A DNA stretch of 64,000 bases, taken from positions 496,001-560,000 of the forward strand of contig NZ_JAHVXI010000001.1 in assembly GCF_021032705.1 (NCBI RefSeq), given 5' to 3'. The position numbers were made by a program, and so were the translations under genes. This DNA comes from Psychroserpens luteolus. GTDB taxonomy: Bacteria; Bacteroidota; Bacteroidia; Flavobacteriales; Flavobacteriaceae. The notes below the pieces were generated by a model. It searched no databases. It was not told the DNA's origin and saw only the letters and a list, made by a program, of their open reading frames with translations. Below, piece by piece: positions 1 through 64,000 of the stretch (position 1 is its first letter; each line of letters begins with the position of its first letter).

Positions 1-506
1 TCTTCTTCGGCTTGTTTCCCGCGTTTAAAAATTTCGGCAAGAATGAAAAATGCCAATCCTGCTGGGATTAAAAATGTAAATTCGGCTTTAAGTTCGTCAA
101 AGAAGTCAAACGTCGACTTTCCTATTGCAGCCATAAGAAACCTCAACACCAACACACTAATTGTATACTGAATAAAAATGTTTCCTATCTTCTTAAAGTA
201 TTTAATATTATTGTCACTAAAATAATGGCCTTGATCGATCTCTTTTAGAATAGATAAGAAATAAGAAAATCCGTAAATGAGATACCCTCTCCAAAAAAAT
301 AAACCAGCACTAATCGCATAATAACTCCATTTAATTGCATTCTCTGAAGTTAACCAGGTCTCATTTTTATCTGCAACTTTTGCCCAATTTTGAAACTCTT
401 TAAACTGGTTAAAATCAAACTCACGCATATCATTGAGTAATACTGAAATTGCCGTTAGCAAAACACCCCAAGTAATAATTGTTAAAATAGTTGTATTGTC
501 TTTCAT
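1..506 (-). CDS. DUF2975 membrane protein, C-terminus cut by window edge
   Basis: An open frame starts with ATG at 506 on the minus strand and runs off the left edge without a stop, so only the first 168 residues are visible. The protein begins MKDNTTILTIITWGVLL and has about four hydrophobic segments (near residues 8-24, 60-82, 108-126 and 144-160), the layout of the DUF2975 family. It starts 2 bp after the stop of another DUF2975 gene (509-1030), so the two are co-transcribed and probably arose by tandem duplication. In related genomes DUF2975 genes are usually followed by a small Cro/CI-type HTH regulator. Such a gene would lie left of the window (inference). The biochemical function is unknown. 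Confidence 0.8.
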   Translation of the reverse strand, partial: MKDNTTILTIITWGVLLTAISVLLNDMREFDFNQFKEFQNWAKVADKNETWLTSENAIKWSYYAISAGLFFWRGYLIYGFSYFLSILKEIDQGHYFSDNNIKYFKKIGNIFIQYTISVLVLRFLMAAIGKSTFDFFDELKAEFTFLIPAGLAFFILAEIFKRGKQAEE

Positions 507-508
507 GA

Positions 509-1030
509 TTATATAGTTAGTTCGTTTTCTGATTGAATGTCAATAGCACGTCTATATAAAGACGCTATAATAAATACGACGCCAGCCATAAATATATAAG
601 CAGATGCTTCTATATCTAATTGAGTAAAAACCACCTTGGACGCTAACCAAGTTGTATAAGCCTTTCCAATAATTCCTAACACGCCAACACCCAAAGCCAC
701 ATAACTTATCTTGAAAATTAAAGCCATCACGACATCATTAAATGGATGATTAAAATCCATGTGCTTAAACACATGTATCAACAAATAGAAGATATAAGCT
801 TTTAAGCTTGCCATGAATACAAGTACTAGAACGGCACAAATAAAGTGAGTGCTACTAAATGCATATATGTTTGAAAGATCAATACCCATATATAAATCTT
901 TGGTTGCATTTGTGTTTCCAGAAAAACTCATCATAGCTACAATAGCTATAGCTCCTGCTTTAATACAAAAACCGATAAACACAATCCATGACACAATGTT
1001 CATGGTCTTAAAAATTTGTTTTGTTTTCAT
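509..1030 (-). CDS. DUF2975 family integral membrane protein
   Basis: This is a 173-residue protein with four predicted membrane spans (roughly residues 12-35, 57-85, 103-123 and 142-160) and a short polar C-terminus ending SENELTI. Length and topology fit DUF2975, a family of unknown function usually paired with a small HTH repressor. It is the first gene of a minus-strand operon. A TATATTTG promoter box (1052-1059) and a 17-bp inverted repeat (1035-1051) lie directly in front of its ATG. The second DUF2975 gene starts 2 bp after its stop. The family assignment rests on topology, length and tandem context. No catalytic motif is visible. Confidence 0.75.
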   Translation of the reverse strand: MKTKQIFKTMNIVSWIVFIGFCIKAGAIAIVAMMSFSGNTNATKDLYMGIDLSNIYAFSSTHFICAVLVLVFMASLKAYIFYLLIHVFKHMDFNHPFNDVVMALIFKISYVALGVGVLGIIGKAYTTWLASKVVFTQLDIEASAYIFMAGVVFIIASLYRRAIDIQSENELTI

Positions 1031-1034
1031 TTAA

Positions 1035-1051
1035 TTATCGTTTAACGATAA
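1035..1051. promoter_or_regulatory. palindromic operator in front of the DUF2975 operon
   Basis: The sequence TTATCGTTTAACGATAA is an inverted repeat (TTATCGT/ACGATAA) placed between the promoter box at 1052-1059 and the start codon at 1030. A repressor bound here would block the operon. The small HTH regulators that usually follow DUF2975 genes are the obvious candidates, but that gene is outside the window. Confidence 0.55.
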
Positions 1052-1059
1052 CAAATATA
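1052..1059 (-). promoter_or_regulatory. -7 promoter box (TATATTTG) for the DUF2975 operon
   Basis: Read on the minus strand, this matches the Bacteroidota sigma-A -7 consensus TAnnTTTG exactly. It lies 21 bp upstream of the ATG at 1030, giving a short leader that contains the operator palindrome. Confidence 0.55.
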
Positions 1060-1148
1060 TAAAAATTATTGATAAACAATAATTTTTTATTTAAAAAAGA
1101 TAATTTTATTGTTTCTATAAATCATTATTCATTCACTTTTTCATTAGC

Positions 1149-1156
1149 TATATTTG
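1149..1156 (+). promoter_or_regulatory. -7 promoter box (TATATTTG) before the 1162 gene
   Basis: This is an exact TAnnTTTG match only 5 bp before the ATG at 1162. The open frame can be extended upstream to 1069, but that longer start would place this box inside the coding region. The transcript from this box would be almost leaderless. Confidence 0.4.
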
Positions 1157-1161
1157 TGGCT

Positions 1162-1704
1162 ATGGATGAATCAATTGTAGTTTCAGAACGTAATAGACCA
1201 ATATGGCAAATACCTATTGCAGCACTGTGTTTTACATTTGCTGTTTACTTAATTTATAGTTTAATTACCGACGTAGAATGGAGTATGCAAAATAGACGAC
1301 ACATAATTGACGAGTATATATTTATAGTTATAGTAATTACAATAGGAATTGGATTTTGCTCACAAAAACGAATACACATTGATCTAAAAAACTCTCGATT
1401 TAGACCTACAGTCGAAATTGGAAATTTTAAATATGGAAAATGGAAAACAATACATAACTATGAGTACGTTTCTGTGTTTCAACAATTATTATCTCATGGC
1501 TCTACTTTTGAAGTTAACCTCTGGTATGACACCAACAAACATTTTCAACTTTATGAGCGGGACAGTTTTAAAGATGCCTTAATTGTTGGTTATCATTTGT
1601 CTGAAGAATTAAATATCGACTTGCTTGATGCAACAAACCCGAGAGATTCTGTATGGGTAGATAAAGAGGCTTGGAAACGAAAAATGAATGAGCATGCTTC
1701 CTAA
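1162..1704 (+). CDS. hypothetical membrane protein with two N-terminal spans
   Basis: I do not recognise a named family. The 180-residue protein has two hydrophobic segments (about residues 12-32 and 50-68). A soluble domain follows, with a run of beta-type sequence (IDLKNSRFRPTVEIGNFKYG). Start 1162 (MDESIVVSERNR) is preferred to 1069, because the longer N-terminus is low-complexity Asn/Phe-rich sequence and would overlap the TATATTTG box. The end overlaps the start of bioF by 17 bp, so it is probably translated with the biotin genes. It may be an unrelated hitchhiker at the head of that operon. Confidence 0.6.
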   Translation: MDESIVVSERNRPIWQIPIAALCFTFAVYLIYSLITDVEWSMQNRRHIIDEYIFIVIVITIGIGFCSQKRIHIDLKNSRFRPTVEIGNFKYGKWKTIHNYEYVSVFQQLLSHGSTFEVNLWYDTNKHFQLYERDSFKDALIVGYHLSEELNIDLLDATNPRDSVWVDKEAWKRKMNEHAS

Positions 1705-2851
1705 AAAACTTCAACATAAGCTCGATAAGCGACAAGAAGAAAATGCCTTTCGGAATCTTAGCGAGACTAACAGTCTTATTGATTTTTCATCTAATGACTA
1801 TTTAGGGTTTTCAAAATCAAAACACCTATTTAACAAATCGCTAGAAATTTTAGATGCTCAAAAGGGTATTCAAAATGGTGCAACAGGTTCTCGATTATTA
1901 TCTGGCAATCATACATTATATCAACAGGTCGAACAACAAATAACCGCCTTTCATAATTCTGAAAATGCGCTTGTCTTTAACTCCGGCTATGACGCCAACA
2001 TAGGGTTTTTCTCATGTGTTCCGCAACGCCATGACATTATTATATACGACGAATATTGCCATGCATCTATTCGCGATGGCATTACAATGAGTCATGCCAA
2101 AGCTTATAAATTTGAGCATAACAATCTAAAGCATTTAGAAGAACTAATTAATCAGCACTCTGAGCATATTTCAGAAGAAGATCAATGTATTTACGTTGTC
2201 ACCGAATCGGTATTTTCTATGGATGGTGATACTCCAGATTTAGTCACGTTATCGCAACTATGTCAAGCAAAGCATGTCCATCTTATCATTGACGAAGCGC
2301 ATGCTGTAGGTGTCTTTGGAACTCATGGTAATGGCCTCATTTCTAAGCATCAACTTGAAGCCATGGTTTTTGCCAGAATCGTAACGTTTGGAAAAGCTTT
2401 AGGTGCTCATGGCGCAGCTATTTTGTGTAACAATGCACTTAGAGATTATCTCATTAATTTTTCAAGACCTTTTATTTACACTACGGCACTCCCTCCACAT
2501 ACATTGGCACTTATTAAAGTAGCGTATGACGAACTACAGAGTCAAATAAAACATACGATGAAACTTCATCACAATATTGAATTTTTTAAATCTGAAATCA
2601 GTAAACTAGAACTTCAAGAAGTCTTTATTACAAGTGATTCTGCTATTCACTCTTGCATTATTTCTGGAAACGATAAGGTGAAACAACTTTCCAATATACT
2701 GAAAGACAATAATTTTAATGTAAAGGCAATTCTATCACCTACTGTGCCTAAAGGAAAAGAACGCTTACGTTTTTGTTTACATGCTTTTAATACTGAAAAA
2801 GAAATCTCGGAAGTCTTACGTATACTCACTACCTTTGTAAAAACGTTGTGA
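1688..2851 (+). CDS. bioF: 8-amino-7-oxononanoate synthase (KAPA synthase)
   Basis: BioF condenses pimeloyl-ACP (or -CoA) with L-alanine to give 8-amino-7-oxononanoate, the first committed ring-assembly step of biotin synthesis in the cytosol. The 387 residues match the usual alpha-oxoamine synthase length. The fold-type I PLP signature is clear: IDEAHAVGVFG at 201-211 (Asp202 and His205 contact the cofactor) and the Schiff-base lysine in TFGKALGAHG (Lys236). The N-terminal substrate loop reads SSNDYLGF. The ATG at 1688 overlaps the previous gene by 17 bp, and an ATG two codons later is equally possible. It is followed by a DUF2007 gene, bioD and bioA on the same strand. Confidence 0.95.
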   Translation: MSMLPKKLQHKLDKRQEENAFRNLSETNSLIDFSSNDYLGFSKSKHLFNKSLEILDAQKGIQNGATGSRLLSGNHTLYQQVEQQITAFHNSENALVFNSGYDANIGFFSCVPQRHDIIIYDEYCHASIRDGITMSHAKAYKFEHNNLKHLEELINQHSEHISEEDQCIYVVTESVFSMDGDTPDLVTLSQLCQAKHVHLIIDEAHAVGVFGTHGNGLISKHQLEAMVFARIVTFGKALGAHGAAILCNNALRDYLINFSRPFIYTTALPPHTLALIKVAYDELQSQIKHTMKLHHNIEFFKSEISKLELQEVFITSDSAIHSCIISGNDKVKQLSNILKDNNFNVKAILSPTVPKGKERLRFCLHAFNTEKEISEVLRILTTFVKTL

Positions 2852-2873
2852 ACATAGCATGTCATTACCCTAA

Positions 2874-3287
2874 ATGAGCGAAAAATTTAAAACCATAGCA
2901 AGATTTCAATACACAACAGAAGCCCAAATCATTAAAGGACGTTTGGAGGCAGAAGGTGTGAAAGTGTTCCTACAAGACCATCTTACTATTGATACCGACC
3001 CTTTGGTAAGTAATGCTATTGGAGGTGTAAAACTGAAAGTATTATCGGAAGATGCAATGAAAGCGCAGCATATTTTAAGTACTATTAAACAGTATGCTTT
3101 AGACGATGATGGTAATACTATTCATTGCCCAAACTGCAATAGCGAGAAAGTCGAATTATTTTCGACGATTACAGATTTTAAATCTTTTTTTGCTTTTATT
3201 GTTGGGTTTTTATCTGGAACACTACCATTTCATACACGTTACAAATATAAATGCGAAAATTGTAGTACAGAATTCAAACAAAAATGA
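2874..3287 (+). CDS. DUF2007 protein with C-terminal zinc ribbon
   Basis: This 137-residue protein has an N-terminal DUF2007 (putative signal-transducing) domain at about residues 5-72, typified by AQIIKGRLEAEGVKVFLQD. Two CxxC pairs follow (CPNC near 83 and CENC near 130), flanking a hydrophobic segment at about 100-118, so a zinc ribbon with a membrane-touching insert is likely. It sits between bioF and bioD, and its stop overlaps the bioD start by 4 bp (ATGA), so it is translationally coupled to biotin genes. No role in biotin synthesis is known for this family. Confidence 0.75.
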   Translation: MSEKFKTIARFQYTTEAQIIKGRLEAEGVKVFLQDHLTIDTDPLVSNAIGGVKLKVLSEDAMKAQHILSTIKQYALDDDGNTIHCPNCNSEKVELFSTITDFKSFFAFIVGFLSGTLPFHTRYKYKCENCSTEFKQK

Positions 3288-3892
3288 ACACATACTTTAT
3301 TACTGGAATAGGAACTGATGTAGGTAAAACAGTGGCTTCTGCAATTATTACTGAAGCGTTGAAAGCAGATTACTGGAAACCTATACAAGCAGGTGAATTA
3401 GACTTTTGCGACACAAAAAAAGTCCAATCCTATGTATCTAACCATAAATCAAAGTTTCATGATAATAGTTATGCATTACAAACACCCATGAGTCCGCATG
3501 CTGCTGCAGATATTGATGGCGTTTCCATACAACTAAAAGATATAAAACCACCTAAAACAAATAATCATTTAGTTATAGAAGGTGCTGGCGGCTTGCTTGT
3601 TCCTATTAATAAAAAGAATACCATTCTTGATCTTATTAAACCAACTTATAAAGTTATTGTAGTATCAAGACACTATTTGGGCAGTATCAACCATTCATTA
3701 TTAACGATTAATCTCCTCAAGGAAAAAGGATTCGATGTGTCTATTATTTTTAGCGGAAATGAGCATAAAACAACCGAAGCCATTATTACAGAAATGACCA
3801 AAGTAAAAGTTATAGGTCGTATTAATGAAGAACCTTACTTTGATCACAATGTGGTTAAAGAATATGCTGAAGCATTTAAAAGTAAACTATGA
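3284..3892 (+). CDS. bioD: ATP-dependent dethiobiotin synthetase
   Basis: BioD closes the ureido ring of dethiobiotin from 7,8-diaminononanoate, CO2 and ATP. The N-terminal P-loop GTDVGKT (residues 10-16) is diagnostic. The lysine-bearing segment YWKPIQAG and the EGAGGLLVPI motif (near residues 98-107) complete the active site. At 202 residues the enzyme is near the usual 200-230. The ATG overlaps the preceding stop and its own stop overlaps the bioA start, both by 4 bp, so this is a tightly coupled operon. Confidence 0.94.
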   Translation: MNTYFITGIGTDVGKTVASAIITEALKADYWKPIQAGELDFCDTKKVQSYVSNHKSKFHDNSYALQTPMSPHAAADIDGVSIQLKDIKPPKTNNHLVIEGAGGLLVPINKKNTILDLIKPTYKVIVVSRHYLGSINHSLLTINLLKEKGFDVSIIFSGNEHKTTEAIITEMTKVKVIGRINEEPYFDHNVVKEYAEAFKSKL

Positions 3893-5154
3893 ATCTAAAA
3901 GAAAGAGATAAAAAACACATTTGGCATCCATTAACACAGCATAAATTACATCCTGAAACTACAGCGATTGTTAAAGCTCAAGGTTGTGTACTAACAGACG
4001 AAAATGGCAACGAATATATAGATGCCATCGCCTCTTGGTATACGAGTATGTATGGGCATTGCAACAATTACATCACCAATCGAGTTGCTGCACAAATGCA
4101 AATTTTAGATCAAGTTGTGTTTAGCGGTTTTACTCATGAACCTGCAGTTAAACTTTCCGAAGCCTTGATAGACATCCTACCAGATAATCAAAACAAGATT
4201 TTTTTTAGTGATAATGGTTCAACATCAGTAGAAATTGGGATTAAAATGGCATTGCAATATCATTTCAATCGTGGTGAAAAACGACATGTTCTTATTGCAT
4301 TTGAAGACGGATTTCATGGTGATACATTTGGCGCCATGAGTGTTTCAGGGCTGTCGGTTTATAATGGCCCTTTTGAAGATTTCTTTCTGGATGTTAAACG
4401 TATTCCAACACCAAATGGCAAAAATTATGACATAATTTTAGAACGTTTACAAGACATTTCATCGCAACATAACGTAGCAGGATTTGTTTTCGAACCATTA
4501 GTACAAGGTGCTGCAGCAATGAAAATGCATGATGCAGAAGGGTTAGAACGTATTCTGAAATTCTGCAAATCAAATCAAATTATAACTGTTGCAGACGAGG
4601 TCATGACGGGCTTTGGAAAAACAGGAAAACATTTTGCTTCAGATCATATAGAAACGAAGCCAGACATTATTTGTTTAAGCAAAGCACTAACAGCTGGATT
4701 GTTACCCATGGCCATCACTAGTTGCACCCAAGATATCTACGATGCTTTTTATAGTGATGAGATTAGTAAAGGATTGTTTCATGGCCACACCTACTCTGCC
4801 AATCCGTTGGCATGTACAGCAGCTTTAGCAGGAATTGAATTGTTAATTTCTGATGAAATTCAACATCATATCAAACGTATTATAGAATCACATAAACTGT
4901 TTGGAAAACACATCAAAACGCATCCAAAGGTAGCTTCTGTGAGACAAACAGGAATCATTTTTGCTTTAGACCTCAATATCGAAATGGAGCGTTACGGGAA
5001 TTTACGCGACAAGCTATTTAACTTCTTTATGAAAAATGGGATTTGCTTAAGACCATTAGGTAACACCATTTATATTCTGGCGCCTTATGTGATTACAGAT
5101 GAGCAATTACAAAAAGTGTATCAGGTCATTGAAGATGCATTAGAAATTGTATAG
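3889..5154 (+). CDS. bioA: adenosylmethionine-8-amino-7-oxononanoate aminotransferase
   Basis: BioA transfers an amino group from S-adenosylmethionine to KAPA, giving 7,8-diaminononanoate. This is a class III aminotransferase of 421 residues. Visible landmarks are the N-terminal IWHPLTQH, the SWYTSMYGH substrate loop, the cofactor aspartate in ADEVMTGFG, and the PLP lysine in CLSKALTAG (Lys265). The start overlaps the bioD stop by 4 bp. Only 6 bp separate its stop from the convergent Coa1-like gene, with no terminator in that gap. Confidence 0.95.
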   Translation: MNLKERDKKHIWHPLTQHKLHPETTAIVKAQGCVLTDENGNEYIDAIASWYTSMYGHCNNYITNRVAAQMQILDQVVFSGFTHEPAVKLSEALIDILPDNQNKIFFSDNGSTSVEIGIKMALQYHFNRGEKRHVLIAFEDGFHGDTFGAMSVSGLSVYNGPFEDFFLDVKRIPTPNGKNYDIILERLQDISSQHNVAGFVFEPLVQGAAAMKMHDAEGLERILKFCKSNQIITVADEVMTGFGKTGKHFASDHIETKPDIICLSKALTAGLLPMAITSCTQDIYDAFYSDEISKGLFHGHTYSANPLACTAALAGIELLISDEIQHHIKRIIESHKLFGKHIKTHPKVASVRQTGIIFALDLNIEMERYGNLRDKLFNFFMKNGICLRPLGNTIYILAPYVITDEQLQKVYQVIEDALEIV

Positions 5155-5160
5155 AAAGCA

Positions 5161-5592
5161 TCAATCGCCTTCCATACTTTTTTCTAATAAATTAATTTCT
5201 TCTTGAGTCTGTTTAATAATAACATACAACTTTTCATAAGTCCAATCGTCTCCATTTTTTTCAGCAAGAACAACAATAGTCCCTTTACCATTTTCGCCTT
5301 TAATTGGAATTCTTATATCAGCCTCTCCTGTACTATTGTTGAGTGTCATATTGCCTTGAAAAAGCCCATCGGTGTCTATAGCTTCTCCTAAAGCCAATTG
5401 AACATCACTATTACTTTTAGCTGCTTCGACGGCATATTCATAAGGTTCAGATTCTTTTATAATTTTAGAGACGCCAAAAATTGCGGCACCTATTCCAAAC
5501 ACAAATAATAAAATAACCCCTAGACAACCTCCTACTGGCAAAACCCAGAGCCAGTTTCGTCCAAACCAGCTTTTTTGACGTACGTGTTCCAT
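5161..5592 (-). CDS. Coa1/DUF-type small membrane protein
   Basis: This 143-residue protein has a single hydrophobic segment (about residues 14-38) after a short basic N-terminus (RQKSWFGRNW). The soluble domain contains AKSNSDVQLALGE and ADIRIPIKGENGKGTIVVLAE, which resemble the cytochrome oxidase assembly factor Coa1 superfamily. In bacteria that label is only a fold similarity and does not establish a function. It runs against bioA and interrupts the otherwise plus-strand biotin region. Confidence 0.65.
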   Translation of the reverse strand: MEHVRQKSWFGRNWLWVLPVGGCLGVILLFVFGIGAAIFGVSKIIKESEPYEYAVEAAKSNSDVQLALGEAIDTDGLFQGNMTLNNSTGEADIRIPIKGENGKGTIVVLAEKNGDDWTYEKLYVIIKQTQEEINLLEKSMEGD

Positions 5593-5685
5593 AATATATG
5601 ATTGATTTATTTGATAGGTCTGCTATAATTCAAAATTGTTACTCAAACTATCTCGATTTTATGTTTACATAACTATACAATATCC

Positions 5686-5693
5686 TATTTTTG
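5686..5693 (+). promoter_or_regulatory. -7 promoter box (TATTTTTG) before the ketoacyl synthase
   Basis: This is a TAnnTTTG match 13 bp upstream of the TTG start at 5707. A TTTA about 18 bp further upstream could serve as the -33 element. It supports the non-ATG start, since no ATG lies in frame downstream of the box before conserved sequence begins. Confidence 0.4.
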
Positions 5694-5706
5694 CATAAAA
5701 TTTCAA

Positions 5707-6855
5707 TTGCTTTTGCAACACCCTATTTCCATAACAGCTATCGCTTCTATTTCTCCACTAGGTTCTTTACCTGATGAGATTTGGAAAAATTATACAAATA
5801 TCAATCATTTTTTTACTAAAAAAGAAGGAAACCTTATTGCTAAAATCTCAACTGAAACAAAGAAAGGGATTGATGCATTGAAGCAATCTAATTCAAAGTA
5901 TAAAACATTAGATGATTCTGTACTATATGCCATATATGCATCAAGACAAGCGATAACAAATGCCAATTGGAAAGCTTCCGATAACTTCGGGATTAATATT
6001 GGATCATCAAGAGGCGCAACTACTCTTTTTGAAAATTATCATTCAGAGTTTATTAAAAACCAAAAAACGAATACACTAACTTCTCCTACGACTACCTTAG
6101 GAAATATTTCGTCTTGGGTTGCACATGACTTACAAACTCAAGGACCTGAAATTTCACATTCTATAACTTGTTCTACTGCATTACATGCTTTGTTAAATGG
6201 CATTGCTTGGATCAACTCTGGAATGTGCGACAAATTTCTAGTTGGTGGAAGTGAAGCGCCTTTAACAGCATTCACTATTGCCCAGATGCAAGCCTTGAAA
6301 ATCTATGCGAAAACTGATGATTCTCTATTTCCAAATCAATCATTAGATTTGAGTAAAAAAGACAACACAATGATTTTGGGCGAAGGCGCTGCTATGGCTT
6401 GTTTAGAATCTGGAAACACTAACAATGCCTTAGCAAAAATTATTGGTATTGGCTATGCTACAGAACTATTAGAGCACAATGCATCTTTATCAACCAATGC
6501 ACTGTGTTTTCAAAGGTCTATGAAAATGGCTCTAGGTACTGTTAAGCCAGAAGATGTCGATGTTATTGTTACGCATACACCAGGAACAATAAAAGGAGAT
6601 CAGGCCGAAATAAATGCGATCGAATCAATTTTTTGTAACAAAATTCCTTCATTAACTACTAATAAGTGGAAGATAGGTCACAGCCTTGGTGCTTCCGGAC
6701 TTTTAAATATCGAAATGGCGATTATGATGTTGCAACACGAGACGTTTATTTCAATACCTTACCTAAAATCCCAAACACCTAAACGCATCAAAAACATCTT
6801 GGTTAATGCCGTTGGATTTGGTGGAAATGCCGTATCTATTTTGCTATCAAAATAA
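5707..6855 (+). CDS. FabF-like beta-ketoacyl-ACP synthase in the biotin island
   Basis: This 382-residue thiolase-fold enzyme has the Cys-His-His triad of FabB/FabF-type condensing enzymes: Cys155 in SITCSTALHALL, His290 in THTPGTIKGD and His325 in IGHSLGASG. The C-terminal GFGGN loop is also present. It would catalyse decarboxylative Claisen condensation of malonyl-ACP. Its location between bioA and bioB suggests a part in making the pimeloyl moiety, but that is inference. It also resembles the short stand-alone synthases of aryl polyene and other polyketide loci. Start is TTG (5707, or 5713); no ATG is available. Confidence 0.8.
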   Translation: MLLQHPISITAIASISPLGSLPDEIWKNYTNINHFFTKKEGNLIAKISTETKKGIDALKQSNSKYKTLDDSVLYAIYASRQAITNANWKASDNFGINIGSSRGATTLFENYHSEFIKNQKTNTLTSPTTTLGNISSWVAHDLQTQGPEISHSITCSTALHALLNGIAWINSGMCDKFLVGGSEAPLTAFTIAQMQALKIYAKTDDSLFPNQSLDLSKKDNTMILGEGAAMACLESGNTNNALAKIIGIGYATELLEHNASLSTNALCFQRSMKMALGTVKPEDVDVIVTHTPGTIKGDQAEINAIESIFCNKIPSLTTNKWKIGHSLGASGLLNIEMAIMMLQHETFISIPYLKSQTPKRIKNILVNAVGFGGNAVSILLSK

Positions 6856-6928
6856 CATTTGATATATAAATTGTAAGAACCTTATAAAGGTCTTATATTT
6901 CAGTATTAATTTTTAACACTAACCTATT

Positions 6929-7561
6929 ATGGAATGGTTTTCAGCTTTAGATGGATTCTCTCAATTCTTTTGGATTATTGCGCTCATTGGCTCCCTAATT
7001 TTTTTATTCGTAATCATCACAACATTTGCTGGTATTGATGGTGGTGACGATATAGGCGATGTCGATTCTGATATTGATGCAGATACAGGAATTGGATTTC
7101 AATTTATCACCTTTAAAAATCTTGTTGGCTTCTTTACCATTTTTGGATGGACAGGCGTGGCATGTGTCAATGCTGGCATGTCTAAACCTGTTAGTGTCAT
7201 CATTGCAACCGTTTCCGGATTGTTAATGATGGCTCTTATGGCAGCTATGTTTTTTTCTATGCGGAAATTAACAGACAGCGGAACACTAGATTACAAAAAT
7301 GCCATTGGTGCCATTGGTGAAATTTATCTCACTGTTGGCGCAAACCGAACCAAAATGGGAAAAGTTAGTGTACGTGTTCAAGGGACATTACGCGAGCTTG
7401 AAGCGTTATCAGATTCTCTTGTAGAACTCAAATCCGGGACACTTATTAAAGTTGTCGATGTGACAAGCAACGGTATTTTAATAGTAGAACAAACAAAAAA
7501 ACCTATAGAACCAATTAAAACAGAAACACATGAACTACCTTCTGACACAACAAAACTTTGA
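6929..7561 (+). CDS. NfeD-like membrane protein, flotillin partner
   Basis: The 210-residue protein has a hydrophobic segment at about residues 12-32, an acidic linker (DGGDDIGDVDSDIDAD), two further spans at about 65-85 and 88-110, and a C-terminal OB-like beta domain (about 120-195; GAIGEIYLTV, GTLIKVVDVTSNGILIV). This is the NfeD1b/YuaF architecture, whose genes sit next to flotillin genes. Here the flotillin start overlaps its 3' end by 32 bp. It is likely a membrane scaffold protein that works with the flotillin. Confidence 0.75.
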   Translation: MEWFSALDGFSQFFWIIALIGSLIFLFVIITTFAGIDGGDDIGDVDSDIDADTGIGFQFITFKNLVGFFTIFGWTGVACVNAGMSKPVSVIIATVSGLLMMALMAAMFFSMRKLTDSGTLDYKNAIGAIGEIYLTVGANRTKMGKVSVRVQGTLRELEALSDSLVELKSGTLIKVVDVTSNGILIVEQTKKPIEPIKTETHELPSDTTKL

Positions 7562-8960
7562 TTTAGGCTTTCCAATAGTAATCGTCGCTGCGATACTCAT
7601 TGTATTTGTCTTCCTAATAATTCTAATTAAACGTTATAAGCGTTGTCCTTCCGATCGCATTTTGGTGGTCTATGGAAAAGTAGGTGGAGGTCAATCGGCC
7701 AAATGTATCCATGGTGGTGCAGCTTTTATCTTTCCTGTAATTCAAGATTATGAATTCTTAGATCTAACTCCTATTTCTATCGAAGTTAACTTAGTTAACG
7801 CGCTTTCAAAACAAAACATTCGTGTAAATGTACCATCACGCTTTACCATTGGTGTGTCTACCGAACCTGGCGTGATGCAAAATGCTGCCGAGAGGTTACT
7901 AGGTCTTGCTCAACAGGATGTTCAGGAATTAGCTAAAGAAATCATTTTTGGTCAATTGCGTTTAGTAGTAGCTTCAATGGATATCGAAGAAATTAATAGT
8001 GATAGAGACAAGTTTTTAACTAATATTTCTCAAAGTGTCGAATCTGAATTAAAAAAAGTTGGTCTTAAATTGATTAACGTAAACATTACAGATATCGTTG
8101 ATGAGTCTGGCTATATTGAAGCTCTTGGTAAAGAAGCTGCTGCACATGCCATTAATGCCGCTCGTAAATCGGTTGCAGAGAAAACCAGAGATGGATCTAT
8201 TGGTGAAGCAAACGCTGTGCAAGATGAAAGAACACAAGTTGCCGCTGCAAATGCGCAAGCTGTTGAAGGTGAAAATACAGCGAAAATTGCTGTTGCCAAT
8301 TCTGATTCGTTACGTCGTCAACGTGAAGCCGAAGCAGAGCGTGTGGCTATCGCGGCAGAAAAAGTACAAAGCGCTAAAGCCTTAGAAGAGTCTTATGCCG
8401 CTGAAAAAGATGCCGAAATAGCAAGAGCAGAACGTGAACGCTCATCTCAAATGGCAGATGTTATTGTTCCTGCTGAAATTGATAAACGCAAAGTGGAGAT
8501 TGATGCCGAAGCTGAAGCTGAAATGATTCGTAGAAGAGCGAAAGGTGAAGCTGATGCCATCTTATTTAAGGCACAAGCTGAAGCACAAGGACAATTTGAA
8601 GTCTTAACAAAACAAGCTGCAGGTTTACAAGAAATCGTAAAAGCTGCTGGAAATAGCAGTAAAGATGCTGTATTATTATTGATTGCAGACAAATTACCTG
8701 AATTGGTAAAAACACAAGCTGAAGCAATCAAGAACATCAAGATTGATAAAGTAACCGTTTGGGAAAATGGTGGACATGGAGAAGACGGAAAATCATCAAC
8801 AGCGAATTTTCTATCAGGAATGTACAAATCTGTTCCGCCATTACAAGATATGTTTAATATGGCTGGTATGGATTTACCTGAATATCTGAAAGGAAAAGAC
8901 AAAACCAAACCAGAAGATCCAAAATCACTTCCGAAGAAAAAAGAAGATGATGAAAGTTAA
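7530..8960 (+). CDS. flotillin (SPFH/band 7 membrane scaffold)
   Basis: The 476-residue protein has an N-terminal membrane anchor (about residues 12-31), an SPFH/band 7 domain (about 40-215), and a long Ala/Glu-rich coiled coil with repeated EAEAE and QAEA segments (about 215-400). The charged C-terminal tail ends KPEDPKSLPKKKEDDES. Flotillins organise membrane microdomains. It overlaps the NfeD-like gene by 32 bp, and an intrinsic terminator lies just after it. The ATG at 7530 is the only usual ATG ahead of the anchor. Confidence 0.88.
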   Translation: MNYLLTQQNFDLGFPIVIVAAILIVFVFLIILIKRYKRCPSDRILVVYGKVGGGQSAKCIHGGAAFIFPVIQDYEFLDLTPISIEVNLVNALSKQNIRVNVPSRFTIGVSTEPGVMQNAAERLLGLAQQDVQELAKEIIFGQLRLVVASMDIEEINSDRDKFLTNISQSVESELKKVGLKLINVNITDIVDESGYIEALGKEAAAHAINAARKSVAEKTRDGSIGEANAVQDERTQVAAANAQAVEGENTAKIAVANSDSLRRQREAEAERVAIAAEKVQSAKALEESYAAEKDAEIARAERERSSQMADVIVPAEIDKRKVEIDAEAEAEMIRRRAKGEADAILFKAQAEAQGQFEVLTKQAAGLQEIVKAAGNSSKDAVLLLIADKLPELVKTQAEAIKNIKIDKVTVWENGGHGEDGKSSTANFLSGMYKSVPPLQDMFNMAGMDLPEYLKGKDKTKPEDPKSLPKKKEDDES

Positions 8961-8964
8961 TTGT

Positions 8965-8995
8965 AAAAAATCCGCTAAATAGCGGATTTTTTTTT
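8965..8995 (+). terminator. intrinsic terminator after the flotillin gene
   Basis: The stem AATCCGCT/AGCGGATT with loop AAAT is followed by a run of nine T residues, 5 bp after the flotillin stop. It separates that operon from bioB. Confidence 0.9.
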
Positions 8996-9064
8996 AAACT
9001 CAACATTGTTAAAAAACTATTCATATTTACAGCATTCTTTTTATTGTAGTATTATTTTAAATTT

Positions 9065-9072
9065 TATTTTTG
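9065..9072 (+). promoter_or_regulatory. -7 promoter box (TATTTTTG) for bioB
   Basis: TATTTTTG matches TAnnTTTG. A TTG at 9044-9046, 18 bp upstream, fits the -33 element. The box ends only 4 bp before the bioB ATG at 9077, so the transcript may be leaderless or nearly so. Confidence 0.45.
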
Positions 9073-9076
9073 ATCT

Positions 9077-10171
9077 ATGAATGAAACAAGACACAACTGG
9101 ACCAAAGAAGAAATTCTAGAGATTTATAATAAACCTTTAATGGAATTATTATATGATGCTGCAACTATTCATCGCAATCATCACGATCCTAATACAGTTC
9201 AAGTATCAACATTACTTTCAATAAAAACAGGTGGTTGCCCTGAAGATTGTGGATATTGTCCACAAGCAGCAAGATATCACACAGATGTTGAAGGCAATGA
9301 TTTGATGTCTGTTCAACAGGTAAAAGCGCAAGCCTTACGTGCAAAATCATCAGGAAGTTCTCGTGTATGTATGGGAGCCGCTTGGCGTAATGTGAAAGAT
9401 GGTGAAGAGTTTGATCAAGTTTTAGAAATGGTAAGAACCATTAATAAACTAGATATGGAAGTGTGTTGTACATTAGGTATGATTACCGAAAACCAAGCTC
9501 AACGTTTAGCTGAAGCTGGATTGTATGCCTATAATCACAATTTAGATTCTTCTGAAGAATACTATAAAGAAGTGATTTCAACTCGTGGCTATGAAGATCG
9601 TTTAGAAACTATAGATAATGTTAGAAAAACCAATGTAACGGTTTGCTCTGGTGGTATTATTGGAATGGGAGAAAAAACTGAAGATAGAGCAGGTATGTTA
9701 GTGGCCTTATCAACATTGAATCCACAACCAGAGTCTGTTCCAATAAATGCTTTGGTAGCAGTAGAAGGAACACCTTTAGAAGACCAAAAACCAGTATCTA
9801 TTTGGGATATGGTAAGAATGGTAGCAACCACCAGAATTGTAATGCCAGAAACGCAAGTACGTTTAAGTGCTGGTCGAACTGAAATGACACGTGAAGGTCA
9901 AGCCATGTGTTTCTTTGCTGGTGCAAACTCAATTTTTGCTGGAGACAAATTACTTACAACTCCAAATCCAGATGTGAACGAAGACATGGAAATGTTTAAA
10001 CTACTTGGTTTAAATCCTCAAAAACCATTTATCAAAAAAATGCAACCTGAAACAGTAGAAGCTCAAAACTCGCAATACCAAGCCTTAGGTGAAAAACCAA
10101 AATGGACGCGACCAGAGCATACTATTGAGCGTAATGAAGAAGCTAAGCAAAAAGCAAAAGCACTTAAGTAA
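9077..10171 (+). CDS. bioB: biotin synthase (radical SAM)
   Basis: BioB inserts sulfur into dethiobiotin to form biotin, using a radical-SAM [4Fe-4S] cluster and an auxiliary [2Fe-2S] cluster as sulfur donor. The CxxxCxxC motif GGCPEDCGYC (Cys54, Cys58, Cys61) binds the radical cluster. Cysteines in SRVCMGAAW and MEVCCTLGM, and the arginine in RLSAGR, provide auxiliary cluster ligands. The 364 residues exceed the typical 320-350 by a charged C-terminal tail (RNEEAKQKAKALK). It is transcribed from its own promoter behind a terminator, separate from bioF-D-A. Confidence 0.96.
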   Translation: MNETRHNWTKEEILEIYNKPLMELLYDAATIHRNHHDPNTVQVSTLLSIKTGGCPEDCGYCPQAARYHTDVEGNDLMSVQQVKAQALRAKSSGSSRVCMGAAWRNVKDGEEFDQVLEMVRTINKLDMEVCCTLGMITENQAQRLAEAGLYAYNHNLDSSEEYYKEVISTRGYEDRLETIDNVRKTNVTVCSGGIIGMGEKTEDRAGMLVALSTLNPQPESVPINALVAVEGTPLEDQKPVSIWDMVRMVATTRIVMPETQVRLSAGRTEMTREGQAMCFFAGANSIFAGDKLLTTPNPDVNEDMEMFKLLGLNPQKPFIKKMQPETVEAQNSQYQALGEKPKWTRPEHTIERNEEAKQKAKALK

Positions 10172-10189
10172 TTCATAATTAAGCAAATG

Positions 10190-10215
10190 ACTTGACACGT
10201 TTGTCAATCGTTTTT
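10190..10215 (+). terminator. possible weak terminator after bioB
   Basis: A short inverted repeat, TTGACA-CGTT-TGTCAA (10192-10207), is followed by CGTTTTT. The stem is only 6 bp and A/T-rich, so it could instead be a binding site. Confidence 0.35.
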
Positions 10216-10291
10216 AATTCTGAAAAAGTCAAAATTGGTGTTTAGTTCGGAAATTTTAACATACAATTAATTCCGTTTCATAACGTTTTCT

Positions 10292-10299
10292 TAACTTTG
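10292..10299 (+). promoter_or_regulatory. -7 promoter box (TAACTTTG) for the cupin-like gene
   Basis: This exact TAnnTTTG match lies 20 bp before the TTG start at 10320 and supports that unusual start codon. Confidence 0.5.
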
Positions 10300-10319
10300 A
10301 AACTTAAATTTTTTGACAT

Positions 10320-11180
10320 TTGAAACTCAATCTTCAAGATATTCCTCGTGTTAAAAACATTACCAAAGAGGAGTTTATAAAAAACTACTTCAAACCACAA
10401 AAACCTGTGGTCATAGAACGTTTCATTGAAGATTGGCCTGCCTATACTAAATGGAGTTTAGACTACATGAAGAACATCGCAGGTGACAAAACTGTGCCGC
10501 TTTATGATGACAGGCCTGTCGATTATAAGGATGGTTTCAACGAGCCTCATGCTAAAATGAAAATGAGCGAATATGTAGATTTACTTAAAAAAGAGCCTAC
10601 AAAATATCGCATTTTTCTTTGGAATATTTTAAAGGAAATCCCACAACTTCAAAACGATTATTCTTATCCCGATTTTGGTTTGAAACTAATGAAAAGTCTA
10701 CCCATGTTATTTTTTGGTGGTAGAAACTCTCACACCTTTATGCATTATGATATTGATTTAGCTAATATCTTTCATTTTCATTTTGAAGGAAAAAAACAGT
10801 GTGTTTTGTTTGACCAAAAACAAAACGATTATTTATATAAAATTCCGCATTCGTTGATAACCAGAGAGGATATCGATTTTTCAAATCCAGATTTCGAAAA
10901 ATGGCCAGCGCTAAAACATGCAAAAGGCTGGCAATGTGAATTAAGTCATGGAGAAATATTGTACATGCCTGAAGGTTATTGGCACTACATGAAGTATCTT
11001 ACGCCTGGATTTTCTATGAGTTTAAGAGCTATAGCTAGACATCCAAAAAACCTAAGCAAAGCAATATATAATGTTTTGATTATGCGTCATTTTGACAACC
11101 TCATGAGGCGGATAAAAGGTCAAAAATGGATTGATTGGAAAAACGAACAAGCCATTACTAGGACAAATAAGAGTTTTTAG
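10320..11180 (+). CDS. cupin-like (JmjC-type) oxygenase family protein
   Basis: This 286-residue protein resembles the cupin_8/JmjC-like Fe(II)/2-oxoglutarate oxygenases. The HxD pair of the iron-binding facial triad is in FMHYDIDLANIFHFHFEGKK (about residues 141-160). The distal His is in EGYWHYMKYL (about 220-229), and the GxSxSLR strand follows. The N-terminus PVVIERFIEDWPAYTKW is typical of the family. The start is TTG, since no in-frame ATG exists before conserved sequence. The substrate cannot be told from sequence. The family includes protein hydroxylases. Confidence 0.78.
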   Translation: MKLNLQDIPRVKNITKEEFIKNYFKPQKPVVIERFIEDWPAYTKWSLDYMKNIAGDKTVPLYDDRPVDYKDGFNEPHAKMKMSEYVDLLKKEPTKYRIFLWNILKEIPQLQNDYSYPDFGLKLMKSLPMLFFGGRNSHTFMHYDIDLANIFHFHFEGKKQCVLFDQKQNDYLYKIPHSLITREDIDFSNPDFEKWPALKHAKGWQCELSHGEILYMPEGYWHYMKYLTPGFSMSLRAIARHPKNLSKAIYNVLIMRHFDNLMRRIKGQKWIDWKNEQAITRTNKSF

Positions 11181-11210
11181 TAAAAACCCTTCAGTCTTAA
11201 AAACTTATAA

Positions 11211-11218
11211 TATATTTG
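11211..11218 (+). promoter_or_regulatory. -7 promoter box (TATATTTG) before the 11246 gene
   Basis: This exact TAnnTTTG match overlaps the TTG of the longest possible ORF (11216). It shows that translation must begin at the later ATG codons (11240 or 11246). Confidence 0.5.
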
Positions 11219-11245
11219 CCTTCTCAATTTTTTAGAATAATGATT

Positions 11246-11737
11246 ATGAAAAAATTACTTTTACTTACCGCTTTGATTTCCGTTTCATTTGTGAATGCTC
11301 AAGCCTATAAAGGAAAAGGTGACCAAAAATTTCAAGTTGGGGCCAACCTTCAAGATGAAGCTACTGGAATAAATGTTACCTATGATTATGGAATTGGAGA
11401 GAATATTTCTATTGGAGTTTCTTCAACCTATGCCCTTGGAGTTGATGATATTTTAGATGCCGATTTTGGTGATCGTTTTGACTTAAAAGCGCGTTTCAAT
11501 GCTAACCTAGGTAATGTTTTAAATATTGATGACAATTTTGATCTATATCCTGGTTTAAGTTTAAGCTTGAAGAATTTTGGAGGTCATATTGGCGCTCGTT
11601 ATTTCTTTACTGATGGATTTGGAGTGTATACTGAAGCCACATTCCCTCTAGCAAAATATGATGAAGATAAATTAGAGCCAGCAAATTTTATTCACAACCA
11701 ATTTGCGATCAATATTGGTGCTTCATTTAATCTGTAA
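11246..11737 (+). CDS. small secreted/outer-membrane beta-barrel-like protein (DUF6646-like)
   Basis: The 163-residue protein has a classical signal peptide (MKKLLLLTALISVSFVNAQ). A beta-rich domain follows with alternating strands (FQVGANLQ, GIGENISIGVSSTYALG, LKARFNANLGNVL, YPGLSLSLKNFGGHIGARYFFTDGFGVYTEATFPLAKY). It ends FAINIGASFNL, as expected of a small outer-membrane barrel. It resembles flavobacterial proteins that I recall as DUF6646; that name is from memory. Start 11246 is chosen because the signal peptide begins there and the promoter box overlaps any earlier start. Confidence 0.7.
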   Translation: MKKLLLLTALISVSFVNAQAYKGKGDQKFQVGANLQDEATGINVTYDYGIGENISIGVSSTYALGVDDILDADFGDRFDLKARFNANLGNVLNIDDNFDLYPGLSLSLKNFGGHIGARYFFTDGFGVYTEATFPLAKYDEDKLEPANFIHNQFAINIGASFNL

Positions 11738-11763
11738 AACGATAGAAGAACATATTTAAATGT

Positions 11764-11797
11764 AAAAAACCAGCTTTGATTAAAGCTGGTTTTTTTA
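11764..11797. terminator. bidirectional terminator between the barrel protein and recX
   Basis: The strong stem AAACCAGCTTT/AAAGCTGGTTT has a GATT loop, with A-tract and T-tract flanks. It lies between convergent genes and can serve both. Confidence 0.9.
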
Positions 11798-12268
11798 TGG
11801 AATCAACTCTCTAATTTTATCATATACTAGTGAACTTTCCCATCCTCTGTACAATAAATAATCTGCCAGTTTTTTTCTCTTTTTAAGCACATTGGTCTCT
11901 TTAATTGTCTTAACTTTTTTTTCAGCTAAGTCATGAAAAGTAGAGTAATAATCAGATTCACTAATTTCACTCAAAGCAATGTTAATAAGGGTTTTATTAA
12001 TATCTCTTCGTTTTAATTCTAATTGTAACCGTTGCTTTCCCCATTTTTTTATCCTGAATTTCCCTCTCACAAATGCTTTTGCAAAACGCTCTTCGTTTAA
12101 AAAATTGTGCTGAAGTAAATGCACTATAATTTGGTCTCTAGCTTCTGAAATCATTCTCATTTCATATAATTTTTGTGTCACTTCTTTATGACAACGTTCT
12201 TGATATGCACAATAACGTTCCAGTCGTTTTTGCGCTTCGTCGAATGTATATGTTCTTGATAGATTCAT
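11795..12268 (-). CDS. recX: regulatory protein RecX
   Basis: RecX inhibits RecA filament growth and recombinase activity. The 157-residue protein has the three-helix repeat pattern of the family: DEAQKRLERYCAYQERCHKEVTQKL, then DQIIVHLLQHNFLNEERFAKAFVRGKFRIKKWGKQRLQLELKRR (the highly conserved core), then a C-terminal DYLLYRGWESSLVYDKI. The ATG at 12268 (MNLSRTY) is preferred over an upstream in-frame ATG at 12286, because a TATATTTT element at 12274-12281 lies between the two. Confidence 0.9.
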   Translation of the reverse strand: MNLSRTYTFDEAQKRLERYCAYQERCHKEVTQKLYEMRMISEARDQIIVHLLQHNFLNEERFAKAFVRGKFRIKKWGKQRLQLELKRRDINKTLINIALSEISESDYYSTFHDLAEKKVKTIKETNVLKKRKKLADYLLYRGWESSLVYDKIRELIP

Positions 12269-12337
12269 AGTGCGAAAATATAACATTTTGTTAATAAATG
12301 TCGTACCTTAAGCCACTCATTAATAAGTATTTTTGTG

Positions 12338-12345
12338 TAAATTTG
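12338..12345 (+). promoter_or_regulatory. -7 promoter box (TAAATTTG) for the giant T9SS protein
   Basis: This exact TAnnTTTG match lies 44 bp upstream of the ATG at 12390. Confidence 0.45.
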
Positions 12346-12389
12346 CACGTTTGCTTAGTGAGCAAAAAAATAAAAATTAATTCATCCCT

Positions 12390-15300
12390 ATGAAAAAGAA
12401 TTACTCCCTAATCTTAATCGCAATCTTGTGCTTTGTTGTGTCTGGCTATGGACAGGTAAAAATAGCAGAATTGACTTTTGAAACTGTAGGTGGCTACACA
12501 ACGAGTGTTGCAGAATTTACAGACGGATCTGAAGACTACTTTACAAGAACTGATGGTACATCTAACATTGATGGTTCTCAAATGGTTTTTTCAAACAATC
12601 AAGGAGCCTATTTTTTTGCTGTACATGACACCAATGGAGATGGAGGGCCAAATACCTTAAGTTTAAATTTCGATAATATAAACATCAATAATTATGCTAG
12701 TTTAGAATTACGAATCCACATTGCAGAAGATGACGATGGAGGAAACCAAGATTGGGATGGAGGTTCATATATGCACATAAATGGCTCTATTGATTCTGGG
12801 GCTTCTCAGAATATTCTATGGGTTGAAGCTGCAGGTGGAACTAATACAGAACCTAGATTAGACACAAATTTTGATGGGCTTGGTAATAGCACATCAATAA
12901 CTGATACTTTTACACAATATATTGCTACTATTACTGGTACAGGAGCAAATTTAGATATTGAGATTGAATTTAATGGACTTAATGATGGTGATGAAGATAT
13001 TGCAATTGACAATATTGAAATATGGGGTATCTCTACTTGTACACCGCCAGCAGACCCAACAGGAACTATTTCTGGAACCACTCCAGCATGTACTAACACA
13101 ACATTAACGTATACAGGAACACCTGCTGCAGGAACCATAAATTATTGGCAAACTTCTGCTACAGGAACAGCAACTACAGATAACGCAACAGGAACTTTTA
13201 ATGTCAATGTTACTGGAACTTATTATATAAGAGCATATGACACTGCTGCAATGTGTTGGTCAAATGGTAACCTGAATTATGCTGTTGTTATCAATGCTGC
13301 ACCAACAATTTCAGTACAACCAACAAATCAAAATGAAGTTATTCCAAATACAGCTACGTTTTCTGTAACAGCTTCAGGAACTCCAACCCCTACCTATCAA
13401 TGGGAAGTTTCAACAAATGGAGGTGCAAATTGGAATAATGTTACTGGAGGTACAGGAGCAACAACAGATACCTATACAACTGCAGCTACTACCCTTGCCA
13501 TGGACGGTGATTTATACAGATGTGTGGTAACAAATACCTGTGGATCAACAACATCAAATAGTGCTATGCTTACAGTATTTGCTTTAGCAGATGTTGTCAT
13601 TACAGAAATCATGTATAACCCTCCAGCCGCAAATGATTACGAATGGATAGAAATCTGTAATCTTAATGGGACTGCACAAGATGTGAGTGACTATACAATT
13701 GATGTAAATGGAACAACAAGATTTACATTTCCTTCAAGTACTACAATTCCAGCAAACACTTGTATTACTGTCTTATTAGGACATTTAGGTTCATCTCCTG
13801 CACCAGAATGTCCATTTACACCAGACTATTCTAATCCTGTTGGAGCTACGAATTTCTTGACCAATGGTGGAGCAACTATTACACTAGAATCTCCAACTAA
13901 TAATGTGATAGATTTGGTCGCTTATGATAATGCTGATAGTAATGCTACTGATGGTAATGGCAGTTCATTTCATGTTATAAATGCTACAGCAGATAATTCT
14001 GATACAGATACAAATTGGCAAGCTGTATTAACCGGAGGTTCTCCAGGAGACAACACTCTAGTGTCTCCGTGTACAGTTCCAGAGATACAACTTGTTGATG
14101 CTTCAAATACCGATCAAGCCTGTGGAGCTTTTATTATGGCATTTGGCTCTCAAGCCACTAGTTTTGATACTGATATTACTTTTGATATTGATAATGATGG
14201 AGCTTCGGGTTTAACTGTATCTTCACTTGCTATTACTGGACCCGCTTCAGGAGATTTTTCGATTGTTTCACCAGCGACTCCTTTTATTGTTGCTGCAGGA
14301 AATACTCAAACGGTGACCGTAAGATTTACTCCAAGTGTTATTGGCTTTAGAAATGCCACACTTACTATTAATAATGATGATTCTGATGAATCTGCTTGTA
14401 CTATAACTCTTCAAGGTACAGGTACTTCTCCAGCTCCTGAAATAAACGTTGAAGGAGATATAGGAGCGTTTCCTGATATTGCTAATGGAGATGTTACACC
14501 AAGCGGTACTGATAATACATTATTTGCCGCCCAGTTTATAGGATCGTCTCAAGAAAAAACATTTAGAATTCAAAACTTAGGGACAGATGTACTAAACATA
14601 TCTAATATTACTGTTGGCGGAACTAATCCAGGCGATTTCACTATAACGGTAGCTCCAGCATCAAGTGTTGCTATATCTAATCTTACAGTATTTGAAGTGT
14701 CGTTTTCTCCACTTGCCGCTGGTATAAGACAAGCAGATATTATAATTACTAACGATGATGGTGATGAAAACCCTTATACTTTTAGAGTTCAAGGAACTGG
14801 AAATTGTGTTGCAAATGCAATAGCATTATCTCCAAATTCTGGACCTGAGGGAACAATAGTGACTGTTACAGGAACAGATTTAAGTACAGCAACAGCTACT
14901 TTTAATGGTTTAGCAGCAACTGTTACTAATATATCTAGCACAGTTATGGAAGTTACAGTTCCTAATGGTGCGCTAACAGGAAATTTAGAAATCACTGATG
15001 ATTTTGGCTGTCCGGGTAGTGCTGCATTTACTGTAATAGACACTCAAATTGGAACTTGCGAAGGCGGTTCGGCACTAGGAGAGCTATTCATAAGTGAAGT
15101 AACAGATGCAACCTACGGTAGTTTAACATATATAGAAATTTATAACGCAACAGGCGCTAATGTGAATCTAGCTAACTATGAGGTTAGAGTTTATGCCAAT
15201 GGTAGTACCTCTAGTTTTACCTCACAAACCTTAAGTGGGACTATTAATGCTGGAGACACTTTTGTTCTAACTACTGGTACTTCAGGAGTTCTTAGTAGTT

Positions 15301-17753
15301 CACTTTGTGCTACACCTGGTGGAGACGGTTCATATGGAGACCTCGTAAGTTCAACATTAGCTGGTGTGAATGTTGTTAATAATGAGCATGATTTTATTGG
15401 TCTTTACAATTCAGGCGCATTGATAGATGCCTTTGGAGAGTTTGGAGTTGACAATTGGATGAATTCTACATCTATCACAGGAGATAGAGGCTTTAATTTC
15501 AGAAGATTGAATACAGCTACACCTATTCCTACCACAACATTTAATACTGGAGATTGGAATATAATTGATTGGGCTGGTTCAGGTTCTGGTACATGTGCAA
15601 GCACAAATGATTATTCGGATATAGGTGTTTATGACTTCTCAACAGGTACACCACCATTAATAACCGCTCAACCAAGCTTACCATCGACTGATTGCAACCT
15701 TATAGTATCACTTAGTGTTGCTGCCAATGAAGGTTTTTCTGGCGGAAATTCATTAGCTTATCAATGGTACTTTGCTGCTCAAGGTGACTTAAACTGGACA
15801 GCTATTACAAATGGAGCAACTTATTCTGGAGCTACATTAGCTACATTAGATATTTTAGATCCTTTTAATTTAGATGGTTATCAATATTACTGTCAGGTAA
15901 GAGAGGATGATGCAACATGCTATACTGCTAGTAATGCTATTAAATTAGATATTCCAAGAACCGTTTGGGATGGTACGAATTGGTCTTCAGTTCCAGCTAT
16001 TGACAAGGTGGCCGTTATCGATGGCGATTATGATACGAGTATTGGTACAAACGGACAAACAAGTTTTGAAGCCTGCATCTTAATTATTAATGCGACTCAT
16101 ACACTTACCATATCTAATGGAACTTATGTTGAAGTTGAAAACGATCTCACTGTAAATGGAAACATTTTGATTGAAACTGATGGCGCCTTTGTTCAAAATA
16201 ACGATTCAGGAGCTGTAGATGGTGCAGTGACTAGTGATAAAACTAGAAGTACTGTTGAAAAAGAAACGGCTATTTTAAATTCGTACCAAGAGTATACCTA
16301 TTGGTCATCACCTGTCTCTGGAGAAACTATTAGTGATGGTTTAAGTGAAGCTTCTTCGGTAAGACGTTTTTGGTATAATGGACAAAACTATAGAGACTCT
16401 TTTCAAGAAACTAATAACGATAATACTGCAGTAGCTGGTCAAGATGATATTGATGATGATGCCAATGACTGGCAAACAGCTGGTGCCGCAATGGTAATGG
16501 CTCCTGGTGTTGGATATGCGTCAACTCATAATGCTTTAGGTTATGTTGGTGTTGCGCAATACAAATATACGTTTGAAGGCCCTTTTAATAATGGGGTTTA
16601 TAACATTCCAATTTATAGAAATGATGCAGAAACGAATGATAATAACTGGAATTTCATAGGGAACCCTTATCCTTCAGCTATTGATGCCGATTTATTTTTA
16701 ACTGCTAATGCTAGTATTGACCAAACAGTAGGTGCTACTAATGGTGCTATTTTCTTTTGGTCTCATAATACGCCTGCAGATGGAAACACTAATGGTAATG
16801 AAGTCCTAAATTACTCGCAAAGTGATTATGCAATTATAAATGGTACTGGTCAAACAGCTGGTGGAGATGGTGTAGTTCCAGATCGCTTTATACCTTCTGG
16901 TCAAGGATTCTTTGTATCTATGTCTGATGCCTCTCCTTCTACTGTGGTTTCTGGAACGATCAGAACAACAGATGTTGTGTTTAATAACAGCATGAGAGTT
17001 ACTGGAAATAATTCGCAGTTTTTCAGAACGTCAAGTGCTTCAATATTTAACAAGATCCGATTAGATTTAACTTCAGATAACGGCGTTTTCAATCAAATAC
17101 TTGTTGGTTATGTAGATGGAGCAACCAATGATGATGATGGAATGTATTATGATGCACACAAAAACCTATCGGCTAATGCTAATGCCGTATTCTACTCATT
17201 AATTGATAGTTCTAGTGATAAGAAATTTGCCATTCAAGGTAAAGCAACAAATACTTTGTCAATAGAAGAAGTTATCCCATTAGGATTTTATACAATTATA
17301 GATGAGGCTACGCTTTATACTATATCTATTGCTGAATTACAGGGTGATTTTATGAACGATAATACGGTGTATCTAAAAGATAACTTATTAGATATTACTC
17401 ATGATTTAAGCACCAACGATTACGTCTTTACTTCTGAAGTTGGTGAATTCAATTCACGTTTTGAAATCGTATTTCAACCGGAAGCACTTTCAGTAAATGA
17501 AAATGATATAGACCCAAATGATTTTACAATTATTGAATTAAATGATGGTGATGTTAAATTTTCAGTAGGTAATGCTTTACTTATACAACAGGTTGAAATT
17601 ATTGATGCTATAGGACGTGTAATTTATCAGTTTAAAGGAAATAACAATGTGGAAGTTTACAATTTGTCCCGTTTAAGTCAATCGACTTACATTGCGAGAG
17701 TGACGCTTTCTAACGGACAAGTAATTACTAAAAAGGCGGTAAAAAGAAAATAA
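12390..17753 (+). CDS. giant multidomain secreted protein, T9SS substrate
   Basis: This 1787-residue exported protein begins with a signal peptide (MKKNYSLILIAILCFVVSGYGQ). Recognisable modules in order are: an N-terminal beta region (about 25-215); Ig-like segments (about 300-395); a lamin-tail (LTD) domain (about 405-555, VVITEIMYNPP); two choice-of-anchor-D/ASPM-type repeats (about 570-805); an IPT/TIG domain (about 810-885); a second LTD (about 900-1065); a further Ig-like stretch (about 1095-1190); and a long region common in flavobacterial surface proteins (WNFIGNPYPSAIDAD). It ends with a type A T9SS sorting domain (about 1712-1787, ending ITKKAVKRK). It is probably a surface-attached or released adhesin-like protein. 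There is no catalytic signature. A terminator follows. Confidence 0.85.
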   Translation: MKKNYSLILIAILCFVVSGYGQVKIAELTFETVGGYTTSVAEFTDGSEDYFTRTDGTSNIDGSQMVFSNNQGAYFFAVHDTNGDGGPNTLSLNFDNININNYASLELRIHIAEDDDGGNQDWDGGSYMHINGSIDSGASQNILWVEAAGGTNTEPRLDTNFDGLGNSTSITDTFTQYIATITGTGANLDIEIEFNGLNDGDEDIAIDNIEIWGISTCTPPADPTGTISGTTPACTNTTLTYTGTPAAGTINYWQTSATGTATTDNATGTFNVNVTGTYYIRAYDTAAMCWSNGNLNYAVVINAAPTISVQPTNQNEVIPNTATFSVTASGTPTPTYQWEVSTNGGANWNNVTGGTGATTDTYTTAATTLAMDGDLYRCVVTNTCGSTTSNSAMLTVFALADVVITEIMYNPPAANDYEWIEICNLNGTAQDVSDYTIDVNGTTRFTFPSSTTIPANTCITVLLGHLGSSPAPECPFTPDYSNPVGATNFLTNGGATITLESPTNNVIDLVAYDNADSNATDGNGSSFHVINATADNSDTDTNWQAVLTGGSPGDNTLVSPCTVPEIQLVDASNTDQACGAFIMAFGSQATSFDTDITFDIDNDGASGLTVSSLAITGPASGDFSIVSPATPFIVAAGNTQTVTVRFTPSVIGFRNATLTINNDDSDESACTITLQGTGTSPAPEINVEGDIGAFPDIANGDVTPSGTDNTLFAAQFIGSSQEKTFRIQNLGTDVLNISNITVGGTNPGDFTITVAPASSVAISNLTVFEVSFSPLAAGIRQADIIITNDDGDENPYTFRVQGTGNCVANAIALSPNSGPEGTIVTVTGTDLSTATATFNGLAATVTNISSTVMEVTVPNGALTGNLEITDDFGCPGSAAFTVIDTQIGTCEGGSALGELFISEVTDATYGSLTYIEIYNATGANVNLANYEVRVYANGSTSSFTSQTLSGTINAGDTFVLTTGTSGVLSSSLCATPGGDGSYGDLVSSTLAGVNVVNNEHDFIGLYNSGALIDAFGEFGVDNWMNSTSITGDRGFNFRRLNTATPIPTTTFNTGDWNIIDWAGSGSGTCASTNDYSDIGVYDFSTGTPPLITAQPSLPSTDCNLIVSLSVAANEGFSGGNSLAYQWYFAAQGDLNWTAITNGATYSGATLATLDILDPFNLDGYQYYCQVREDDATCYTASNAIKLDIPRTVWDGTNWSSVPAIDKVAVIDGDYDTSIGTNGQTSFEACILIINATHTLTISNGTYVEVENDLTVNGNILIETDGAFVQNNDSGAVDGAVTSDKTRSTVEKETAILNSYQEYTYWSSPVSGETISDGLSEASSVRRFWYNGQNYRDSFQETNNDNTAVAGQDDIDDDANDWQTAGAAMVMAPGVGYASTHNALGYVGVAQYKYTFEGPFNNGVYNIPIYRNDAETNDNNWNFIGNPYPSAIDADLFLTANASIDQTVGATNGAIFFWSHNTPADGNTNGNEVLNYSQSDYAIINGTGQTAGGDGVVPDRFIPSGQGFFVSMSDASPSTVVSGTIRTTDVVFNNSMRVTGNNSQFFRTSSASIFNKIRLDLTSDNGVFNQILVGYVDGATNDDDGMYYDAHKNLSANANAVFYSLIDSSSDKKFAIQGKATNTLSIEEVIPLGFYTIIDEATLYTISIAELQGDFMNDNTVYLKDNLLDITHDLSTNDYVFTSEVGEFNSRFEIVFQPEALSVNENDIDPNDFTIIELNDGDVKFSVGNALLIQQVEIIDAIGRVIYQFKGNNNVEVYNLSRLSQSTYIARVTLSNGQVITKKAVKRK

Positions 17754-17778
17754 ACTACACTTAGAAATATAAATTACT

Positions 17779-17809
17779 GAGGTTTTGGTGTATACTGAAA
17801 CCTCTTTTT
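17779..17809. terminator. terminator between the giant T9SS gene and the TonB receptor gene
   Basis: The stem GAGGTTT/AAACCTC with a 12-nt loop is followed by TTTTT on the plus strand. The flanking genes converge here. Confidence 0.7.
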
Positions 17810-17819
17810 GTTTTTACTC

Positions 17820-20228
17820 CTACAAACTATAACGCAGTGATAAAATCAAGTTTCTTCCAGGAGCTGCAATACCTGAAGAATACGTTTGGTAACGTTGGTC
17901 TGTTATATTCTCTAAGGATGCAATAAATGTTGCAGTATCGGAAATTTTATATTTCGTTCTGATATTAAATGTATACCAAGATGGTGAGTAAGGGTTTCCA
18001 TTTTCATCTAATGCATAAATAAAATCTTTTGATTGTTCTGATGGTGCAAATTGACTAAAGGACAACTCACTATTATACTCAGCAAATGCGTCTATTTGAA
18101 ATTTCTCGTTTTGCCAAATAAAGTGTGTGTTTCCAAAATTTGGAGCAATATGTCTAACAGGTACTTCAACACCTTCATTATCCTCTGTTCCGCCAATGAT
18201 ATTATACTGTGATGATAATTTTAAACGTTCTGTAAGATTGACAACAATACCTGCCTCAAAACCATAGATCCATTCTTTTGATGCATTTTGAATAGCCTGT
18301 ACATTACTTAATTCGCCATCATATTCAATTTGAGATGCACCATTCAATGTAAAATCTCTTCGAATCAATGCATTATCTAAAAAAGTGTAATAGGTAGCCA
18401 TTTCTACAATAAACGTATCATCAACATTTAATCGAAACCCAAGTTCACCACCATAAGCATATTCTGGCCTTAAATTAGGGTTAGGCACCACAACCGAGCC
18501 TGGTTCTGAATCAAACACCTTACCTATATCATCAATATTTGGGGCTCTAAATGCAGTAGACGCATTAAATTTCCATTGCATCATTTTTGAAGGTATCCAG
18601 CTTATTCCTGCTGTTCCTGTAATTGCTCCAGCATTGAGTTTAGCTTTATCAAACGGGAGATTCAAGAATTCGTTATTTTCAGTAAAATCTGCATTAGCTG
18701 TGATATGGTTATACCTCAGGCCAGACTGAAATACGAATTTAGAGTTAGGTTTATACTTAAAACTCGCATAAGCGGCTATAGATTGCCAATTGGATCCGTT
18801 AGGATACCTTGATACCGTTGGCACACTTGTATTAGTTGTAATGTTTGTCTCAATGCCTTCAGAATTCACATTGTTGTACACATATTCTAGTCCATAGAAC
18901 AATTTTGTCTTAGTGCTTAAACTTTTCTCTAAATCCACATTTAGAGAATAGGCATCTACAGCTTCTTCTCTTATATTTCTAATTTCAGATTGAAAATCTC
19001 TGTCTTGTCTACTCTCTTGAAAGTTTTGATACGCAACTGTCGCTTGAATTTTATCATAAAGATTAGAAGCACTACTCAATTTTGTCACTTGAAAGTTACC
19101 CATGAACCAACGTTGCGGTCCATAGTTCCACTCGGCAGAACGCAGGTTATCATCTCTATATCTAATTAATCGATCATATCTGGGGTAAGATGATGTTGTG
19201 GTATAATATAATCCTAAATCAAAACTTAAGTTTTCTTTCGGTTCATATCTTACTTTTTGCAAGAAATTGATCTGGTCATAGCCAGTTGGTTTTTGAACAC
19301 GAGGATTTTCATTTTGAACAATAATATCTTCTCCATTAATAGTTTCAACATACTCAGGTCTTAAGTAATCATCAGGACCGTGTTTACCCATCCTTAAGTC
19401 ATCAAAATCTGTATAGCTTACGCTACTCAAAAAAGCCCATTCCTTTAATCCGAAATTCAAATCTAAATGGCCTGTCTTTTCTTTATTTGCAGAAGCATAT
19501 CTTAATGCTAAATTAGCATTAAAATATAGAGAATCTTTATAAGACAACTGCGGTTTTTGCGTGTAGAAGCTCATAACACCACCAATGGCGTCACTTCCAT
19601 AGACTACAGATCCAGCTCCAAGTGTGATTTCAGTATTTTGAATCGTAAAAGGGTCGATAGAAATAACATTTTGAATATTACCTCCTCTAAACGTTGCATT
19701 ATTCATTCGCACTCCATCAACAGTAATTAAAAGTCTATTCGTAGAAAACCCTCTTATCATTGGGCTTCCTCCTCCTAATTGACTCTTTTGTATATAGACA
19801 TTACCTGTACTTTCAAGAAGATCTGCACTGGTTTGTGGGTTTTCAAATTGAATATCCTTAGCACTTATATTCACAATGGTTTGCGGTATATCGCGTTTAC
19901 TTTGTTCAAATTTTGAAGCTGAAATCACCACTTGATTTAAATCTTCTATCCTTGGTGTTAAGTATATAATAAAATCTACGCCAATTTGAGATATTTTAAT
20001 CGCTCTTTTCTTATATAGTATATTTTGAAAATAAACAGTCTCATTAGCCTCAAATAATTCTAAGGATGCTTTTCCATCTATGTTAGTCACAACAGACTTA
20101 TCCTTTTTAAAGTTGAAAATGGCCACACCAGATATAGGTGCCTTTGTGCCTTCTTCTAAAACAGTAACGGTTTGTGCATTACCAATTAAAAATGAAAGGA
20201 TAAATAAAACTGAAAGTATAGACTTCAT
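17820..20228 (-). CDS. TonB-dependent outer-membrane receptor
   Basis: The 802-residue protein has a signal peptide (residues 1-18), a carboxypeptidase-regulatory-like domain (about 20-95), a plug domain (about 105-215; motifs SPMIRGFSTNRLLITVDGVRMN and GAGSVVYGSDAIGGVMSFYT) and a 22-strand-type barrel to the C-terminus (NLILSLRYSL). The plug wording and length resemble haem/siderophore-type receptors rather than SusC. The ligand is not determinable, and no uptake genes flank it. It is the last gene of a porZ-recO-receptor transcription unit, starting 5 bp after recO. Confidence 0.9.
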   Translation of the reverse strand: MKSILSVLFILSFLIGNAQTVTVLEEGTKAPISGVAIFNFKKDKSVVTNIDGKASLELFEANETVYFQNILYKKRAIKISQIGVDFIIYLTPRIEDLNQVVISASKFEQSKRDIPQTIVNISAKDIQFENPQTSADLLESTGNVYIQKSQLGGGSPMIRGFSTNRLLITVDGVRMNNATFRGGNIQNVISIDPFTIQNTEITLGAGSVVYGSDAIGGVMSFYTQKPQLSYKDSLYFNANLALRYASANKEKTGHLDLNFGLKEWAFLSSVSYTDFDDLRMGKHGPDDYLRPEYVETINGEDIIVQNENPRVQKPTGYDQINFLQKVRYEPKENLSFDLGLYYTTTSSYPRYDRLIRYRDDNLRSAEWNYGPQRWFMGNFQVTKLSSASNLYDKIQATVAYQNFQESRQDRDFQSEIRNIREEAVDAYSLNVDLEKSLSTKTKLFYGLEYVYNNVNSEGIETNITTNTSVPTVSRYPNGSNWQSIAAYASFKYKPNSKFVFQSGLRYNHITANADFTENNEFLNLPFDKAKLNAGAITGTAGISWIPSKMMQWKFNASTAFRAPNIDDIGKVFDSEPGSVVVPNPNLRPEYAYGGELGFRLNVDDTFIVEMATYYTFLDNALIRRDFTLNGASQIEYDGELSNVQAIQNASKEWIYGFEAGIVVNLTERLKLSSQYNIIGGTEDNEGVEVPVRHIAPNFGNTHFIWQNEKFQIDAFAEYNSELSFSQFAPSEQSKDFIYALDENGNPYSPSWYTFNIRTKYKISDTATFIASLENITDQRYQTYSSGIAAPGRNLILSLRYSL

Positions 20229-20233
20229 AAATT

Positions 20234-20953
20234 TTAATTAAATACCTGATTGAAAATTTGTAGGGATTTTGGTTTTTTAAAACTGCCCAAATGTAATTCA
20301 AAATATAGCAAAAGCATAGCAAGAAATGATTGTCTTTGTTTTGAATTCAATTTTATACTCTCTAGTGCATCAAAATTTATGCCTAATAGCTGTTTAAGGA
20401 TTGTTAAATTTTCACCTGAAATACTGTAAACATCTTCTTTTTTAGATTCAAAAAGACCATTGTTTAAATTGAAATACATTTGATTAGTATCTGTTGTATC
20501 GGGATAAAAACCTAAATGTTTTGTTAAGTTGAGTAAAAACAATAAATGGAAATTTGAAAATTCATCTTTAGTATCCAACCATCTAAATGTCGTTTCTAGA
20601 TAGTCATAGAGTTGTTCGTTTTTTTCCTCTTCTCTAAGAACCGAAGCCAAAACCTCAGCTAAGAACATCACAATTGAACTCTTAAGTATGTTTGTATGTA
20701 AACTAGTAAAACTGTAATCTAATCGTAAATCTTTAATCGTCTGTAAAGATTGATTTTCTCTATAACTCTCCTCTACTTGTAATTGAGATAACAGTTGAAA
20801 ATAGGCAATTTTAGATTGCCCTTTCTTAGAATTTAGAACACCTCTTAATAAATAACTAACAACGCCTCTATGTGAGGTAAAACATTTTACGATAAGATCA
20901 TTGTCCCTATATTTGAGCTTAGAAAGAACAATAACTTTAGTTTTAATAAGCAT
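20234..20953 (-). CDS. recO: DNA repair protein RecO
   Basis: RecO loads RecA onto SSB-coated DNA and anneals strands in the RecFOR pathway. The 239-residue protein has the N-terminal OB fold (MLIKTKVIVLSKLKYRDNDLIVKCFTSHRGVVSYL, with LRGV) and the alpha-helical C-terminal domain. The zinc-finger cysteines found in some RecO proteins are absent. It starts 11 bp after porZ and is followed 5 bp later by the TonB receptor gene. Confidence 0.93.
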   Translation of the reverse strand: MLIKTKVIVLSKLKYRDNDLIVKCFTSHRGVVSYLLRGVLNSKKGQSKIAYFQLLSQLQVEESYRENQSLQTIKDLRLDYSFTSLHTNILKSSIVMFLAEVLASVLREEEKNEQLYDYLETTFRWLDTKDEFSNFHLLFLLNLTKHLGFYPDTTDTNQMYFNLNNGLFESKKEDVYSISGENLTILKQLLGINFDALESIKLNSKQRQSFLAMLLLYFELHLGSFKKPKSLQIFNQVFN

Positions 20954-20964
20954 TATAGGACTTG

Positions 20965-23331
20965 TTATCTAACAATTAAGAGTTTTAGAACTTTGGTTTC
21001 AAAAGAATCTAAATCAGAAATTAAGAGTAAGTACACACCAGAAGCAACCACATTACCTCTTAGATTTTTTCCATTCCAAATTCCAGTACCACCATCGATA
21101 GCAAAATTATAATTAGATGATCTTTGGTTCACGCGAGATTGCGCTTCAGCAACAAGGTTACCTTCTATATCGGTAATCTTTACATTCACATTTTCGGTTA
21201 ATCCCGAAATCTTAATGCCTTTATTAATATCATTTAAATCATCAAAACCTAAAATATTATACTCTGGTCTTACAGGATTTGGATACACAAATGCTTCTTC
21301 AAGATCTTCTTTTGGTTTTGTACCTCCAGACGAGAATGACACTAATCCTTTAGTTGTTGCTATAAATACTTTTCCAGATTGAGGGTCAATAGATATATCT
21401 GTTATAGTATTAGAAGGCAATGGAGAATTATCTGTTGTAAATTGAAATATCGTTTCTTGACCATCTGGAGAAAAATAAAAAATACCAGAATCCAATGTTC
21501 CGACCCATTTATTATCTGAACCATCAACCTTTATGTCTGTAATAAATTGATTTGATAACAATTCGGTAGGTATTCCATTCTCTAAAATCACAATCTCATT
21601 AACTCTAGGGTCTGGGTCGTCAACAAAATTTGAGGTGTTAAATAATACTCTTAGACCTTTACTTGTTCCTATCCAAAGTTGATTTCTACTATCTAATGCC
21701 AGCGCTCTTACTTGCTCAGATGGCATGTTCTGTTCTTCAGTAGACACGTTGTTTATTTGCTGAGTATCAGTGTTATACCCAATAACACCATTAAGGAAGC
21801 TCGTAGTCCATTTCATACCTCCGCTTCCAACAACAATATCTGAAAAACCTTGTTCTCCATTTAAAGCATCTGGTAAAAGTTCGGAAAAGCTGTAACCTTG
21901 CCATTGATTTGTGGATGGATCGTACGATTTTAAAGCGCGATCTACTTTAGCGGTCACAGTCCACATAATTCCATTTCTATCAAATGTTGATCCCGCTTGA
22001 CGTATACTTACAAAACTTGGAACAGGCGGAAAAATTAAGGACTCCAAACCACTATTATCTTGATTATATTTTATTGTAGGTACTTCATCATTAATTTCTA
22101 CGATACCGTCTTGAAATGAGCTAATAAAAACTTGACTTGGATTAAACGGATTTATAGCAATATCACATAGGTTTCTCGCATTAAATAAACTATCATAAGG
22201 AATATTATTCCAAGATTCTTCTCTAAAGACACTAACTCCTCTTTGCCTAAAAGGACTAGGGTTAAAAGACCTATTATAATCACCATAAGTCACCCATAAC
22301 ACACCATCACCTGCTTGTATTTTAAAGGCATCATTTCTTAAAGGACCTTCCGGTAAGATAATATCATACTCATCAGGAGTATCCTGAATTGTTTTTAGAA
22401 CACCTAAGCCAATAGTACCAATATAAATATTATTTTCTGAAATTGTAGCAGATGTAAAATCAGTATCAAAATTTTCATTTGTGGATGCGCTCTGTACTTC
22501 TAAAAAGTTTTCATCATAAACAAAAACTGTTTCCTGAAGGGCTACGACTAAATTATCACCGACTGTTCTAACATCTACAGGTAATGTTGGATATACAAGT
22601 AATAGATTTAAATTATCATTTACAATTTCATATATGGAATTATTGAATCTTACTGCATATAACTTACTTCCTACCTGTTGAATAGCTGCAAAATCACCAA
22701 AAGAAACGGTTGTCCACTGTTGAAAATCAATCAAGTTTGGATTGGAAAGCGATGCCTTTTTTATAGCATTACTTGAACTACATGCTGCATATATAAAACC
22801 ATTAGAAATGGTGGTTTGATTAACAACTATTTGACTACCTCCATTACCTAAAAAATAAGTATCTCCAAACTGCAATTGCTCTAAATCATAAACTGAAACT
22901 CCGAAATCTGTAGAAATATAGAGGAGTCCATTGTCTTCATTAAAATGGTTAATCCTTTTAAGTGTGGGAGAAATAGATTCTTTTTCTAGGATATCGACAA
23001 CAGACAATATTTCAGAATCTGAATCAAAAATGATTTCCATTAATCCTGTTTCGTAACCAACAATTAACACATTAAAATTATCACTATACCTTATAGTAGA
23101 TATTGTTTCTCCAGATAAACCATTAATTGTGGTTATTGTTTCTATTTCATTGGTAAATATATCATAACTAAATATAGCGTTCTCTGAAGCTGCATAAATT
23201 TTGTCACTGCTTTGAGTGACATCCTTTATATCAAAAAAAGAGAAATACCCTTCCCAAAGCGTTGAAAAATCTTGAGAATTACTTTCAAAAGAAATTAAAA
23301 CTAAAAGGATACATATTATTCTTTTAAACAT
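20965..23331 (-). CDS. porZ: T9SS component PorZ (two-propeller sortase-complex protein)
   Basis: PorZ is a surface component of the T9SS attachment complex that helps deliver anionic LPS to the sortase PorU. The protein (788 residues from this start) has a signal peptide (MFKRIICILLVLISFESNS). Two beta-propeller regions follow, the second with two-component-regulator-type propeller repeats (ALDSRNQLWIGTSKGLRVL, VDGSDNKWVGTLDSGIFYF), and it ends with a T9SS-like beta domain (EAFVYPNPVRPEYNILGF, ending VLKLLIVR). The ATG at 23331 is chosen over a TTG at 23349 because that TTG overlaps a TATATTTG promoter box. It leads an operon with recO, an association common in Flavobacteriia. Confidence 0.87.
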   Translation of the reverse strand: MFKRIICILLVLISFESNSQDFSTLWEGYFSFFDIKDVTQSSDKIYAASENAIFSYDIFTNEIETITTINGLSGETISTIRYSDNFNVLIVGYETGLMEIIFDSDSEILSVVDILEKESISPTLKRINHFNEDNGLLYISTDFGVSVYDLEQLQFGDTYFLGNGGSQIVVNQTTISNGFIYAACSSSNAIKKASLSNPNLIDFQQWTTVSFGDFAAIQQVGSKLYAVRFNNSIYEIVNDNLNLLLVYPTLPVDVRTVGDNLVVALQETVFVYDENFLEVQSASTNENFDTDFTSATISENNIYIGTIGLGVLKTIQDTPDEYDIILPEGPLRNDAFKIQAGDGVLWVTYGDYNRSFNPSPFRQRGVSVFREESWNNIPYDSLFNARNLCDIAINPFNPSQVFISSFQDGIVEINDEVPTIKYNQDNSGLESLIFPPVPSFVSIRQAGSTFDRNGIMWTVTAKVDRALKSYDPSTNQWQGYSFSELLPDALNGEQGFSDIVVGSGGMKWTTSFLNGVIGYNTDTQQINNVSTEEQNMPSEQVRALALDSRNQLWIGTSKGLRVLFNTSNFVDDPDPRVNEIVILENGIPTELLSNQFITDIKVDGSDNKWVGTLDSGIFYFSPDGQETIFQFTTDNSPLPSNTITDISIDPQSGKVFIATTKGLVSFSSGGTKPKEDLEEAFVYPNPVRPEYNILGFDDLNDINKGIKISGLTENVNVKITDIEGNLVAEAQSRVNQRSSNYNFAIDGGTGIWNGKNLRGNVVASGVYLLLISDLDSFETKVLKLLIVR

Positions 23332-23346
23332 ACCAATTGTTTTTGT

Positions 23347-23354
23347 CAAATATA
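23347..23354 (-). promoter_or_regulatory. -7 promoter box (TATATTTG) for porZ-recO
   Basis: On the minus strand this exact TAnnTTTG match lies 15 bp before the ATG at 23331 and overlaps the TTG that would give a longer ORF, so it decides the start. Confidence 0.55.
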
Positions 23355-23402
23355 TTTATATCTAACGACATTTTATCAAATATCATATAACCTTAGTAAA
23401 TA

Positions 23403-23436
23403 AAAAAAGCTTTCGGAGTTATCTGAAAGCTTTTTT
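23403..23436 (-). terminator. terminator after gdhA
   Basis: The stem AAAAAAGCTTTC/GAAAGCTTTTTT with a 10-nt loop sits between the gdhA stop and the porZ promoter. Confidence 0.85.
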
Positions 23437-23454
23437 ATTTATTTATGATGCAGA

Positions 23455-24798
<1,344 letters not shown>

Positions 24799-24839
24799 TT
24801 ATTACAGTATTAATAATGTATGTAAATTTTTATAGCACA

Positions 24840-24847
24840 AAGATACA
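24840..24847 (-). promoter_or_regulatory. -7 promoter box (TATCTTTG) for gdhA
   Basis: This is an exact TAnnTTTG match on the minus strand, 41 bp upstream of the gdhA ATG. The gap 24799-25011 therefore carries divergent promoters. Confidence 0.5.
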
Positions 24848-24980
24848 TTATCTTTAAAATGTACCTCTATTTTTTTTCATATTCTCAATGTCAGATTATT
24901 TCGATGCTAATTTAATATTATGCAATTGTTCGGATATTTTTACATTTCGTCTAATTTTTTGGTAGTTCATCTAGTTTTTA

Positions 24981-24988
24981 TATATTTG
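24981..24988 (+). promoter_or_regulatory. -7 promoter box (TATATTTG) before the 25012 gene
   Basis: This exact TAnnTTTG match lies 23 bp upstream of the ATG at 25012. Confidence 0.5.
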
Positions 24989-25011
24989 TTTGCGAACAAG
25001 CCCTCAATAAA

Positions 25012-25836
25012 ATGAAACCTATGACGTTTAATTTTAAACAATTAACATACCTATTCGTATTTATACTTGGTATAAACGAATGTTATTCTCAGCTTGGTTT
25101 TTCTCATGAAATTGGTGTCATAGCTGGACCTGTAGCCTTTCAGTCTGACTTTGGTGTTAGACGAGATTTTGAAACAAATGCAGGTAATACTGGTATTGGA
25201 ATTGGTATAGTACACTACATAAACTTTGCTTATAGGGCTGATTGTAACTGTTATACAACAGATACATTTTTTAATGATCATTTTAAATTACGAAACGAAA
25301 TTTCCTGGAATAAGACAAATTTAGACCATTTTGGTAAATGGGCTGATCCTTCTAGAACAAGCGAAAACGCTGAACGTTTAAGACGACACTCTGGTGTGGC
25401 ACAGAATTTTGATATTGGTACACAAATTGAATTTTTTCCAAAAAGTATTCGTTCATTCCAAGCTTTTAGTTATTCATTTGCACCATTCATAAGTTTAGGT
25501 GTGCATTTTACCTCTTATAACCCAGAAGTATCTACCACGTATGGTAACATGAATATCAATGACCCGACTAATTTCTGGATACCTTGGGGAGAAGCTGCTG
25601 TTCCAAACGTAAATGAAGATCCATTTCTATTTGATGGCAACGATACAACTTGGTCTGTTGTAGGAAGTATTGGAACACGTTATAAATTAACTGTACTTTC
25701 AGATTTAATGGTCGATTTAAGATGGCAGTATTACTTTAATGATAAAGTAGATGGCTTAGATCACAACTTAAAATCCAATAAAGCTAACGACTGGCTAGTT
25801 TGGTTAAACTTTGGGTATATTTATTACCTCGATTGA
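25012..25836 (+). CDS. secreted/outer-membrane protein of the THC0290_0291-like family
   Basis: The 274-residue protein has a signal peptide ending NECYSQ (about residue 27). The mature part starts LGFSHEIGVIAGPVAFQSDFG and contains aromatic strand-like segments (SFAPFISLGVHFTSY, DLMVDLRWQYYFND) and a C-terminus WLVWLNFGYIYYLD that could close an outer-membrane barrel. Four or more residues around RADCNCYTTDTFFNDHFKLRNE are the most distinctive part. I recall this as a flavobacterial family often annotated THC0290_0291. Function is unknown. Its position divergent from gdhA may reflect shared control. Confidence 0.7.
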   Translation: MKPMTFNFKQLTYLFVFILGINECYSQLGFSHEIGVIAGPVAFQSDFGVRRDFETNAGNTGIGIGIVHYINFAYRADCNCYTTDTFFNDHFKLRNEISWNKTNLDHFGKWADPSRTSENAERLRRHSGVAQNFDIGTQIEFFPKSIRSFQAFSYSFAPFISLGVHFTSYNPEVSTTYGNMNINDPTNFWIPWGEAAVPNVNEDPFLFDGNDTTWSVVGSIGTRYKLTVLSDLMVDLRWQYYFNDKVDGLDHNLKSNKANDWLVWLNFGYIYYLD

Positions 25837-25856
25837 AAAAGGAAAATTTTAAACAT

Positions 25857-25887
25857 AAAAAAGACCAAGTTAATGCTTGGTCTTTTT
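25857..25887. terminator. bidirectional terminator between the 25012 gene and metB
   Basis: The stem AAGACCAAG/CTTGGTCTT with a TTAATG loop, A-run upstream and T-run downstream, lies between convergent genes. Confidence 0.9.
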
Positions 25888-25910
25888 ATTTTATATCTGT
25901 TTTTGGCTGT

Positions 25911-27050
25911 TTACCCAATGGCTTGTTCTAGGTCTGCAATTAAATCATCTTCGTCTTCTATACCAACGCTTAATCTAATTAATGAATCAACAACACCAGT
26001 TTTTTCTCTTTCTTCTTTTGGAATACTCGCATGCGTCATACTTGCAGGATGACCAGCCAAAGACTCGACACCACCTAATGATTCGGCCAAAGTGAAGATC
26101 TTAAGATTCTCGACAATCTTAATTGCTTCTTCATAGTTGTTTCCCTTCGTTGTAAAAGATACCATACCTCCAAAATCATCCATTTGTGCTTTCGCTATGT
26201 CATGATTAGGATGACTTTCAAAACCTGGCCAATATACGGTTTCAATTTTTGGATGATTGGCTAAATACTCGGCAACGGCTTTGCCATTTTCACAATGACG
26301 CTGCATTCTTATGTGTAGTGTTTTGATACCTCTTAAGGCTAAAAAACTGTCTTGAGGTCCACATACTGCTCCACTAGCATTTTGAATAAAATACAAACGA
26401 TCTGCTAAATCTTTATCTTTAACGATTAAAGCTCCCATAACCAAATCGCTATGTCCGCCTAAGTATTTTGTAGCAGAATGCATCACAATATCTGCACCTA
26501 AGTCCAGAGGTCGTTGTAAATAAGGCGTCGCAAATGTATTATCAACAGCTAAAAGGATGTTATGTTTTTTTGATATCGCGGCAGTAGCTTTGATATCAAT
26601 AATATTCATCATTGGATTAGTAGGAGTTTCTACCCAAATCAATTTGGTATTCTCATTCACATAACTTTCAATATGTGACGCATTTTCCATACCTATAAAG
26701 TGAAACTTAATACCTAAGCCTTCAAATATTTTGGTAAACAAACGATACGTCCCACCATATAAGTCATTTGTAGAAATCACCTCATCACCAGGTTGTAATA
26801 ATTTTAAAACGGCATCAATTGCAGCTAATCCAGAGCCAAAAGCTAGACCATGATTGCCATTTTCGATACTTGCAAAAGCATTCTCTAAAGCATTTCTGGT
26901 TGGATTGTGTGTTCTTGAATACTCATAACCTTTGTGCCCTCCAGGAGTGGATTGCGCATACGTTGATGTTTGATAAATTGGTGGCATTACACTTCCATAA
27001 GCTGGATCATGTTCTTGCCCTCCATGTATTGTTTTTGTGTTAAATTTCAT
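25911..27050 (-). CDS. metB: cystathionine gamma-synthase family PLP enzyme
   Basis: This is a 379-residue Cys/Met-metabolism PLP enzyme. The Schiff-base lysine is in MHSATKYLGGHSDLVMGAL, the cofactor aspartate in LLAVDNTFATPYLQRP, and the SRTHNPTRNALE motif (with the preceding YEY) contacts the phosphate from the neighbouring subunit. It would form cystathionine from an activated homoserine and cysteine. A gamma-lyase or O-acylhomoserine sulfhydrylase role cannot be excluded from sequence alone. The 5' leader is about 70 nt and contains a stem-loop (27074-27096) behind a TAAATTTG box. Confidence 0.85.
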   Translation of the reverse strand: MKFNTKTIHGGQEHDPAYGSVMPPIYQTSTYAQSTPGGHKGYEYSRTHNPTRNALENAFASIENGNHGLAFGSGLAAIDAVLKLLQPGDEVISTNDLYGGTYRLFTKIFEGLGIKFHFIGMENASHIESYVNENTKLIWVETPTNPMMNIIDIKATAAISKKHNILLAVDNTFATPYLQRPLDLGADIVMHSATKYLGGHSDLVMGALIVKDKDLADRLYFIQNASGAVCGPQDSFLALRGIKTLHIRMQRHCENGKAVAEYLANHPKIETVYWPGFESHPNHDIAKAQMDDFGGMVSFTTKGNNYEEAIKIVENLKIFTLAESLGGVESLAGHPASMTHASIPKEEREKTGVVDSLIRLSVGIEDEDDLIADLEQAIG

Positions 27051-27073
27051 TTGTATTATTTCAGTTTTTAAAA

Positions 27074-27096
27074 TTGCTCAGTCGTAAACTAAGCAA
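27074..27096 (-). promoter_or_regulatory. stem-loop in the metB leader
   Basis: On the minus strand TTGCTTAGT-TTACG-ACTGAGCAA forms a 9-bp stem (one G-U pair) followed by TTTTAAAA. It could be an attenuator or mRNA stability element. It does not resemble a known SAM riboswitch to my eye. Confidence 0.35.
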
Positions 27097-27125
27097 AATC
27101 ATTTCAAGGTATTGTTAGGATGCAA

Positions 27126-27133
27126 CAAATTTA
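27126..27133 (-). promoter_or_regulatory. -7 promoter box (TAAATTTG) for metB
   Basis: This exact TAnnTTTG match on the minus strand lies 75 bp upstream of the metB ATG. Confidence 0.45.
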
Positions 27134-27201
27134 AGGTTTAATTCGTTCTATTCAAATCTATATAATACCTTTATTGTACGTTTAACAGAAACTATTAAAT
27201 T

Positions 27202-27924
27202 TTGAAAAAAGCAAGCCTCCTCATCATTATCTTAACCTTAGTATATTCTTGTAACAAAGAGGTTACAATTGACTTTGTTGAACAGCAAATCGAAACCTCC
27301 CAATCGGCCGAAATATCTATAGTTTATCCTAAAGCTGAAGGCACAGATGACATTGCAAACCGCATTAATACATCTATTCAAAATTATATTGTTAAACAAA
27401 TTAATTTTTCAGAAGATTCTCAAACAAAAGGTTCTATTGATGATGCTGTAGCAAAATTTAATTACGAGTTCACTAGTTTTAAAAATGAGTTTCCAAATGA
27501 CGCACAACAATGGGAAGCGTTTATCGATGGGGAAGTTACGTATCGCTCACCAGAAATTATAAGTATAGCCATTAACTCATATTTAGACACTGGTGGCGCT
27601 CACGGAAATACCACTGTTCGCTTTTTTAATTTTGATCCACAAACTGGAAAATTACTCACAAAAAAAGAACTCATTTCAAATACCGAAAAACTTTCTAAAC
27701 TAATTGAACATACGTTGATTAATGAAGTTAAATTAAAATCTGATAATGAACCTGTCGAAGATCTATTCTTCGGAAAAGACTTTCAGCTACCAGAGTCTCT
27801 AGGTTACAGTGAAGAGGGTTTAATCATACTATACAACCCTTATGAAATAGCATCCTATGCGCAAGGGATTATTGAATTTACTATTCCTTTCGAAGAGGTG
27901 AATTCTTTCTTAAACCGAAGCTAA
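27202..27924 (+). CDS. DUF4163/DUF3298 lipoprotein (RsiV-like fold)
   Basis: The 240-residue protein has a lipoprotein signal (ILTLVYSC, lipid-modified Cys near residue 17). A DUF4163 region (about 30-125) and a C-terminal DUF3298 domain (about 130-235; [56 protein letters not shown]) follow. These domains occur in RsiV, a lysozyme-binding anti-sigma factor, and in many periplasmic proteins of unknown role. Here no anti-sigma segment or sigma gene is present. The start is TTG at 27202, immediately before the lysine-rich signal sequence. The end overlaps the convergent antiporter gene by 4 bp. Confidence 0.8.
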
Positions 27925-29168
27925 TCTTTGTTTTTTGACAAGCGTTTGATTACTGGTTCTACTGTAAGTCCTTGCCCAATTATTGAGAATACAACAATAA
28001 TATAGGTAACCACTAAAAACAAATCGCGATGCATATCTTGAGTTAAGCTCAAAGCCAACGCAATTGAGATACCACCTCGTAATCCTCCCCATGTCATAAT
28101 TAAGTTCGTATGCTTCACAAATTCTAATTTCTTATGGAAGAACTTGATTGGCAACCATAAAGAAACATATCTACTTAACAATACTAATGGTACGGCTATT
28201 AAACCAGCTAAAACATAATCAAAACTAAAGCTAAGTACTAATATTTCCATACCTATCATTACAAAAAGAACCGTATTCAAAAGCACATCGATTAATTCCC
28301 AAAATTTATCAACGTACATTTCGGTGATTTCAGACATAGCCGATTGTCGTACTGTATCATTTCCAACAATTAAGCCCGCAGTAACCATTGCTAATGGAGC
28401 AGATAAGTGCCAGTGATGCGCCAATAGACTTCCTCCCATAACTGTTGCAATAGTAATAATAACTTCTACTTCATAATCATCTATAGACTTTAATAGTTTA
28501 TAGGTTATGTATCCTAAAATAAGGCCGAGCACTATACCTCCAATGACTTCTTGGCCAAATAGTTTTGCTATTTCTCCCACTTGAATTGCTGCTTCAGGTT
28601 TTGCCGCAATTGCAAAAATTGTTAGAAAAACAACTACACCTACACCATCGTTAAATAAAGATTCTCCTACAATTTTAGTTTCCAATTTTTTTGGTGCTCC
28701 AGCTTTCTTAAGAATACCTAAAACTGCAATAGGGTCTGTTGGCGAAATTAAGGCTCCAAATAACAAGCAATAGATAAATGCAACATCAATTCCTATAAAA
28801 TGAAGTAAGTAAAACGTTAAAACACCTACTAAGAAGGTAGATACCAAGACACCTAAAGTTGCAAAGACCAAAACCGGCCATCTTTGCACTTTAAGTTGAT
28901 TAAAATTAGTGTGTAAAGCTCCAGCGAACAAAAGAAAACTCAACATGATATCCAGTAAAACTGTTTTGAAGTCAATTTGAGAAATGAGCTCTTTTTCACG
29001 TAATAATAAGGTGTCATCAAACTGTCCTATAGCAATTATAATCACTGTAAATACAATAGTGATCAACATCAAACCAATAGTTATTGGCAGCTTTAAAAAC
29101 TTAACATTTATATAACCGAAAAGAGCCGATAATACTATTAAAACTGATGCTATTCCATAATAATCCAT
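27921..29168 (-). CDS. CPA1-type sodium/proton antiporter
   Basis: The 415-residue protein has about 12-13 membrane spans covering nearly its whole length. Motifs of the cation:proton antiporter-1 (NhaP) family are visible: [14 protein letters not shown], the ion-binding region [16 protein letters not shown]-type (here [18 protein letters not shown]), and [17 protein letters not shown] in the C-terminal half. It exchanges Na+ (or K+/Li+) for H+ across the inner membrane. No cytoplasmic TrkA-C regulatory domain is present. It overlaps the preceding convergent gene by 4 bp. Confidence 0.9.
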
Positions 29169-29283
29169 AGGTAACTAAATTTTCGATAAAAGTAACTATT
29201 TTTCTTTTGAAATCAGTTTACTTTGCAAAGCACATCGATAACCAAACATCTTGGTAATTATCAAGGTTTTAAAAAAGACTTTT

Positions 29284-29643
29284 ATGAAAAAAATATACTA
29301 CTTGAAAACCTGTAGCACATGCGTAAGAATTATTAAATCTTTGGATTTACCTGATGATGTTATATTTCAAGACATAAAGACGGAAGACATTACTGTAAAG
29401 CAAATTGAAGCACTTGAAAAATTAGCTGGTAGTTATGAAGCTTTATTTAGTAAACGCGCAAAACTCTATAAAGAAATGGGCTTGAAAGATCAAAATCTCA
29501 CCGAAAAAGATTACAAGCACTACATTTTAGATCATTATACTTTTTTAAGCAGACCCGTTATTGTGTACAACGACCAAATATTTATTGGTAATAGTGCTAA
29601 AACTGTAGATGCCGCCAAAGCCTATATTCACGCAAATGAATAG
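29284..29643 (+). CDS. ArsC/Spx-family thioredoxin-fold protein
   Basis: The 119-residue protein has the ArsC-family thioredoxin fold with a CxxC pair near the N-terminus (TCSTCVRIIKSL) and the cis-proline region near the C-terminus (FLSRPVIVYNDQIFIGNS). CxxC is more Spx/MgsR-like than the single-Cys arsenate reductases, and there are no ars genes nearby. The ATG at 29284 (MKKIYYLKTC) is preferred over 29251 because it begins exactly at the first strand. Its stop overlaps the following EamA gene. Confidence 0.8.
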   Translation: MKKIYYLKTCSTCVRIIKSLDLPDDVIFQDIKTEDITVKQIEALEKLAGSYEALFSKRAKLYKEMGLKDQNLTEKDYKHYILDHYTFLSRPVIVYNDQIFIGNSAKTVDAAKAYIHANE

Positions 29644-30529
29644 CAGAAGGTATGCAATACTTGCTTTATTTATGGTACAACTGCTATATGGGTTGAACTA
29701 CACTTTTGCCAAAATTGTTATCAATGAGAATTTTGTAAAACCTTTTGCATTTGTAGTTTTAAGAGTTGGTGGAGCCACTCTGTTGTTTTGGCTTACAGGG
29801 TTATTTTTAAAGCGAGAAAAAATTGATAAAAAAGATTACTTTACATTTTTCTTAGGTGCAGTGTTTGGTGTGGCCATAAATATGTTGTTGTTTTTGAAAG
29901 GATTAGAGTTAACAACACCTATTCATGCTTCAGTTATTGTAACCATAACACCTATAATCATCTTAGTCCTTTCTTCATTTTTCTTATCTGAAAAAATAAC
30001 CAAGCTTAAGATCTTAGGTGTTATATTAGGGTTTTGTGGAGGTGTTCTATTAACTCTATTGGGTAAATCTACTCGTATTGGTGATAATGTGCCTTTAGGC
30101 AACTTATTCATCTTTATTAATGCCATATCTTATAGCATATATATAATTATTATTAAAAAATTGACATCCAAGTACCATCCATTTACACTCATAAAATGGT
30201 TGTTCTTATTTGGATTAGTATTGGTCTTACCTTTTGGATATACTGAAACTACAGAAATTAGATGGGAAACCTTTACACCTTATGTATGGCTTTCGGTACT
30301 ATTTGTAGTTGTTGGTGCTACTTTTGCAACTTATGTGTTAAATCCGTTCGCATTACGATCGTTAAAAGCGTCTACAGTAGGTGTTTTTATTTATTTACAA
30401 CCAGTAATAGCAGGAATATTTGCTATAGTTATGGGTGTAGATGTAATAAGCCCTGTAAAACTCATTGCCATGCTTTTAATCTTCTCTGGAGTTTACTTGG
30501 TGACCAAAAAGCCAAAACTATCAGCTTAG
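29636..30529 (+). CDS. EamA/DMT-superfamily transporter
   Basis: The 297-residue protein has ten predicted membrane spans in two five-helix EamA repeats (about residues 5-140 and 150-290). Typical phrases are LYGLNYTFAKIVI, TPIIILVLSSFFLSEKI and LQPVIAGIFAIVMG. Substrates of this drug/metabolite superfamily cannot be predicted from sequence. The ATG at 29636 overlaps the preceding stop by 8 bp, which shows coupling; the longer start (29609) lies inside the ArsC-like gene. The end overlaps the convergent thioesterase by 9 bp. Confidence 0.85.
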   Translation: MNSRRYAILALFMVQLLYGLNYTFAKIVINENFVKPFAFVVLRVGGATLLFWLTGLFLKREKIDKKDYFTFFLGAVFGVAINMLLFLKGLELTTPIHASVIVTITPIIILVLSSFFLSEKITKLKILGVILGFCGGVLLTLLGKSTRIGDNVPLGNLFIFINAISYSIYIIIIKKLTSKYHPFTLIKWLFLFGLVLVLPFGYTETTEIRWETFTPYVWLSVLFVVVGATFATYVLNPFALRSLKASTVGVFIYLQPVIAGIFAIVMGVDVISPVKLIAMLLIFSGVYLVTKKPKLSA

Positions 30530-30997
30530 GTTTTTAGGCACTTTTCCGCTTGATCTGGTATCTGCTTTAGTTAGCACTTTAAAGTTTTCCGACTTTGGAA
30601 ATTGCTTCATCAACGCTTTTAATGATTCTGGAAGAACGGTCAAACTTCTAGCCTTTAAATCTATCCATGCCCCTAAAATATCACAGGTTGCTAAATGCTT
30701 CCCTTTTTCATTATAAAAATTGTGCTCAAATTTAAACAACATACCATCATCGCTCAATCCAGAAACTGCCAATGTTACTGTTATAGTTTGACCTAAAAAT
30801 GATTCTTTGAAATAATAAATTTGTTCAGAAAACACCACTGGTCCTATACCATGTGCTATTAATTCTCTCATAGAAAATCCATGTTCATTTAAAAAGCCAA
30901 CTCGTGTATGACTCATAAAATTCACGTATGCTGAGTTTGCTAAATGACTATTAGCATCAACATCACTCCAACGTATTTCAAAATCTTTCTTATACAT
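30521..30997 (-). CDS. acyl-CoA thioesterase (hotdog fold, YbgC-like)
   Basis: The 158-residue single hotdog-domain protein has the 4-hydroxybenzoyl-CoA thioesterase/YbgC motif at the N-terminus: IRWSDVDANSHLANSAYVNFM, with the catalytic Asp in the VDxxxH segment. The core helix and strands follow (YYFKESFLGQTITVTLAV, FKFEHNFYNEKGKHLATCDILGAWID). It hydrolyses acyl-CoA thioesters; chain preference is unknown. The ATG at 30997 (MYKKDFEIRW) fits family N-termini better than the ATG seven codons upstream. Confidence 0.87.
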   Translation of the reverse strand: MYKKDFEIRWSDVDANSHLANSAYVNFMSHTRVGFLNEHGFSMRELIAHGIGPVVFSEQIYYFKESFLGQTITVTLAVSGLSDDGMLFKFEHNFYNEKGKHLATCDILGAWIDLKARSLTVLPESLKALMKQFPKSENFKVLTKADTRSSGKVPKNLS

Positions 30998-31065
30998 ATT
31001 TCTATTTTGAAGCTGCAAAGTTATTGTTTTTTATAATCAACTTAAACTGACATTGCGATTTTCCT

Positions 31066-31073
31066 TACCTTTG
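31066..31073 (+). promoter_or_regulatory. -7 promoter box (TACCTTTG) for yicC-gmk-nadD
   Basis: This exact TAnnTTTG match lies 21 bp upstream of the yicC ATG. Confidence 0.5.
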
Positions 31074-31094
31074 CTCAACTTTTAAAATTTGTTC

Positions 31095-31955
31095 ATGATA
31101 CAATCAATGACAGGCTATGGGAAATCTGTATTACAGCTCCCAACCAAAAAAATATCTATTGAAATAAAGTCGCTCAACAGTAAAAACTTGGATCTAAATG
31201 CACGTATGCCTTCCATGTATCGTGAAAAAGAGCTAAGTATAAGAAAACTTATTGCTTCTAAATTGGTAAGAGGTAAGGTCGATTTTTCGCTATATATGGA
31301 AATTACTGGTGAAGAAACGTCTACTCAAATTAATCAAACGGTTGTTAAACAGTATATAAAGCAATTAAAAGATGTTATCAATACAGGTGAGGACACCGAG
31401 TATTTAAAAATGGCTATTCGTTTACCAGATGCTGTGACTACTGAACGTGACGAAATTGATGAAGATGAATGGAAGCAAATTGCTGAAGCTATTGATAATA
31501 GTCTTGACAAAATATATACATACAGATTGGATGAAGGTAAAAGTCTTGAAGCAGATTTTCTCGCTCGCGTGAAAAATATTTCAGGATTGCTCGACGATGT
31601 GATTGCTATGGATCCAGATCGTATTGAAGGTGTAAGAGAACGTTTAACAAAAGGGATTTCTGAAATAAAAGAAAAAGTTGATGAAAATCGTTTTGAACAA
31701 GAACTAGTTTATTACATTGAAAAATTCGATATCACCGAAGAAAAAGTACGTTTAAGTAACCACCTAGATTATTTTCAAAAAGCTTTAAAATCTGACGACT
31801 CTAACGGAAAAAAGCTTGGTTTTATTTCTCAGGAAATGGGACGAGAAATCAATACTATAGGTTCTAAATCAAATTATGCACCAATGCAAAAACTGGTGGT
31901 ACAAATGAAAGATGAACTTGAAAAAATTAAGGAACAATTATTGAACGTTCTTTAA
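31095..31955 (+). CDS. yicC: YicC family endoribonuclease
   Basis: The 286-residue protein begins with the signature IQSMTGYGKS and contains SLNSKNLDLNARMP. It ends with the conserved DUF1732 block (REINTIGSKSN, KDELEKIKEQLLNVL, normally REANTLGSK...ELEKIREQVQNVE). YicC proteins are RNases implicated in small-RNA turnover and stationary-phase survival. The ATG at 31095 (MIQSMTGYG) is chosen over a TTG two codons upstream. Gene order yicC-gmk-nadD is common in Bacteroidota. Confidence 0.92.
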   Translation: MIQSMTGYGKSVLQLPTKKISIEIKSLNSKNLDLNARMPSMYREKELSIRKLIASKLVRGKVDFSLYMEITGEETSTQINQTVVKQYIKQLKDVINTGEDTEYLKMAIRLPDAVTTERDEIDEDEWKQIAEAIDNSLDKIYTYRLDEGKSLEADFLARVKNISGLLDDVIAMDPDRIEGVRERLTKGISEIKEKVDENRFEQELVYYIEKFDITEEKVRLSNHLDYFQKALKSDDSNGKKLGFISQEMGREINTIGSKSNYAPMQKLVVQMKDELEKIKEQLLNVL

Positions 31956-31980
31956 AAAAGCAACATTCTAAATCTTATTT

Positions 31981-32577
31981 GTGAAAGACAAAAAATCCAT
32001 AAAAAAAGGAAAGTTAATTGTGTTTTCGGCTCCTTCAGGTTCTGGAAAAACAACAATAGTGAGGCACTTACTAAAACAAGAAGAACTCAATTTAGAGTTT
32101 TCAATTTCTGCGACTTCAAGAGAAAAACGCGGAAAAGAAATTCATGCTAAAGATTACTACTTTTTGAGTTTAAAAGAGTTTAAAAATAAAATCAAGGCTG
32201 ATGAGTTTTTAGAGTGGGAAGAAGTTTATAGAGATAATTTCTACGGAACTTTAAAAACAGAAGTTGAACGTATTTGGGCTAAGGGTAAGCATGTAATTTT
32301 TGATATTGATGTATCTGGTGGTCTACGTATAAAAAAGAAATTTCCTGAAGAAACATTGGCAATTTTTGTAAAACCTCCAGACTTGAATGAGCTTATCATA
32401 AGGCTTAAAGAACGTGGTGAGGAAAGTGAAGCAAAAATTAGCATGCGTGTTGCCAAAGCTCCAGCAGAGTTGGCTACTGCACCATTATTTGATGAGATCG
32501 TTCTTAATAAAGATTTAGATAAGGCGCTTGAAAACGCCTATGATTTAGTGTCAAACTTTATCAATGAAAAGTCATGA
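31981..32577 (+). CDS. gmk: guanylate kinase
   Basis: Gmk phosphorylates GMP to GDP. The 198-residue protein has the P-loop SAPSGSGKT (about residues 16-24), the GMP-binding segment SISATSREKRGKEIHAKDYYFLS, the DIDVSGG motif and the lid arginine region RLKERGEESEAKISMRV. The start is GTG at 31981, with no ATG ahead of the P-loop strand. It lies 25 bp after yicC, and its stop overlaps nadD by 4 bp. Confidence 0.95.
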   Translation: MKDKKSIKKGKLIVFSAPSGSGKTTIVRHLLKQEELNLEFSISATSREKRGKEIHAKDYYFLSLKEFKNKIKADEFLEWEEVYRDNFYGTLKTEVERIWAKGKHVIFDIDVSGGLRIKKKFPEETLAIFVKPPDLNELIIRLKERGEESEAKISMRVAKAPAELATAPLFDEIVLNKDLDKALENAYDLVSNFINEKS

Positions 32578-33152
32578 AGGTAGGCTTGTATTTTGGGACC
32601 TTTAACCCAATTCATGTTGGTCATTTAACTATTGCAAATCATTTAGCAGAATATAGTGATTTGGATAAAATTTGGTTTGTAGTAACACCTCATAGTCCTT
32701 TTAAAAAGAAAAGTTCATTACTCGACAATCGTCAACGCTATGAAATGGTATATCGCGCTACAGAAGATTATGTGAAATTAGAGCCTAGTGATATTGAATT
32801 TAATCTACCACAGCCTAATTACACCATTAATACGCTAACGCATCTTCAAGAGAAATATCCGAAATATGAATTTGCTTTAATTATGGGAGAAGATAACTTG
32901 AAGAGTTTTCATAAGTGGAAAAATTATGATCTCATTTTAGAAAATCATAACATATATATTTATCCGAGAATTTCTGAAGGAGCTGTAGATATGCAATTTG
33001 ATGATCATAAAAAGATCCATAAAGTCAATGCACCTATAATGGAGTTGTCTTCTACCTTTATTAGAAAATCTATAAAGGAAGGGAAAAACGTTCGTCCTAT
33101 GCTACCCGAACATGTATGGGAGTATTTAGATGAAATGAATTTTTATAAATAA
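32574..33152 (+). CDS. nadD: nicotinate-nucleotide adenylyltransferase
   Basis: NadD makes deamido-NAD from nicotinate mononucleotide and ATP. The 192-residue nucleotidyltransferase has GTFNPIHVGH at residues 8-17 (HxGH), TPHSPFKKK, the substrate loop FALIMGEDNLKSFHKWKNY and the C-terminal SSTFIRKSIKEG (ISSTxxR motif). The ATG overlaps the gmk stop. Confidence 0.95.
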   Translation: MKVGLYFGTFNPIHVGHLTIANHLAEYSDLDKIWFVVTPHSPFKKKSSLLDNRQRYEMVYRATEDYVKLEPSDIEFNLPQPNYTINTLTHLQEKYPKYEFALIMGEDNLKSFHKWKNYDLILENHNIYIYPRISEGAVDMQFDDHKKIHKVNAPIMELSSTFIRKSIKEGKNVRPMLPEHVWEYLDEMNFYK

Positions 33153-33154
33153 AT

Positions 33155-33706
33155 CTAAAAAGGTGTGTTATTTCCATCGTCCTCCTCACATTCTGATAAT
33201 GTAGCCTCAACAAACATTGCCCAACCATTACCATCAAATTGAGAACCTTCTGCCCAAGCTGTTTCTCCTCCAGTAGGTCCTTCAACCTCAGCGTGTGCAG
33301 CAAAGCAATAATTATCATCTAATCCATCTAAGCTGATGACATAAACCACTTCATATGGTCCAGAAGAAAAAGGTTCAGTATACTCGAATTGTCCAACCTG
33401 AGGATTTCCAGATCCTGTAAGAGGCGCCCAATCGTCATCGCAATTACCAATACTTAAATGAGTGGTGCCAATTACCCATTCACCATTACTTGTATAAGTG
33501 ATAATTAAATTATCATCTTCTATATCTACAGTTACTGATCCCGCTTCATGGTGCTGACCAGCAATTAAGGTAGTTGAAAAACAAGGCTCGTTTAAATTTG
33601 CAGTTAATGAATCCACGTCCAACTGCTCATCATTAATTTGACTCTCTGTACAGCCAAAAAATGCACATAAAACAATAATATACTTAAGTAGGTTAATTTG
33701 CTTCAT
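33155..33706 (-). CDS. hypothetical lipoprotein
   Basis: I do not recognise a family. The 183-residue protein has a lipobox (IIVLCAFFGC, Cys near 19), then an acidic, Asp/Glu/Gly-rich beta-type domain (SVTVDIEDDNLIITYTSNGEWVIGTTHLSIGNCDDDWAPL, YEVVYVISLDGL). It ends CEEDDGNNTPF. Four cysteines in the mature domain could form two disulfides. Composition resembles small Bacteroidota surface lipoproteins that accompany secreted proteins. It converges on nadD with a 2-bp gap. Confidence 0.6.
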   Translation of the reverse strand: MKQINLLKYIIVLCAFFGCTESQINDEQLDVDSLTANLNEPCFSTTLIAGQHHEAGSVTVDIEDDNLIITYTSNGEWVIGTTHLSIGNCDDDWAPLTGSGNPQVGQFEYTEPFSSGPYEVVYVISLDGLDDNYCFAAHAEVEGPTGGETAWAEGSQFDGNGWAMFVEATLSECEEDDGNNTPF

Positions 33707-33901
33707 TTTAAAAAATATTTGGGGTTGTTAAGCATATGAAATTACGAAAAAGTCGTCTAATAATTATTTTTTTAGACAAAAAACATAAAATGTTAACAAT
33801 TAAATGTTTTTTCTCACAAATAATATCGTTTTGTCAGAATACTTAAATATAAAATTCCCTCTTTTTTTCAAACGCATACAATAATCTTGGCGCTTATAAC
33901 G

Positions 33902-33922
33902 TTAACATCATATTGATGTTAA
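33902..33922. repeat. inverted repeat in the 33.7-34.0 kb gap
   Basis: TTAACATCA-TAT-TGATGTTAA is a 9-bp perfect stem 72 bp before the gene at 33994. There is no T-run, so an operator is more likely than a terminator. Nothing else was recognised in this 287-bp A/T-rich divergent gap. Confidence 0.4.
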
Positions 33923-33993
33923 TCTTGATGAAAAAAAATTTTATACATCGAAAAAAATTCTATATTTTTATTGTCTAAATTATTAAATCCCAA

Positions 33994-34332
33994 ATGAGTT
34001 ACACTCTTATCATAGGTTTCTCTCTCTTAGCGCTCCTGCTTTATAAGGTTTATGAATGTGTGAAACGTAATAATCTCACGAAATTAGGGCGAATTAAATT
34101 TGGAATATCTGCAGCTTTAGTATTTGCATTTATCGCTACAGGTTACTTTTTAACGTATCCAGATTCTTTGTACTGGTTTATATTTTCAGCTGTTATTATT
34201 ATCTCAGTAAGTTTGTCTTCTGCTCTAGTAAGAGATGAAGCTAAACGATATTTAGCTCTAAGCACCAAAGACAAAATGATTAATGCATGCTATTATGTAT
34301 TGTTACTAGTATCTCTCAATATCATTTTTTAA
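33994..34332 (+). CDS. hypothetical membrane protein, four spans
   Basis: The 112-residue protein has about four hydrophobic segments (residues 2-18, 35-52, 59-80 and 94-112) separated by short basic loops (KRNNLTKLGRIKFG, RDEAKRYLALSTKDK). I do not recognise a family. It converges with yraN and overlaps it by 4 bp. It is preceded by the inverted repeat at 33902-33922. Confidence 0.55.
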   Translation: MSYTLIIGFSLLALLLYKVYECVKRNNLTKLGRIKFGISAALVFAFIATGYFLTYPDSLYWFIFSAVIIISVSLSSALVRDEAKRYLALSTKDKMINACYYVLLLVSLNIIF

Positions 34333-34688
34333 AAATGATAAAAAGCATTTTCTAAATGCTCAATATCAAATTGTTTTCCGTTTTTTACTATCGCAATAAT
34401 ATCAAATCGCACCTCAACATCAAGTGTATTAGATTTTACAAATTCATCTACAGCTTTTATTATGCGTTGAATTTGCTTTGGCTTTAAAAACACTTGAGGG
34501 TTACCAAAATCTTTTGAAGAACGCGTTTTAACTTCTACAACAGCTAGAACATCCCCTTTTTTAGCAATAATATCTACTTCGGCTTTTTGAAATACATAAT
34601 TTTGAGCAAGAATCTCGTACTTGTTTTTCAATAAAAAATTGACAGCCAATTGCTCACCTCTTTTTCCTAGTTCATTATGATTTGCCAT
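34329..34688 (-). CDS. YraN family (UPF0102) nuclease-fold protein
   Basis: The 119-residue protein has the complete UPF0102 pattern: GKRGEQLAVNFLLKNKYEIL, then AEVDIIAKKGDVLAVVEVKTRSS (the PD-(D/E)XK-type core with D...E-K), then the C-terminal RFDIIAI strand. It has a predicted Holliday-junction-resolvase-like nuclease fold; the biological role is unsettled. It is divergent from the AraC-type gene. Confidence 0.9.
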   Translation of the reverse strand: MANHNELGKRGEQLAVNFLLKNKYEILAQNYVFQKAEVDIIAKKGDVLAVVEVKTRSSKDFGNPQVFLKPKQIQRIIKAVDEFVKSNTLDVEVRFDIIAIVKNGKQFDIEHLENAFYHF

Positions 34689-34734
34689 ATCACTAAAATA
34701 GAAAAATTGTATTACTTTTAAATTATTAATTTAA

Positions 34735-35931
34735 ATACATAATTTCATCAATTCACTATTTGATTTTCCGTTTAGCTTTGGTCAAAAAAGCTCTTTACTC
34801 CTAATCTTTTTTTTTCATGGCATTGTCTTTTCGTTTTTAGTATTAAGAAAAGGAATCGCCTACAATAATAAAGCTAGTAAATGGTTGAGCTTATTATTGT
34901 TTTTATATACCATGTACATCACACCTTACATGTTAGGCTATGCCAATTGGTATTCTGAAAAGTTAACTCGGGAAATTTTATTTTTTGTGCCATTTATGCA
35001 AGTCCTATTAATTGGTCCTGTAGTATACTTTTATACACAAAGTCTGTTAAATAAATCATTTCGATTATCAAAAAAAGATTGGATTCATTTTATACCAGCT
35101 TTACTTTATCTCATATATAGTCTTATTGTTTTTGTAACAGACAAATTGATCTTAGACAGCTTCTATTTTTATGCAGACGGTAGAGACAAAGATTTAGCAA
35201 ATTGGTATCAGGTTGCTGGTTTAATCTCAATGAGTTTTTACTTAATATTGAGTCTGAAATATTATGCCAATTATAAAAAGTTGATTTTTGAAACTGTAAG
35301 TTATGCCGATACAATATTATTTCAATGGATACGAAATTTCATGATCGCTTTTCTAGGTATTTTAATTTTACGTGTTTTATTTTTCATTCTAAATCCAGAT
35401 TGGGGTGAGTTTGGAAGTCAGTTTTGGCATTACATTTCTTTTTCTTTTGTCTTTTATTACATCTCTGTTAATGGCTTTTCTAATGCTGTAAAATCTTCTG
35501 TATTATCTGCTTCAAATTCAGAGAGTCTCGATATTTTTCCGAAGGAAAAAGAACAATTAACAATAACTCCAGACAATCCTATCGAAAAAGATATTGAAGA
35601 TTGGAAACCTAAAATATTGGCCTTAATTAATAACGATAAAATCTATGAAAATTCTACATTGACTTTGTCTGATGTTGCTAAGAAATTAGAAACAACGACC
35701 AAGGTTGTGTCCTCTGTAGTTAATTCAGGTTTTCAAATGAATTTTAATGACTTTATTAATCATTACAGAGTTGAAGCAGTTATTGAACAGCTAAAAAAAG
35801 GAGAACAAAACACTAAAACACTTCTTGGTATCGCTTTAGAATGTGGGTTTAATAGTAAAGCCACATTTAATCGAGCGTTCAAAAAACACACATCTCTTTC
35901 ACCTAAAGAATATCTTGTTAAATTATCTTAA
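34735..35931 (+). CDS. 7TM-type AraC family regulator; true start is non-canonical or lost
   Basis: The C-terminal AraC HTH domain is clear (about the last 105 residues; TLSDVAKKLETTTKVVSSVVNSGF ... LLGIALECGFNSKATFNRAFKKHTSLSPKEYL). The N-terminal part is a multi-span membrane domain. The first usual start codon is a TTG at 34885 inside a membrane helix. The frame stays open upstream to 34735 and reads like the missing N-terminus: DFPFSFGQKSS, then a hydrophobic helix ending VLRKG. No ATG, GTG or TTG exists there, only ATA (34735) and ATC (34747). I give the full frame; translation may start at one of these rare codons, or an ATG was mutated. It probably controls the adjacent serine hydrolase. 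Confidence 0.65.
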   Translation: MHNFINSLFDFPFSFGQKSSLLLIFFFHGIVFSFLVLRKGIAYNNKASKWLSLLLFLYTMYITPYMLGYANWYSEKLTREILFFVPFMQVLLIGPVVYFYTQSLLNKSFRLSKKDWIHFIPALLYLIYSLIVFVTDKLILDSFYFYADGRDKDLANWYQVAGLISMSFYLILSLKYYANYKKLIFETVSYADTILFQWIRNFMIAFLGILILRVLFFILNPDWGEFGSQFWHYISFSFVFYYISVNGFSNAVKSSVLSASNSESLDIFPKEKEQLTITPDNPIEKDIEDWKPKILALINNDKIYENSTLTLSDVAKKLETTTKVVSSVVNSGFQMNFNDFINHYRVEAVIEQLKKGEQNTKTLLGIALECGFNSKATFNRAFKKHTSLSPKEYLVKLS

Positions 35932-36008
35932 AAAGAGGTCTCAAATCTAGATTTGAAGCGTTTCGTATTGCACTTACCATGACTTTTGTATCAAATTAAA
36001 ATTTAGTC

Positions 36009-38132
36009 ATGAAAAAAATTATCACACTTTTCGTTTTTCTTATTTCTGTTTCAACCTATGCTCAAGATCAGTTAAAAAAAATTGATTCTATAGTTAATTC
36101 AAAATTATCTCATACTGATCCTGGTTTATTTGTAGGTGTAGTTAAAGACGGTAAAATTATATATGAAGGTTATAAAGGTCTAGCCAGTCTACAACATAAT
36201 ATAAAGGTTGATGCAAATTCACGCTCAAACATTGCTTCAACAGCTAAACAGTTTACTGCTTTAATGATTTTAAATCTTGCATTAGAAGAAAAAATAAGCT
36301 TAGAAGATGATATAAGAAAATACCTTCCTAAACTTTATCCTACGGTCAAAGATAAAATCAAAATAAGACACCTATTAAATCACACAAGTGGAGTACGTGA
36401 TTTTTACGATTTAATGAGTATTCAACAAGACCCTTGGTGGAGAAAGGAAGGATTAGATAATGATGATGCTATTGAGTTATTAGAAAAACAAGAAGATTTA
36501 GCCTTTGCACCTGGCTCAAGATATATGTATAGTAATTCTGGGTACACCTTGTTAACTAAAATCATTGAAGTTGCTTCAGGCGAAAAATTTCATGACTATT
36601 CAGAAAAATTCTTCAAGAACTTAGGAATGAAGAACACTACCTTTCTTAAAAATTACATGTATGTGATTCCTAATCAAGCCTTACCGTATTCAGATTGGGG
36701 AGATGGTGTGTGGCAACAATATCCAATGATTACGAATTTATATGGTGATGGTTTTCTATTCACGTCGTTAAAAGATCAACTTATTTATGAACAAGCCATT
36801 CAAAATGCTAATTACAATAATAATGTCTTGCTCATTAAAAGCCAGAAACCAATTCCAAATAGTGAAATCACTTCTTATGGTTTTGGGTTAGAATTGGAAG
36901 ATCGTTTGAATCATAAATCTGTTCATCACTCTGGTGGTACTGGATCATACCATTCCCAAACCATTCGCTTTCCTGAAGAAAAGTTAACTGTTTTTGTAAT
37001 GAGCAATAACAGTAAATTATGGAGTGGTGGTATTGCAGATGATATTGCGAAGCTATTCTTACCACAAAAGGAAATGGTTCTTACTTATGATGATCGTCTT
37101 AAAAATGTTTCTAATAATATGGCGACATCAGAAGTCTTAGGGCAATACCTTTCACCAGGAAACTATTTAATTCGAATAGAAAAAAAAGATGAAAAGCTAA
37201 CATGGAGAAATGGAAATAATAATCCTATAGAGCTTAAAAAAGAAGCGCAAAATCTATATAGTATATCCTATAATTCTAAAATCAAAATAGGATTTTATAA
37301 AAACGAACTAATCTTATTCTATCCTACAGGCAAAGCAAGCGTTTATAGCAAAATCCCAAAAGAGGAAGTGACACTCGCTGATTTAGAAAGCTATGTAGGT
37401 CAATATTACAGCAAAGAATTAGATGTTGAATTTTCTATAAACTATACAGATGAAAAATTGTCTATTTCATTACATGGTTGGGACGACGCACAAGATTTAG
37501 AAGTTTTAAATAGAAATGAGCTTTTAGTCTTTGACTACATTCTTAAAATTGAGCGCGATCAATTCAATAGAGTTACAACTATTCTTCTCACAACAAATCG
37601 TGTCTTAAATAACAAATTCATCAAGAAAACGAACTTAGTATTTCAACCAAAAATTAAAACCAAAAACGGATCTATTAATGTCACAACAATTGGTTCAAGA
37701 GGTGGAAAGTCGTCTCAAATTTTATTAACTAAAAACTATGAAAACGGCAATGAAATTTGGTCGCAGCAGTTTGGTGGAAAAAGCTATGATGAAGCCAGTT
37801 CCATTATTGACACTAGTGATGGCGGCTATTTAATTATTGGTTCTACGAGTTCGTATGGCAATGGTAATTATGATGTTTATGCCATAAAAGTAGATAAAAA
37901 AGGAAAAGAACAATGGAGTAAAAGCTATGGTGATTTTTATAATGAATACGGCTATACTGCCGAACTCACAAAAACTGGATATTTAATAAAAGGAACAAAG
38001 CAAAATTGCAGCTCAAACTCAGATGTATTCAATAGAACTTGTACGACCAATGTTTGGTTTGTAACTATTGATAAAGAAGGGAATGAAATTTCAAATGAAA
38101 TTTTGGAAGAAATTAAAGAGACTTATAATTAG
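36009..38132 (+). CDS. exported serine beta-lactamase-like hydrolase with C-terminal extension
   Basis: The 707-residue exported protein has a signal peptide (residues 1-19, ending TYAQ). The class C beta-lactamase/DD-peptidase fold follows (about 24-350), with catalytic SxxK as STAK (Ser77-Lys80), YSN near residue 176 and HSGG near 316. A middle beta domain (about 375-550) is typical of Bacteroidota beta-lactamase-family hydrolases. Unusually it continues with a C-terminal block of repeats (EIWSQQFGGKSYDEASSIIDTSDGGYLIIGST) like those of secreted surface proteins. It is more likely a peptidase or esterase than an antibiotic-resistance enzyme. It follows an AraC regulator and overlaps the convergent HEAT gene by 20 bp. 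Confidence 0.83.
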   Translation: MKKIITLFVFLISVSTYAQDQLKKIDSIVNSKLSHTDPGLFVGVVKDGKIIYEGYKGLASLQHNIKVDANSRSNIASTAKQFTALMILNLALEEKISLEDDIRKYLPKLYPTVKDKIKIRHLLNHTSGVRDFYDLMSIQQDPWWRKEGLDNDDAIELLEKQEDLAFAPGSRYMYSNSGYTLLTKIIEVASGEKFHDYSEKFFKNLGMKNTTFLKNYMYVIPNQALPYSDWGDGVWQQYPMITNLYGDGFLFTSLKDQLIYEQAIQNANYNNNVLLIKSQKPIPNSEITSYGFGLELEDRLNHKSVHHSGGTGSYHSQTIRFPEEKLTVFVMSNNSKLWSGGIADDIAKLFLPQKEMVLTYDDRLKNVSNNMATSEVLGQYLSPGNYLIRIEKKDEKLTWRNGNNNPIELKKEAQNLYSISYNSKIKIGFYKNELILFYPTGKASVYSKIPKEEVTLADLESYVGQYYSKELDVEFSINYTDEKLSISLHGWDDAQDLEVLNRNELLVFDYILKIERDQFNRVTTILLTTNRVLNNKFIKKTNLVFQPKIKTKNGSINVTTIGSRGGKSSQILLTKNYENGNEIWSQQFGGKSYDEASSIIDTSDGGYLIIGSTSSYGNGNYDVYAIKVDKKGKEQWSKSYGDFYNEYGYTAELTKTGYLIKGTKQNCSSNSDVFNRTCTTNVWFVTIDKEGNEISNEILEEIKETYN

Positions 38133-38877
38133 CATCAATATAAGCAATGGCTTCATCTTGCGTTAGTACCGCAAACTTTTTATAACGATGATGTACATCG
38201 ACAATTTCATCTAATGCCTTTTCAACCAGCTCTTTATTTTTCCAAGTGTTAAGATGTGCAACCACTGTTTTTAAGCAACCATTCTTATAGGCAATTTGGC
38301 CAAGCACATGCACCAAGGTATCAGAAACACGTCGTGTGTTGTCAAACTCTAATTCTTTTAATAATGGCAAAATATCTTGTGGATGTGTACGTCCTCGAAG
38401 TTCAATACCATGGCAAATTTCTCTTCGTATTTCTTTGTCAGAATGCTTAAGATAAGGTTTCGCCCAAGCTAAAACTGGAACAGGATTTTTCTCTCCCATT
38501 TTCTTTATAGAGCCAATTACGGCATTACGCACACGATGATGGCTATCAAACAAACCCATGTCCATGAAATCTTGAATTTTATCAAAATGAAATTTTCCTA
38601 TTTCTCCAGCAGCATTGATTACAGTTTGACGTATTAGTTCATCATCAGATTGCATCAAAGTGTGTAATACTGAAAAGATTTTAGTTTGTAATGATGATTG
38701 TGTATAAAAGATCTTACCTATAGCGAGATAGCCCGTTTTGCGTATATAGGTATCTTCATCTGAAAAATAGCTAAGAATATGTTCTGTTTTGTCTTGAGAT
38801 AAATCGCTCGCAATTTCGGTATTGATTTGGGCAACTAAAAGATTCCGTTCTTCTTTCGATAAGTCGTAAAATGCCAT
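38113..38877 (-). CDS. HEAT-repeat protein
   Basis: The 254-residue all-helical protein is built of HEAT-like repeats (YIRKTGYLAIGKIF, LIRQTVINAAGEIG, RVRNAVIGSIKKMG, EIRREICHGIELRG), resembling the DNA alkylation repair/HEAT superfamily. The AlkC/AlkD substrate-pocket residues cannot be confirmed by eye, so a scaffold role is as likely. The ATG at 38877 (MAFYDLSKEER) lies 1 bp after the stop of the LD-carboxypeptidase gene and is preferred to an upstream ATG inside that gene. The two are probably co-transcribed. Confidence 0.75.
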   Translation of the reverse strand: MAFYDLSKEERNLLVAQINTEIASDLSQDKTEHILSYFSDEDTYIRKTGYLAIGKIFYTQSSLQTKIFSVLHTLMQSDDELIRQTVINAAGEIGKFHFDKIQDFMDMGLFDSHHRVRNAVIGSIKKMGEKNPVPVLAWAKPYLKHSDKEIRREICHGIELRGRTHPQDILPLLKELEFDNTRRVSDTLVHVLGQIAYKNGCLKTVVAHLNTWKNKELVEKALDEIVDVHHRYKKFAVLTQDEAIAYIDANYKSL

Positions 38878-38878
38878 A

Positions 38879-39907
38879 CTAATCTTTAAAAGTAATTGTT
38901 GCTTTGCTTTTTTCAACCTTCAATTCGATCACTTTTCCTAAAACCATAGCGCGATTGTCCTTTTCATGACCTGCCGGCATATTAAACGCAATTGGAAAAT
39001 CATAATCTGCTAAAGCATCAATAACTAATTGCTCAACTGAGGTTCCCCAAAGCGTCGTGTTTTTCCGTAGTTTACTCATATCGCCTACAATAACACCTTT
39101 ACAGTTATTAAAATAACCAGCGCGCTTTAAACTTTGCAACATACGATCTATATGGTATTTGTATTCCCCTATTTCTTCAATAAATAAAATCTTACCAGAC
39201 ACATCAATACTCGTTTTTGAGCCTAACATGGTATGCAACATGGTCAAATTTCCGCCAACTAGAGGTCCGCTTGCTTCACCTACTTTATTGTAATTAGACC
39301 CTTCTAAAGTATAATTAACTGGGTTGCCAAAAATTGTCGCTTTAAACGTATCTACTGTTTCTTTGATCTCTTCTAAATCTTTAGTTAAACTCACACACAT
39401 TAATGCATGTATAGATTGGAATCCTTCATTGTGAAATTGATTGTGTAATGCCGTAATATCACTATAACCAATCAACCATTTAGGGTGTTTCTTAAATTTT
39501 GTATAGTCTAACTTATCTAATATTCTAACGGTTCCATAACCTCCTCTAGCACACCAAATTGCACTAATTTTTGGATCATCTAATGCCATTTGAAAATCCT
39601 CACAACGTTCGTCATCGGTTCCTGCAAAATGATCATCTTTACTAAACACATGCTTTCCTACCACAACTTGTAATCCCCAACCTTTTAATAAGGCTGTTGC
39701 TTGCTCAACTTCATCATTTCTGTTTTTTAATATGCCAGAAGGTGCTACAATAGCAACTGTATCTCCAGCTTTCAAGTATGGTGGTTGTATCAAAATAGTT
39801 AGATTTTGTTGTTCAGATTGTTCTTGTGCTGTTACATTTCCGAAGAAAAAAATCAGACAAATAAAAAGTAAAACATTACACATTTTAGACATATTGTAAA
39901 TGTACAT
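38879..39907 (-). CDS. LD-carboxypeptidase (peptidase family S66)
   Basis: The 342-residue protein has a hydrophobic leader (about residues 10-27, ending FGNVTAQ), so it is exported. The S66 fold is marked by LKAGDTVAIVAPSG, the GGYGTVRILDKLDY block, the nucleophile Ser in LIGYSDITALHN, and the catalytic Glu/His segments ILFIEEIGEYKYHIDRML and NMPAGHEKDNRAM. It trims D-alanine from murein tetrapeptides in wall recycling. Alternative in-frame ATGs at 39892 and 39883 lie closer to the hydrophobic core of the signal. Confidence 0.9.
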   Translation of the reverse strand: MYIYNMSKMCNVLLFICLIFFFGNVTAQEQSEQQNLTILIQPPYLKAGDTVAIVAPSGILKNRNDEVEQATALLKGWGLQVVVGKHVFSKDDHFAGTDDERCEDFQMALDDPKISAIWCARGGYGTVRILDKLDYTKFKKHPKWLIGYSDITALHNQFHNEGFQSIHALMCVSLTKDLEEIKETVDTFKATIFGNPVNYTLEGSNYNKVGEASGPLVGGNLTMLHTMLGSKTSIDVSGKILFIEEIGEYKYHIDRMLQSLKRAGYFNNCKGVIVGDMSKLRKNTTLWGTSVEQLVIDALADYDFPIAFNMPAGHEKDNRAMVLGKVIELKVEKSKATITFKD

Positions 39908-39935
39908 TTTTTTTCTAAAACGCTTGTAAAATGCT

Positions 39936-39943
39936 TACTTTTG
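39936..39943 (+). promoter_or_regulatory. -7 promoter box (TACTTTTG) for metG
   Basis: This exact TAnnTTTG match lies 23 bp upstream of the metG ATG, in the divergent gap with the LD-carboxypeptidase gene. Confidence 0.5.
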
Positions 39944-39966
39944 TAGCTTGTTAAAACGAATTCGAA

Positions 39967-42012
39967 ATGTCTAAACGATATACAATTACTGCGGCTTTAC
40001 CTTACACTAATGGTCCAATCCATATTGGGCACTTGGCAGGTGTTTATGTGCCAGCAGATATTTACGCGCGCTATAAACGATTAACTGGAAATGATGTGGC
40101 TTTCATTTGTGGAAGTGATGAGCATGGTGTACCTATTACGATTAAAGCAAAAAAGGAAGGCGTAACACCTCAGGATATTGTAGATAAATATCATGCTATT
40201 ATTAAAAAATCGTTTGTAGACTTCGGAATTACATTTGACAACTACTCCAGAACCTCAGCAAAAATTCATCATGAAACAGCATCAGAGTTTTTTAAAACCC
40301 TGTATGATAAACATGAGTTTGTTGAGGAAGTAACAGAACAACTCTATGACGAAGAAGCTAATCAGTTCCTAGCCGATAGGTTTGTTACCGGAACTTGCCC
40401 AAAGTGTGGTAATGAAGAAGCTTACGGAGACCAATGTGAAAATTGTGGTTCGAGTTTAAATGCTACAGACCTTATAGGTCCTAAATCGGCAATTACAGGA
40501 AATGTTCCTACTTTAAAAGAAACCAAACACTGGTTTTTACCACTTAATAAACATGAAAACTTTTTAAGAGAATGGATTTTAAAAGGCCATAAAAAAGATT
40601 GGAAACCTAATGTTTACGGACAAGTAAAATCATGGATTGATGATGGTTTGCGTCCAAGAGCTGTAACACGTGACTTAGATTGGGGAATTCCTGTTCCTGT
40701 GCCTGGAGGTGAAGGAAAAGTACTTTATGTTTGGTTTGATGCACCTATTGGTTATATCTCTGCAACTAAAGAATGGGCTGCACAAGAAGGTAAAGACTGG
40801 GAGCCTTATTGGAAAGATAAAGACACTAAATTAGTTCATTTTATTGGTAAGGATAATATTGTGTTTCACTGTATTATTTTTCCATCAATGCTTAAAGCTG
40901 AAGGGTCTTATATTTTGCCAGATAATGTGCCTGCTAATGAGTTTTTAAACTTAGAAGGCAATAAATTATCAACTTCAAAAAACTGGGCGGTTTGGTTACC
41001 TGATTATTTAGAGGATTTTCCAAATCAACAAGATGTATTACGTTATGCATTAACAGCAAATGCTCCTGAGAGTAAGGATAACGATTTTACTTGGAAAGAT
41101 TTTCAAGCAAGAAATAATAATGAGTTGGTAGCAATCTTCGGAAATTTTATTAATCGTGTTGTAGTGCTTACCAATAAATATTACGATGGTGTGATCCCTG
41201 AAGCTTCAGACTTTTCAGAAGTTGATACAGAAACTTTAGCTACTGTTAAGGCCTATCCATCTGTTATAGAAAGCTCTATCGAACGTTACCGATTTAGAGA
41301 AGCGAGCCAAGAATTAATGAATCTAGCACGTTTAGGGAATAAGTATTTAGCCGATGAAGAGCCTTGGAAGTTGGTGAAAACTGACGAAGCGCGTACAAAA
41401 ACAATTATGTTTATAGCACTTCAAATTGCGAGTGCGTTAGCCACCTTAAGTGAGCCTTTTTTACCGTTTACCTCAAATAAATTAAAACGTATTTTAGATA
41501 CGCATTCAAATTCATGGACCGATATTTCAACTAAGGATATTCTATTACCATCGGGTCATCGTATTGGAAAAGGTGAATTGTTGTTTTCTAAAATTGAAGA
41601 CAAGACCATTCAAGAACAATTAGATAAATTAGAAGCCAGTAAGAAAGCCAACGAAGCCGCGAATAAAGAAGTAGAACCTCAAAAAGAGACGATCACTTTT
41701 GATGATTTTACAAAACTCGATATGAGAGTTGGAACTATTCTCGAAGCTGAAAAAATGCCAAAAACTAAAAAACTTTTGGTATTAAAAGTAGATACAGGTA
41801 TTGATACAAGAACCATTGTTTCTGGTATCGCCGAGAGTTTCACTCCTGAAGAAGTCGTTGGAAAACAAGTCACTGTTTTAGTGAATTTGGCACCAAGAGC
41901 TTTACGCGGTGTGGAGAGTGAAGGTATGATCTTAATGACCGAAACACCCGAAGGAAAATTGGTATTCGTTAATCCTGATACGACGGTAAATAGTGGATTG
42001 CAGATAAGTTAG
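39967..42012 (+). CDS. metG: methionyl-tRNA synthetase
   Basis: This is a 681-residue class I synthetase. HIGH occurs at residues 19-22 (PIHIGHLAG), the zinc knuckle as CPKC...CENC (about 143-160), and the KMSKS-type loop as [11 protein letters not shown] (about 336). A C-terminal Trbp111/EMAPII-like tRNA-binding domain spans about 570-681 ([26 protein letters not shown]), as in the long dimeric E. coli type. It charges initiator and elongator tRNA-Met. Confidence 0.97.
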
Positions 42013-42016
42013 AGCC

Positions 42017-42355
42017 TTATTTAACGACCATTTTTTTAATGGCTTGCTGATCGTATTTGTCTATCGCTTTTAGAAAATAAATACCACTTTCAAGCTCAGC
42101 GACATTCATTCTAATGATGCTTTTATCAAATTGATGTACGAGCACACTCTTACCTAGCGCGTCTATGATTTCTATACTTTTTATTTTATGTGTTCCTATG
42201 ACGAACAATTCATCTTCCACAGGGTTAGGATGAAATTTGAATACTTCAATTTTTTCTGGAAGTTGATTTTCTTTAGGCGGTTCAGGCTGTTGTTCTTGAG
42301 AAAATGAATAGTTACAAATGATTAAGATTAAAAAAGCAAAGCGCGCATTTTTCAT
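42017..42355 (-). CDS. short T9SS sorting-domain protein without cargo
   Basis: The 112-residue protein consists of a signal peptide (about 1-19, ending YSFSQ), a Pro/Glu-rich linker (EQQPEPPKENQLPEK), and a complete type A T9SS sorting domain (FKFHPNPVEDELFVIG ... SGIYFLKAIDKYDQQAIKKMVVK). There is essentially no passenger domain. It could be a minimal secreted peptide or the remnant of a larger T9SS substrate. It converges with metG, with a 4-bp gap. Confidence 0.75.
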   Translation of the reverse strand: MKNARFAFLILIICNYSFSQEQQPEPPKENQLPEKIEVFKFHPNPVEDELFVIGTHKIKSIEIIDALGKSVLVHQFDKSIIRMNVAELESGIYFLKAIDKYDQQAIKKMVVK

Positions 42356-42500
42356 GATGTTTAATTTAGTGATTGATGAATAGGGTTATCAATAACGGTT
42401 TAAAAATCAATTAATTATGCGATTAAAGTTAAAATCACTATTGTTAATTCATTATACAATAAAATGTCACAACTAAAAACGCTAGAAAGTAGTGAACTGT

Positions 42501-42535
42501 AAGTTAACGAGTTATCAACACATCCTTGTTAACTT
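42501..42535. repeat. inverted repeat upstream of the 42609 gene
   Basis: AAGTTAAC (42501-42508) and GTTAACTT (42528-42535) are perfect inverted half-sites 19 bp apart. They lie in the 253-bp gap before the T9SS gene at 42609. It could be a regulator site; no other feature is seen in that gap. Confidence 0.3.
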
Positions 42536-42608
42536 TAACTTTAAAAAAGTAAGAATATATTGATAAAAAATGTATTTTGGTCACTCATAACTCAATACGT
42601 ATTTCAAT

Positions 42609-43439
42609 ATGAAAAAAACTACTTCTTTAAAATTATCAAAACAACTTGCCAAGTATGGTGCTTTAACTGTAGCCATAGCAGGTGTAGCTGATGCTAGTGG
42701 GCAAATAAGCTACACAAATATAGATCCAGATTTTTCTGGTGGTGTTGGCGGAGAATACTTTTTAGACTTGGACAATAACGGCACTAACGACTTTAGAATT
42801 TTCCATAATAATGCATCTTCAGCTAGCTCTGCAGCGATTTTAATTTCGCCCTTAACTGCTAGTAATGATGTACTAGGAACAAGCGGCGGAACTTATGCAT
42901 ATCCTTTTGTTTTAAATTCTGGAGATGTTATTTCAAGTGGTGGATCTGCCTGGAACAATAATGGGTTTTCTGGTGGTTTTCAATCTTTAAATTATGGCAG
43001 TAGCTGTAGTATTGGTAATTGGTGTGGCGTTACAGATGGTTTTATTGGTCTGCGTTTTAATATTGGCGGAAGTACACACTATGGTTGGGCGCGATTAGAT
43101 GTACCAACTGATAATTCTACGGCGTGGACAATAAAAGACATGGCATATAACCAAACAGCTAATCAGAGTATCTTGGCAGGTCAACAAACCTTAAGCGTAG
43201 AAACAACTATTTTTAATGATGTTAAAATAGTTGCTTTAAATAAAAGTATAGGTCTTTATAACTTGACAGATACAGCCAACTATAAGTTGTTTAGTATGAC
43301 TGGAAAGCAAGTTTTAGAAGGAACTGTTACAGACAACACTTATGTAATAGAAGCGAACACAGTTGCTTCGGGTGTATATATTATTGAACTTATTGATGTG
43401 AACTCTAAAGCAACAATAAGAAAAAAAGTAGTATTATAA
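42609..43439 (+). CDS. T9SS-secreted protein of unknown function
   Basis: The 276-residue exported protein has a long, lysine-rich N-terminus and hydrophobic stretch (MKKTTSLKLSKQLAKYGALT, then VAIAGVADASG). The passenger begins YTNIDPDFSGGVGGEYFLDLDNNGTNDFRIFH and includes an Asp/Asn-rich calcium-binding-like loop (DLDNNGTNDF). A central Gly/Ser-rich beta domain ends SILAGQQTLSVE. The C-terminal T9SS sorting domain (about 200-276) ends ATIRKKVVL. No enzymatic motif is visible. A strong terminator follows. Confidence 0.75.
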   Translation: MKKTTSLKLSKQLAKYGALTVAIAGVADASGQISYTNIDPDFSGGVGGEYFLDLDNNGTNDFRIFHNNASSASSAAILISPLTASNDVLGTSGGTYAYPFVLNSGDVISSGGSAWNNNGFSGGFQSLNYGSSCSIGNWCGVTDGFIGLRFNIGGSTHYGWARLDVPTDNSTAWTIKDMAYNQTANQSILAGQQTLSVETTIFNDVKIVALNKSIGLYNLTDTANYKLFSMTGKQVLEGTVTDNTYVIEANTVASGVYIIELIDVNSKATIRKKVVL

Positions 43440-43454
43440 AACAAGATAAAATCG

Positions 43455-43488
43455 AAAAAAGGTACTGTAATTACAGTACCTTTTTTTT
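43455..43488. terminator. bidirectional terminator after the 42609 gene
   Basis: AAAAAAGGTACTGTAA is mirrored by its perfect complement TTACAGTACCTTTTTT. It is a palindromic hairpin between convergent genes. Confidence 0.93.
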
Positions 43489-43490
43489 AT

Positions 43491-46007
43491 CTAAGCTTTA
43501 TTCCTATACAAAGATGTATCTACACATCCAATCATAGCATCAAGGTCGAGGTCTTCTCCCAAAAACGAAGATACTTTTGAGGTCACTTCTCTAGTATTAC
43601 TTAATACATCTTTATAATCTATATATATAAGTTCCACTCCTGGTTCTTTATTCTTCCAAGTTTCGACTAAACTAAGATGTTTTTTATACGATTCAAACAA
43701 TCGTATTGGCAACGTTTCTGTATCCTTACCAATCATCTTTTGTTGAGATTGTACCACTTCATGTAAGTCTCTATTCATAAAAATTACTTTGTAGCGATAC
43801 TGAGGATCCAAAAACTTAAGTAAAGGAGCCACAACTTTAACAGACTTATTTTGTGCTTTATGTAACCAAGTATTATCCTTATGTAAGGCCATAACAGGAT
43901 CGTATTCGAAATAACCTTTTGGGTTCGAAATATCTGCCTTCCGATTAGAATCGGTTAACACCGTTTTACCGCCTTTATGTAACATTTGCATCATAAGGGA
44001 AGTTCCTGATCTAGGTAATCCAGAAACAATAATGATTTGGTCTTTATGATTGGTTGAATTTATTTTGTCTTCAAACTTATTTTGCGATTCAATATTTTCT
44101 ATGGCCTTTTCTGCGCGATGATGTGTTTTAGGCTTTAATCTAGCAGCTGTTTGATAAGCTTTCTTTGCATTTTCGGTGTCTCCTAATTTTTCTAAGGCTT
44201 CACCCAATGTGTAATGTGCTTCAGGAAAGTACTTTACCAGTTCTATAGAAGTTAGAGCATGTTCAGCGGCTTCTTCAAAATGTTCAAGACGAATTAATGT
44301 AACGGCTAATGCATTATGAAATTTTGCATTATCGACTTCTAATTTTAAACTCTCTTCAAAGGCATTTTTAGCATTAGAATAGTCCCCAATCTGAAGGTAT
44401 ATTTTACCTATTTCATACCATACTTGAGCATTAGGTTTTTTATTCTTTGCCTCAATCAACAGCTTTAAAGCCTTATCTATGTGACCCTTGTGCATTAAAA
44501 TTTTAGCCTCTGAGAAGTAAGTATTTATTTTAAATTTTTTATCTCTTGTTCTCAATTCATTCAAGTAAATCTCTGCTTTGTCATAATCGCTTTCAGAAAA
44601 GCTAATCGCTAATAAATCCATATAATATGGAATAAGATCTATAGGATCTTTTTCTTCAATTAATTCCAACAAAATAGCTTTTGCCTTTTCATAGTCCTTT
44701 TTCCCAAGATACACTCGAGCTAAATTATGTTTTAGATCACATTTAACCTTTACTATTGAATTTTCAATTTTTTCATCAGGACGATCTATATAACCTAAAT
44801 CTATAAGCTGTTCCATGGTTTCTTGATCATTCAAGAAATCTTTATAATCTGTGTTTTTTGACTCACCAAAATCTCCTTCTATATGTTCCCAACTCTCAAT
44901 ATAATTAGGTGATGATGTTTCCTTAAAAATATCTAGCGCGACTTTACCATCCATATCTTTACCAATAGGCAAATCAAACATATGTAATAGGGTTGGCGCA
45001 ACATCAATGAGTCCTAAACCAAATATTTTTTCGTTTGTTTTAATATTTGGACCTGCAGCCACAAACATCCCAAACTGACGGTGTTCTAATGATGGAGCTG
45101 CTTGATATTTGGGCATCTCCAAAATGCGCTTGTGATCAGATTCATAACCATGATCAGACATAATGATAATCGTTGTGTCTTCACTTACAAGTTCTAAGGT
45201 TCGCTCTAACATCATGTCTTGAAAACGATAGGCACTATTCACACAATCTTTATATATGTTATATAAATCTTGAGGGACGGGGTTTAATTTTGGTGGATGA
45301 AACTTCATGAATGCATGACAAAAATGATCTATCAAATCGTAATAAACAGCCATAAAATCCCATTCAGAATTTTGCATGGTATATGTGGCTGCAGAGTGTA
45401 TAGATACATTCTCTGCCATAATTTTGGCAAATGCTCGCAGACCTTTGTCGTTTTTCTGGTCTATCTCTTTTGCTTTTGGCATGAAAGGCAATATATGAGC
45501 TTCTGTTATTTCATAAGGAAACAATCTCAAGTCACTCATCTCTTTCACTAATGATTCGGGATGTATGGTACCAGAAACTATAGGGTTTTTAGCTTTTGGA
45601 TCCATACTTACTTTTTGAAATCGATCAGTAACAACTACACCATTAATAGGCTCTGCAGGAAAGCTTGGCCACCAACCTACTAAGTTACTTTTAAGTCCTT
45701 GATTATGTAATATATTCCATATAGCTCTTGATTTTCTCGAATTAACAGTTACTGGGTGAACTCCTTTCATATCTGGCATAAGTTCTAAAAACCCTAAAAC
45801 ACCATGCTTATCCGGTGTTTTTCCCGTAGCCACAGTAGACCACAGCATAGGAGAATATGGAGGATTCATTGTAGCCATGTTTCCATAAACGCCTCTATCT
45901 ATAAGTTTTTTTAGTGCTGGCATTTGACCTTTTGCTAATAAAGGTCCCATAATTTTCCAATCGGCAGCATCCCAACCTAACAAGAGTACTTTATTCTTTT
46001 TCTTCAT
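43491..46007 (-). CDS. phosphodiesterase-TPR-sulfotransferase fusion protein
   Basis: The 838-residue protein has three parts. Residues about 5-360 are a type I phosphodiesterase/nucleotide-pyrophosphatase domain of the alkaline phosphatase superfamily: metal and nucleophile regions in LLLGWDAADW and PPYSPMLWSTVATGK, and IIMSDHGYESDH. Residues about 425-640 are tetratricopeptide repeats (AQVWYEIGKIYLQIGDYSNAKNAFEESLKL). Residues about 656-838 are a sulfotransferase domain with the PAPS 5'-phosphate loop GLPRSGTS (about 663-670) and the 3'-phosphate region RDLHEVVQSQ. No signal peptide is seen, so it looks cytosolic. A partly overlapping 55-residue gene precedes it. The substrate is unknown. 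Confidence 0.85.
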   Translation of the reverse strand: MKKKNKVLLLGWDAADWKIMGPLLAKGQMPALKKLIDRGVYGNMATMNPPYSPMLWSTVATGKTPDKHGVLGFLELMPDMKGVHPVTVNSRKSRAIWNILHNQGLKSNLVGWWPSFPAEPINGVVVTDRFQKVSMDPKAKNPIVSGTIHPESLVKEMSDLRLFPYEITEAHILPFMPKAKEIDQKNDKGLRAFAKIMAENVSIHSAATYTMQNSEWDFMAVYYDLIDHFCHAFMKFHPPKLNPVPQDLYNIYKDCVNSAYRFQDMMLERTLELVSEDTTIIIMSDHGYESDHKRILEMPKYQAAPSLEHRQFGMFVAAGPNIKTNEKIFGLGLIDVAPTLLHMFDLPIGKDMDGKVALDIFKETSSPNYIESWEHIEGDFGESKNTDYKDFLNDQETMEQLIDLGYIDRPDEKIENSIVKVKCDLKHNLARVYLGKKDYEKAKAILLELIEEKDPIDLIPYYMDLLAISFSESDYDKAEIYLNELRTRDKKFKINTYFSEAKILMHKGHIDKALKLLIEAKNKKPNAQVWYEIGKIYLQIGDYSNAKNAFEESLKLEVDNAKFHNALAVTLIRLEHFEEAAEHALTSIELVKYFPEAHYTLGEALEKLGDTENAKKAYQTAARLKPKTHHRAEKAIENIESQNKFEDKINSTNHKDQIIIVSGLPRSGTSLMMQMLHKGGKTVLTDSNRKADISNPKGYFEYDPVMALHKDNTWLHKAQNKSVKVVAPLLKFLDPQYRYKVIFMNRDLHEVVQSQQKMIGKDTETLPIRLFESYKKHLSLVETWKNKEPGVELIYIDYKDVLSNTREVTSKVSSFLGEDLDLDAMIGCVDTSLYRNKA

Positions 46008-46158
46008 TTTTTCGTTTTAGTTGTGCCTCTTTTTTTACTTGACGCCATGCTCTTAAACCTAAATCTCCAAGCGCTAGAAGTCCGAGCGATCCCTGTTCGG
46101 TAATTTCTACAGATTGTTTGTGTAATTCTTCCTTCATTTGATTCATTTTGATTGTCAT
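45991..46158 (-). CDS. 55-residue protein coupled to the phosphodiesterase-sulfotransferase gene
   Basis: This unlisted small ORF on the minus strand runs from ATG at 46158 to TAA at 45991. The protein starts MTIKMNQMKEELHKQSVEI, continues TEQGSLGLLALGDLGLRAW, and ends in a basic helix (RQVKKEAQLKRKNEEKE). Its last 17 bases overlap the start of the fusion gene, a typical translational-coupling arrangement, and no other gene occupies the space. The central Gly/Leu-rich amphipathic stretch could contact a membrane or the partner protein. In-frame ATGs at 46146 and 46137 are alternative starts. The family is unknown. Confidence 0.6.
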   Translation of the reverse strand: MTIKMNQMKEELHKQSVEITEQGSLGLLALGDLGLRAWRQVKKEAQLKRKNEEKE

Positions 46159-46206
46159 AAAAATAGAATAAATCTTAGACGTATATTTACATTTTTAAAA
46201 TTTTAA

Positions 46207-47109
46207 ATGCTTAAAATAGCTTTCCATCCTATTTACAAACATTCGTTGCCAGAAGGACATCGCTTTCCCATGTTAAAGTATGAGTTGCTTCCTGAGCAAT
46301 TACTGTATGAAGGCACCTGTACCGAGGCTAATTTTTTTAAGCCAGAAACACCAAGTGATACTCACATTCTAAATGTACATACTGAAGACTACTACCAAGA
46401 TCTAAAGCAACTAACCTTAGATAAAAGAGCAGCTCGTAAAATAGGATTTCCATTGAGTTCTATTTTGGTGGAACGTGAGGTCATTATAGCAGATGGATCT
46501 ATAAAAGCGAGTGAATACGCCATAGAATATGGTATTGCAATGAATATTGCAGGCGGGACACATCATGCTTATACCAATCGTGGTGAAGCCTTTTGCTTGT
46601 TAAATGATCAGGCTATTGGTGCACGATATCTTCAGAGCAAAGGATTAGCACATAAGATTTTAATAGTGGATCTGGATGTACATCAGGGAAACGGAACGGC
46701 AGAAATCTTTCAAAACGATACTTCTGTTTTTACATTTTCCATGCATGGCAAAGGTAATTACCCCTTTAAAAAAGAAATGAGTGATTTAGATATCGCTTTA
46801 GAGAATGATACTGATGATGATACCTATCTCAATATTTTATATGATATACTTCCAAAATTAATCAAGCAAGAACAGCCCGATTTTATTTATTACCTCAGCG
46901 GTGTAGATGTTATTGCAACCGATAAGCTTGGCAAATTAGGACTAACTCTAAATGGCTGTAAAACACGTGATCAATTTGTTTTAAACACTTGTAAATCTCA
47001 TGATATTCCTGTCATGTGTAGTATGGGAGGTGGTTATAGTCCAGATATCAAAACTATTGTCGAAGCACATGCCAATACGTATCGCCTAGCCCAAGAGATT
47101 TTCTTTTAA
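46207..47109 (+). CDS. histone-deacetylase-family hydrolase (acetoin utilisation/APAH type)
   Basis: The 300-residue zinc hydrolase has the full HDAC active site: GGTHHA (tandem His119-His120), DLDVHQGNGTA with zinc ligands Asp157 and His159, a further Asp in YYLSGVDVIATDKLGKL, and the GGGYS glycine loop. Bacterial members deacetylate small molecules or protein lysines. The wording is closest to the short class IV/AcuC-like group of Bacteroidota. It is divergent from the small ORF at 45991-46158 and convergent with ppc (7-bp gap). Confidence 0.9.
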   Translation: MLKIAFHPIYKHSLPEGHRFPMLKYELLPEQLLYEGTCTEANFFKPETPSDTHILNVHTEDYYQDLKQLTLDKRAARKIGFPLSSILVEREVIIADGSIKASEYAIEYGIAMNIAGGTHHAYTNRGEAFCLLNDQAIGARYLQSKGLAHKILIVDLDVHQGNGTAEIFQNDTSVFTFSMHGKGNYPFKKEMSDLDIALENDTDDDTYLNILYDILPKLIKQEQPDFIYYLSGVDVIATDKLGKLGLTLNGCKTRDQFVLNTCKSHDIPVMCSMGGGYSPDIKTIVEAHANTYRLAQEIFF

Positions 47110-47116
47110 AAACAAC

Positions 47117-49699
47117 TTAAGCCGAATTACGACTCGCATTAATATTTCCGAAGAGCGAACGTGTTACGATTTTCTCAAAAATAGCTATCTGTTCTTCATC
47201 TCTAACTTCTGCTTTTTCCAGCTCTTGTATTTTTTTAAGCGCATATTGCTGTATGGTCAATAATGGCAACACAATAGCCTCACGCATATCTATTGATGCT
47301 TTTCCAGCAGGCTCTTCTTCCATGAGTTCTTTTGAATTGGTAAGCTTTAGCAATAAACGCTTAGAAGTTTCATATTCCTTAAAAATAATGGTCCAGAATT
47401 CACCAAACTCTTCGTTATCTGCCATATATTTTGTGAGATCAAAAAATGATTTAGACAATGACATCATACTGTTTTCAATAAGCGTTTTAAAGAAATTTGA
47501 GTTATTATAAAGGTCTTTTACTTTTTTAAATTCGCCTTTATCTTCATAGTATTGAAGTGCTGTACCAACGCCAAAAAAACCTGGAACATTTTGTTTGAGC
47601 TGACTCCAACTACCTACAAAAGGAATGGCTCTTAGGTCTTCAAAAATGAGCCTATCTGATTTCCCGCGTTTAGAAGGTCGACTTCCAATATTTGTCTTTG
47701 CATAGTATTTTAAAGTACTCATACGTTCTAAATATGGTACAAACATGGGGTGTTTTTTAAAGTTTGAATAGGCTTCATAACTTAAGCTAGCCAAATCGTT
47801 CATTACTTCGGTATGGTGTTTAGCCATCGCTGTATTTGTGTCATTGAGATGATTTAAAATACCAGAACTTATCAACTGTTCTAAGTTATACTGAGAAGAA
47901 TCCAGTGTGCCAAAATTAGAACTAATCGTTTGTCCTTGTATGGTTAACTGCACTTCTTTATCTTCAATAGTTGGTCCTAGCGATGCATAAAATTGATGCG
48001 TTTTTCCTCCTCCTCTAGCTGGAGGCCCTCCACGACCATCAAAGAAAATCACAGTGACATCATACTTTCTGGAAACAGCAGTTAGACGCTCCTTCGCTTT
48101 AAATATTGCCCAATTAGCCATTAGGTATCCACCATCTTTGGTACCATCGCTAAAGCCCAACATAATGGTTTGCCTGTTTCCTCTTTTCTTTAAATGCTTG
48201 GCATAATCTGGATTTGTATACAACTCCTCCATTACTTTTGGTGCATTCTCTAAGTCGGTAATAGTTTCAAATAATGGCCCTATATCAACTGTTAGCTCAT
48301 TTTCAAAAGCCACTAACTTTAACATAGCAAACAATTGCATCACATGGAGTGTCGTTTGATTATTGCTAATAATATATCTATTCGCAGCACGTTCGCCATT
48401 GGTCTCTTGGATAGTTTTTATAGCCTCAATGGTTTTCAACGTTTTTAAAACAGCCTCATCTTCAAATAATGAAAGCTCTATACTGCCTTTAATTTTCGAA
48501 AGCACTTTCACTTGTTCTTTTTCTGATAATTCTTGATAGTTCTTTGGGAAAATAGCGTGTCCTGAAGCAATTAATGTATCGACCATAGCATTAAAAACCG
48601 AAGCATGAGCACGACTATCCTGTCGGATGTCTAATGTTACAAAATGAAATCCGAACAACTGAATTTTATTTAAAAGACTATTAATTTCATCAAGATATAA
48701 CGACTGATGCTCATTAATAACCATCGATTTAATAGCCTCTAATTCTGATTTAAAATGTGTTAATGTCAACTCGCTTTTTTCTAAAGACGTAAACGCTTTA
48801 TAGAGTTGAATTTCTAATTTAGTCATGCGCTCACCTATTCCCTTAAAGGTTAGCTTTCGCTTTAATTTTCTAATATCGCGATAGTAATTTTTAAAAATAG
48901 TTTCACGTAATCTTCTAGCTACTTTTAAGGTGATTTCTGGAGTAACAAATGGATTACCATCACGATCACCTCCAGGCCAAAAACCAATATTTATAATGTC
49001 ATTATCAATATGCTGTCCATCAAAAATGTTTTGTTGAATGTAGTTATAAATACTTCCGAAGGAATAATAAAACACATGTTCTAAATACCAAATTAAGCTA
49101 ACTGCTTCATCATATGGTGTGGGTTTTTTGTGTTTAAAAAATGGTGTCTTACCTAATTGCGCGAGTAAGTCGTTAATAACCAGCAGATCATTTTTTTTGA
49201 TCGCTTCGGTTAAATCTGTAATAATCCCTAAAACAGATCCTGGATAGAATTGCGTAGGATGTGCAGTAAGTACAATTCGAACTTTAAATTCTTCAAGATA
49301 CCGTTGTAATTCTTCAAGTTTGTTTTCTGAAATAGCCGATTCTTTTAAACTTCGTAATGTTCCAATACCATCCATGTTATTTACAATTGGGAATGCAGCA
49401 TCTTCAATAGCATCAAATAGTACTACTTGTCGTTCGATATACTGAATAAATCGAAACAGTAAATTGATCTGACTCTGTTTTGAGCGTCTCGCTTGATACT
49501 TCTTAAAAAAAGTTTCTACTATGGTTGTGGGATCATCTCCTGCTTTAAATCCTTTTTGACAGGTTTCATGAAATAACGGTAACAAAACACCTGTTTTTGT
49601 AATCGTATCAAAAGGTAATGTCATAAAAATACTATTGTAAATTTGGTATTTAGACATGACATTTTGTTTGAATCTTGTCAATTTTGGCTGCGTAGACAT
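47117..49699 (-). CDS. ppc: phosphoenolpyruvate carboxylase
   Basis: Ppc carboxylates PEP with bicarbonate to oxaloacetate (anaplerosis). The 860-residue enzyme has the catalytic His motif LTAHPTQFYPGS (E. coli TAHPTE), GGDRDGNPFVT, the second signature FGFSDGTKDGGYLMANW and the Gly-rich loop FFDGRGGPPARGGG. The C-terminus is NASRNSA, whereas classical PEPC ends in Gln-Asn-Thr-Gly. The terminal Ala and altered active-site blocks (FVGSWSQLKQNVPGFFG) mark the divergent Bacteroidota branch. Confidence 0.93.
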   Translation of the reverse strand: MSTQPKLTRFKQNVMSKYQIYNSIFMTLPFDTITKTGVLLPLFHETCQKGFKAGDDPTTIVETFFKKYQARRSKQSQINLLFRFIQYIERQVVLFDAIEDAAFPIVNNMDGIGTLRSLKESAISENKLEELQRYLEEFKVRIVLTAHPTQFYPGSVLGIITDLTEAIKKNDLLVINDLLAQLGKTPFFKHKKPTPYDEAVSLIWYLEHVFYYSFGSIYNYIQQNIFDGQHIDNDIINIGFWPGGDRDGNPFVTPEITLKVARRLRETIFKNYYRDIRKLKRKLTFKGIGERMTKLEIQLYKAFTSLEKSELTLTHFKSELEAIKSMVINEHQSLYLDEINSLLNKIQLFGFHFVTLDIRQDSRAHASVFNAMVDTLIASGHAIFPKNYQELSEKEQVKVLSKIKGSIELSLFEDEAVLKTLKTIEAIKTIQETNGERAANRYIISNNQTTLHVMQLFAMLKLVAFENELTVDIGPLFETITDLENAPKVMEELYTNPDYAKHLKKRGNRQTIMLGFSDGTKDGGYLMANWAIFKAKERLTAVSRKYDVTVIFFDGRGGPPARGGGKTHQFYASLGPTIEDKEVQLTIQGQTISSNFGTLDSSQYNLEQLISSGILNHLNDTNTAMAKHHTEVMNDLASLSYEAYSNFKKHPMFVPYLERMSTLKYYAKTNIGSRPSKRGKSDRLIFEDLRAIPFVGSWSQLKQNVPGFFGVGTALQYYEDKGEFKKVKDLYNNSNFFKTLIENSMMSLSKSFFDLTKYMADNEEFGEFWTIIFKEYETSKRLLLKLTNSKELMEEEPAGKASIDMREAIVLPLLTIQQYALKKIQELEKAEVRDEEQIAIFEKIVTRSLFGNINASRNSA

Positions 49700-49868
49700 C
49701 TTATCGTAGTTTGTATAAAGATACTAAAGCCTACAAGGTTAAAGTAACCTCATGTTATTTTTTACGGATTCTTCAATTTTTATAAACCTTAATTATCAAA
49801 ATGTCAATTAAAATAAATTTTAACTATAAATTAATAACGGTTTTGTAAGAAAATAGCTCATTTTAAAG

Positions 49869-49876
49869 TATCTTTA
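49869..49876 (+). promoter_or_regulatory. near-consensus promoter box (TATCTTTA) for the 49939 gene
   Basis: This matches TAnnTTTG at 7 of 8 positions, 62 bp upstream of the ATG at 49939. The leader then contains a hairpin at 49886-49906. Confidence 0.35.
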
Positions 49877-49885
49877 TGTTCTATG

Positions 49886-49906
49886 TCAACGCTTTTAAAG
49901 CGTTGA
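49886..49906 (+). repeat. hairpin in the leader of the 49939 gene
   Basis: TCAACGCTTT-T-AAAGCGTTGA gives a 10-bp perfect stem with a one-base centre. It is followed by ATATTT rather than a T-run and by a partial copy (AAAACGCT) at about 49912. It is better read as a regulator site or leader structure than a terminator. The rest of the 239-bp gap shows nothing else. Confidence 0.45.
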
Positions 49907-49938
49907 TATTTAAAACGCTAGACTAAAAACCATCAACT

Positions 49939-52347
49939 ATGAATTTTAATCTTTTTAACCGCTTCCGTTTTTACCATTTCTGCTTTTTTCTAATTAGCGC
50001 TTCACTTTTAAATCTTAATGCACAAAACAATTTCGATGAAGAATCATTGGTAGATGCCTATGAAGATTATACCGAAGCTCCAAGAGAAACTATTTATGCA
50101 CATTTAAATAAATCGACCTATATAAATGGTGAAATGTTAGGTTTTACGGCTTATGCTTTCGATAAATTCACAAAAGAAAGATCTAATTTAACATCAAACC
50201 TCTATTGTACTATATCTGATCTTAACGGAAATGTGATTAAACAAAAACTAATTCGCGTTGTTGATGGTGTTGCTTCAAACGTATTCTATATAGACGAAAA
50301 GCTGAAAAGCGGCAACTTTATGTTTAAAGCTTATACAAATTGGATGCTCAATTTTGAAGAGCAAAATCATTTTCAGCAGGTATTTAGTGTACTTGATGCC
50401 GATTCGCAATCTGAAATAGCATCAAAAACGATAGATAATGACCTTGATATTCAAATTTTAGGCGAAGGTGGTCACTTAGTATACAATACACTTAATACCG
50501 CTGGTATTATTGTTAAGAACAAATTTGGTAAAGGCTTACCTTTTGCAAAAGCAGAAATTATTGATGATAATAACCTAACGATCAACGAATTTAAACTTAA
50601 TGCATTTGGGATTTCAAAAGTTATTTTCAACCCAGAACCAAATCGTAAATACTTTGTGAACGTCTACCATAATGACGCTATTAATACCATTGAAATTAAA
50701 GACATAAAAGCCATTGGTTTTAATATGACGGTTAACAATTTGCAGGATAAATTGCTCATTAATTTTGCAACAAACGACGCTTCAATTGACATTTTAAAAA
50801 CTAAAACATTTAAACTTGCTATTCATAATGGAAATGATATAAGTGTTGTCCCATTTAAAATGAATGAACATGCAAAAACCATGACTGTTCCAAGATCTGA
50901 ATTATTTTCGGGCATTAATATTTTTACGGTGTTCGATGAAAAAAATAAACCTATTTTGGAGCGCTTAGTGTTTAACCACATTAATATCAATGCAGGCAAA
51001 ACCAACTATATGTCTTCGACTCAAGACAAGGATTCTTTATTAATAACACTAAAAGTTGACAACAATAAACTAGATCATTTTAACAATGTGAGTGTTTCGG
51101 TATTGCCTTCAGAAACAAAAAGTTACGATCATCATCACAATTTACTATCACAGTTATACTTACAACCTTATATAAAAACACCCATACAAAATGCTGGTTA
51201 TTACTTTAAAGATGAAAGTCGTAAAACAACATATGAGTTAGATAATTTGTTACTTACTCAAGGTTGGAGTAGCTATAACTGGACTAACATATTTAATTTT
51301 AGTAACATCTATAAATATGAGTTTGAACAAGGTATTAGAATAACATCAAATATAAATGGAGAAGTCAAGTCTGGTATTTACATGACTTATCCTCTCAAAG
51401 AAAGTACATCTCAGATCTACACAGTTAGTGAAAATGATAGAACTATTTTAACCAAAGGACTTTTCCCAGATAGCGAGGAGAAATTTAAAATAGGTTACCT
51501 CAACAAAAAGGGAGAACCTAGAGCTCCTTCGGTATATCCACAATTCTATCCATCAACGTTCTCACAATTTGATAAAACATATGATTATACTTTATTTGAT
51601 AGTTCAAGATTGACTACTACCACGAAAATTCCTAGCACACCAAGTTCTTGGAGTGATATTGAAACCTTAGATGAAGTAGTGATCACAGGAAAAAAGGAAA
51701 AAACCAGAATTGAGAAGCTTCAAGAGAAAAAAATAAAAGGTAAAATTTTTGAGGTGACTAATAAACAGCGTCTTCGAGGCACGCCTTTGGATGTGTATTT
51801 AACCTCTATTGGCTTTGTAGCCAGATACGATCTCGTAAATGGTATATTTTCCATTATAAATCCTAGAGTGAGTTGGGGAAATCCTGTACCATTAGTTTAC
51901 TTGGACGATGTTCTCTTGTGGGAATCTAACTTTGATATTTTAGCTACGATTAATCTATCATATGTAGATTATGTTGATGTAGAGTATTACGGTTTTAGCG
52001 GAGGTATTAGAGGTCAAGCTGGTTTTATAAAGATTTATACTAGTCCGGAGTTTTTCTATAGAAATGACGGAAAAGCCAATACCATTTCTACATTTGATTT
52101 CCCATTAACATTTGACGAAGACAAACAATTCTATACACCAAAGTACCAATTTTACAATACAAAGTTTTTTAATGAATATGGGACTATAGATTGGAAACCA
52201 AATTTAAAAGTTGATAGTGAAGGCTTGATACGTTTTAAAATTAAAAACTCAAATATCGAACGTATCAACCTCTATATTAATGGTATTGTAAATGGTAATG
52301 AATTGCTATCAGAGATTAAAACGATAGAAACCACTAATTCTAATTAA
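49939..52347 (+). CDS. large exported MG2/TonB-plug-type protein
   Basis: The 802-residue exported protein has a signal peptide (about 1-29, ending LLNLNAQ). An N-terminal alpha-2-macroglobulin MG2-like beta domain follows (about 40-150; ETIYAHLNKSTYINGEMLGFTAYAFD). Further beta domains (about 165-350) come next, then a middle region. A TonB receptor plug-like domain (about 575-700; LDEVVITGKK ... VPLVYLDDVLLWES ... SYVDYVDVEYYG) sits without any barrel. This architecture is widespread in flavobacteria. It may serve as a periplasmic or surface protein in outer-membrane assembly or protein secretion, but no function is established. Confidence 0.8.
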   Translation: MNFNLFNRFRFYHFCFFLISASLLNLNAQNNFDEESLVDAYEDYTEAPRETIYAHLNKSTYINGEMLGFTAYAFDKFTKERSNLTSNLYCTISDLNGNVIKQKLIRVVDGVASNVFYIDEKLKSGNFMFKAYTNWMLNFEEQNHFQQVFSVLDADSQSEIASKTIDNDLDIQILGEGGHLVYNTLNTAGIIVKNKFGKGLPFAKAEIIDDNNLTINEFKLNAFGISKVIFNPEPNRKYFVNVYHNDAINTIEIKDIKAIGFNMTVNNLQDKLLINFATNDASIDILKTKTFKLAIHNGNDISVVPFKMNEHAKTMTVPRSELFSGINIFTVFDEKNKPILERLVFNHININAGKTNYMSSTQDKDSLLITLKVDNNKLDHFNNVSVSVLPSETKSYDHHHNLLSQLYLQPYIKTPIQNAGYYFKDESRKTTYELDNLLLTQGWSSYNWTNIFNFSNIYKYEFEQGIRITSNINGEVKSGIYMTYPLKESTSQIYTVSENDRTILTKGLFPDSEEKFKIGYLNKKGEPRAPSVYPQFYPSTFSQFDKTYDYTLFDSSRLTTTTKIPSTPSSWSDIETLDEVVITGKKEKTRIEKLQEKKIKGKIFEVTNKQRLRGTPLDVYLTSIGFVARYDLVNGIFSIINPRVSWGNPVPLVYLDDVLLWESNFDILATINLSYVDYVDVEYYGFSGGIRGQAGFIKIYTSPEFFYRNDGKANTISTFDFPLTFDEDKQFYTPKYQFYNTKFFNEYGTIDWKPNLKVDSEGLIRFKIKNSNIERINLYINGIVNGNELLSEIKTIETTNSN

Positions 52348-52396
52348 ATCTTAAATTCTATTGTAATGTTTCACTACTAAATGAGACCATTAGTTC

Positions 52397-53236
52397 ATGT
52401 CAAAAACATTTACAGAATTTTCTACCAATGCTATTTTGAATGTAGGTGATGCGCAATTACTTTCAAAGTACAGCTCATCAAAACCTATTGGATTATACAC
52501 ATTTGTATGGGCTACAAATTCGCCTATTAAGGTTATTGTAGATGGCATACCACTAACTCTAGAACCTCATCAAATTTTATCGCTTACAGCTATTCAGTAT
52601 TTTCAATTTGTAGAAGGTAGCGATGTTATTGTTTATCAGTTTAATCGCGAGTTCTATTGTATAAAAGACCATGATAAAGAAGTAGGTTGTGCAGGTTTAT
52701 TGTTTTTCGGAAATGAGCATATTCCCATTATTACGTTAAACACAACAGAGCAGCAGAAATTTTCCATATTACATGAGGTGTTTTTAGACGAACTGGAAAC
52801 GACAGATACCATTCAAGCCGAAATGTTACGTATGCTTATGGCGCGATTTATCATTAAAACGACACGTTTATTGAAATCTAGTTCTGACGAGACCAAACCT
52901 TTAAAAGGAAGCAATGATACCTTACGACATTTCAATTTTTTAGTAGAGACACATTATAAACAGGAACACAGTGTCTCTTTTTATGCTGAAAAATTAAACA
53001 AATCGCCAAAAACGCTATCTAATAGTTTTTCAAAATATCAAAAGAGTCCGTTACAAATTATTCATGATCGTATCGTACTAGAAACTAAACGTCAATTATT
53101 ATATACAGATAAATCTTCAAAAGAAATCGCGTACGATATTGGATTTGATGATGCATCGCATTTAAGCAGATTGTTTAAAAAGCAAACATCATTAACACCT
53201 TCAGAATTCAAAAAAGGAAGTAAATTATACGTTTAG
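52397..53236 (+). CDS. AraC family transcriptional regulator
   Basis: The 279-residue protein has an N-terminal cupin-like sensor (about 1-160; PHQILSLTAIQYFQFVEG) and a C-terminal AraC double HTH (about 180-275; VSFYAEKLNKSPKTLSNSFSKYQ and KEIAYDIGFDDASHLSRLFKKQTSLTPSEFKK). Immediately downstream are two copies of an approximately 75-bp element in front of a small ORF and the AhpD-like gene. This regulator is the natural candidate to bind them (inference). Similar AraC, AhpD-like and cupredoxin-like groupings occur in other flavobacteria, by recollection. Confidence 0.9.
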   Translation: MSKTFTEFSTNAILNVGDAQLLSKYSSSKPIGLYTFVWATNSPIKVIVDGIPLTLEPHQILSLTAIQYFQFVEGSDVIVYQFNREFYCIKDHDKEVGCAGLLFFGNEHIPIITLNTTEQQKFSILHEVFLDELETTDTIQAEMLRMLMARFIIKTTRLLKSSSDETKPLKGSNDTLRHFNFLVETHYKQEHSVSFYAEKLNKSPKTLSNSFSKYQKSPLQIIHDRIVLETKRQLLYTDKSSKEIAYDIGFDDASHLSRLFKKQTSLTPSEFKKGSKLYV

Positions 53237-53310
53237 GGAAAAATTGACAATTCACAAGGAAGTCCTTCCATTTTTTGAACCACTTAGCTATCGCATCTTT
53301 GTAGTGTTAA
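53236..53310 (+). promoter_or_regulatory. duplicated promoter/operator element, copy 1
   Basis: It begins GGGAAAAATTGACAATTCA and contains TTGACA at 53244 and CATCTTTG at 53294-53301, exactly 50 bp apart. It then reads GTAGTGTTAA. Copy 2 at 53507 has the same blocks with the same 50-bp spacing. CATCTTTG is one base off the -7 consensus TAnnTTTG, so each copy probably carries a regulator site (the TTGACA block) and a promoter. This copy precedes a 50-residue ORF. Confidence 0.6.
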
Positions 53311-53328
53311 ATCAAAACACTTATAAAG

Positions 53329-53481
53329 ATGAATTTAAAACACATATCTATTTTCAATTTAATTGAAATATTTAGAACAAGTCAGAAAAAAATTGTTCAA
53401 ACCATAAGTCCAAAAACACATTGTGAGCAGAAGCATATTCACGATTACTATTGTGATGCTGAAAAACCTCATATTGGTTAA
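53329..53481 (+). CDS. small ORF of 50 residues, possibly a gene remnant
   Basis: This is an ATG-TAA frame just downstream of promoter copy 1. The protein starts MNLKHISIFNLIEIF and ends EQKHIHDYYCDAEKPHIG, a Cys/His-rich tail (HCEQKHIHDYYC). I recognise no family. It may be a genuine small metal-binding protein or the leftover of a gene lost after promoter duplication. Together with the two promoter copies it accounts for the 373-bp region between the AraC gene and the AhpD-like gene. Confidence 0.35.
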   Translation: MNLKHISIFNLIEIFRTSQKKIVQTISPKTHCEQKHIHDYYCDAEKPHIG

Positions 53482-53506
53482 TTTTCAGAAGCAAAAACAA
53501 TGATTC

Positions 53507-53581
53507 GGGAAAAATTGACAACTCAAAAGGAAAAAAGACCATTTCAAAACCATAACAGTCATTGCATCTTTGCAATGTAAA
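53507..53581 (+). promoter_or_regulatory. duplicated promoter/operator element, copy 2 (AhpD-like gene promoter)
   Basis: It begins GGGAAAAATTGACAACTCA, with TTGACA at 53515 and CATCTTTG at 53565-53572, then CAATGTAA. The layout is identical to copy 1 at 53236. The likely start of transcription lies about 30-35 bp before the ATG at 53610. Confidence 0.6.
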
Positions 53582-53609
53582 TAATAACAAACATTTAAAA
53601 ATAAATATT

Positions 53610-54158
53610 ATGAATACATTTAATGTACCAACAAGAGAAGACGTAAGCGAAAATAACCAAGCTATTTTTGACAACCTTAATAAAGCACTAGGATTTGTTC
53701 CTAATTTATATGCAACTTATGCTAATAGTGATACAGCTTTAGAAAACTACCTCAACTTTGCTAATGCAAAAACCTCATTATCTGCAAAAGAAAAAGAAGT
53801 TGTGAATTTGGCTGTTAGTCAAGTTAACAATTGCATCTACTGTTTATCTGCTCATACAGCTATTGGAAAAATGAACGGCTTTAACGACGATCAAATCTTA
53901 GAATTAAGAACAGGTAAAGCTTCATTTGATACTAAATTAGATGCTTTAGCAAGATTAGCTAGAAACATTACTGAGAATAGAGGAAATACAGATCAAGACG
54001 TATTAGACAACTATTTCGAAGCAGGTTATACAAAAGCTAATTTAATTGATACTATTTCATTGGTTGGAGATAAAACCATTTCTAACTATATCCATAGTAC
54101 AACTAAAGTTCCAGTAGATTTTCCAGTAGCACCTTCATTAGAAGACGTATTAGTATAA
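53610..54158 (+). CDS. carboxymuconolactone decarboxylase/AhpD-like protein
   Basis: The 182-residue helical protein has the AhpD-type active site with a CxxC pair and downstream His (VNNCIYCLSAHTAIGKMNGF; about residues 70-90). The leading block is FVPNLYATYANSDTALENYLNF. Members act as peroxidase-related disulfide reductases. With no decarboxylase pathway nearby, a redox or peroxide-defence role is more likely. The ATG at 53610 (MNTFNVPTRED) is used because the longer frame runs into promoter copy 2. Transcription is probably controlled by the AraC gene upstream. Confidence 0.87.
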   Translation: MNTFNVPTREDVSENNQAIFDNLNKALGFVPNLYATYANSDTALENYLNFANAKTSLSAKEKEVVNLAVSQVNNCIYCLSAHTAIGKMNGFNDDQILELRTGKASFDTKLDALARLARNITENRGNTDQDVLDNYFEAGYTKANLIDTISLVGDKTISNYIHSTTKVPVDFPVAPSLEDVLV

Positions 54159-54197
54159 ATTCAACATATAATTAAACACATAAAAACTTATAAAAAG

Positions 54198-54587
54198 ATG
54201 AAAAAAGTAATTTCAATATTCGTAATGGTTTTAGCATTTACATTAACTACAAATGCTCAAGATAAAATGATGACAAAAGGTGATGTGAAAATAGTATCAT
54301 TAGAGCAAACTAAAGGTGAGTTCACACAAAAAGCCTTAACTGTAAGTGAAGGGACTTATATTTTTGAAGTCGCGAACAACAATGTAGGAACAGAAGTTGG
54401 ATTTGTTTTAGTACCTAAAGGGAAAGATGCTTCTAATGCCGAAAATCATATTAAAACGGCTTACGTGACACAAGTTGTAAAAGATGGAGAAACACAAACC
54501 TCTAATAAAACGAAGTTAACAAAAGGAGAGTACATATATTTTTGCCCTCTAAATAAGACGCCACAATACACCCTAATTGTTAAGTAG
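54198..54587 (+). CDS. small exported cupredoxin-like protein lacking copper ligands
   Basis: The 129-residue protein has a signal peptide (1-20, ending TTNAQ) and a beta domain (EGTYIFEVANNNVGTEVGFVLVPKGK ... LTKGEYIYFCPLNKTPQYTLIV) shaped like a plastocyanin-type fold. A type 1 copper site needs two His, a Cys and usually a Met. Here the Cys is present in YFCPLN, but no His follows it, and the only His lies elsewhere (AENHIKTAY). A copper electron-transfer role is therefore unlikely. It lies 39 bp after the AhpD-like gene, probably in the same transcript, and a terminator follows. Confidence 0.7.
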   Translation: MKKVISIFVMVLAFTLTTNAQDKMMTKGDVKIVSLEQTKGEFTQKALTVSEGTYIFEVANNNVGTEVGFVLVPKGKDASNAENHIKTAYVTQVVKDGETQTSNKTKLTKGEYIYFCPLNKTPQYTLIVK

Positions 54588-54612
54588 GCTAACTAAAGTT
54601 GATTAATTGCGA

Positions 54613-54641
54613 AAAGACTTTCCCTAGGGAAAGTCTTTTTT
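54613..54641 (+). terminator. terminator after the cupredoxin-like gene
   Basis: The perfect palindrome AAGACTTTCC-CTAG-GGAAAGTCTT is followed by a T-run. Confidence 0.92.
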
Positions 54642-54706
54642 GTTTTAAAGTCTTTTGTAATTATATTATTTTTATTACGACTTTTACTTAATACATAGTT
54701 ATTTCG

Positions 54707-54714
54707 TAACTTTA
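54707..54714 (+). promoter_or_regulatory. near-consensus promoter box (TAACTTTA) for the metalloprotease gene
   Basis: This matches TAnnTTTG at 7 of 8 positions, 30 bp upstream of the ATG at 54745. Confidence 0.35.
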
Positions 54715-54744
54715 GCGTTCAAAAAATTTAAAAAAGAAAAATTA

Positions 54745-56061
54745 ATGAAAAACAAAACTACTTACCCTCGAGATTTTTTTTCAAAAGCATTAGCATTTGT
54801 TTTAATGATATCTTGTTCGACACTAGTATTCGCTCAAGATTATCAAATTGTAGGCGAAGCTGTTTATTTAGATGAACCTACTTGTGAATATCCAAGAATA
54901 TTTGATCCAAACAATGAACAAATTTCTATACCTAACGAATTAATCTTAGCTAGAGATGGAGCAGGTTCTAATGGAACAGCATGCTCAACTTTTGTAGTAT
55001 CTTATAATGGATTTACGCAAGAAGCTCAGGATGCATTTCAATTTGCTGTAGACATTTGGTCTAATACTATTGAGTCTTCAGTACCAATTAGAATTAATGC
55101 AAATTACACGGCTTTAGGACCTGGAGTTTTAGGAAGTGCTTCTGCAAACGGATTTTTTGAAGTGACTGGAGCAGGTATTCCGCCTAATACGCTTTTCCCA
55201 AGAGCGCTTGCCGAAAAATTAACAGGTTCTGATACAGATCCATTTCCACCGCAAGCATCAATTGACATCAACTGTAATTTTAGCAGTTCGATAAATTGGT
55301 ATTTTGGAACTGATGCTAATCCATTTTTTAATCAATTCGATTTTGTATCGGTAGTTTTACATGAATTAGGACATGGGTTAGGTTTTGCTGGTTTTGCGAG
55401 ACCAAATGGCGCTAACACCGAAGGATTACTTAGAAACGGTGGTTTTGTAAGTGCTTATGATAATTTTGTAGAAAATGGTGCAGGAACTTCTATTTTAGAT
55501 TTTCCAGACCCATCATTTCAATTATTACAGCAACTTACTGGTGGGAATTTATTTTCTAACAGTCCTGCAGCTGTCGCAGCAAATGCAGGTGTACCACCAG
55601 AATATTGGGCACCAAACCCATTTAATCAAGGGTCTAGTTATAGCCATTGGGATGACAATATATTTCCAAATGATAATATAAATTCTTTAATGACGCCCTC
55701 TATAGGTAATGGTCAAGCTAATCATAATACTGGTCCTATTACAAATGGATTATTTCTAGATATGGGCTGGACACTTTGCCCAGCGCTTAGTGTTAATGAA
55801 TTTACTTTAGAGAGCTTAGAAGTGGCGCCAAACCCTTTTAATGACAATATTAGAATTACCTTACCAGGAAACTATAATGATAGTGATTTTAACATCTCGA
55901 TACTTGATGTTAATGGTCGCGTTGTTTTAGATAAAGATGTATCAAGTATTAACAGAACTATTGATATGGACTTATCTCAGTTAAAAGCATCTATTTACTT
56001 TATGACTATAGAAGATGATGTTACTGGCTTAACTGTAACTAAAAAGATTGTTAGACAGTAA
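54745..56061 (+). CDS. T9SS-secreted zinc metalloprotease-like protein
   Basis: The 438-residue protein has an N-terminal hydrophobic signal (about 12-30, ending VFAQ) and a metalloprotease-type domain. The zinc motif is HELGHGLGF (His206, Glu207, His210). A later SYSHWDDN may supply the third ligand, and NSLMTPSIG resembles a Met-turn. The C-terminus is a type A T9SS sorting domain (about 360-438, EVAPNPFNDNIRITLPG, ending TVTKKIVRQ). Related flavobacterial proteins carry the same HELGHGLGF block. It is likely a secreted peptidase. A terminator separates it from the convergent lanthipeptide operon. Confidence 0.83.
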   Translation: MKNKTTYPRDFFSKALAFVLMISCSTLVFAQDYQIVGEAVYLDEPTCEYPRIFDPNNEQISIPNELILARDGAGSNGTACSTFVVSYNGFTQEAQDAFQFAVDIWSNTIESSVPIRINANYTALGPGVLGSASANGFFEVTGAGIPPNTLFPRALAEKLTGSDTDPFPPQASIDINCNFSSSINWYFGTDANPFFNQFDFVSVVLHELGHGLGFAGFARPNGANTEGLLRNGGFVSAYDNFVENGAGTSILDFPDPSFQLLQQLTGGNLFSNSPAAVAANAGVPPEYWAPNPFNQGSSYSHWDDNIFPNDNINSLMTPSIGNGQANHNTGPITNGLFLDMGWTLCPALSVNEFTLESLEVAPNPFNDNIRITLPGNYNDSDFNISILDVNGRVVLDKDVSSINRTIDMDLSQLKASIYFMTIEDDVTGLTVTKKIVRQ

Positions 56062-56083
56062 AAAAATCATTCTTGAAAATATT

Positions 56084-56118
56084 AAAAAACCCACGATTTT
56101 AGAATCGTGGTTTTTTTT
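56084..56118. terminator. bidirectional terminator between the metalloprotease and lanthipeptide operons
   Basis: The stem CCACGATT/AATCGTGG with a TTAG loop is flanked by A6 and T8 tracts. Confidence 0.92.
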
Positions 56119-56227
56119 GTAATCATGTTTAATTAAAACTTGTTCTTAAGCTTCTATTTTAGAACTTTCTATCCAACAACTATCATGCATACTACTATTT
56201 GCTATATTAGTATTTAGAGAATGACGT

Positions 56228-57118
56228 TTAACTAACTTTACTTCTTGCTATTAAAGAGTTATAGTAACGAGATAAAAAATCGTAACATACCATTTCATTT
56301 AATCGATTTTTGGACTTAAATACGCGGTTCATTAGCATGTGAATATAACTCGCCATTAAATCATCAATATGCAATTCTAGTTTATGATCTTGATTGAGTT
56401 TTAAAATACGAGCTGCTATTGTACTTATATGATGTTCCTTTTCCCTTAAAACTCCAATAATAGGCTCATAATCGGGTATATCATTTTCCTTAAACGCAAT
56501 AAAATTTGCAATTTTAGGTCTATCTTCTCTGTATTTATCGTTTAACTGTTTTCCTAAAAACTTGGTCTTTCCAAACTCTAAGGCAAATCCTATTTTTAAA
56601 TCATTTAATAAGCCTTGTTTACGCGCGTTAGAATACTGAAAACTTTCGAGCAAAGCATCTGTGGCTTTCAAAGCAAATAACCATCTTAGTTCTTCGCCTT
56701 CTTCGCCTTCTATCATATCTATAAAATCAACGATCATTTTACTATCGTGATAAAATAATTCTTCGCTCATCTCCATGGTATTGCTACCATATCGCTTTAA
56801 TTCTCTCATATAAGTGTCAGACTGTACTTTCCATATAAGTCCTTGGTCTATTGACGGTTTTAGTTGTTCATTTAATTCGTTAATTATTAAACCAACATTC
56901 TTTTTATCTATACAATAAAAACGTAATCTTAAGTGATATTTTGGGTCATTGAATCTTATAAAAAACCACTTATCAATAACCTTTTCTTTTATTAACTTTT
57001 GGGTTAGAGGTTTCACAATTTCGGTTAAAATCATGTCAGATGTTTTGGGTCCTGAATAGACTTTATAATACAACCAGTGATCGCCTAAAATATATTTACT
57101 CTGAATCTTTTTATCCAT
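56228..57118 (-). CDS. stand-alone LanB elimination domain (SpaB_C/thiopeptide-type)
   Basis: The 296-residue protein corresponds to the C-terminal elimination domain of class I lanthipeptide dehydratases. That domain removes glutamate from glutamylated Ser/Thr to leave dehydroalanine or dehydrobutyrine. Residues matching the NisB elimination site are visible: Arg64 and Arg66 in DPKYHLRLRF, Arg109 in ELKRYGS and His260 in ASYIHMLMNR. It starts 9 bp after the glutamylation-domain gene, so the dehydratase is split in two. It is the last recognised gene of the operon. Confidence 0.9.
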   Translation of the reverse strand: MDKKIQSKYILGDHWLYYKVYSGPKTSDMILTEIVKPLTQKLIKEKVIDKWFFIRFNDPKYHLRLRFYCIDKKNVGLIINELNEQLKPSIDQGLIWKVQSDTYMRELKRYGSNTMEMSEELFYHDSKMIVDFIDMIEGEEGEELRWLFALKATDALLESFQYSNARKQGLLNDLKIGFALEFGKTKFLGKQLNDKYREDRPKIANFIAFKENDIPDYEPIIGVLREKEHHISTIAARILKLNQDHKLELHIDDLMASYIHMLMNRVFKSKNRLNEMVCYDFLSRYYNSLIARSKVS

Positions 57119-57127
57119 AGTGGTAGT

Positions 57128-59365
57128 TTACTTCTTCAATTTTCTCTCATTATAGAATGATACGATAATTTGATTGGTACAATATTGTGTATCTTGTTTT
57201 ACTCTATTATTATTAACAGATAAAAATTCTTTTAACTGAAACTCGGTTCTCTTATTTACTAAATTCAGTAACATTTTTACTGAAGTTAAGTTTTCAAAGT
57301 TTACTAATAATTGATTATCTCCATCGGCTAGCAATACATATTTTGGTATGTTTAACTTGAATCTTAACTGGTTAACTGCCTCTTTTAACTTATCATCATC
57401 ATTTTCATTTTTAAGTAACGTGTCTATCCTATTTTTCTTGATATACCATGTTGCTTCGTGAAGAATAAGGTTATTGTATTCTACTCTTGGCAGAAATTCA
57501 TAATTCTCACTTAAAGGGCCATAATCAAACCACATTTCACTTCTAATTTGTTGTGTTTGTAAGTCACATAAAAAGTGATAAATAGGTAATGAATTGTGGC
57601 TATAATTATGAGCGTTAGATAATCGCGGTATTACTTCTTTATTGTGCGTTTTTGACCTCAATACAATATCAGTATTATTTTTTATGGAGATCATAAGATC
57701 ATCAATTGGCAACTGAAATTGTTCTGGTCTAAGCGATTTAGCCAAATACGGAATTTCATATTCACGCAAATTTGGACGCATTAAAATATTACCCACTCTA
57801 GATTCTGGCAAATGAACAATTTCAGCAATAATTTTGTTCGAATTAATTTTAGATTCAACATCTGAAATTTCTTGAACGAGTTGCTTCATTTCTTTATCAC
57901 CATGGCAAAACCTCCCAAGAAGGTTAGCAGCGCTAGAACCTCCATATCCATCAAACTTAATTTTTTGTTTCCCTTCAATTTCAAGAATTTCAATCATACA
58001 AGAAAAAGTGTCTGGTAGATCATCCCAGTTCTCCTCTATATTCTCAAAATCACGCTTTGAGATTGTAATGGTAAATGCATTATTTTGATAGGCTTCAATC
58101 AACTTTTTTTGAAGAAAATCGTGTATCGGAGACCATTTAATCTCTCTTACGTTATACTTCGTTTTTTTTGATTCAAGAACAAGATTGTCAACTAAAGGAT
58201 TAATATCTCCATGACCTTGGTTTTGTTTATATCCTAATCCTATTTCTGTATCTAGAGCTTGAGATAATGGTACTTCATTTTCTTCAAATCGTTCATAAAA
58301 AGCGTCTCTAAATTTGGTCAATGACGATGTTCTTTTTTTAGCATTGATTTTATTTAATAGTCTAAGTCCATTTTGAATATCTCTAATAATATTTTTGTCA
58401 AGTGTATTTGTTTTTCGGCCAAGAATCATGTCTGTTTGAAACATGAATTTTGGATTAGTGTCTGTTTCAAAATCATTGAGAAGAGCAATCACTTCTTGAT
58501 ATGTTTTAGTATCATTTCCTAGAGTATTGTCTATCGTTTTCAGTTGGTTTCTAATTGTATTTAGTTTTTGAATAATCGTTTCGACATTTTCCAATTTACT
58601 AAGCACAGAAAATATTTGGTCTAAAAACTCGGGACCTGATACCGAAGGCTCGAACTCACTAACAAGTAACTGATTTGAAACTAATTGCTCTACATAACCA
58701 TAAGCTTCATCTTCTGTGACCTCTTTACAAACCAATACATTTGCAAGATCTTTAAGTTTTGCACCTGTTTTAGCAAGCGTTAAAACCTGATCCAAATAGC
58801 TTGTATGATCTACTGAAATGATATAATGATAGCGTTTCCCTTTAATATACTTGTATTCAATATATCGTAATTGATTCGCTATTTTGTAAATACTTGTATT
58901 TGGAAAAAACAGAAGTTGTTTTTTTACATGTTCAATTTTTGTCAAGTCTTGAGACAAGGCTACCAAATAGTTCATGTCTAACCTTGTATGACGTTTATGG
59001 TCTTCAATACTGTTTAGACTAATGTTAGTTTCATCACTAAAGGTTCCAATAGAACATCCAGCAAATAAACCAAAAGGTGTACATCTAGAAGACATTCGAG
59101 ATAAGTATTTTAGTATTGAAAATTTAAGCTTATCTACATCTTTCACATTTTCAATTTCTCCATTTATCCATCTATTGATTGCATTAGACAATGCAGGTGA
59201 GGCTAGAAAAATGGCTTCTTTTACTCGAACATCAGAGCAAAAACCTTTAAATTGTTCATCTGAAATATGCTCCTTTGCTGTTATTTGCTTATAAAAGTCA
59301 AATGTTAGTAAAGGGCTTCTTAATACATAACTAGAGAAGTTTTTATATGGAATACGATTACCCAT
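57128..59365 (-). CDS. LanB glutamylation domain (lantibiotic dehydratase N-terminal part)
   Basis: This 745-residue protein corresponds to the large N-terminal domain of LanB. That domain uses glutamyl-tRNA to glutamylate Ser/Thr side chains of a precursor peptide. The family signature SSRCTPFGLFAG lies at about residues 92-103, followed by TRLDMNYL (about 127). Later blocks include GYGGSSAANLLGRFCHG and SSLTKF...RFEENEVPLSQALDTEIGLGY. The protein ends without the elimination domain, which is encoded separately 9 bp downstream. No tRNA or precursor gene lies beside it. It starts 7 bp after the LanC gene. Confidence 0.92.
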   Translation of the reverse strand: MGNRIPYKNFSSYVLRSPLLTFDFYKQITAKEHISDEQFKGFCSDVRVKEAIFLASPALSNAINRWINGEIENVKDVDKLKFSILKYLSRMSSRCTPFGLFAGCSIGTFSDETNISLNSIEDHKRHTRLDMNYLVALSQDLTKIEHVKKQLLFFPNTSIYKIANQLRYIEYKYIKGKRYHYIISVDHTSYLDQVLTLAKTGAKLKDLANVLVCKEVTEDEAYGYVEQLVSNQLLVSEFEPSVSGPEFLDQIFSVLSKLENVETIIQKLNTIRNQLKTIDNTLGNDTKTYQEVIALLNDFETDTNPKFMFQTDMILGRKTNTLDKNIIRDIQNGLRLLNKINAKKRTSSLTKFRDAFYERFEENEVPLSQALDTEIGLGYKQNQGHGDINPLVDNLVLESKKTKYNVREIKWSPIHDFLQKKLIEAYQNNAFTITISKRDFENIEENWDDLPDTFSCMIEILEIEGKQKIKFDGYGGSSAANLLGRFCHGDKEMKQLVQEISDVESKINSNKIIAEIVHLPESRVGNILMRPNLREYEIPYLAKSLRPEQFQLPIDDLMISIKNNTDIVLRSKTHNKEVIPRLSNAHNYSHNSLPIYHFLCDLQTQQIRSEMWFDYGPLSENYEFLPRVEYNNLILHEATWYIKKNRIDTLLKNENDDDKLKEAVNQLRFKLNIPKYVLLADGDNQLLVNFENLTSVKMLLNLVNKRTEFQLKEFLSVNNNRVKQDTQYCTNQIIVSFYNERKLKK

Positions 59366-59372
59366 GCAATAG

Positions 59373-60584
59373 CTAGTTTATTATTAAACATTCATCCCAA
59401 TGCGCATCAAAATCGCTTAAATAGCTAATCATTGCCAATCCGATACCAGTTATTCCAGTAAGAAGCGATAGATCTTTAGACCAAGTTTCGTTATCAGGAT
59501 TCCACATTTTATAACCTGCAAAACCATCATCAAAACTTGCCATTTTAATACCTTCAGTTATCCAAAATTCTAAGGCATCTTTAAATATAGTGTCGCTAGT
59601 TTCTCTATAAAGTCTAGTATAAATTAGAGCGTTTCCAAAAGCACCATGACATAATCCAGCATCTTCAACTTTGGTGTCTTTCGTTGTTTTTCTAGACGTT
59701 GTATGTTTCAGTATAGTTAAAGCTTCAGTTTTTAAATTATTATCCTTTAAGGCTTTAGACGCTTTAAACAATGCGACACCTATTCCTAAGTCACCATAAC
59801 ACCATGCTAATCTGCTTTGACCTTCGGGTATATTATCTTGTGTTACCCAATTAGGGAATAAACAATACGTCTCTTTTTCAGTATTTTTAAAGCGCTTAAT
59901 ATAGCTTATAGCTCCTCTTAAAAGAAATGCTACCCTATTCTTGATTATGTTTTCTTCATAAAGTTTAGCAAGAATGAATACAATACTAGATATCCCATGA
60001 GATAAGCAAAGATTATATCCTTTTTGTATAGGTTGAAAAGTTAAAATTGACAACCACTTTAAACCCTCTTCTTCTTTTTTTGATTGGTTTTCTAAAAATG
60101 AGATAAACTCTAATAAAATGCTTTTATATTTTTCTTTTAAGGCGGCCGAGCTTGTGTTTTGATATCTATATAAAAAGTAATAGACTTGACCTATAGCGCC
60201 ATGCAGGAAATCGTAATTGTCTTGTTTAAAATTAGCGTCTAATGCTGTGTACAAATAGTCATCTATATCTTTAAGTAAATCATCGCTTCCAATCTCAATA
60301 AAGTGATTTAATTCCAAAAAGTCTAAAGTCCAACCAAAACCAGCAATTCCATTAGAATACAAAGGTGAATTATAACCATGGTTAATCTTTTCAATACAAT
60401 GACTTAAAATATTTGCACCAAAATTGGCATTATCCTCTATGTCTAAGTATTTCGAATAATAGAACTGAAATAATGCCATGCCTGACAGCCCTGACATTAA
60501 ACCAATATGTTCTTCATTAATGTATTCTGTCTCAATAATTTTGCTAATCTCTGCGAGTTTGGCTTCCAAGAGATGTTTATTCAT
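59373..60584 (-). CDS. LanC-type lanthionine cyclase
   Basis: LanC enzymes catalyse Michael addition of cysteine thiols to dehydro-residues, forming lanthionine rings. The 403-residue alpha-toroid shows the zinc ligands Cys262 (WCYGDLG) and Cys312-His313 (LCHGAFG), plus the general acid/base His206 (LCLSHGISS), matching NisC Cys284, Cys330-His331 and His212. Repeated GxxG turns (GLSGMALF, GIAGFG, GITGIGLA) mark the toroid. The ATG at 60584 (MNKHLLEAKL) is used; the longer frame would run back into the small membrane-protein gene at 60595-60762. Confidence 0.93.
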   Translation of the reverse strand: MNKHLLEAKLAEISKIIETEYINEEHIGLMSGLSGMALFQFYYSKYLDIEDNANFGANILSHCIEKINHGYNSPLYSNGIAGFGWTLDFLELNHFIEIGSDDLLKDIDDYLYTALDANFKQDNYDFLHGAIGQVYYFLYRYQNTSSAALKEKYKSILLEFISFLENQSKKEEEGLKWLSILTFQPIQKGYNLCLSHGISSIVFILAKLYEENIIKNRVAFLLRGAISYIKRFKNTEKETYCLFPNWVTQDNIPEGQSRLAWCYGDLGIGVALFKASKALKDNNLKTEALTILKHTTSRKTTKDTKVEDAGLCHGAFGNALIYTRLYRETSDTIFKDALEFWITEGIKMASFDDGFAGYKMWNPDNETWSKDLSLLTGITGIGLAMISYLSDFDAHWDECLIIN

Positions 60585-60594
60585 AAATCTATTT

Positions 60595-60762
60595 TTATCT
60601 GAAATAATAATCCATAACCATATAAAGTATAGGCTCATCATCTATTTTGAGAATTAAAAGAGCAAACAGAATTAGCACTATGACTAAGCTTAAAATAATA
60701 AGACCATATTTTACAACAGCAAACCTGTTTTTATCTAATTCTTTTTCTAAATTATTTTCCAT
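60595..60762 (-). CDS. 55-residue single-span membrane protein in the lanthipeptide operon
   Basis: This gene was missed by a length cutoff. The ATG at 60762 lies 2 bp after the ABC transporter stop, and the TAA ends 10 bp before the LanC ATG, a perfect fit in the operon. The protein has a charged N-terminus (MENNLEKELDKNRFAVVK), one hydrophobic helix (about residues 19-38, YGLIILSLVIVLILFALLIL) and a short tail ending YMVMDYYFR. It could assist the exporter, anchor the modification complex, or confer immunity. It has no lanthipeptide-precursor character (no Cys, no leader), so it is not the substrate. Confidence 0.72.
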   Translation of the reverse strand: MENNLEKELDKNRFAVVKYGLIILSLVIVLILFALLILKIDDEPILYMVMDYYFR

Positions 60763-60764
60763 AA

Positions 60765-62969
60765 CTACGATCCTAATTCCAATTGGTTTTTAACAAGGTT
60801 ATAATAGTTTGATTTATTGTTAACCAAATCTGTATGCGTCCCTTGCTCAACAATTTTACCGCTCTTTAATACCACGATTTGATCTGCATTTTTAACAGTA
60901 CTAAGCCTGTGCGCAATAATAACAACCGTTTTATTTTTAAAAAATGCTTGTAAATTGTTATGAATAATTTTTTCGTTTTCAGCATCAAGTGCACTTGTAG
61001 CTTCATCAAAGAAGATATAGTGTGGGTTTTTATAAACAGACCTAGCGATAAGTATTCTCTGTTTTTGTCCTCCTGAGATTCCATTTCCTGAGGCTCCAAT
61101 TTTAGTTTTTAGCTTTTGAGGTAATCCGGAAATAAATTCTTCTATATTAGCTGTCTTGATTGCAAATTGAAGTCTTTCTTCATCTATTTCGTCATCCCCT
61201 GTTGCAATATTTCTTTCTATTGTACCTGAAAAGATATACCCTTCTTGCATCACAACACCGCAGTTTTCTCTCCAATTTTTTGGTGAAATATTCTTTAGAT
61301 CATGTTGGTTTACATAAGCACTACCGTTAACAGGATTATAGAATTTTAAAAGAATTTTCATCAAGGTAGTTTTTCCACTTCCACTAGCTCCAACAATTGC
61401 CGTTGTCTTTCCTTCAGGAATAAATAAGTTGATGTTTTTTAAAACAAAAGGAGATTTTGGTCCTTCATATTGATAGTCTAATTCATTTAATCGGATGCCT
61501 TTTTCAACACCATTTTGGTAGGTTAAGTCCTTTTCGCTAAGTATAATTTGCCCTTCTTTTTCTTCCTCTTCCTGATCCTGAACTTCACTTAGGCGTTCCA
61601 TACTAAGCCTAGCATCTTGAAGCGATCTAAAAAAACTGATCAATTGATTTACTGGAGAGTTCATTTGACCAATGATATAAGCAATAGCCAGCATGGATCC
61701 TAAAGTAATATTTCCAAAAATCACCTCTCTAGCAGCAATAAAGGTTACCAAGATGTTTTTAAGTTGATTTATAAAATTAAAGCCCATTAATTGAAACTGA
61801 TCTAATTTTAAAGCTCTCAGATTAACGCCAAAAAGCTTTACTTGAATCGTTTCCCATTCTTTTCTTTTAAAATCTTCAAAACTATTTAGTTTAATCTCCT
61901 GAATCCCATTAATCATTTCATAAATAGACTCTTGATTTTCACTTCTTCTTTGGAAACGATAATAATCTAAGATTCTTCTTTTCTTTAAAAAATATATAGA
62001 CCATAGTACTGCAACTAAGGTTAGAATTGAATAGGCAATTACAATTTTATAATCATAATATAGGAGTACGAAAAAGAATATTGAAAAGTTAATTATTGAA
62101 AATAATGTGACTAGCGATTGTGAGGTTAAAAATTCTTCAATTCTTTCATGATCTTGAATTCTTTGGTTGAAATCACCTATAAGCTTAGAATCAAAAAAGT
62201 TAATAGGAAGCTTCAGTATTTTTTTAAAAAAATCTGAAATGATTGTAATATTAATCCTTGTTCCTATATAAAGCATAATCCAATTACGAACAATCTCAAT
62301 AACTATAGAACCTAAGAACAAAAAGACTTGTGCTAGCAAAATAATAAAAACAATACTCAAGCTTTTACTCTCAACTCCTTTGTCTATTAACGATTGTGTT
62401 AAGAAAGGAAAAATCAAGGTAAATAAACTTCCGGCCATCAGACCCAGAAATAATTGAAAAACTTCTTTTTTATATGGCTTTAAAAAGCCTAGTAAGAACT
62501 TGAAGTCTATACGCTTTTTTTTAAGAACCTCCTTTTTATAGAATTCTTCTGTTGGATGCAAAAACAGAGCAACGCCTTTATCGTTTTCGGTAAGCCATCT
62601 TGATTTAAATTCTTCTTCGTTTAAAGAAATTAGGCCATGTGAAGGATCTGCAATTTTGTATTTATACTTTCCGGTAAGGATGTTTTTTTTATGATTATAG
62701 AGTACAACAAAATGGTTTTGATTCCAATGAAGCACACATGGCAATGTTCCTTCTATATCAAGTGTTGTAAGATCCAGCATACTTGCATGTGTACTAAATC
62801 CTATTTTTTCAGCGGCTTCAGAAATCCCTCTTAAACTAACACCATCTCGTTTTAAATAAGAAATATTCCTGATGTAGTCAATTCGGTGTTTTTTTCCGAA
62901 ATAAGCTGATATCATGGCAATACAAGCTGGACCACAGTCCATTTGATCATGTTGAGGAATTAACTTCAT
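60765..62969 (-). CDS. peptidase-domain (C39) ABC exporter
   Basis: The 734-residue bacteriocin-type exporter has three parts. An N-terminal C39 leader peptidase (about 1-125) carries Cys12 (QMDCGPAC), His86 (NQNHFVVLY) and Asp108 (IADPSHG). A six-helix membrane domain spans about 165-440. The ATPase domain (about 495-734) has Walker A GASGSGKTT (about 525), signature ISGGQKQR and Walker B IFFDEATSALD. It would cleave a double-glycine leader and export the mature peptide. No HlyD-type periplasmic adaptor is encoded in the visible operon. It is followed 2 bp later by the small membrane-protein gene. Confidence 0.94.
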   Translation of the reverse strand: MKLIPQHDQMDCGPACIAMISAYFGKKHRIDYIRNISYLKRDGVSLRGISEAAEKIGFSTHASMLDLTTLDIEGTLPCVLHWNQNHFVVLYNHKKNILTGKYKYKIADPSHGLISLNEEEFKSRWLTENDKGVALFLHPTEEFYKKEVLKKKRIDFKFLLGFLKPYKKEVFQLFLGLMAGSLFTLIFPFLTQSLIDKGVESKSLSIVFIILLAQVFLFLGSIVIEIVRNWIMLYIGTRINITIISDFFKKILKLPINFFDSKLIGDFNQRIQDHERIEEFLTSQSLVTLFSIINFSIFFFVLLYYDYKIVIAYSILTLVAVLWSIYFLKKRRILDYYRFQRRSENQESIYEMINGIQEIKLNSFEDFKRKEWETIQVKLFGVNLRALKLDQFQLMGFNFINQLKNILVTFIAAREVIFGNITLGSMLAIAYIIGQMNSPVNQLISFFRSLQDARLSMERLSEVQDQEEEEKEGQIILSEKDLTYQNGVEKGIRLNELDYQYEGPKSPFVLKNINLFIPEGKTTAIVGASGSGKTTLMKILLKFYNPVNGSAYVNQHDLKNISPKNWRENCGVVMQEGYIFSGTIERNIATGDDEIDEERLQFAIKTANIEEFISGLPQKLKTKIGASGNGISGGQKQRILIARSVYKNPHYIFFDEATSALDAENEKIIHNNLQAFFKNKTVVIIAHRLSTVKNADQIVVLKSGKIVEQGTHTDLVNNKSNYYNLVKNQLELGS

Positions 62970-62995
62970 AAATCTTAAACACTTTTATATTAAGC

Positions 62996-63021
62996 TATAG
63001 CTATCAAATTTGATAGCTATA
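62996..63021. promoter_or_regulatory. perfect 26-bp palindrome inside the lanthipeptide operon
   Basis: TATAGCTATCAAA is followed directly by its exact complement TTTGATAGCTATA, in the 68-bp gap between the monooxygenase and exporter genes. Neither side has a T-run, so it is not a simple terminator. It may be an operator for an internal promoter or an mRNA processing stem. Confidence 0.6.
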
Positions 63022-63037
63022 AAAGGGTTAATGTATA

Positions 63038-64000
63038 TTAATTGACAATTGTTTCTTTTTGCAAATTGAATCGGTCACTTATAGCATTAATATTGGAAAG
63101 CAATTGTTGAGGGTCATCTGTTAGGTCGTGAATAATAAATTCATCAACACCATATAAATCTTGGTATTCTAAGAGCATATTATATAGAGAATCGATGGTA
63201 ACCGCAAAAATTTTAAACCCTTCATTTTCCCCTTGACCATAATGAGCTTTGAGCTGCTCCAATGCTTTTAGAGCTTCAGGCATTGTATTTTTCATACAAA
63301 TTGAAATTCCAATATTCACTTTAGGATAGACCTTGTGTTTTTCAAAAAAGTCTTGCTTAAATTTCAAGAGTTCTTCTTTTTTATAATCATCCTCTCCTGG
63401 CAATGAGTGAAATAATGAACGACTATAGTTAAGTCCATATTTAATAGCTGTTTCAACATTTCTATAAGACGTAGACAAATACCACATTTCTGGTGCTTTT
63501 CCACCATAAGGAGGTATTACTACTTCATTTTCTTCAAGGTTTTTCTTTTCATTATAAAGCAGGTCATAGATTAATTTTAGCTTGTCATCAAAATCTTGTC
63601 TAAAACTTTTTCTGCTATTTAGATCTCTGTCCATTTTAACAACTTTCTTGGTCTCTACAAGTCCGCTTCCCTTAGCTAATCCTAGATCGATTCTATCATA
63701 AAACATATTATTCATTAGCTTATAGTTTGTCACGACAGGATAGGCATCATGTATTATAATTGTAGATCCTGCTGAACCAACTTTTATTTGATCTGTCATT
63801 CCTGCTATGATACCAATTAATAGATCTGGATTTGTAAATGCTGTTGTAGTTAGAGGTCCATGATGTTCCCCTAACCAGAATCTAGAAAACCCTAGTTTAT
63901 CTGCTTCCACAGCATATTCTATGATTTCTTCTATTGTAGCCATACTATTTTTATCTATTCTATAGCCATATTCTAATAGTCCTATTTTAATGTCTCTATT
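63038..64000 (-). CDS. luciferase-like flavin monooxygenase, 5' end outside window
   Basis: The frame is open to the right edge (19 codons beyond the internal ATG at 63943), reading DIKIGLLEYGYRIDKNS before MATIEEIIEYAVEADKLG. The true start therefore lies beyond 64000, and the visible part is about 320 residues. The TIM-barrel LLM family pattern is clear: GFSRFWLGEHH (about 20 residues into the 63943-started form), IKVGSAGSTIIIHDAYPVVTNYKLMNNMFYDRIDLGLAKGSG, and a C-terminal ...FIIHDLTDDPQQLL. Such FMN/F420-dependent enzymes occur in RiPP clusters as tailoring enzymes (recollection), and it precedes the exporter in the same operon. Confidence 0.88.
   Translation of the reverse strand, partial: NRDIKIGLLEYGYRIDKNSMATIEEIIEYAVEADKLGFSRFWLGEHHGPLTTTAFTNPDLLIGIIAGMTDQIKVGSAGSTIIIHDAYPVVTNYKLMNNMFYDRIDLGLAKGSGLVETKKVVKMDRDLNSRKSFRQDFDDKLKLIYDLLYNEKKNLEENEVVIPPYGGKAPEMWYLSTSYRNVETAIKYGLNYSRSLFHSLPGEDDYKKEELLKFKQDFFEKHKVYPKVNIGISICMKNTMPEALKALEQLKAHYGQGENEGFKIFAVTIDSLYNMLLEYQDLYGVDEFIIHDLTDDPQQLLSNINAISDRFNLQKETIVN

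Follow-up and report, generated by a model that had tools for sequence, protein, structure and literature searches.

The marine bacterium Psychroserpens luteolus (Flavobacteriaceae) has a full class I lanthipeptide gene set that encodes two LanC proteins, one of which has lost the zinc ligands. We think it fairly probable, from the sequences, that this LanC pair, with one zinc-free member, handles precursor cores bearing the motif [ST]C-x3-[ST]C; the bridges that would result, and the chemistry of the accompanying luciferase-like oxidoreductases (LLMs; Bac_luciferase, PF00296), are putative. The zinc-less LanC (LanC2), a second LLM and the rigid motif, which is common to clusters of two families, go beyond the first-pass annotation of this DNA. 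Split LanBs and LLM-type reductases had been described before, and LanB clusters whose cyclase triad is undefined had already been tallied, as a bare number.

Cluster organization and precursors

The window is the whole stretch of 64,000 nucleotides that was analysed, and its positions 56228-64000 hold the 3ʹ part of the cluster (Table 1). The six minus-strand genes that had been read there are real, as judged by family matches and, for the 55-aa ORF, by conservation in two relatives (95% and 84% identity); a Pfam search with the 55-aa protein gave no match above cut-off. The 5ʹ end of LLM2 lies 6 bases beyond the window edge, and the protein scores 122.9 bits against TIGR03558, under the cut-off of 166.95. 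LanC1 starts at Met20 of a 422-aa ORF (59373-60641), matching the start in relatives, and its residues are numbered from this internal Met.

Table 1. Genes of the lanthipeptide cluster located in the window.
Gene	Position	Strand	Product	Matches and motifs
LanBc	56228..57118	-	Separately encoded LanB elimination domain, 296 aa	PF14028 (Lant_dehydr_C) 1.5e-68; TIGR03891 1.4e-70
LanBn	57128..59365	-	LanB glutamylation domain, 745 aa	PF04738 (Lant_dehydr_N) 2.9e-148
LanC1	59373..60584	-	Canonical zinc LanC	PF05147 (LANC_like) 7e-44; motifs LSHG, AWCYGD, GLCHG
55-aa protein	60595..60762	-	Protein with a single hydrophobic stretch	ORF; no family
C39	60765..62969	-	C39 peptidase / ABC exporter	PF03412, PF00664, PF00005
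LLM2	63038..64000, in full to 64006 (L002:3038-4006)	-	Luciferase-like (MsnO8-type) flavin oxidoreductase	PF00296 6.9e-20

The LanB is split, as the first-pass annotation had it, with PF04738 and PF14028 on separate proteins. The glutamylation and elimination domains of a class I cluster are both present, far above cut-off. LanBn is the sole match to PF04738 in the whole genome, and its residues 6-726 align with the solved LanB-type protein 9g04 (2.6e-56) and with NisB (4wd9, 8.1e-13). LanC1 has the Cys-Cys-His of a LanC cyclase. The catalytic residues listed earlier stand for LanC1 (Cys262, Cys312 and His313), for the SpaB_C protein (Arg64, Arg66, Arg109 and His260) and for C39 (Cys12, His86 and Asp108), with the exception of LanC “His206”: residue 206 is Ala, and the equivalent of NisC His212 is His196.

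Beyond the window edge lie a second LLM (LLM1), LanC2, an outer-membrane barrel gene and the precursors. The gene order from the barrel gene to LanBc is kept in G414 (L058) and in L059. It had been predicted that the precursor gene is absent from the gaps and lies past 64000; indeed, the list of ORFs of at least 40 aa in the window includes none bearing a leader, and five NF038153 genes are found ~2.4 to 3.4 kb beyond the edge. These five tandem precursors have class I GG leaders and match NCBIfam NF038153, “class I lanthipeptide”, with E values of 1.6e-10 to 1.7e-13; together with the LanB domains and LanC, they bear out the class I assignment. All five cores carry [ST]C-x3-[ST]C. A sixth precursor ORF, Pre6, has no GG site; NF038153 is above cut-off in 6/6 precursor ORFs, by a narrow margin for Pre6. 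The NF038153 matches and the conservation of the arrays in relatives rule out chance ORFs. That Pre6 is a decayed copy is disfavoured, since the module is present, and GG absent, in 3/3 clusters; its dN/dS values (0.32 and 0.21) indicate weaker constraint than on the enzymes.

A LanC without zinc ligands

LanC2 is a stand-alone protein of 392 aa that scores 80 bits against LANC_like (cut-off 23.2). At the positions of the NisC zinc ligands Cys284, Cys330 and His331 it has Ala, Phe and Tyr, so all three are lost. The catalytic His212 of NisC is kept, as His191 in VTHG. The dN/dS values are 0.065 and 0.098 for LanC2 and 0.094 and 0.109 for LanC1, and are rough, since dS lies between 1.3 and 2.4 in all four; judged from these ratios, LanC2 is under purifying selection, as LanC1 is, which rules out a decaying duplicate. 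Loss of ligands recurs among the 76 distinct LanCs that we compared: 12 have no zinc ligand and 4 have one. His212 is retained in 15 of these 16, and Arg280 is lost along with the zinc ligands in 16/16. LanC2 had no match among PDB sequences at 0.001. For a relative of LanC2, AlphaFold gave a poor model (pLDDT 57 from two sequences), with a pocket that is not readable; the top Foldseek match of this poor model was the class I cyclase MadC (E 0.013). LanC2 lacks the fused lyase-kinase-cyclase architecture that defines a class III LanKC.

A core motif that accompanies the zinc-less LanC

The clusters used for comparison were brought in by LanC2 searches and are not a random sample; they are related by descent, and the counts are not independent. 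A LanC without at least two of the zinc ligands occurs with an LLM in 17 clusters, drawn from two families, and precursor cores with [ST]C-x3-[ST]C are found in 16 of them. This group includes L034, L110 and L158, in which the partner LanC keeps one zinc ligand. The motif is present in 46 of the 47 distinct cores (46/48 with an ORF left out from L164 that may be a genuine precursor, of a different type and lacking the motif). It occurs in 0/20 canonical clusters (0/34 cores) and 0/7 single-LanC clusters (0/15 cores), and shuffling the 47 cores gave a mean of 0.32 and a maximum of 3. ORFs judged to be stray were left out before cores were counted (17 prefixes in the final count, 8 in an earlier one). 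Also left out were L122, L174 and L176, in which no precursor was found, L165, L056, L057 and the Pre6-type ORFs, which have no GG. L036 and L111 are the same place, as are L058 and L053, and the counts for L123 and L125 may include precursor ORFs of other neighbours.

Eight of the 17 clusters (L157-L164) were found after the motif had been noted, and it is present in all eight. A search of 246 genomes from the second family gave strong precursor matches in 8 (E up to 3.1e-12; the next genome is at 7.3e-9). These 8, three of which had contributed rows to the precursor alignment, also have the top-scoring relatives of LanC2 (E up to 2.3e-83, against 9.0e-58 for the next). The motif is absent from L110, which has an LLM and a zinc-less LanC that has also lost His212. 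An LLM beside the motif is dispensable, because G1052 (L165) has the motif (truncated precursor SCGVNSC), a zinc-less LanC and LanB on a short contig of 5.9 kb, with no LLM or second LanC between them. Conversely, L116 has an LLM and a zinc LanC without the motif. Hence, the LLM alone is unsupported as the partner of the motif.

The motif follows the LanC2 type also in clusters whose LanB and main LanC are of a different kind: LanBn scores 789 bits against a canonical split LanB and 263 bits against the fused LanB of G691. In trees, C39 groups with the zinc-less family (support 99) and LanC2 with LanCb (support 96); the C39 of L034 falls outside the group of the other C39s. We propose that LanC2, C39 and the motif travel together as a unit, in most cases along with an LLM, and that this unit has been joined to two different sets of LanB and main LanC. 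One-ligand LanCs related to the LanC2 clade are also the sole LanC of seven LLM-free clusters.

Distribution of active-site residues between LanC partners

Three complete zinc ligands are found in a LanC of 13 of the 17 clusters, and in 8 (the P. luteolus cluster, L053, L059, L110, L157, L158, L164 and L034) the same LanC also has His212. The other 9 have no LanC with a complete active site. In four of these (L073, L074, L108 and L109) both LanCs are without all zinc ligands; whole-genome searches of the near-complete genomes G691, G496 and G850 found zinc-less LanCs only. The remaining five (L159-L163) have split sites: Thr and Tyr replace Asp141 and His212 in the zinc LanC; Asp and His are retained in the zinc-less partners aligned from L159 and L163, and LGHG in all five partners.

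How might such a pair act on the motif? LanB would dehydrate both Ser/Thr residues to Dha/Dhb, each beside a Cys, and LanC1 and LanC2 would then work as a pair on the core. Because its catalytic His is kept, LanC2 may help to form the thioethers without zinc, either by cyclising the peptide itself or by presenting it to LanC1; the site of LanC1 is complete in P. luteolus, so LanC2 could there be a scaffold only. An LLM may reduce a left-over dehydro residue, in the manner of LanJC, or oxidise sulfur. The C39 exporter should cut the precursors at GG and would export the product; the neighbouring outer-membrane barrel may serve an outer-membrane step or self-protection.

A more specific form of this proposal, which we regard as possible and rather doubtful, is that two LanCs, one of them zinc-free, together form a cyclase which installs a double thioether of reciprocal direction. 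They would share the duties or act without zinc, and the LLM would tailor the product. If [ST]1-C2-x3-[ST]6-C7 folds as a hairpin, the pairs 1-7 and 2-6 each match a single dehydro residue with a single Cys, so that two opposite lanthionines would staple the hairpin like the rungs of a ladder. L159-L163 would then have zinc on one LanC and the acid-base His and Asp on the other, and clusters of the G691 type would cyclise without zinc altogether. The zinc-on-one, His-on-other clusters could show whether two LanCs share one reaction. With a stand-alone zinc-less LanC clade and no zinc LanC in three near-complete genomes, zinc-free class I cyclisation becomes testable. The core provides a compact template for a stapled peptide scaffold, possibly a new one, from a little-explored phylum, and the P. 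luteolus cluster may make an undescribed kind of bridge.

For the LLMs, oxidation of sulfur, giving a sulfoxide on the thioether, is a tentative alternative that concerns the tailoring step only and is compatible with action by the LanC pair. Among solved structures, the luciferase-like monooxygenase 4us5, which we take to be MsnO8, is closest, and the P. luteolus genome has no match to PF01933 (CofD), hence probably no F420. PF01933 was matched in 10 of 14 control genomes, which disfavours an F420-dependent LLM. GarO of actagardine reportedly forms a sulfoxide on a thioether, and the likeness of the P. luteolus LLMs to GarO is putative.

An alternative explanation for the two LanCs is that the cluster is ordinary: LanC1 alone makes the rings, LanC2 is a catalytically dead structural subunit, and the LLM is optional tailoring. 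The 13 clusters with a three-ligand LanC, the 8 that add His212, and the joint loss of Arg280 and zinc ligands are consistent with this. However, we consider it unlikely, given the four clusters, and the G691, G496 and G850 genomes, in which LanCs are zinc-less only, the zinc LanCs of L159-L163 that lack Asp141 and His212, and the seven LLM-free clusters that have a one-ligand relative of LanC2 as their sole LanC. It is improbable that the product has D-Ala/D-Abu instead of lanthionine, with LanB dehydrating, an LLM reducing, Cys free or in disulfides and zinc-less LanCs only presenting the peptide: [ST] and C do form direct pairs, an LLM is present in 4/4 clusters with both LanCs zinc-less, and LLMs of lanthipeptide clusters have been proposed as dehydro-residue reductases (LanJC, birimositide; from part of PMC7268733), but a zinc-ligand LanC persists in 13 of the 17 clusters, a spacing of exactly x3 points to bridging, and the G1052 motif has no adjoining LLM on its short contig.

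Relationship to described systems

Among the listed open-licence PMC papers, the zinc-less LanC or a LanC2-type family appears in one table entry, “B-Unk”. This survey category, LanB with an undefined cyclase triad (14 peptides; PMC11251773), is the category of the P. luteolus cluster; it is a tally, and neither a family nor a motif or partner is described in the portion of the paper available. No word starting with Bacteroid, luciferase, Flavobacter or Chryseobacter occurs in its main text. The cyclase domain of ThurKC, a class III LanKC, is metal-independent and has Ser, Phe and Asp for Cys, Cys and His, according to the part of PMC10604976 available. ThurKC and LanC2 thus both have a LanC fold without Cys, Cys and His; in contrast to LanC2, which is stand-alone, keeps the His and belongs to a LanB cluster, ThurKC is fused to a lyase and a kinase and has Asp for the catalytic His.

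LanJC of birimositide, like the P. luteolus LLMs, is a PF00296 protein of a lanthipeptide cluster, but it is from Streptomyces and accompanies class II two-component precursors, as far as the source extract goes; the function of the P. luteolus LLMs is putative. Lanthipeptides of Pedobacter lusitanus have reportedly been published, one title referring to an “unusual ring pattern”. Class I LanA/LanB/LanC systems of Chryseobacterium OV715 and Runella limosa, Bacteroidota like P. luteolus, gave dehydration and three rings in E. coli, with seven dehydrations (part of PMC9993889); “zinc”, “luciferase” and “two LanC” are absent from the main text of that paper. Split LanBs are known from pinensin and thiopeptides, and the class I pinensin cluster of Chitinophaga, also Bacteroidota, has glutamylation and elimination proteins (part of PMC7268733). 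Compared with pinensin by description only, the P. luteolus cluster differs in having two LanCs, one of them zinc-less, two LLMs and tandem SC-x3-SC precursors.

Organization and distribution of the cluster

The window covers positions 496001-560000 of its contig (G000:C11). The final 7.8 kb of the window carry, on the minus strand, genes for the elimination (LanBc) and glutamylation (LanBn) proteins of a split LanB, a canonical zinc LanC (LanC1), a membrane protein of 55 aa, a C39 peptidase/ABC exporter and a luciferase-like flavin oxidoreductase (LLM2). Extension of the contig past the window edge added the genes listed in the table, including a second LLM (LLM1; 44% identical to LLM2) and LanC2, a LanC-family protein without zinc ligands. 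Precursors 1-5 score 40.9 to 50.5 bits (cut-off 22) against the NCBIfam model NF038153, "class I lanthipeptide", and their cores have the form SC-x3-[ST]C-N.

Features of the cluster and of related loci. Positions past 64000 are window coordinates carried on beyond the edge (L002, the own-contig extension, plus 60000).
Feature	Position	Strand	Basis
Metalloprotease-like ORF	54745-56061		sequence look only
LLM2	end 64006	-	contig extended past window edge
LLM1	64003-64950	-	PF00296, 8.9e-23
LanC2	65018-66196	-	LANC_like, 80 bits (cut-off 23.2)
Pre6, sixth precursor-like ORF	66171-66350 (L002:6171-6350)	-	NF038153, 23.7 bits (cut-off 22)
Precursor 5	66366-66536	-	NF038153
Precursor 4	66577-66744	-	NF038153
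Precursor 3	66787-66939	-	NF038153
Precursor 2	67024-67188	-	NF038153
Precursor 1	67268-67435	-	NF038153
Outer-membrane barrel protein	67567-69969 (L002:7567-9969)	-	PF14905, 6.4e-90
Response regulator	70079-70762	-	
TPR histidine kinase	70773-72812	-	
Metalloprotease-like ORF, G414	L053:4338-5672		same sequence start
Pre6, G414	L053:15816-15995		
Pre6, L059	L059:9829-10020		
Precursor pair, G691	L073:18168-18490		
LanC, G572	L072 (G572:C2:336792-337493)		WAYGD / LAYG

In its own genus the cluster is present in 2 of 23 genomes, this one and G414. A scan of named genomes gave two loci, L058 ("Uncultured Psychroserpens sp. isolate 3-1643-Z"; the same place as the G414 locus) and L059 ("uncultured Flavobacteriaceae bacterium isolate 2-674-G"), both of which hold the set from the barrel gene through LanBc. 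A secreted metalloprotease-like ORF adjoins both the window and G414 clusters, and hence these, unlike L059, lie in a common chromosomal place. Searches with LanC2 or its alignments matched 20/397 genomes of the family, 11/395 of the phylum, 24/249 of the genus of G691 and 45/246 of the family of G506, where ligand typing covers only the genomes with a fetched stretch.

Clusters that pair an LLM with a zinc-less LanC

Seventeen clusters combine an LLM with a LanC from which two or three of the zinc ligands are missing. Three, the window cluster, L053 (G414) and L059, have a split LanB and two LLMs; four (L073, from G691, and L074, L108, L109) have a fused LanB and no zinc ligand in either LanC; L157-L164, in a second family, have a fused LanB and a second LanC with zinc ligands; L110 and L034 are the remaining two. 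In L159-L163 the zinc LanC has Thr and Tyr at Asp141 and His212 (NisC numbering) and the zinc-less partner retains its His, such that the catalytic residues are divided over two proteins. A complete canonical site is missing from every LanC in 9 of the 17. Whole-genome PF05147 searches of 12 genomes found no further LanC in G691, G496 or G850; in G1185 and G1247 a one-ligand LanC was the only one. Two matches, in G1232 and G1252 (L178, L201), were left untyped.

In place of the AWCYGD and GLCHG motifs of LanC1, LanC2 carries DLAYGD and SLFYG; it thus keeps none of the three zinc ligands but retains the catalytic His. Its dN/dS (0.065, 0.098) is similar to that of LanC1 (0.094, 0.109), although these values are rough, with high dS. 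Among 76 distinct LanCs from an earlier set of the loci, three ligands are present in 59, two in one, one in four and none in 12; since the searches started from LanC2, proteins resembling it are over-represented in this set. All 16 proteins with no more than one ligand have another residue at the position of NisC Arg280, which 53 of the 59 with three ligands retain. In a larger LanC tree, rows with at most one ligand require at least three changes, two of them forced by well-supported branches; therefore, ligand loss happened more than once. Another LanC with no zinc ligands, that of L072, sits on a long branch outside the LanC2 clade.

A core motif that tracks LanC2 and the exporter

All of the 17 clusters but one, L110, have the motif [ST]C-x3-[ST]C (16/17; 46/47 distinct cores), whereas it is absent from 20 canonical clusters (0/34 cores) and from seven single-LanC clusters (0/15 cores). 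Shuffles of the 47 cores gave a mean of 0.32 with the motif and a maximum of 3. The p value of 1.3e-9 overstates this evidence because the clusters share ancestry. All eight of L157-L164, added after the motif was noted, have it. In the second family, strong precursor matches fall exactly in the eight genomes with the best LanC2 relatives, although the rows of the precursor alignment (A6) come partly from three of these. One of the eight, G1052 (L165), lies on a short contig and for that reason does not enter the cluster counts; it carries the motif together with a zinc-less LanC and a LanB, and neither an LLM nor a second LanC stands between these.

Core Cys follows Ser/Thr in 93/98 cases in the first eight clusters versus 28/89 in 16 comparison clusters (full set, 125/145 versus 37/165). 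Since the 28 pairs in the comparison clusters exceed the mean of 17 in their own shuffles, there is a mild general preference for [ST]C pairs, and none for the x3 module. Over 14 clusters, 31 distinct modules have Ser (27) or Thr (4) at position 1 and Ser (25) or Thr (6) at position 6, with Asn next in 22. Ser/Thr interchange at both positions with strict Cys is the pattern that a LanB substrate site should display. By inspection, four-pair cores are mostly two consecutive modules.

Which enzyme does the motif follow? LanBn and LanC1 are near those of the canonical cluster of G317 (789 bits, 45% identity); LanBn is distant from the fused LanB of G691 (263 bits), and so is LanC1 from LanCa, one of the two LanCs of G691 (20% identity). 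In contrast, the C39 exporter shares a clade (support 99) with the exporters of zinc-less and one-ligand clusters, separate from six canonical exporters; the L034 C39 falls outside this clade. LanC2 groups with zinc-less partners of other clusters (support 96); the larger tree gives a support of 90 and leaves the placement of G039 and other long branches uncertain. The motif therefore goes with LanC2 and C39 rather than with the dehydratase or main cyclase, which is the chief ground for supposing that LanC2 acts on it.

Proposed roles and prior work

Dehydration by LanB uses Glu-tRNA, Cys is activated by a zinc LanC, and the enolate takes its proton from a conserved His (PMC9934072); class III cyclases do not need zinc (PMC10604976). 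Genes, motifs, conservation and co-occurrence were observed for this system. In the reading proposed here, LanC2 would work without zinc, as a cyclase or a presenter, bridges would link the two [ST]C pairs of a module, and the LLMs may contribute a further step; reduction of dehydro residues has been proposed for LLMs (PMC7268733). Bacteroidota class I lanthipeptide enzymes function in E. coli (PMC9993889). Two nearly identical G691 precursors, with core AAASCVLLSCNK, represent a very small substrate set for tests of zinc-free cyclisation.

Earlier work has described split LanBs, class I clusters of Bacteroidota and LLMs. The bare category of a LanB with an undefined cyclase triad is not new either, since a 2024 survey counts 14 peptides beside such LanBs (PMC11251773). 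Searches of open-licence PMC papers turned up no account of the family treated here, of the motif or of the zinc-less partner.

Additional features

In all three own-type clusters, Pre6 lacks the GG site, keeps the SCLLYSC module unchanged and overlaps the start of lanC2. It should not be a substrate for C39 cleavage, and may be a decoy, a regulator or a substrate of another protease.

In the seven single-LanC clusters (L077, L114, L166-L170) the LanC retains the first Cys alone and an LLM is absent; they form a separate class I group with cores such as STGCGSGGSTC. A PF14905-related barrel gene lies upstream of the precursors in all seven, in none of the 20 canonical clusters and, at the score used, in 14 of the 17 zinc-less-LanC clusters (13/16 plus L074; L034 has a weaker match and the L161 contig ends there). 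Its product is a candidate outer-membrane exporter or immunity factor.
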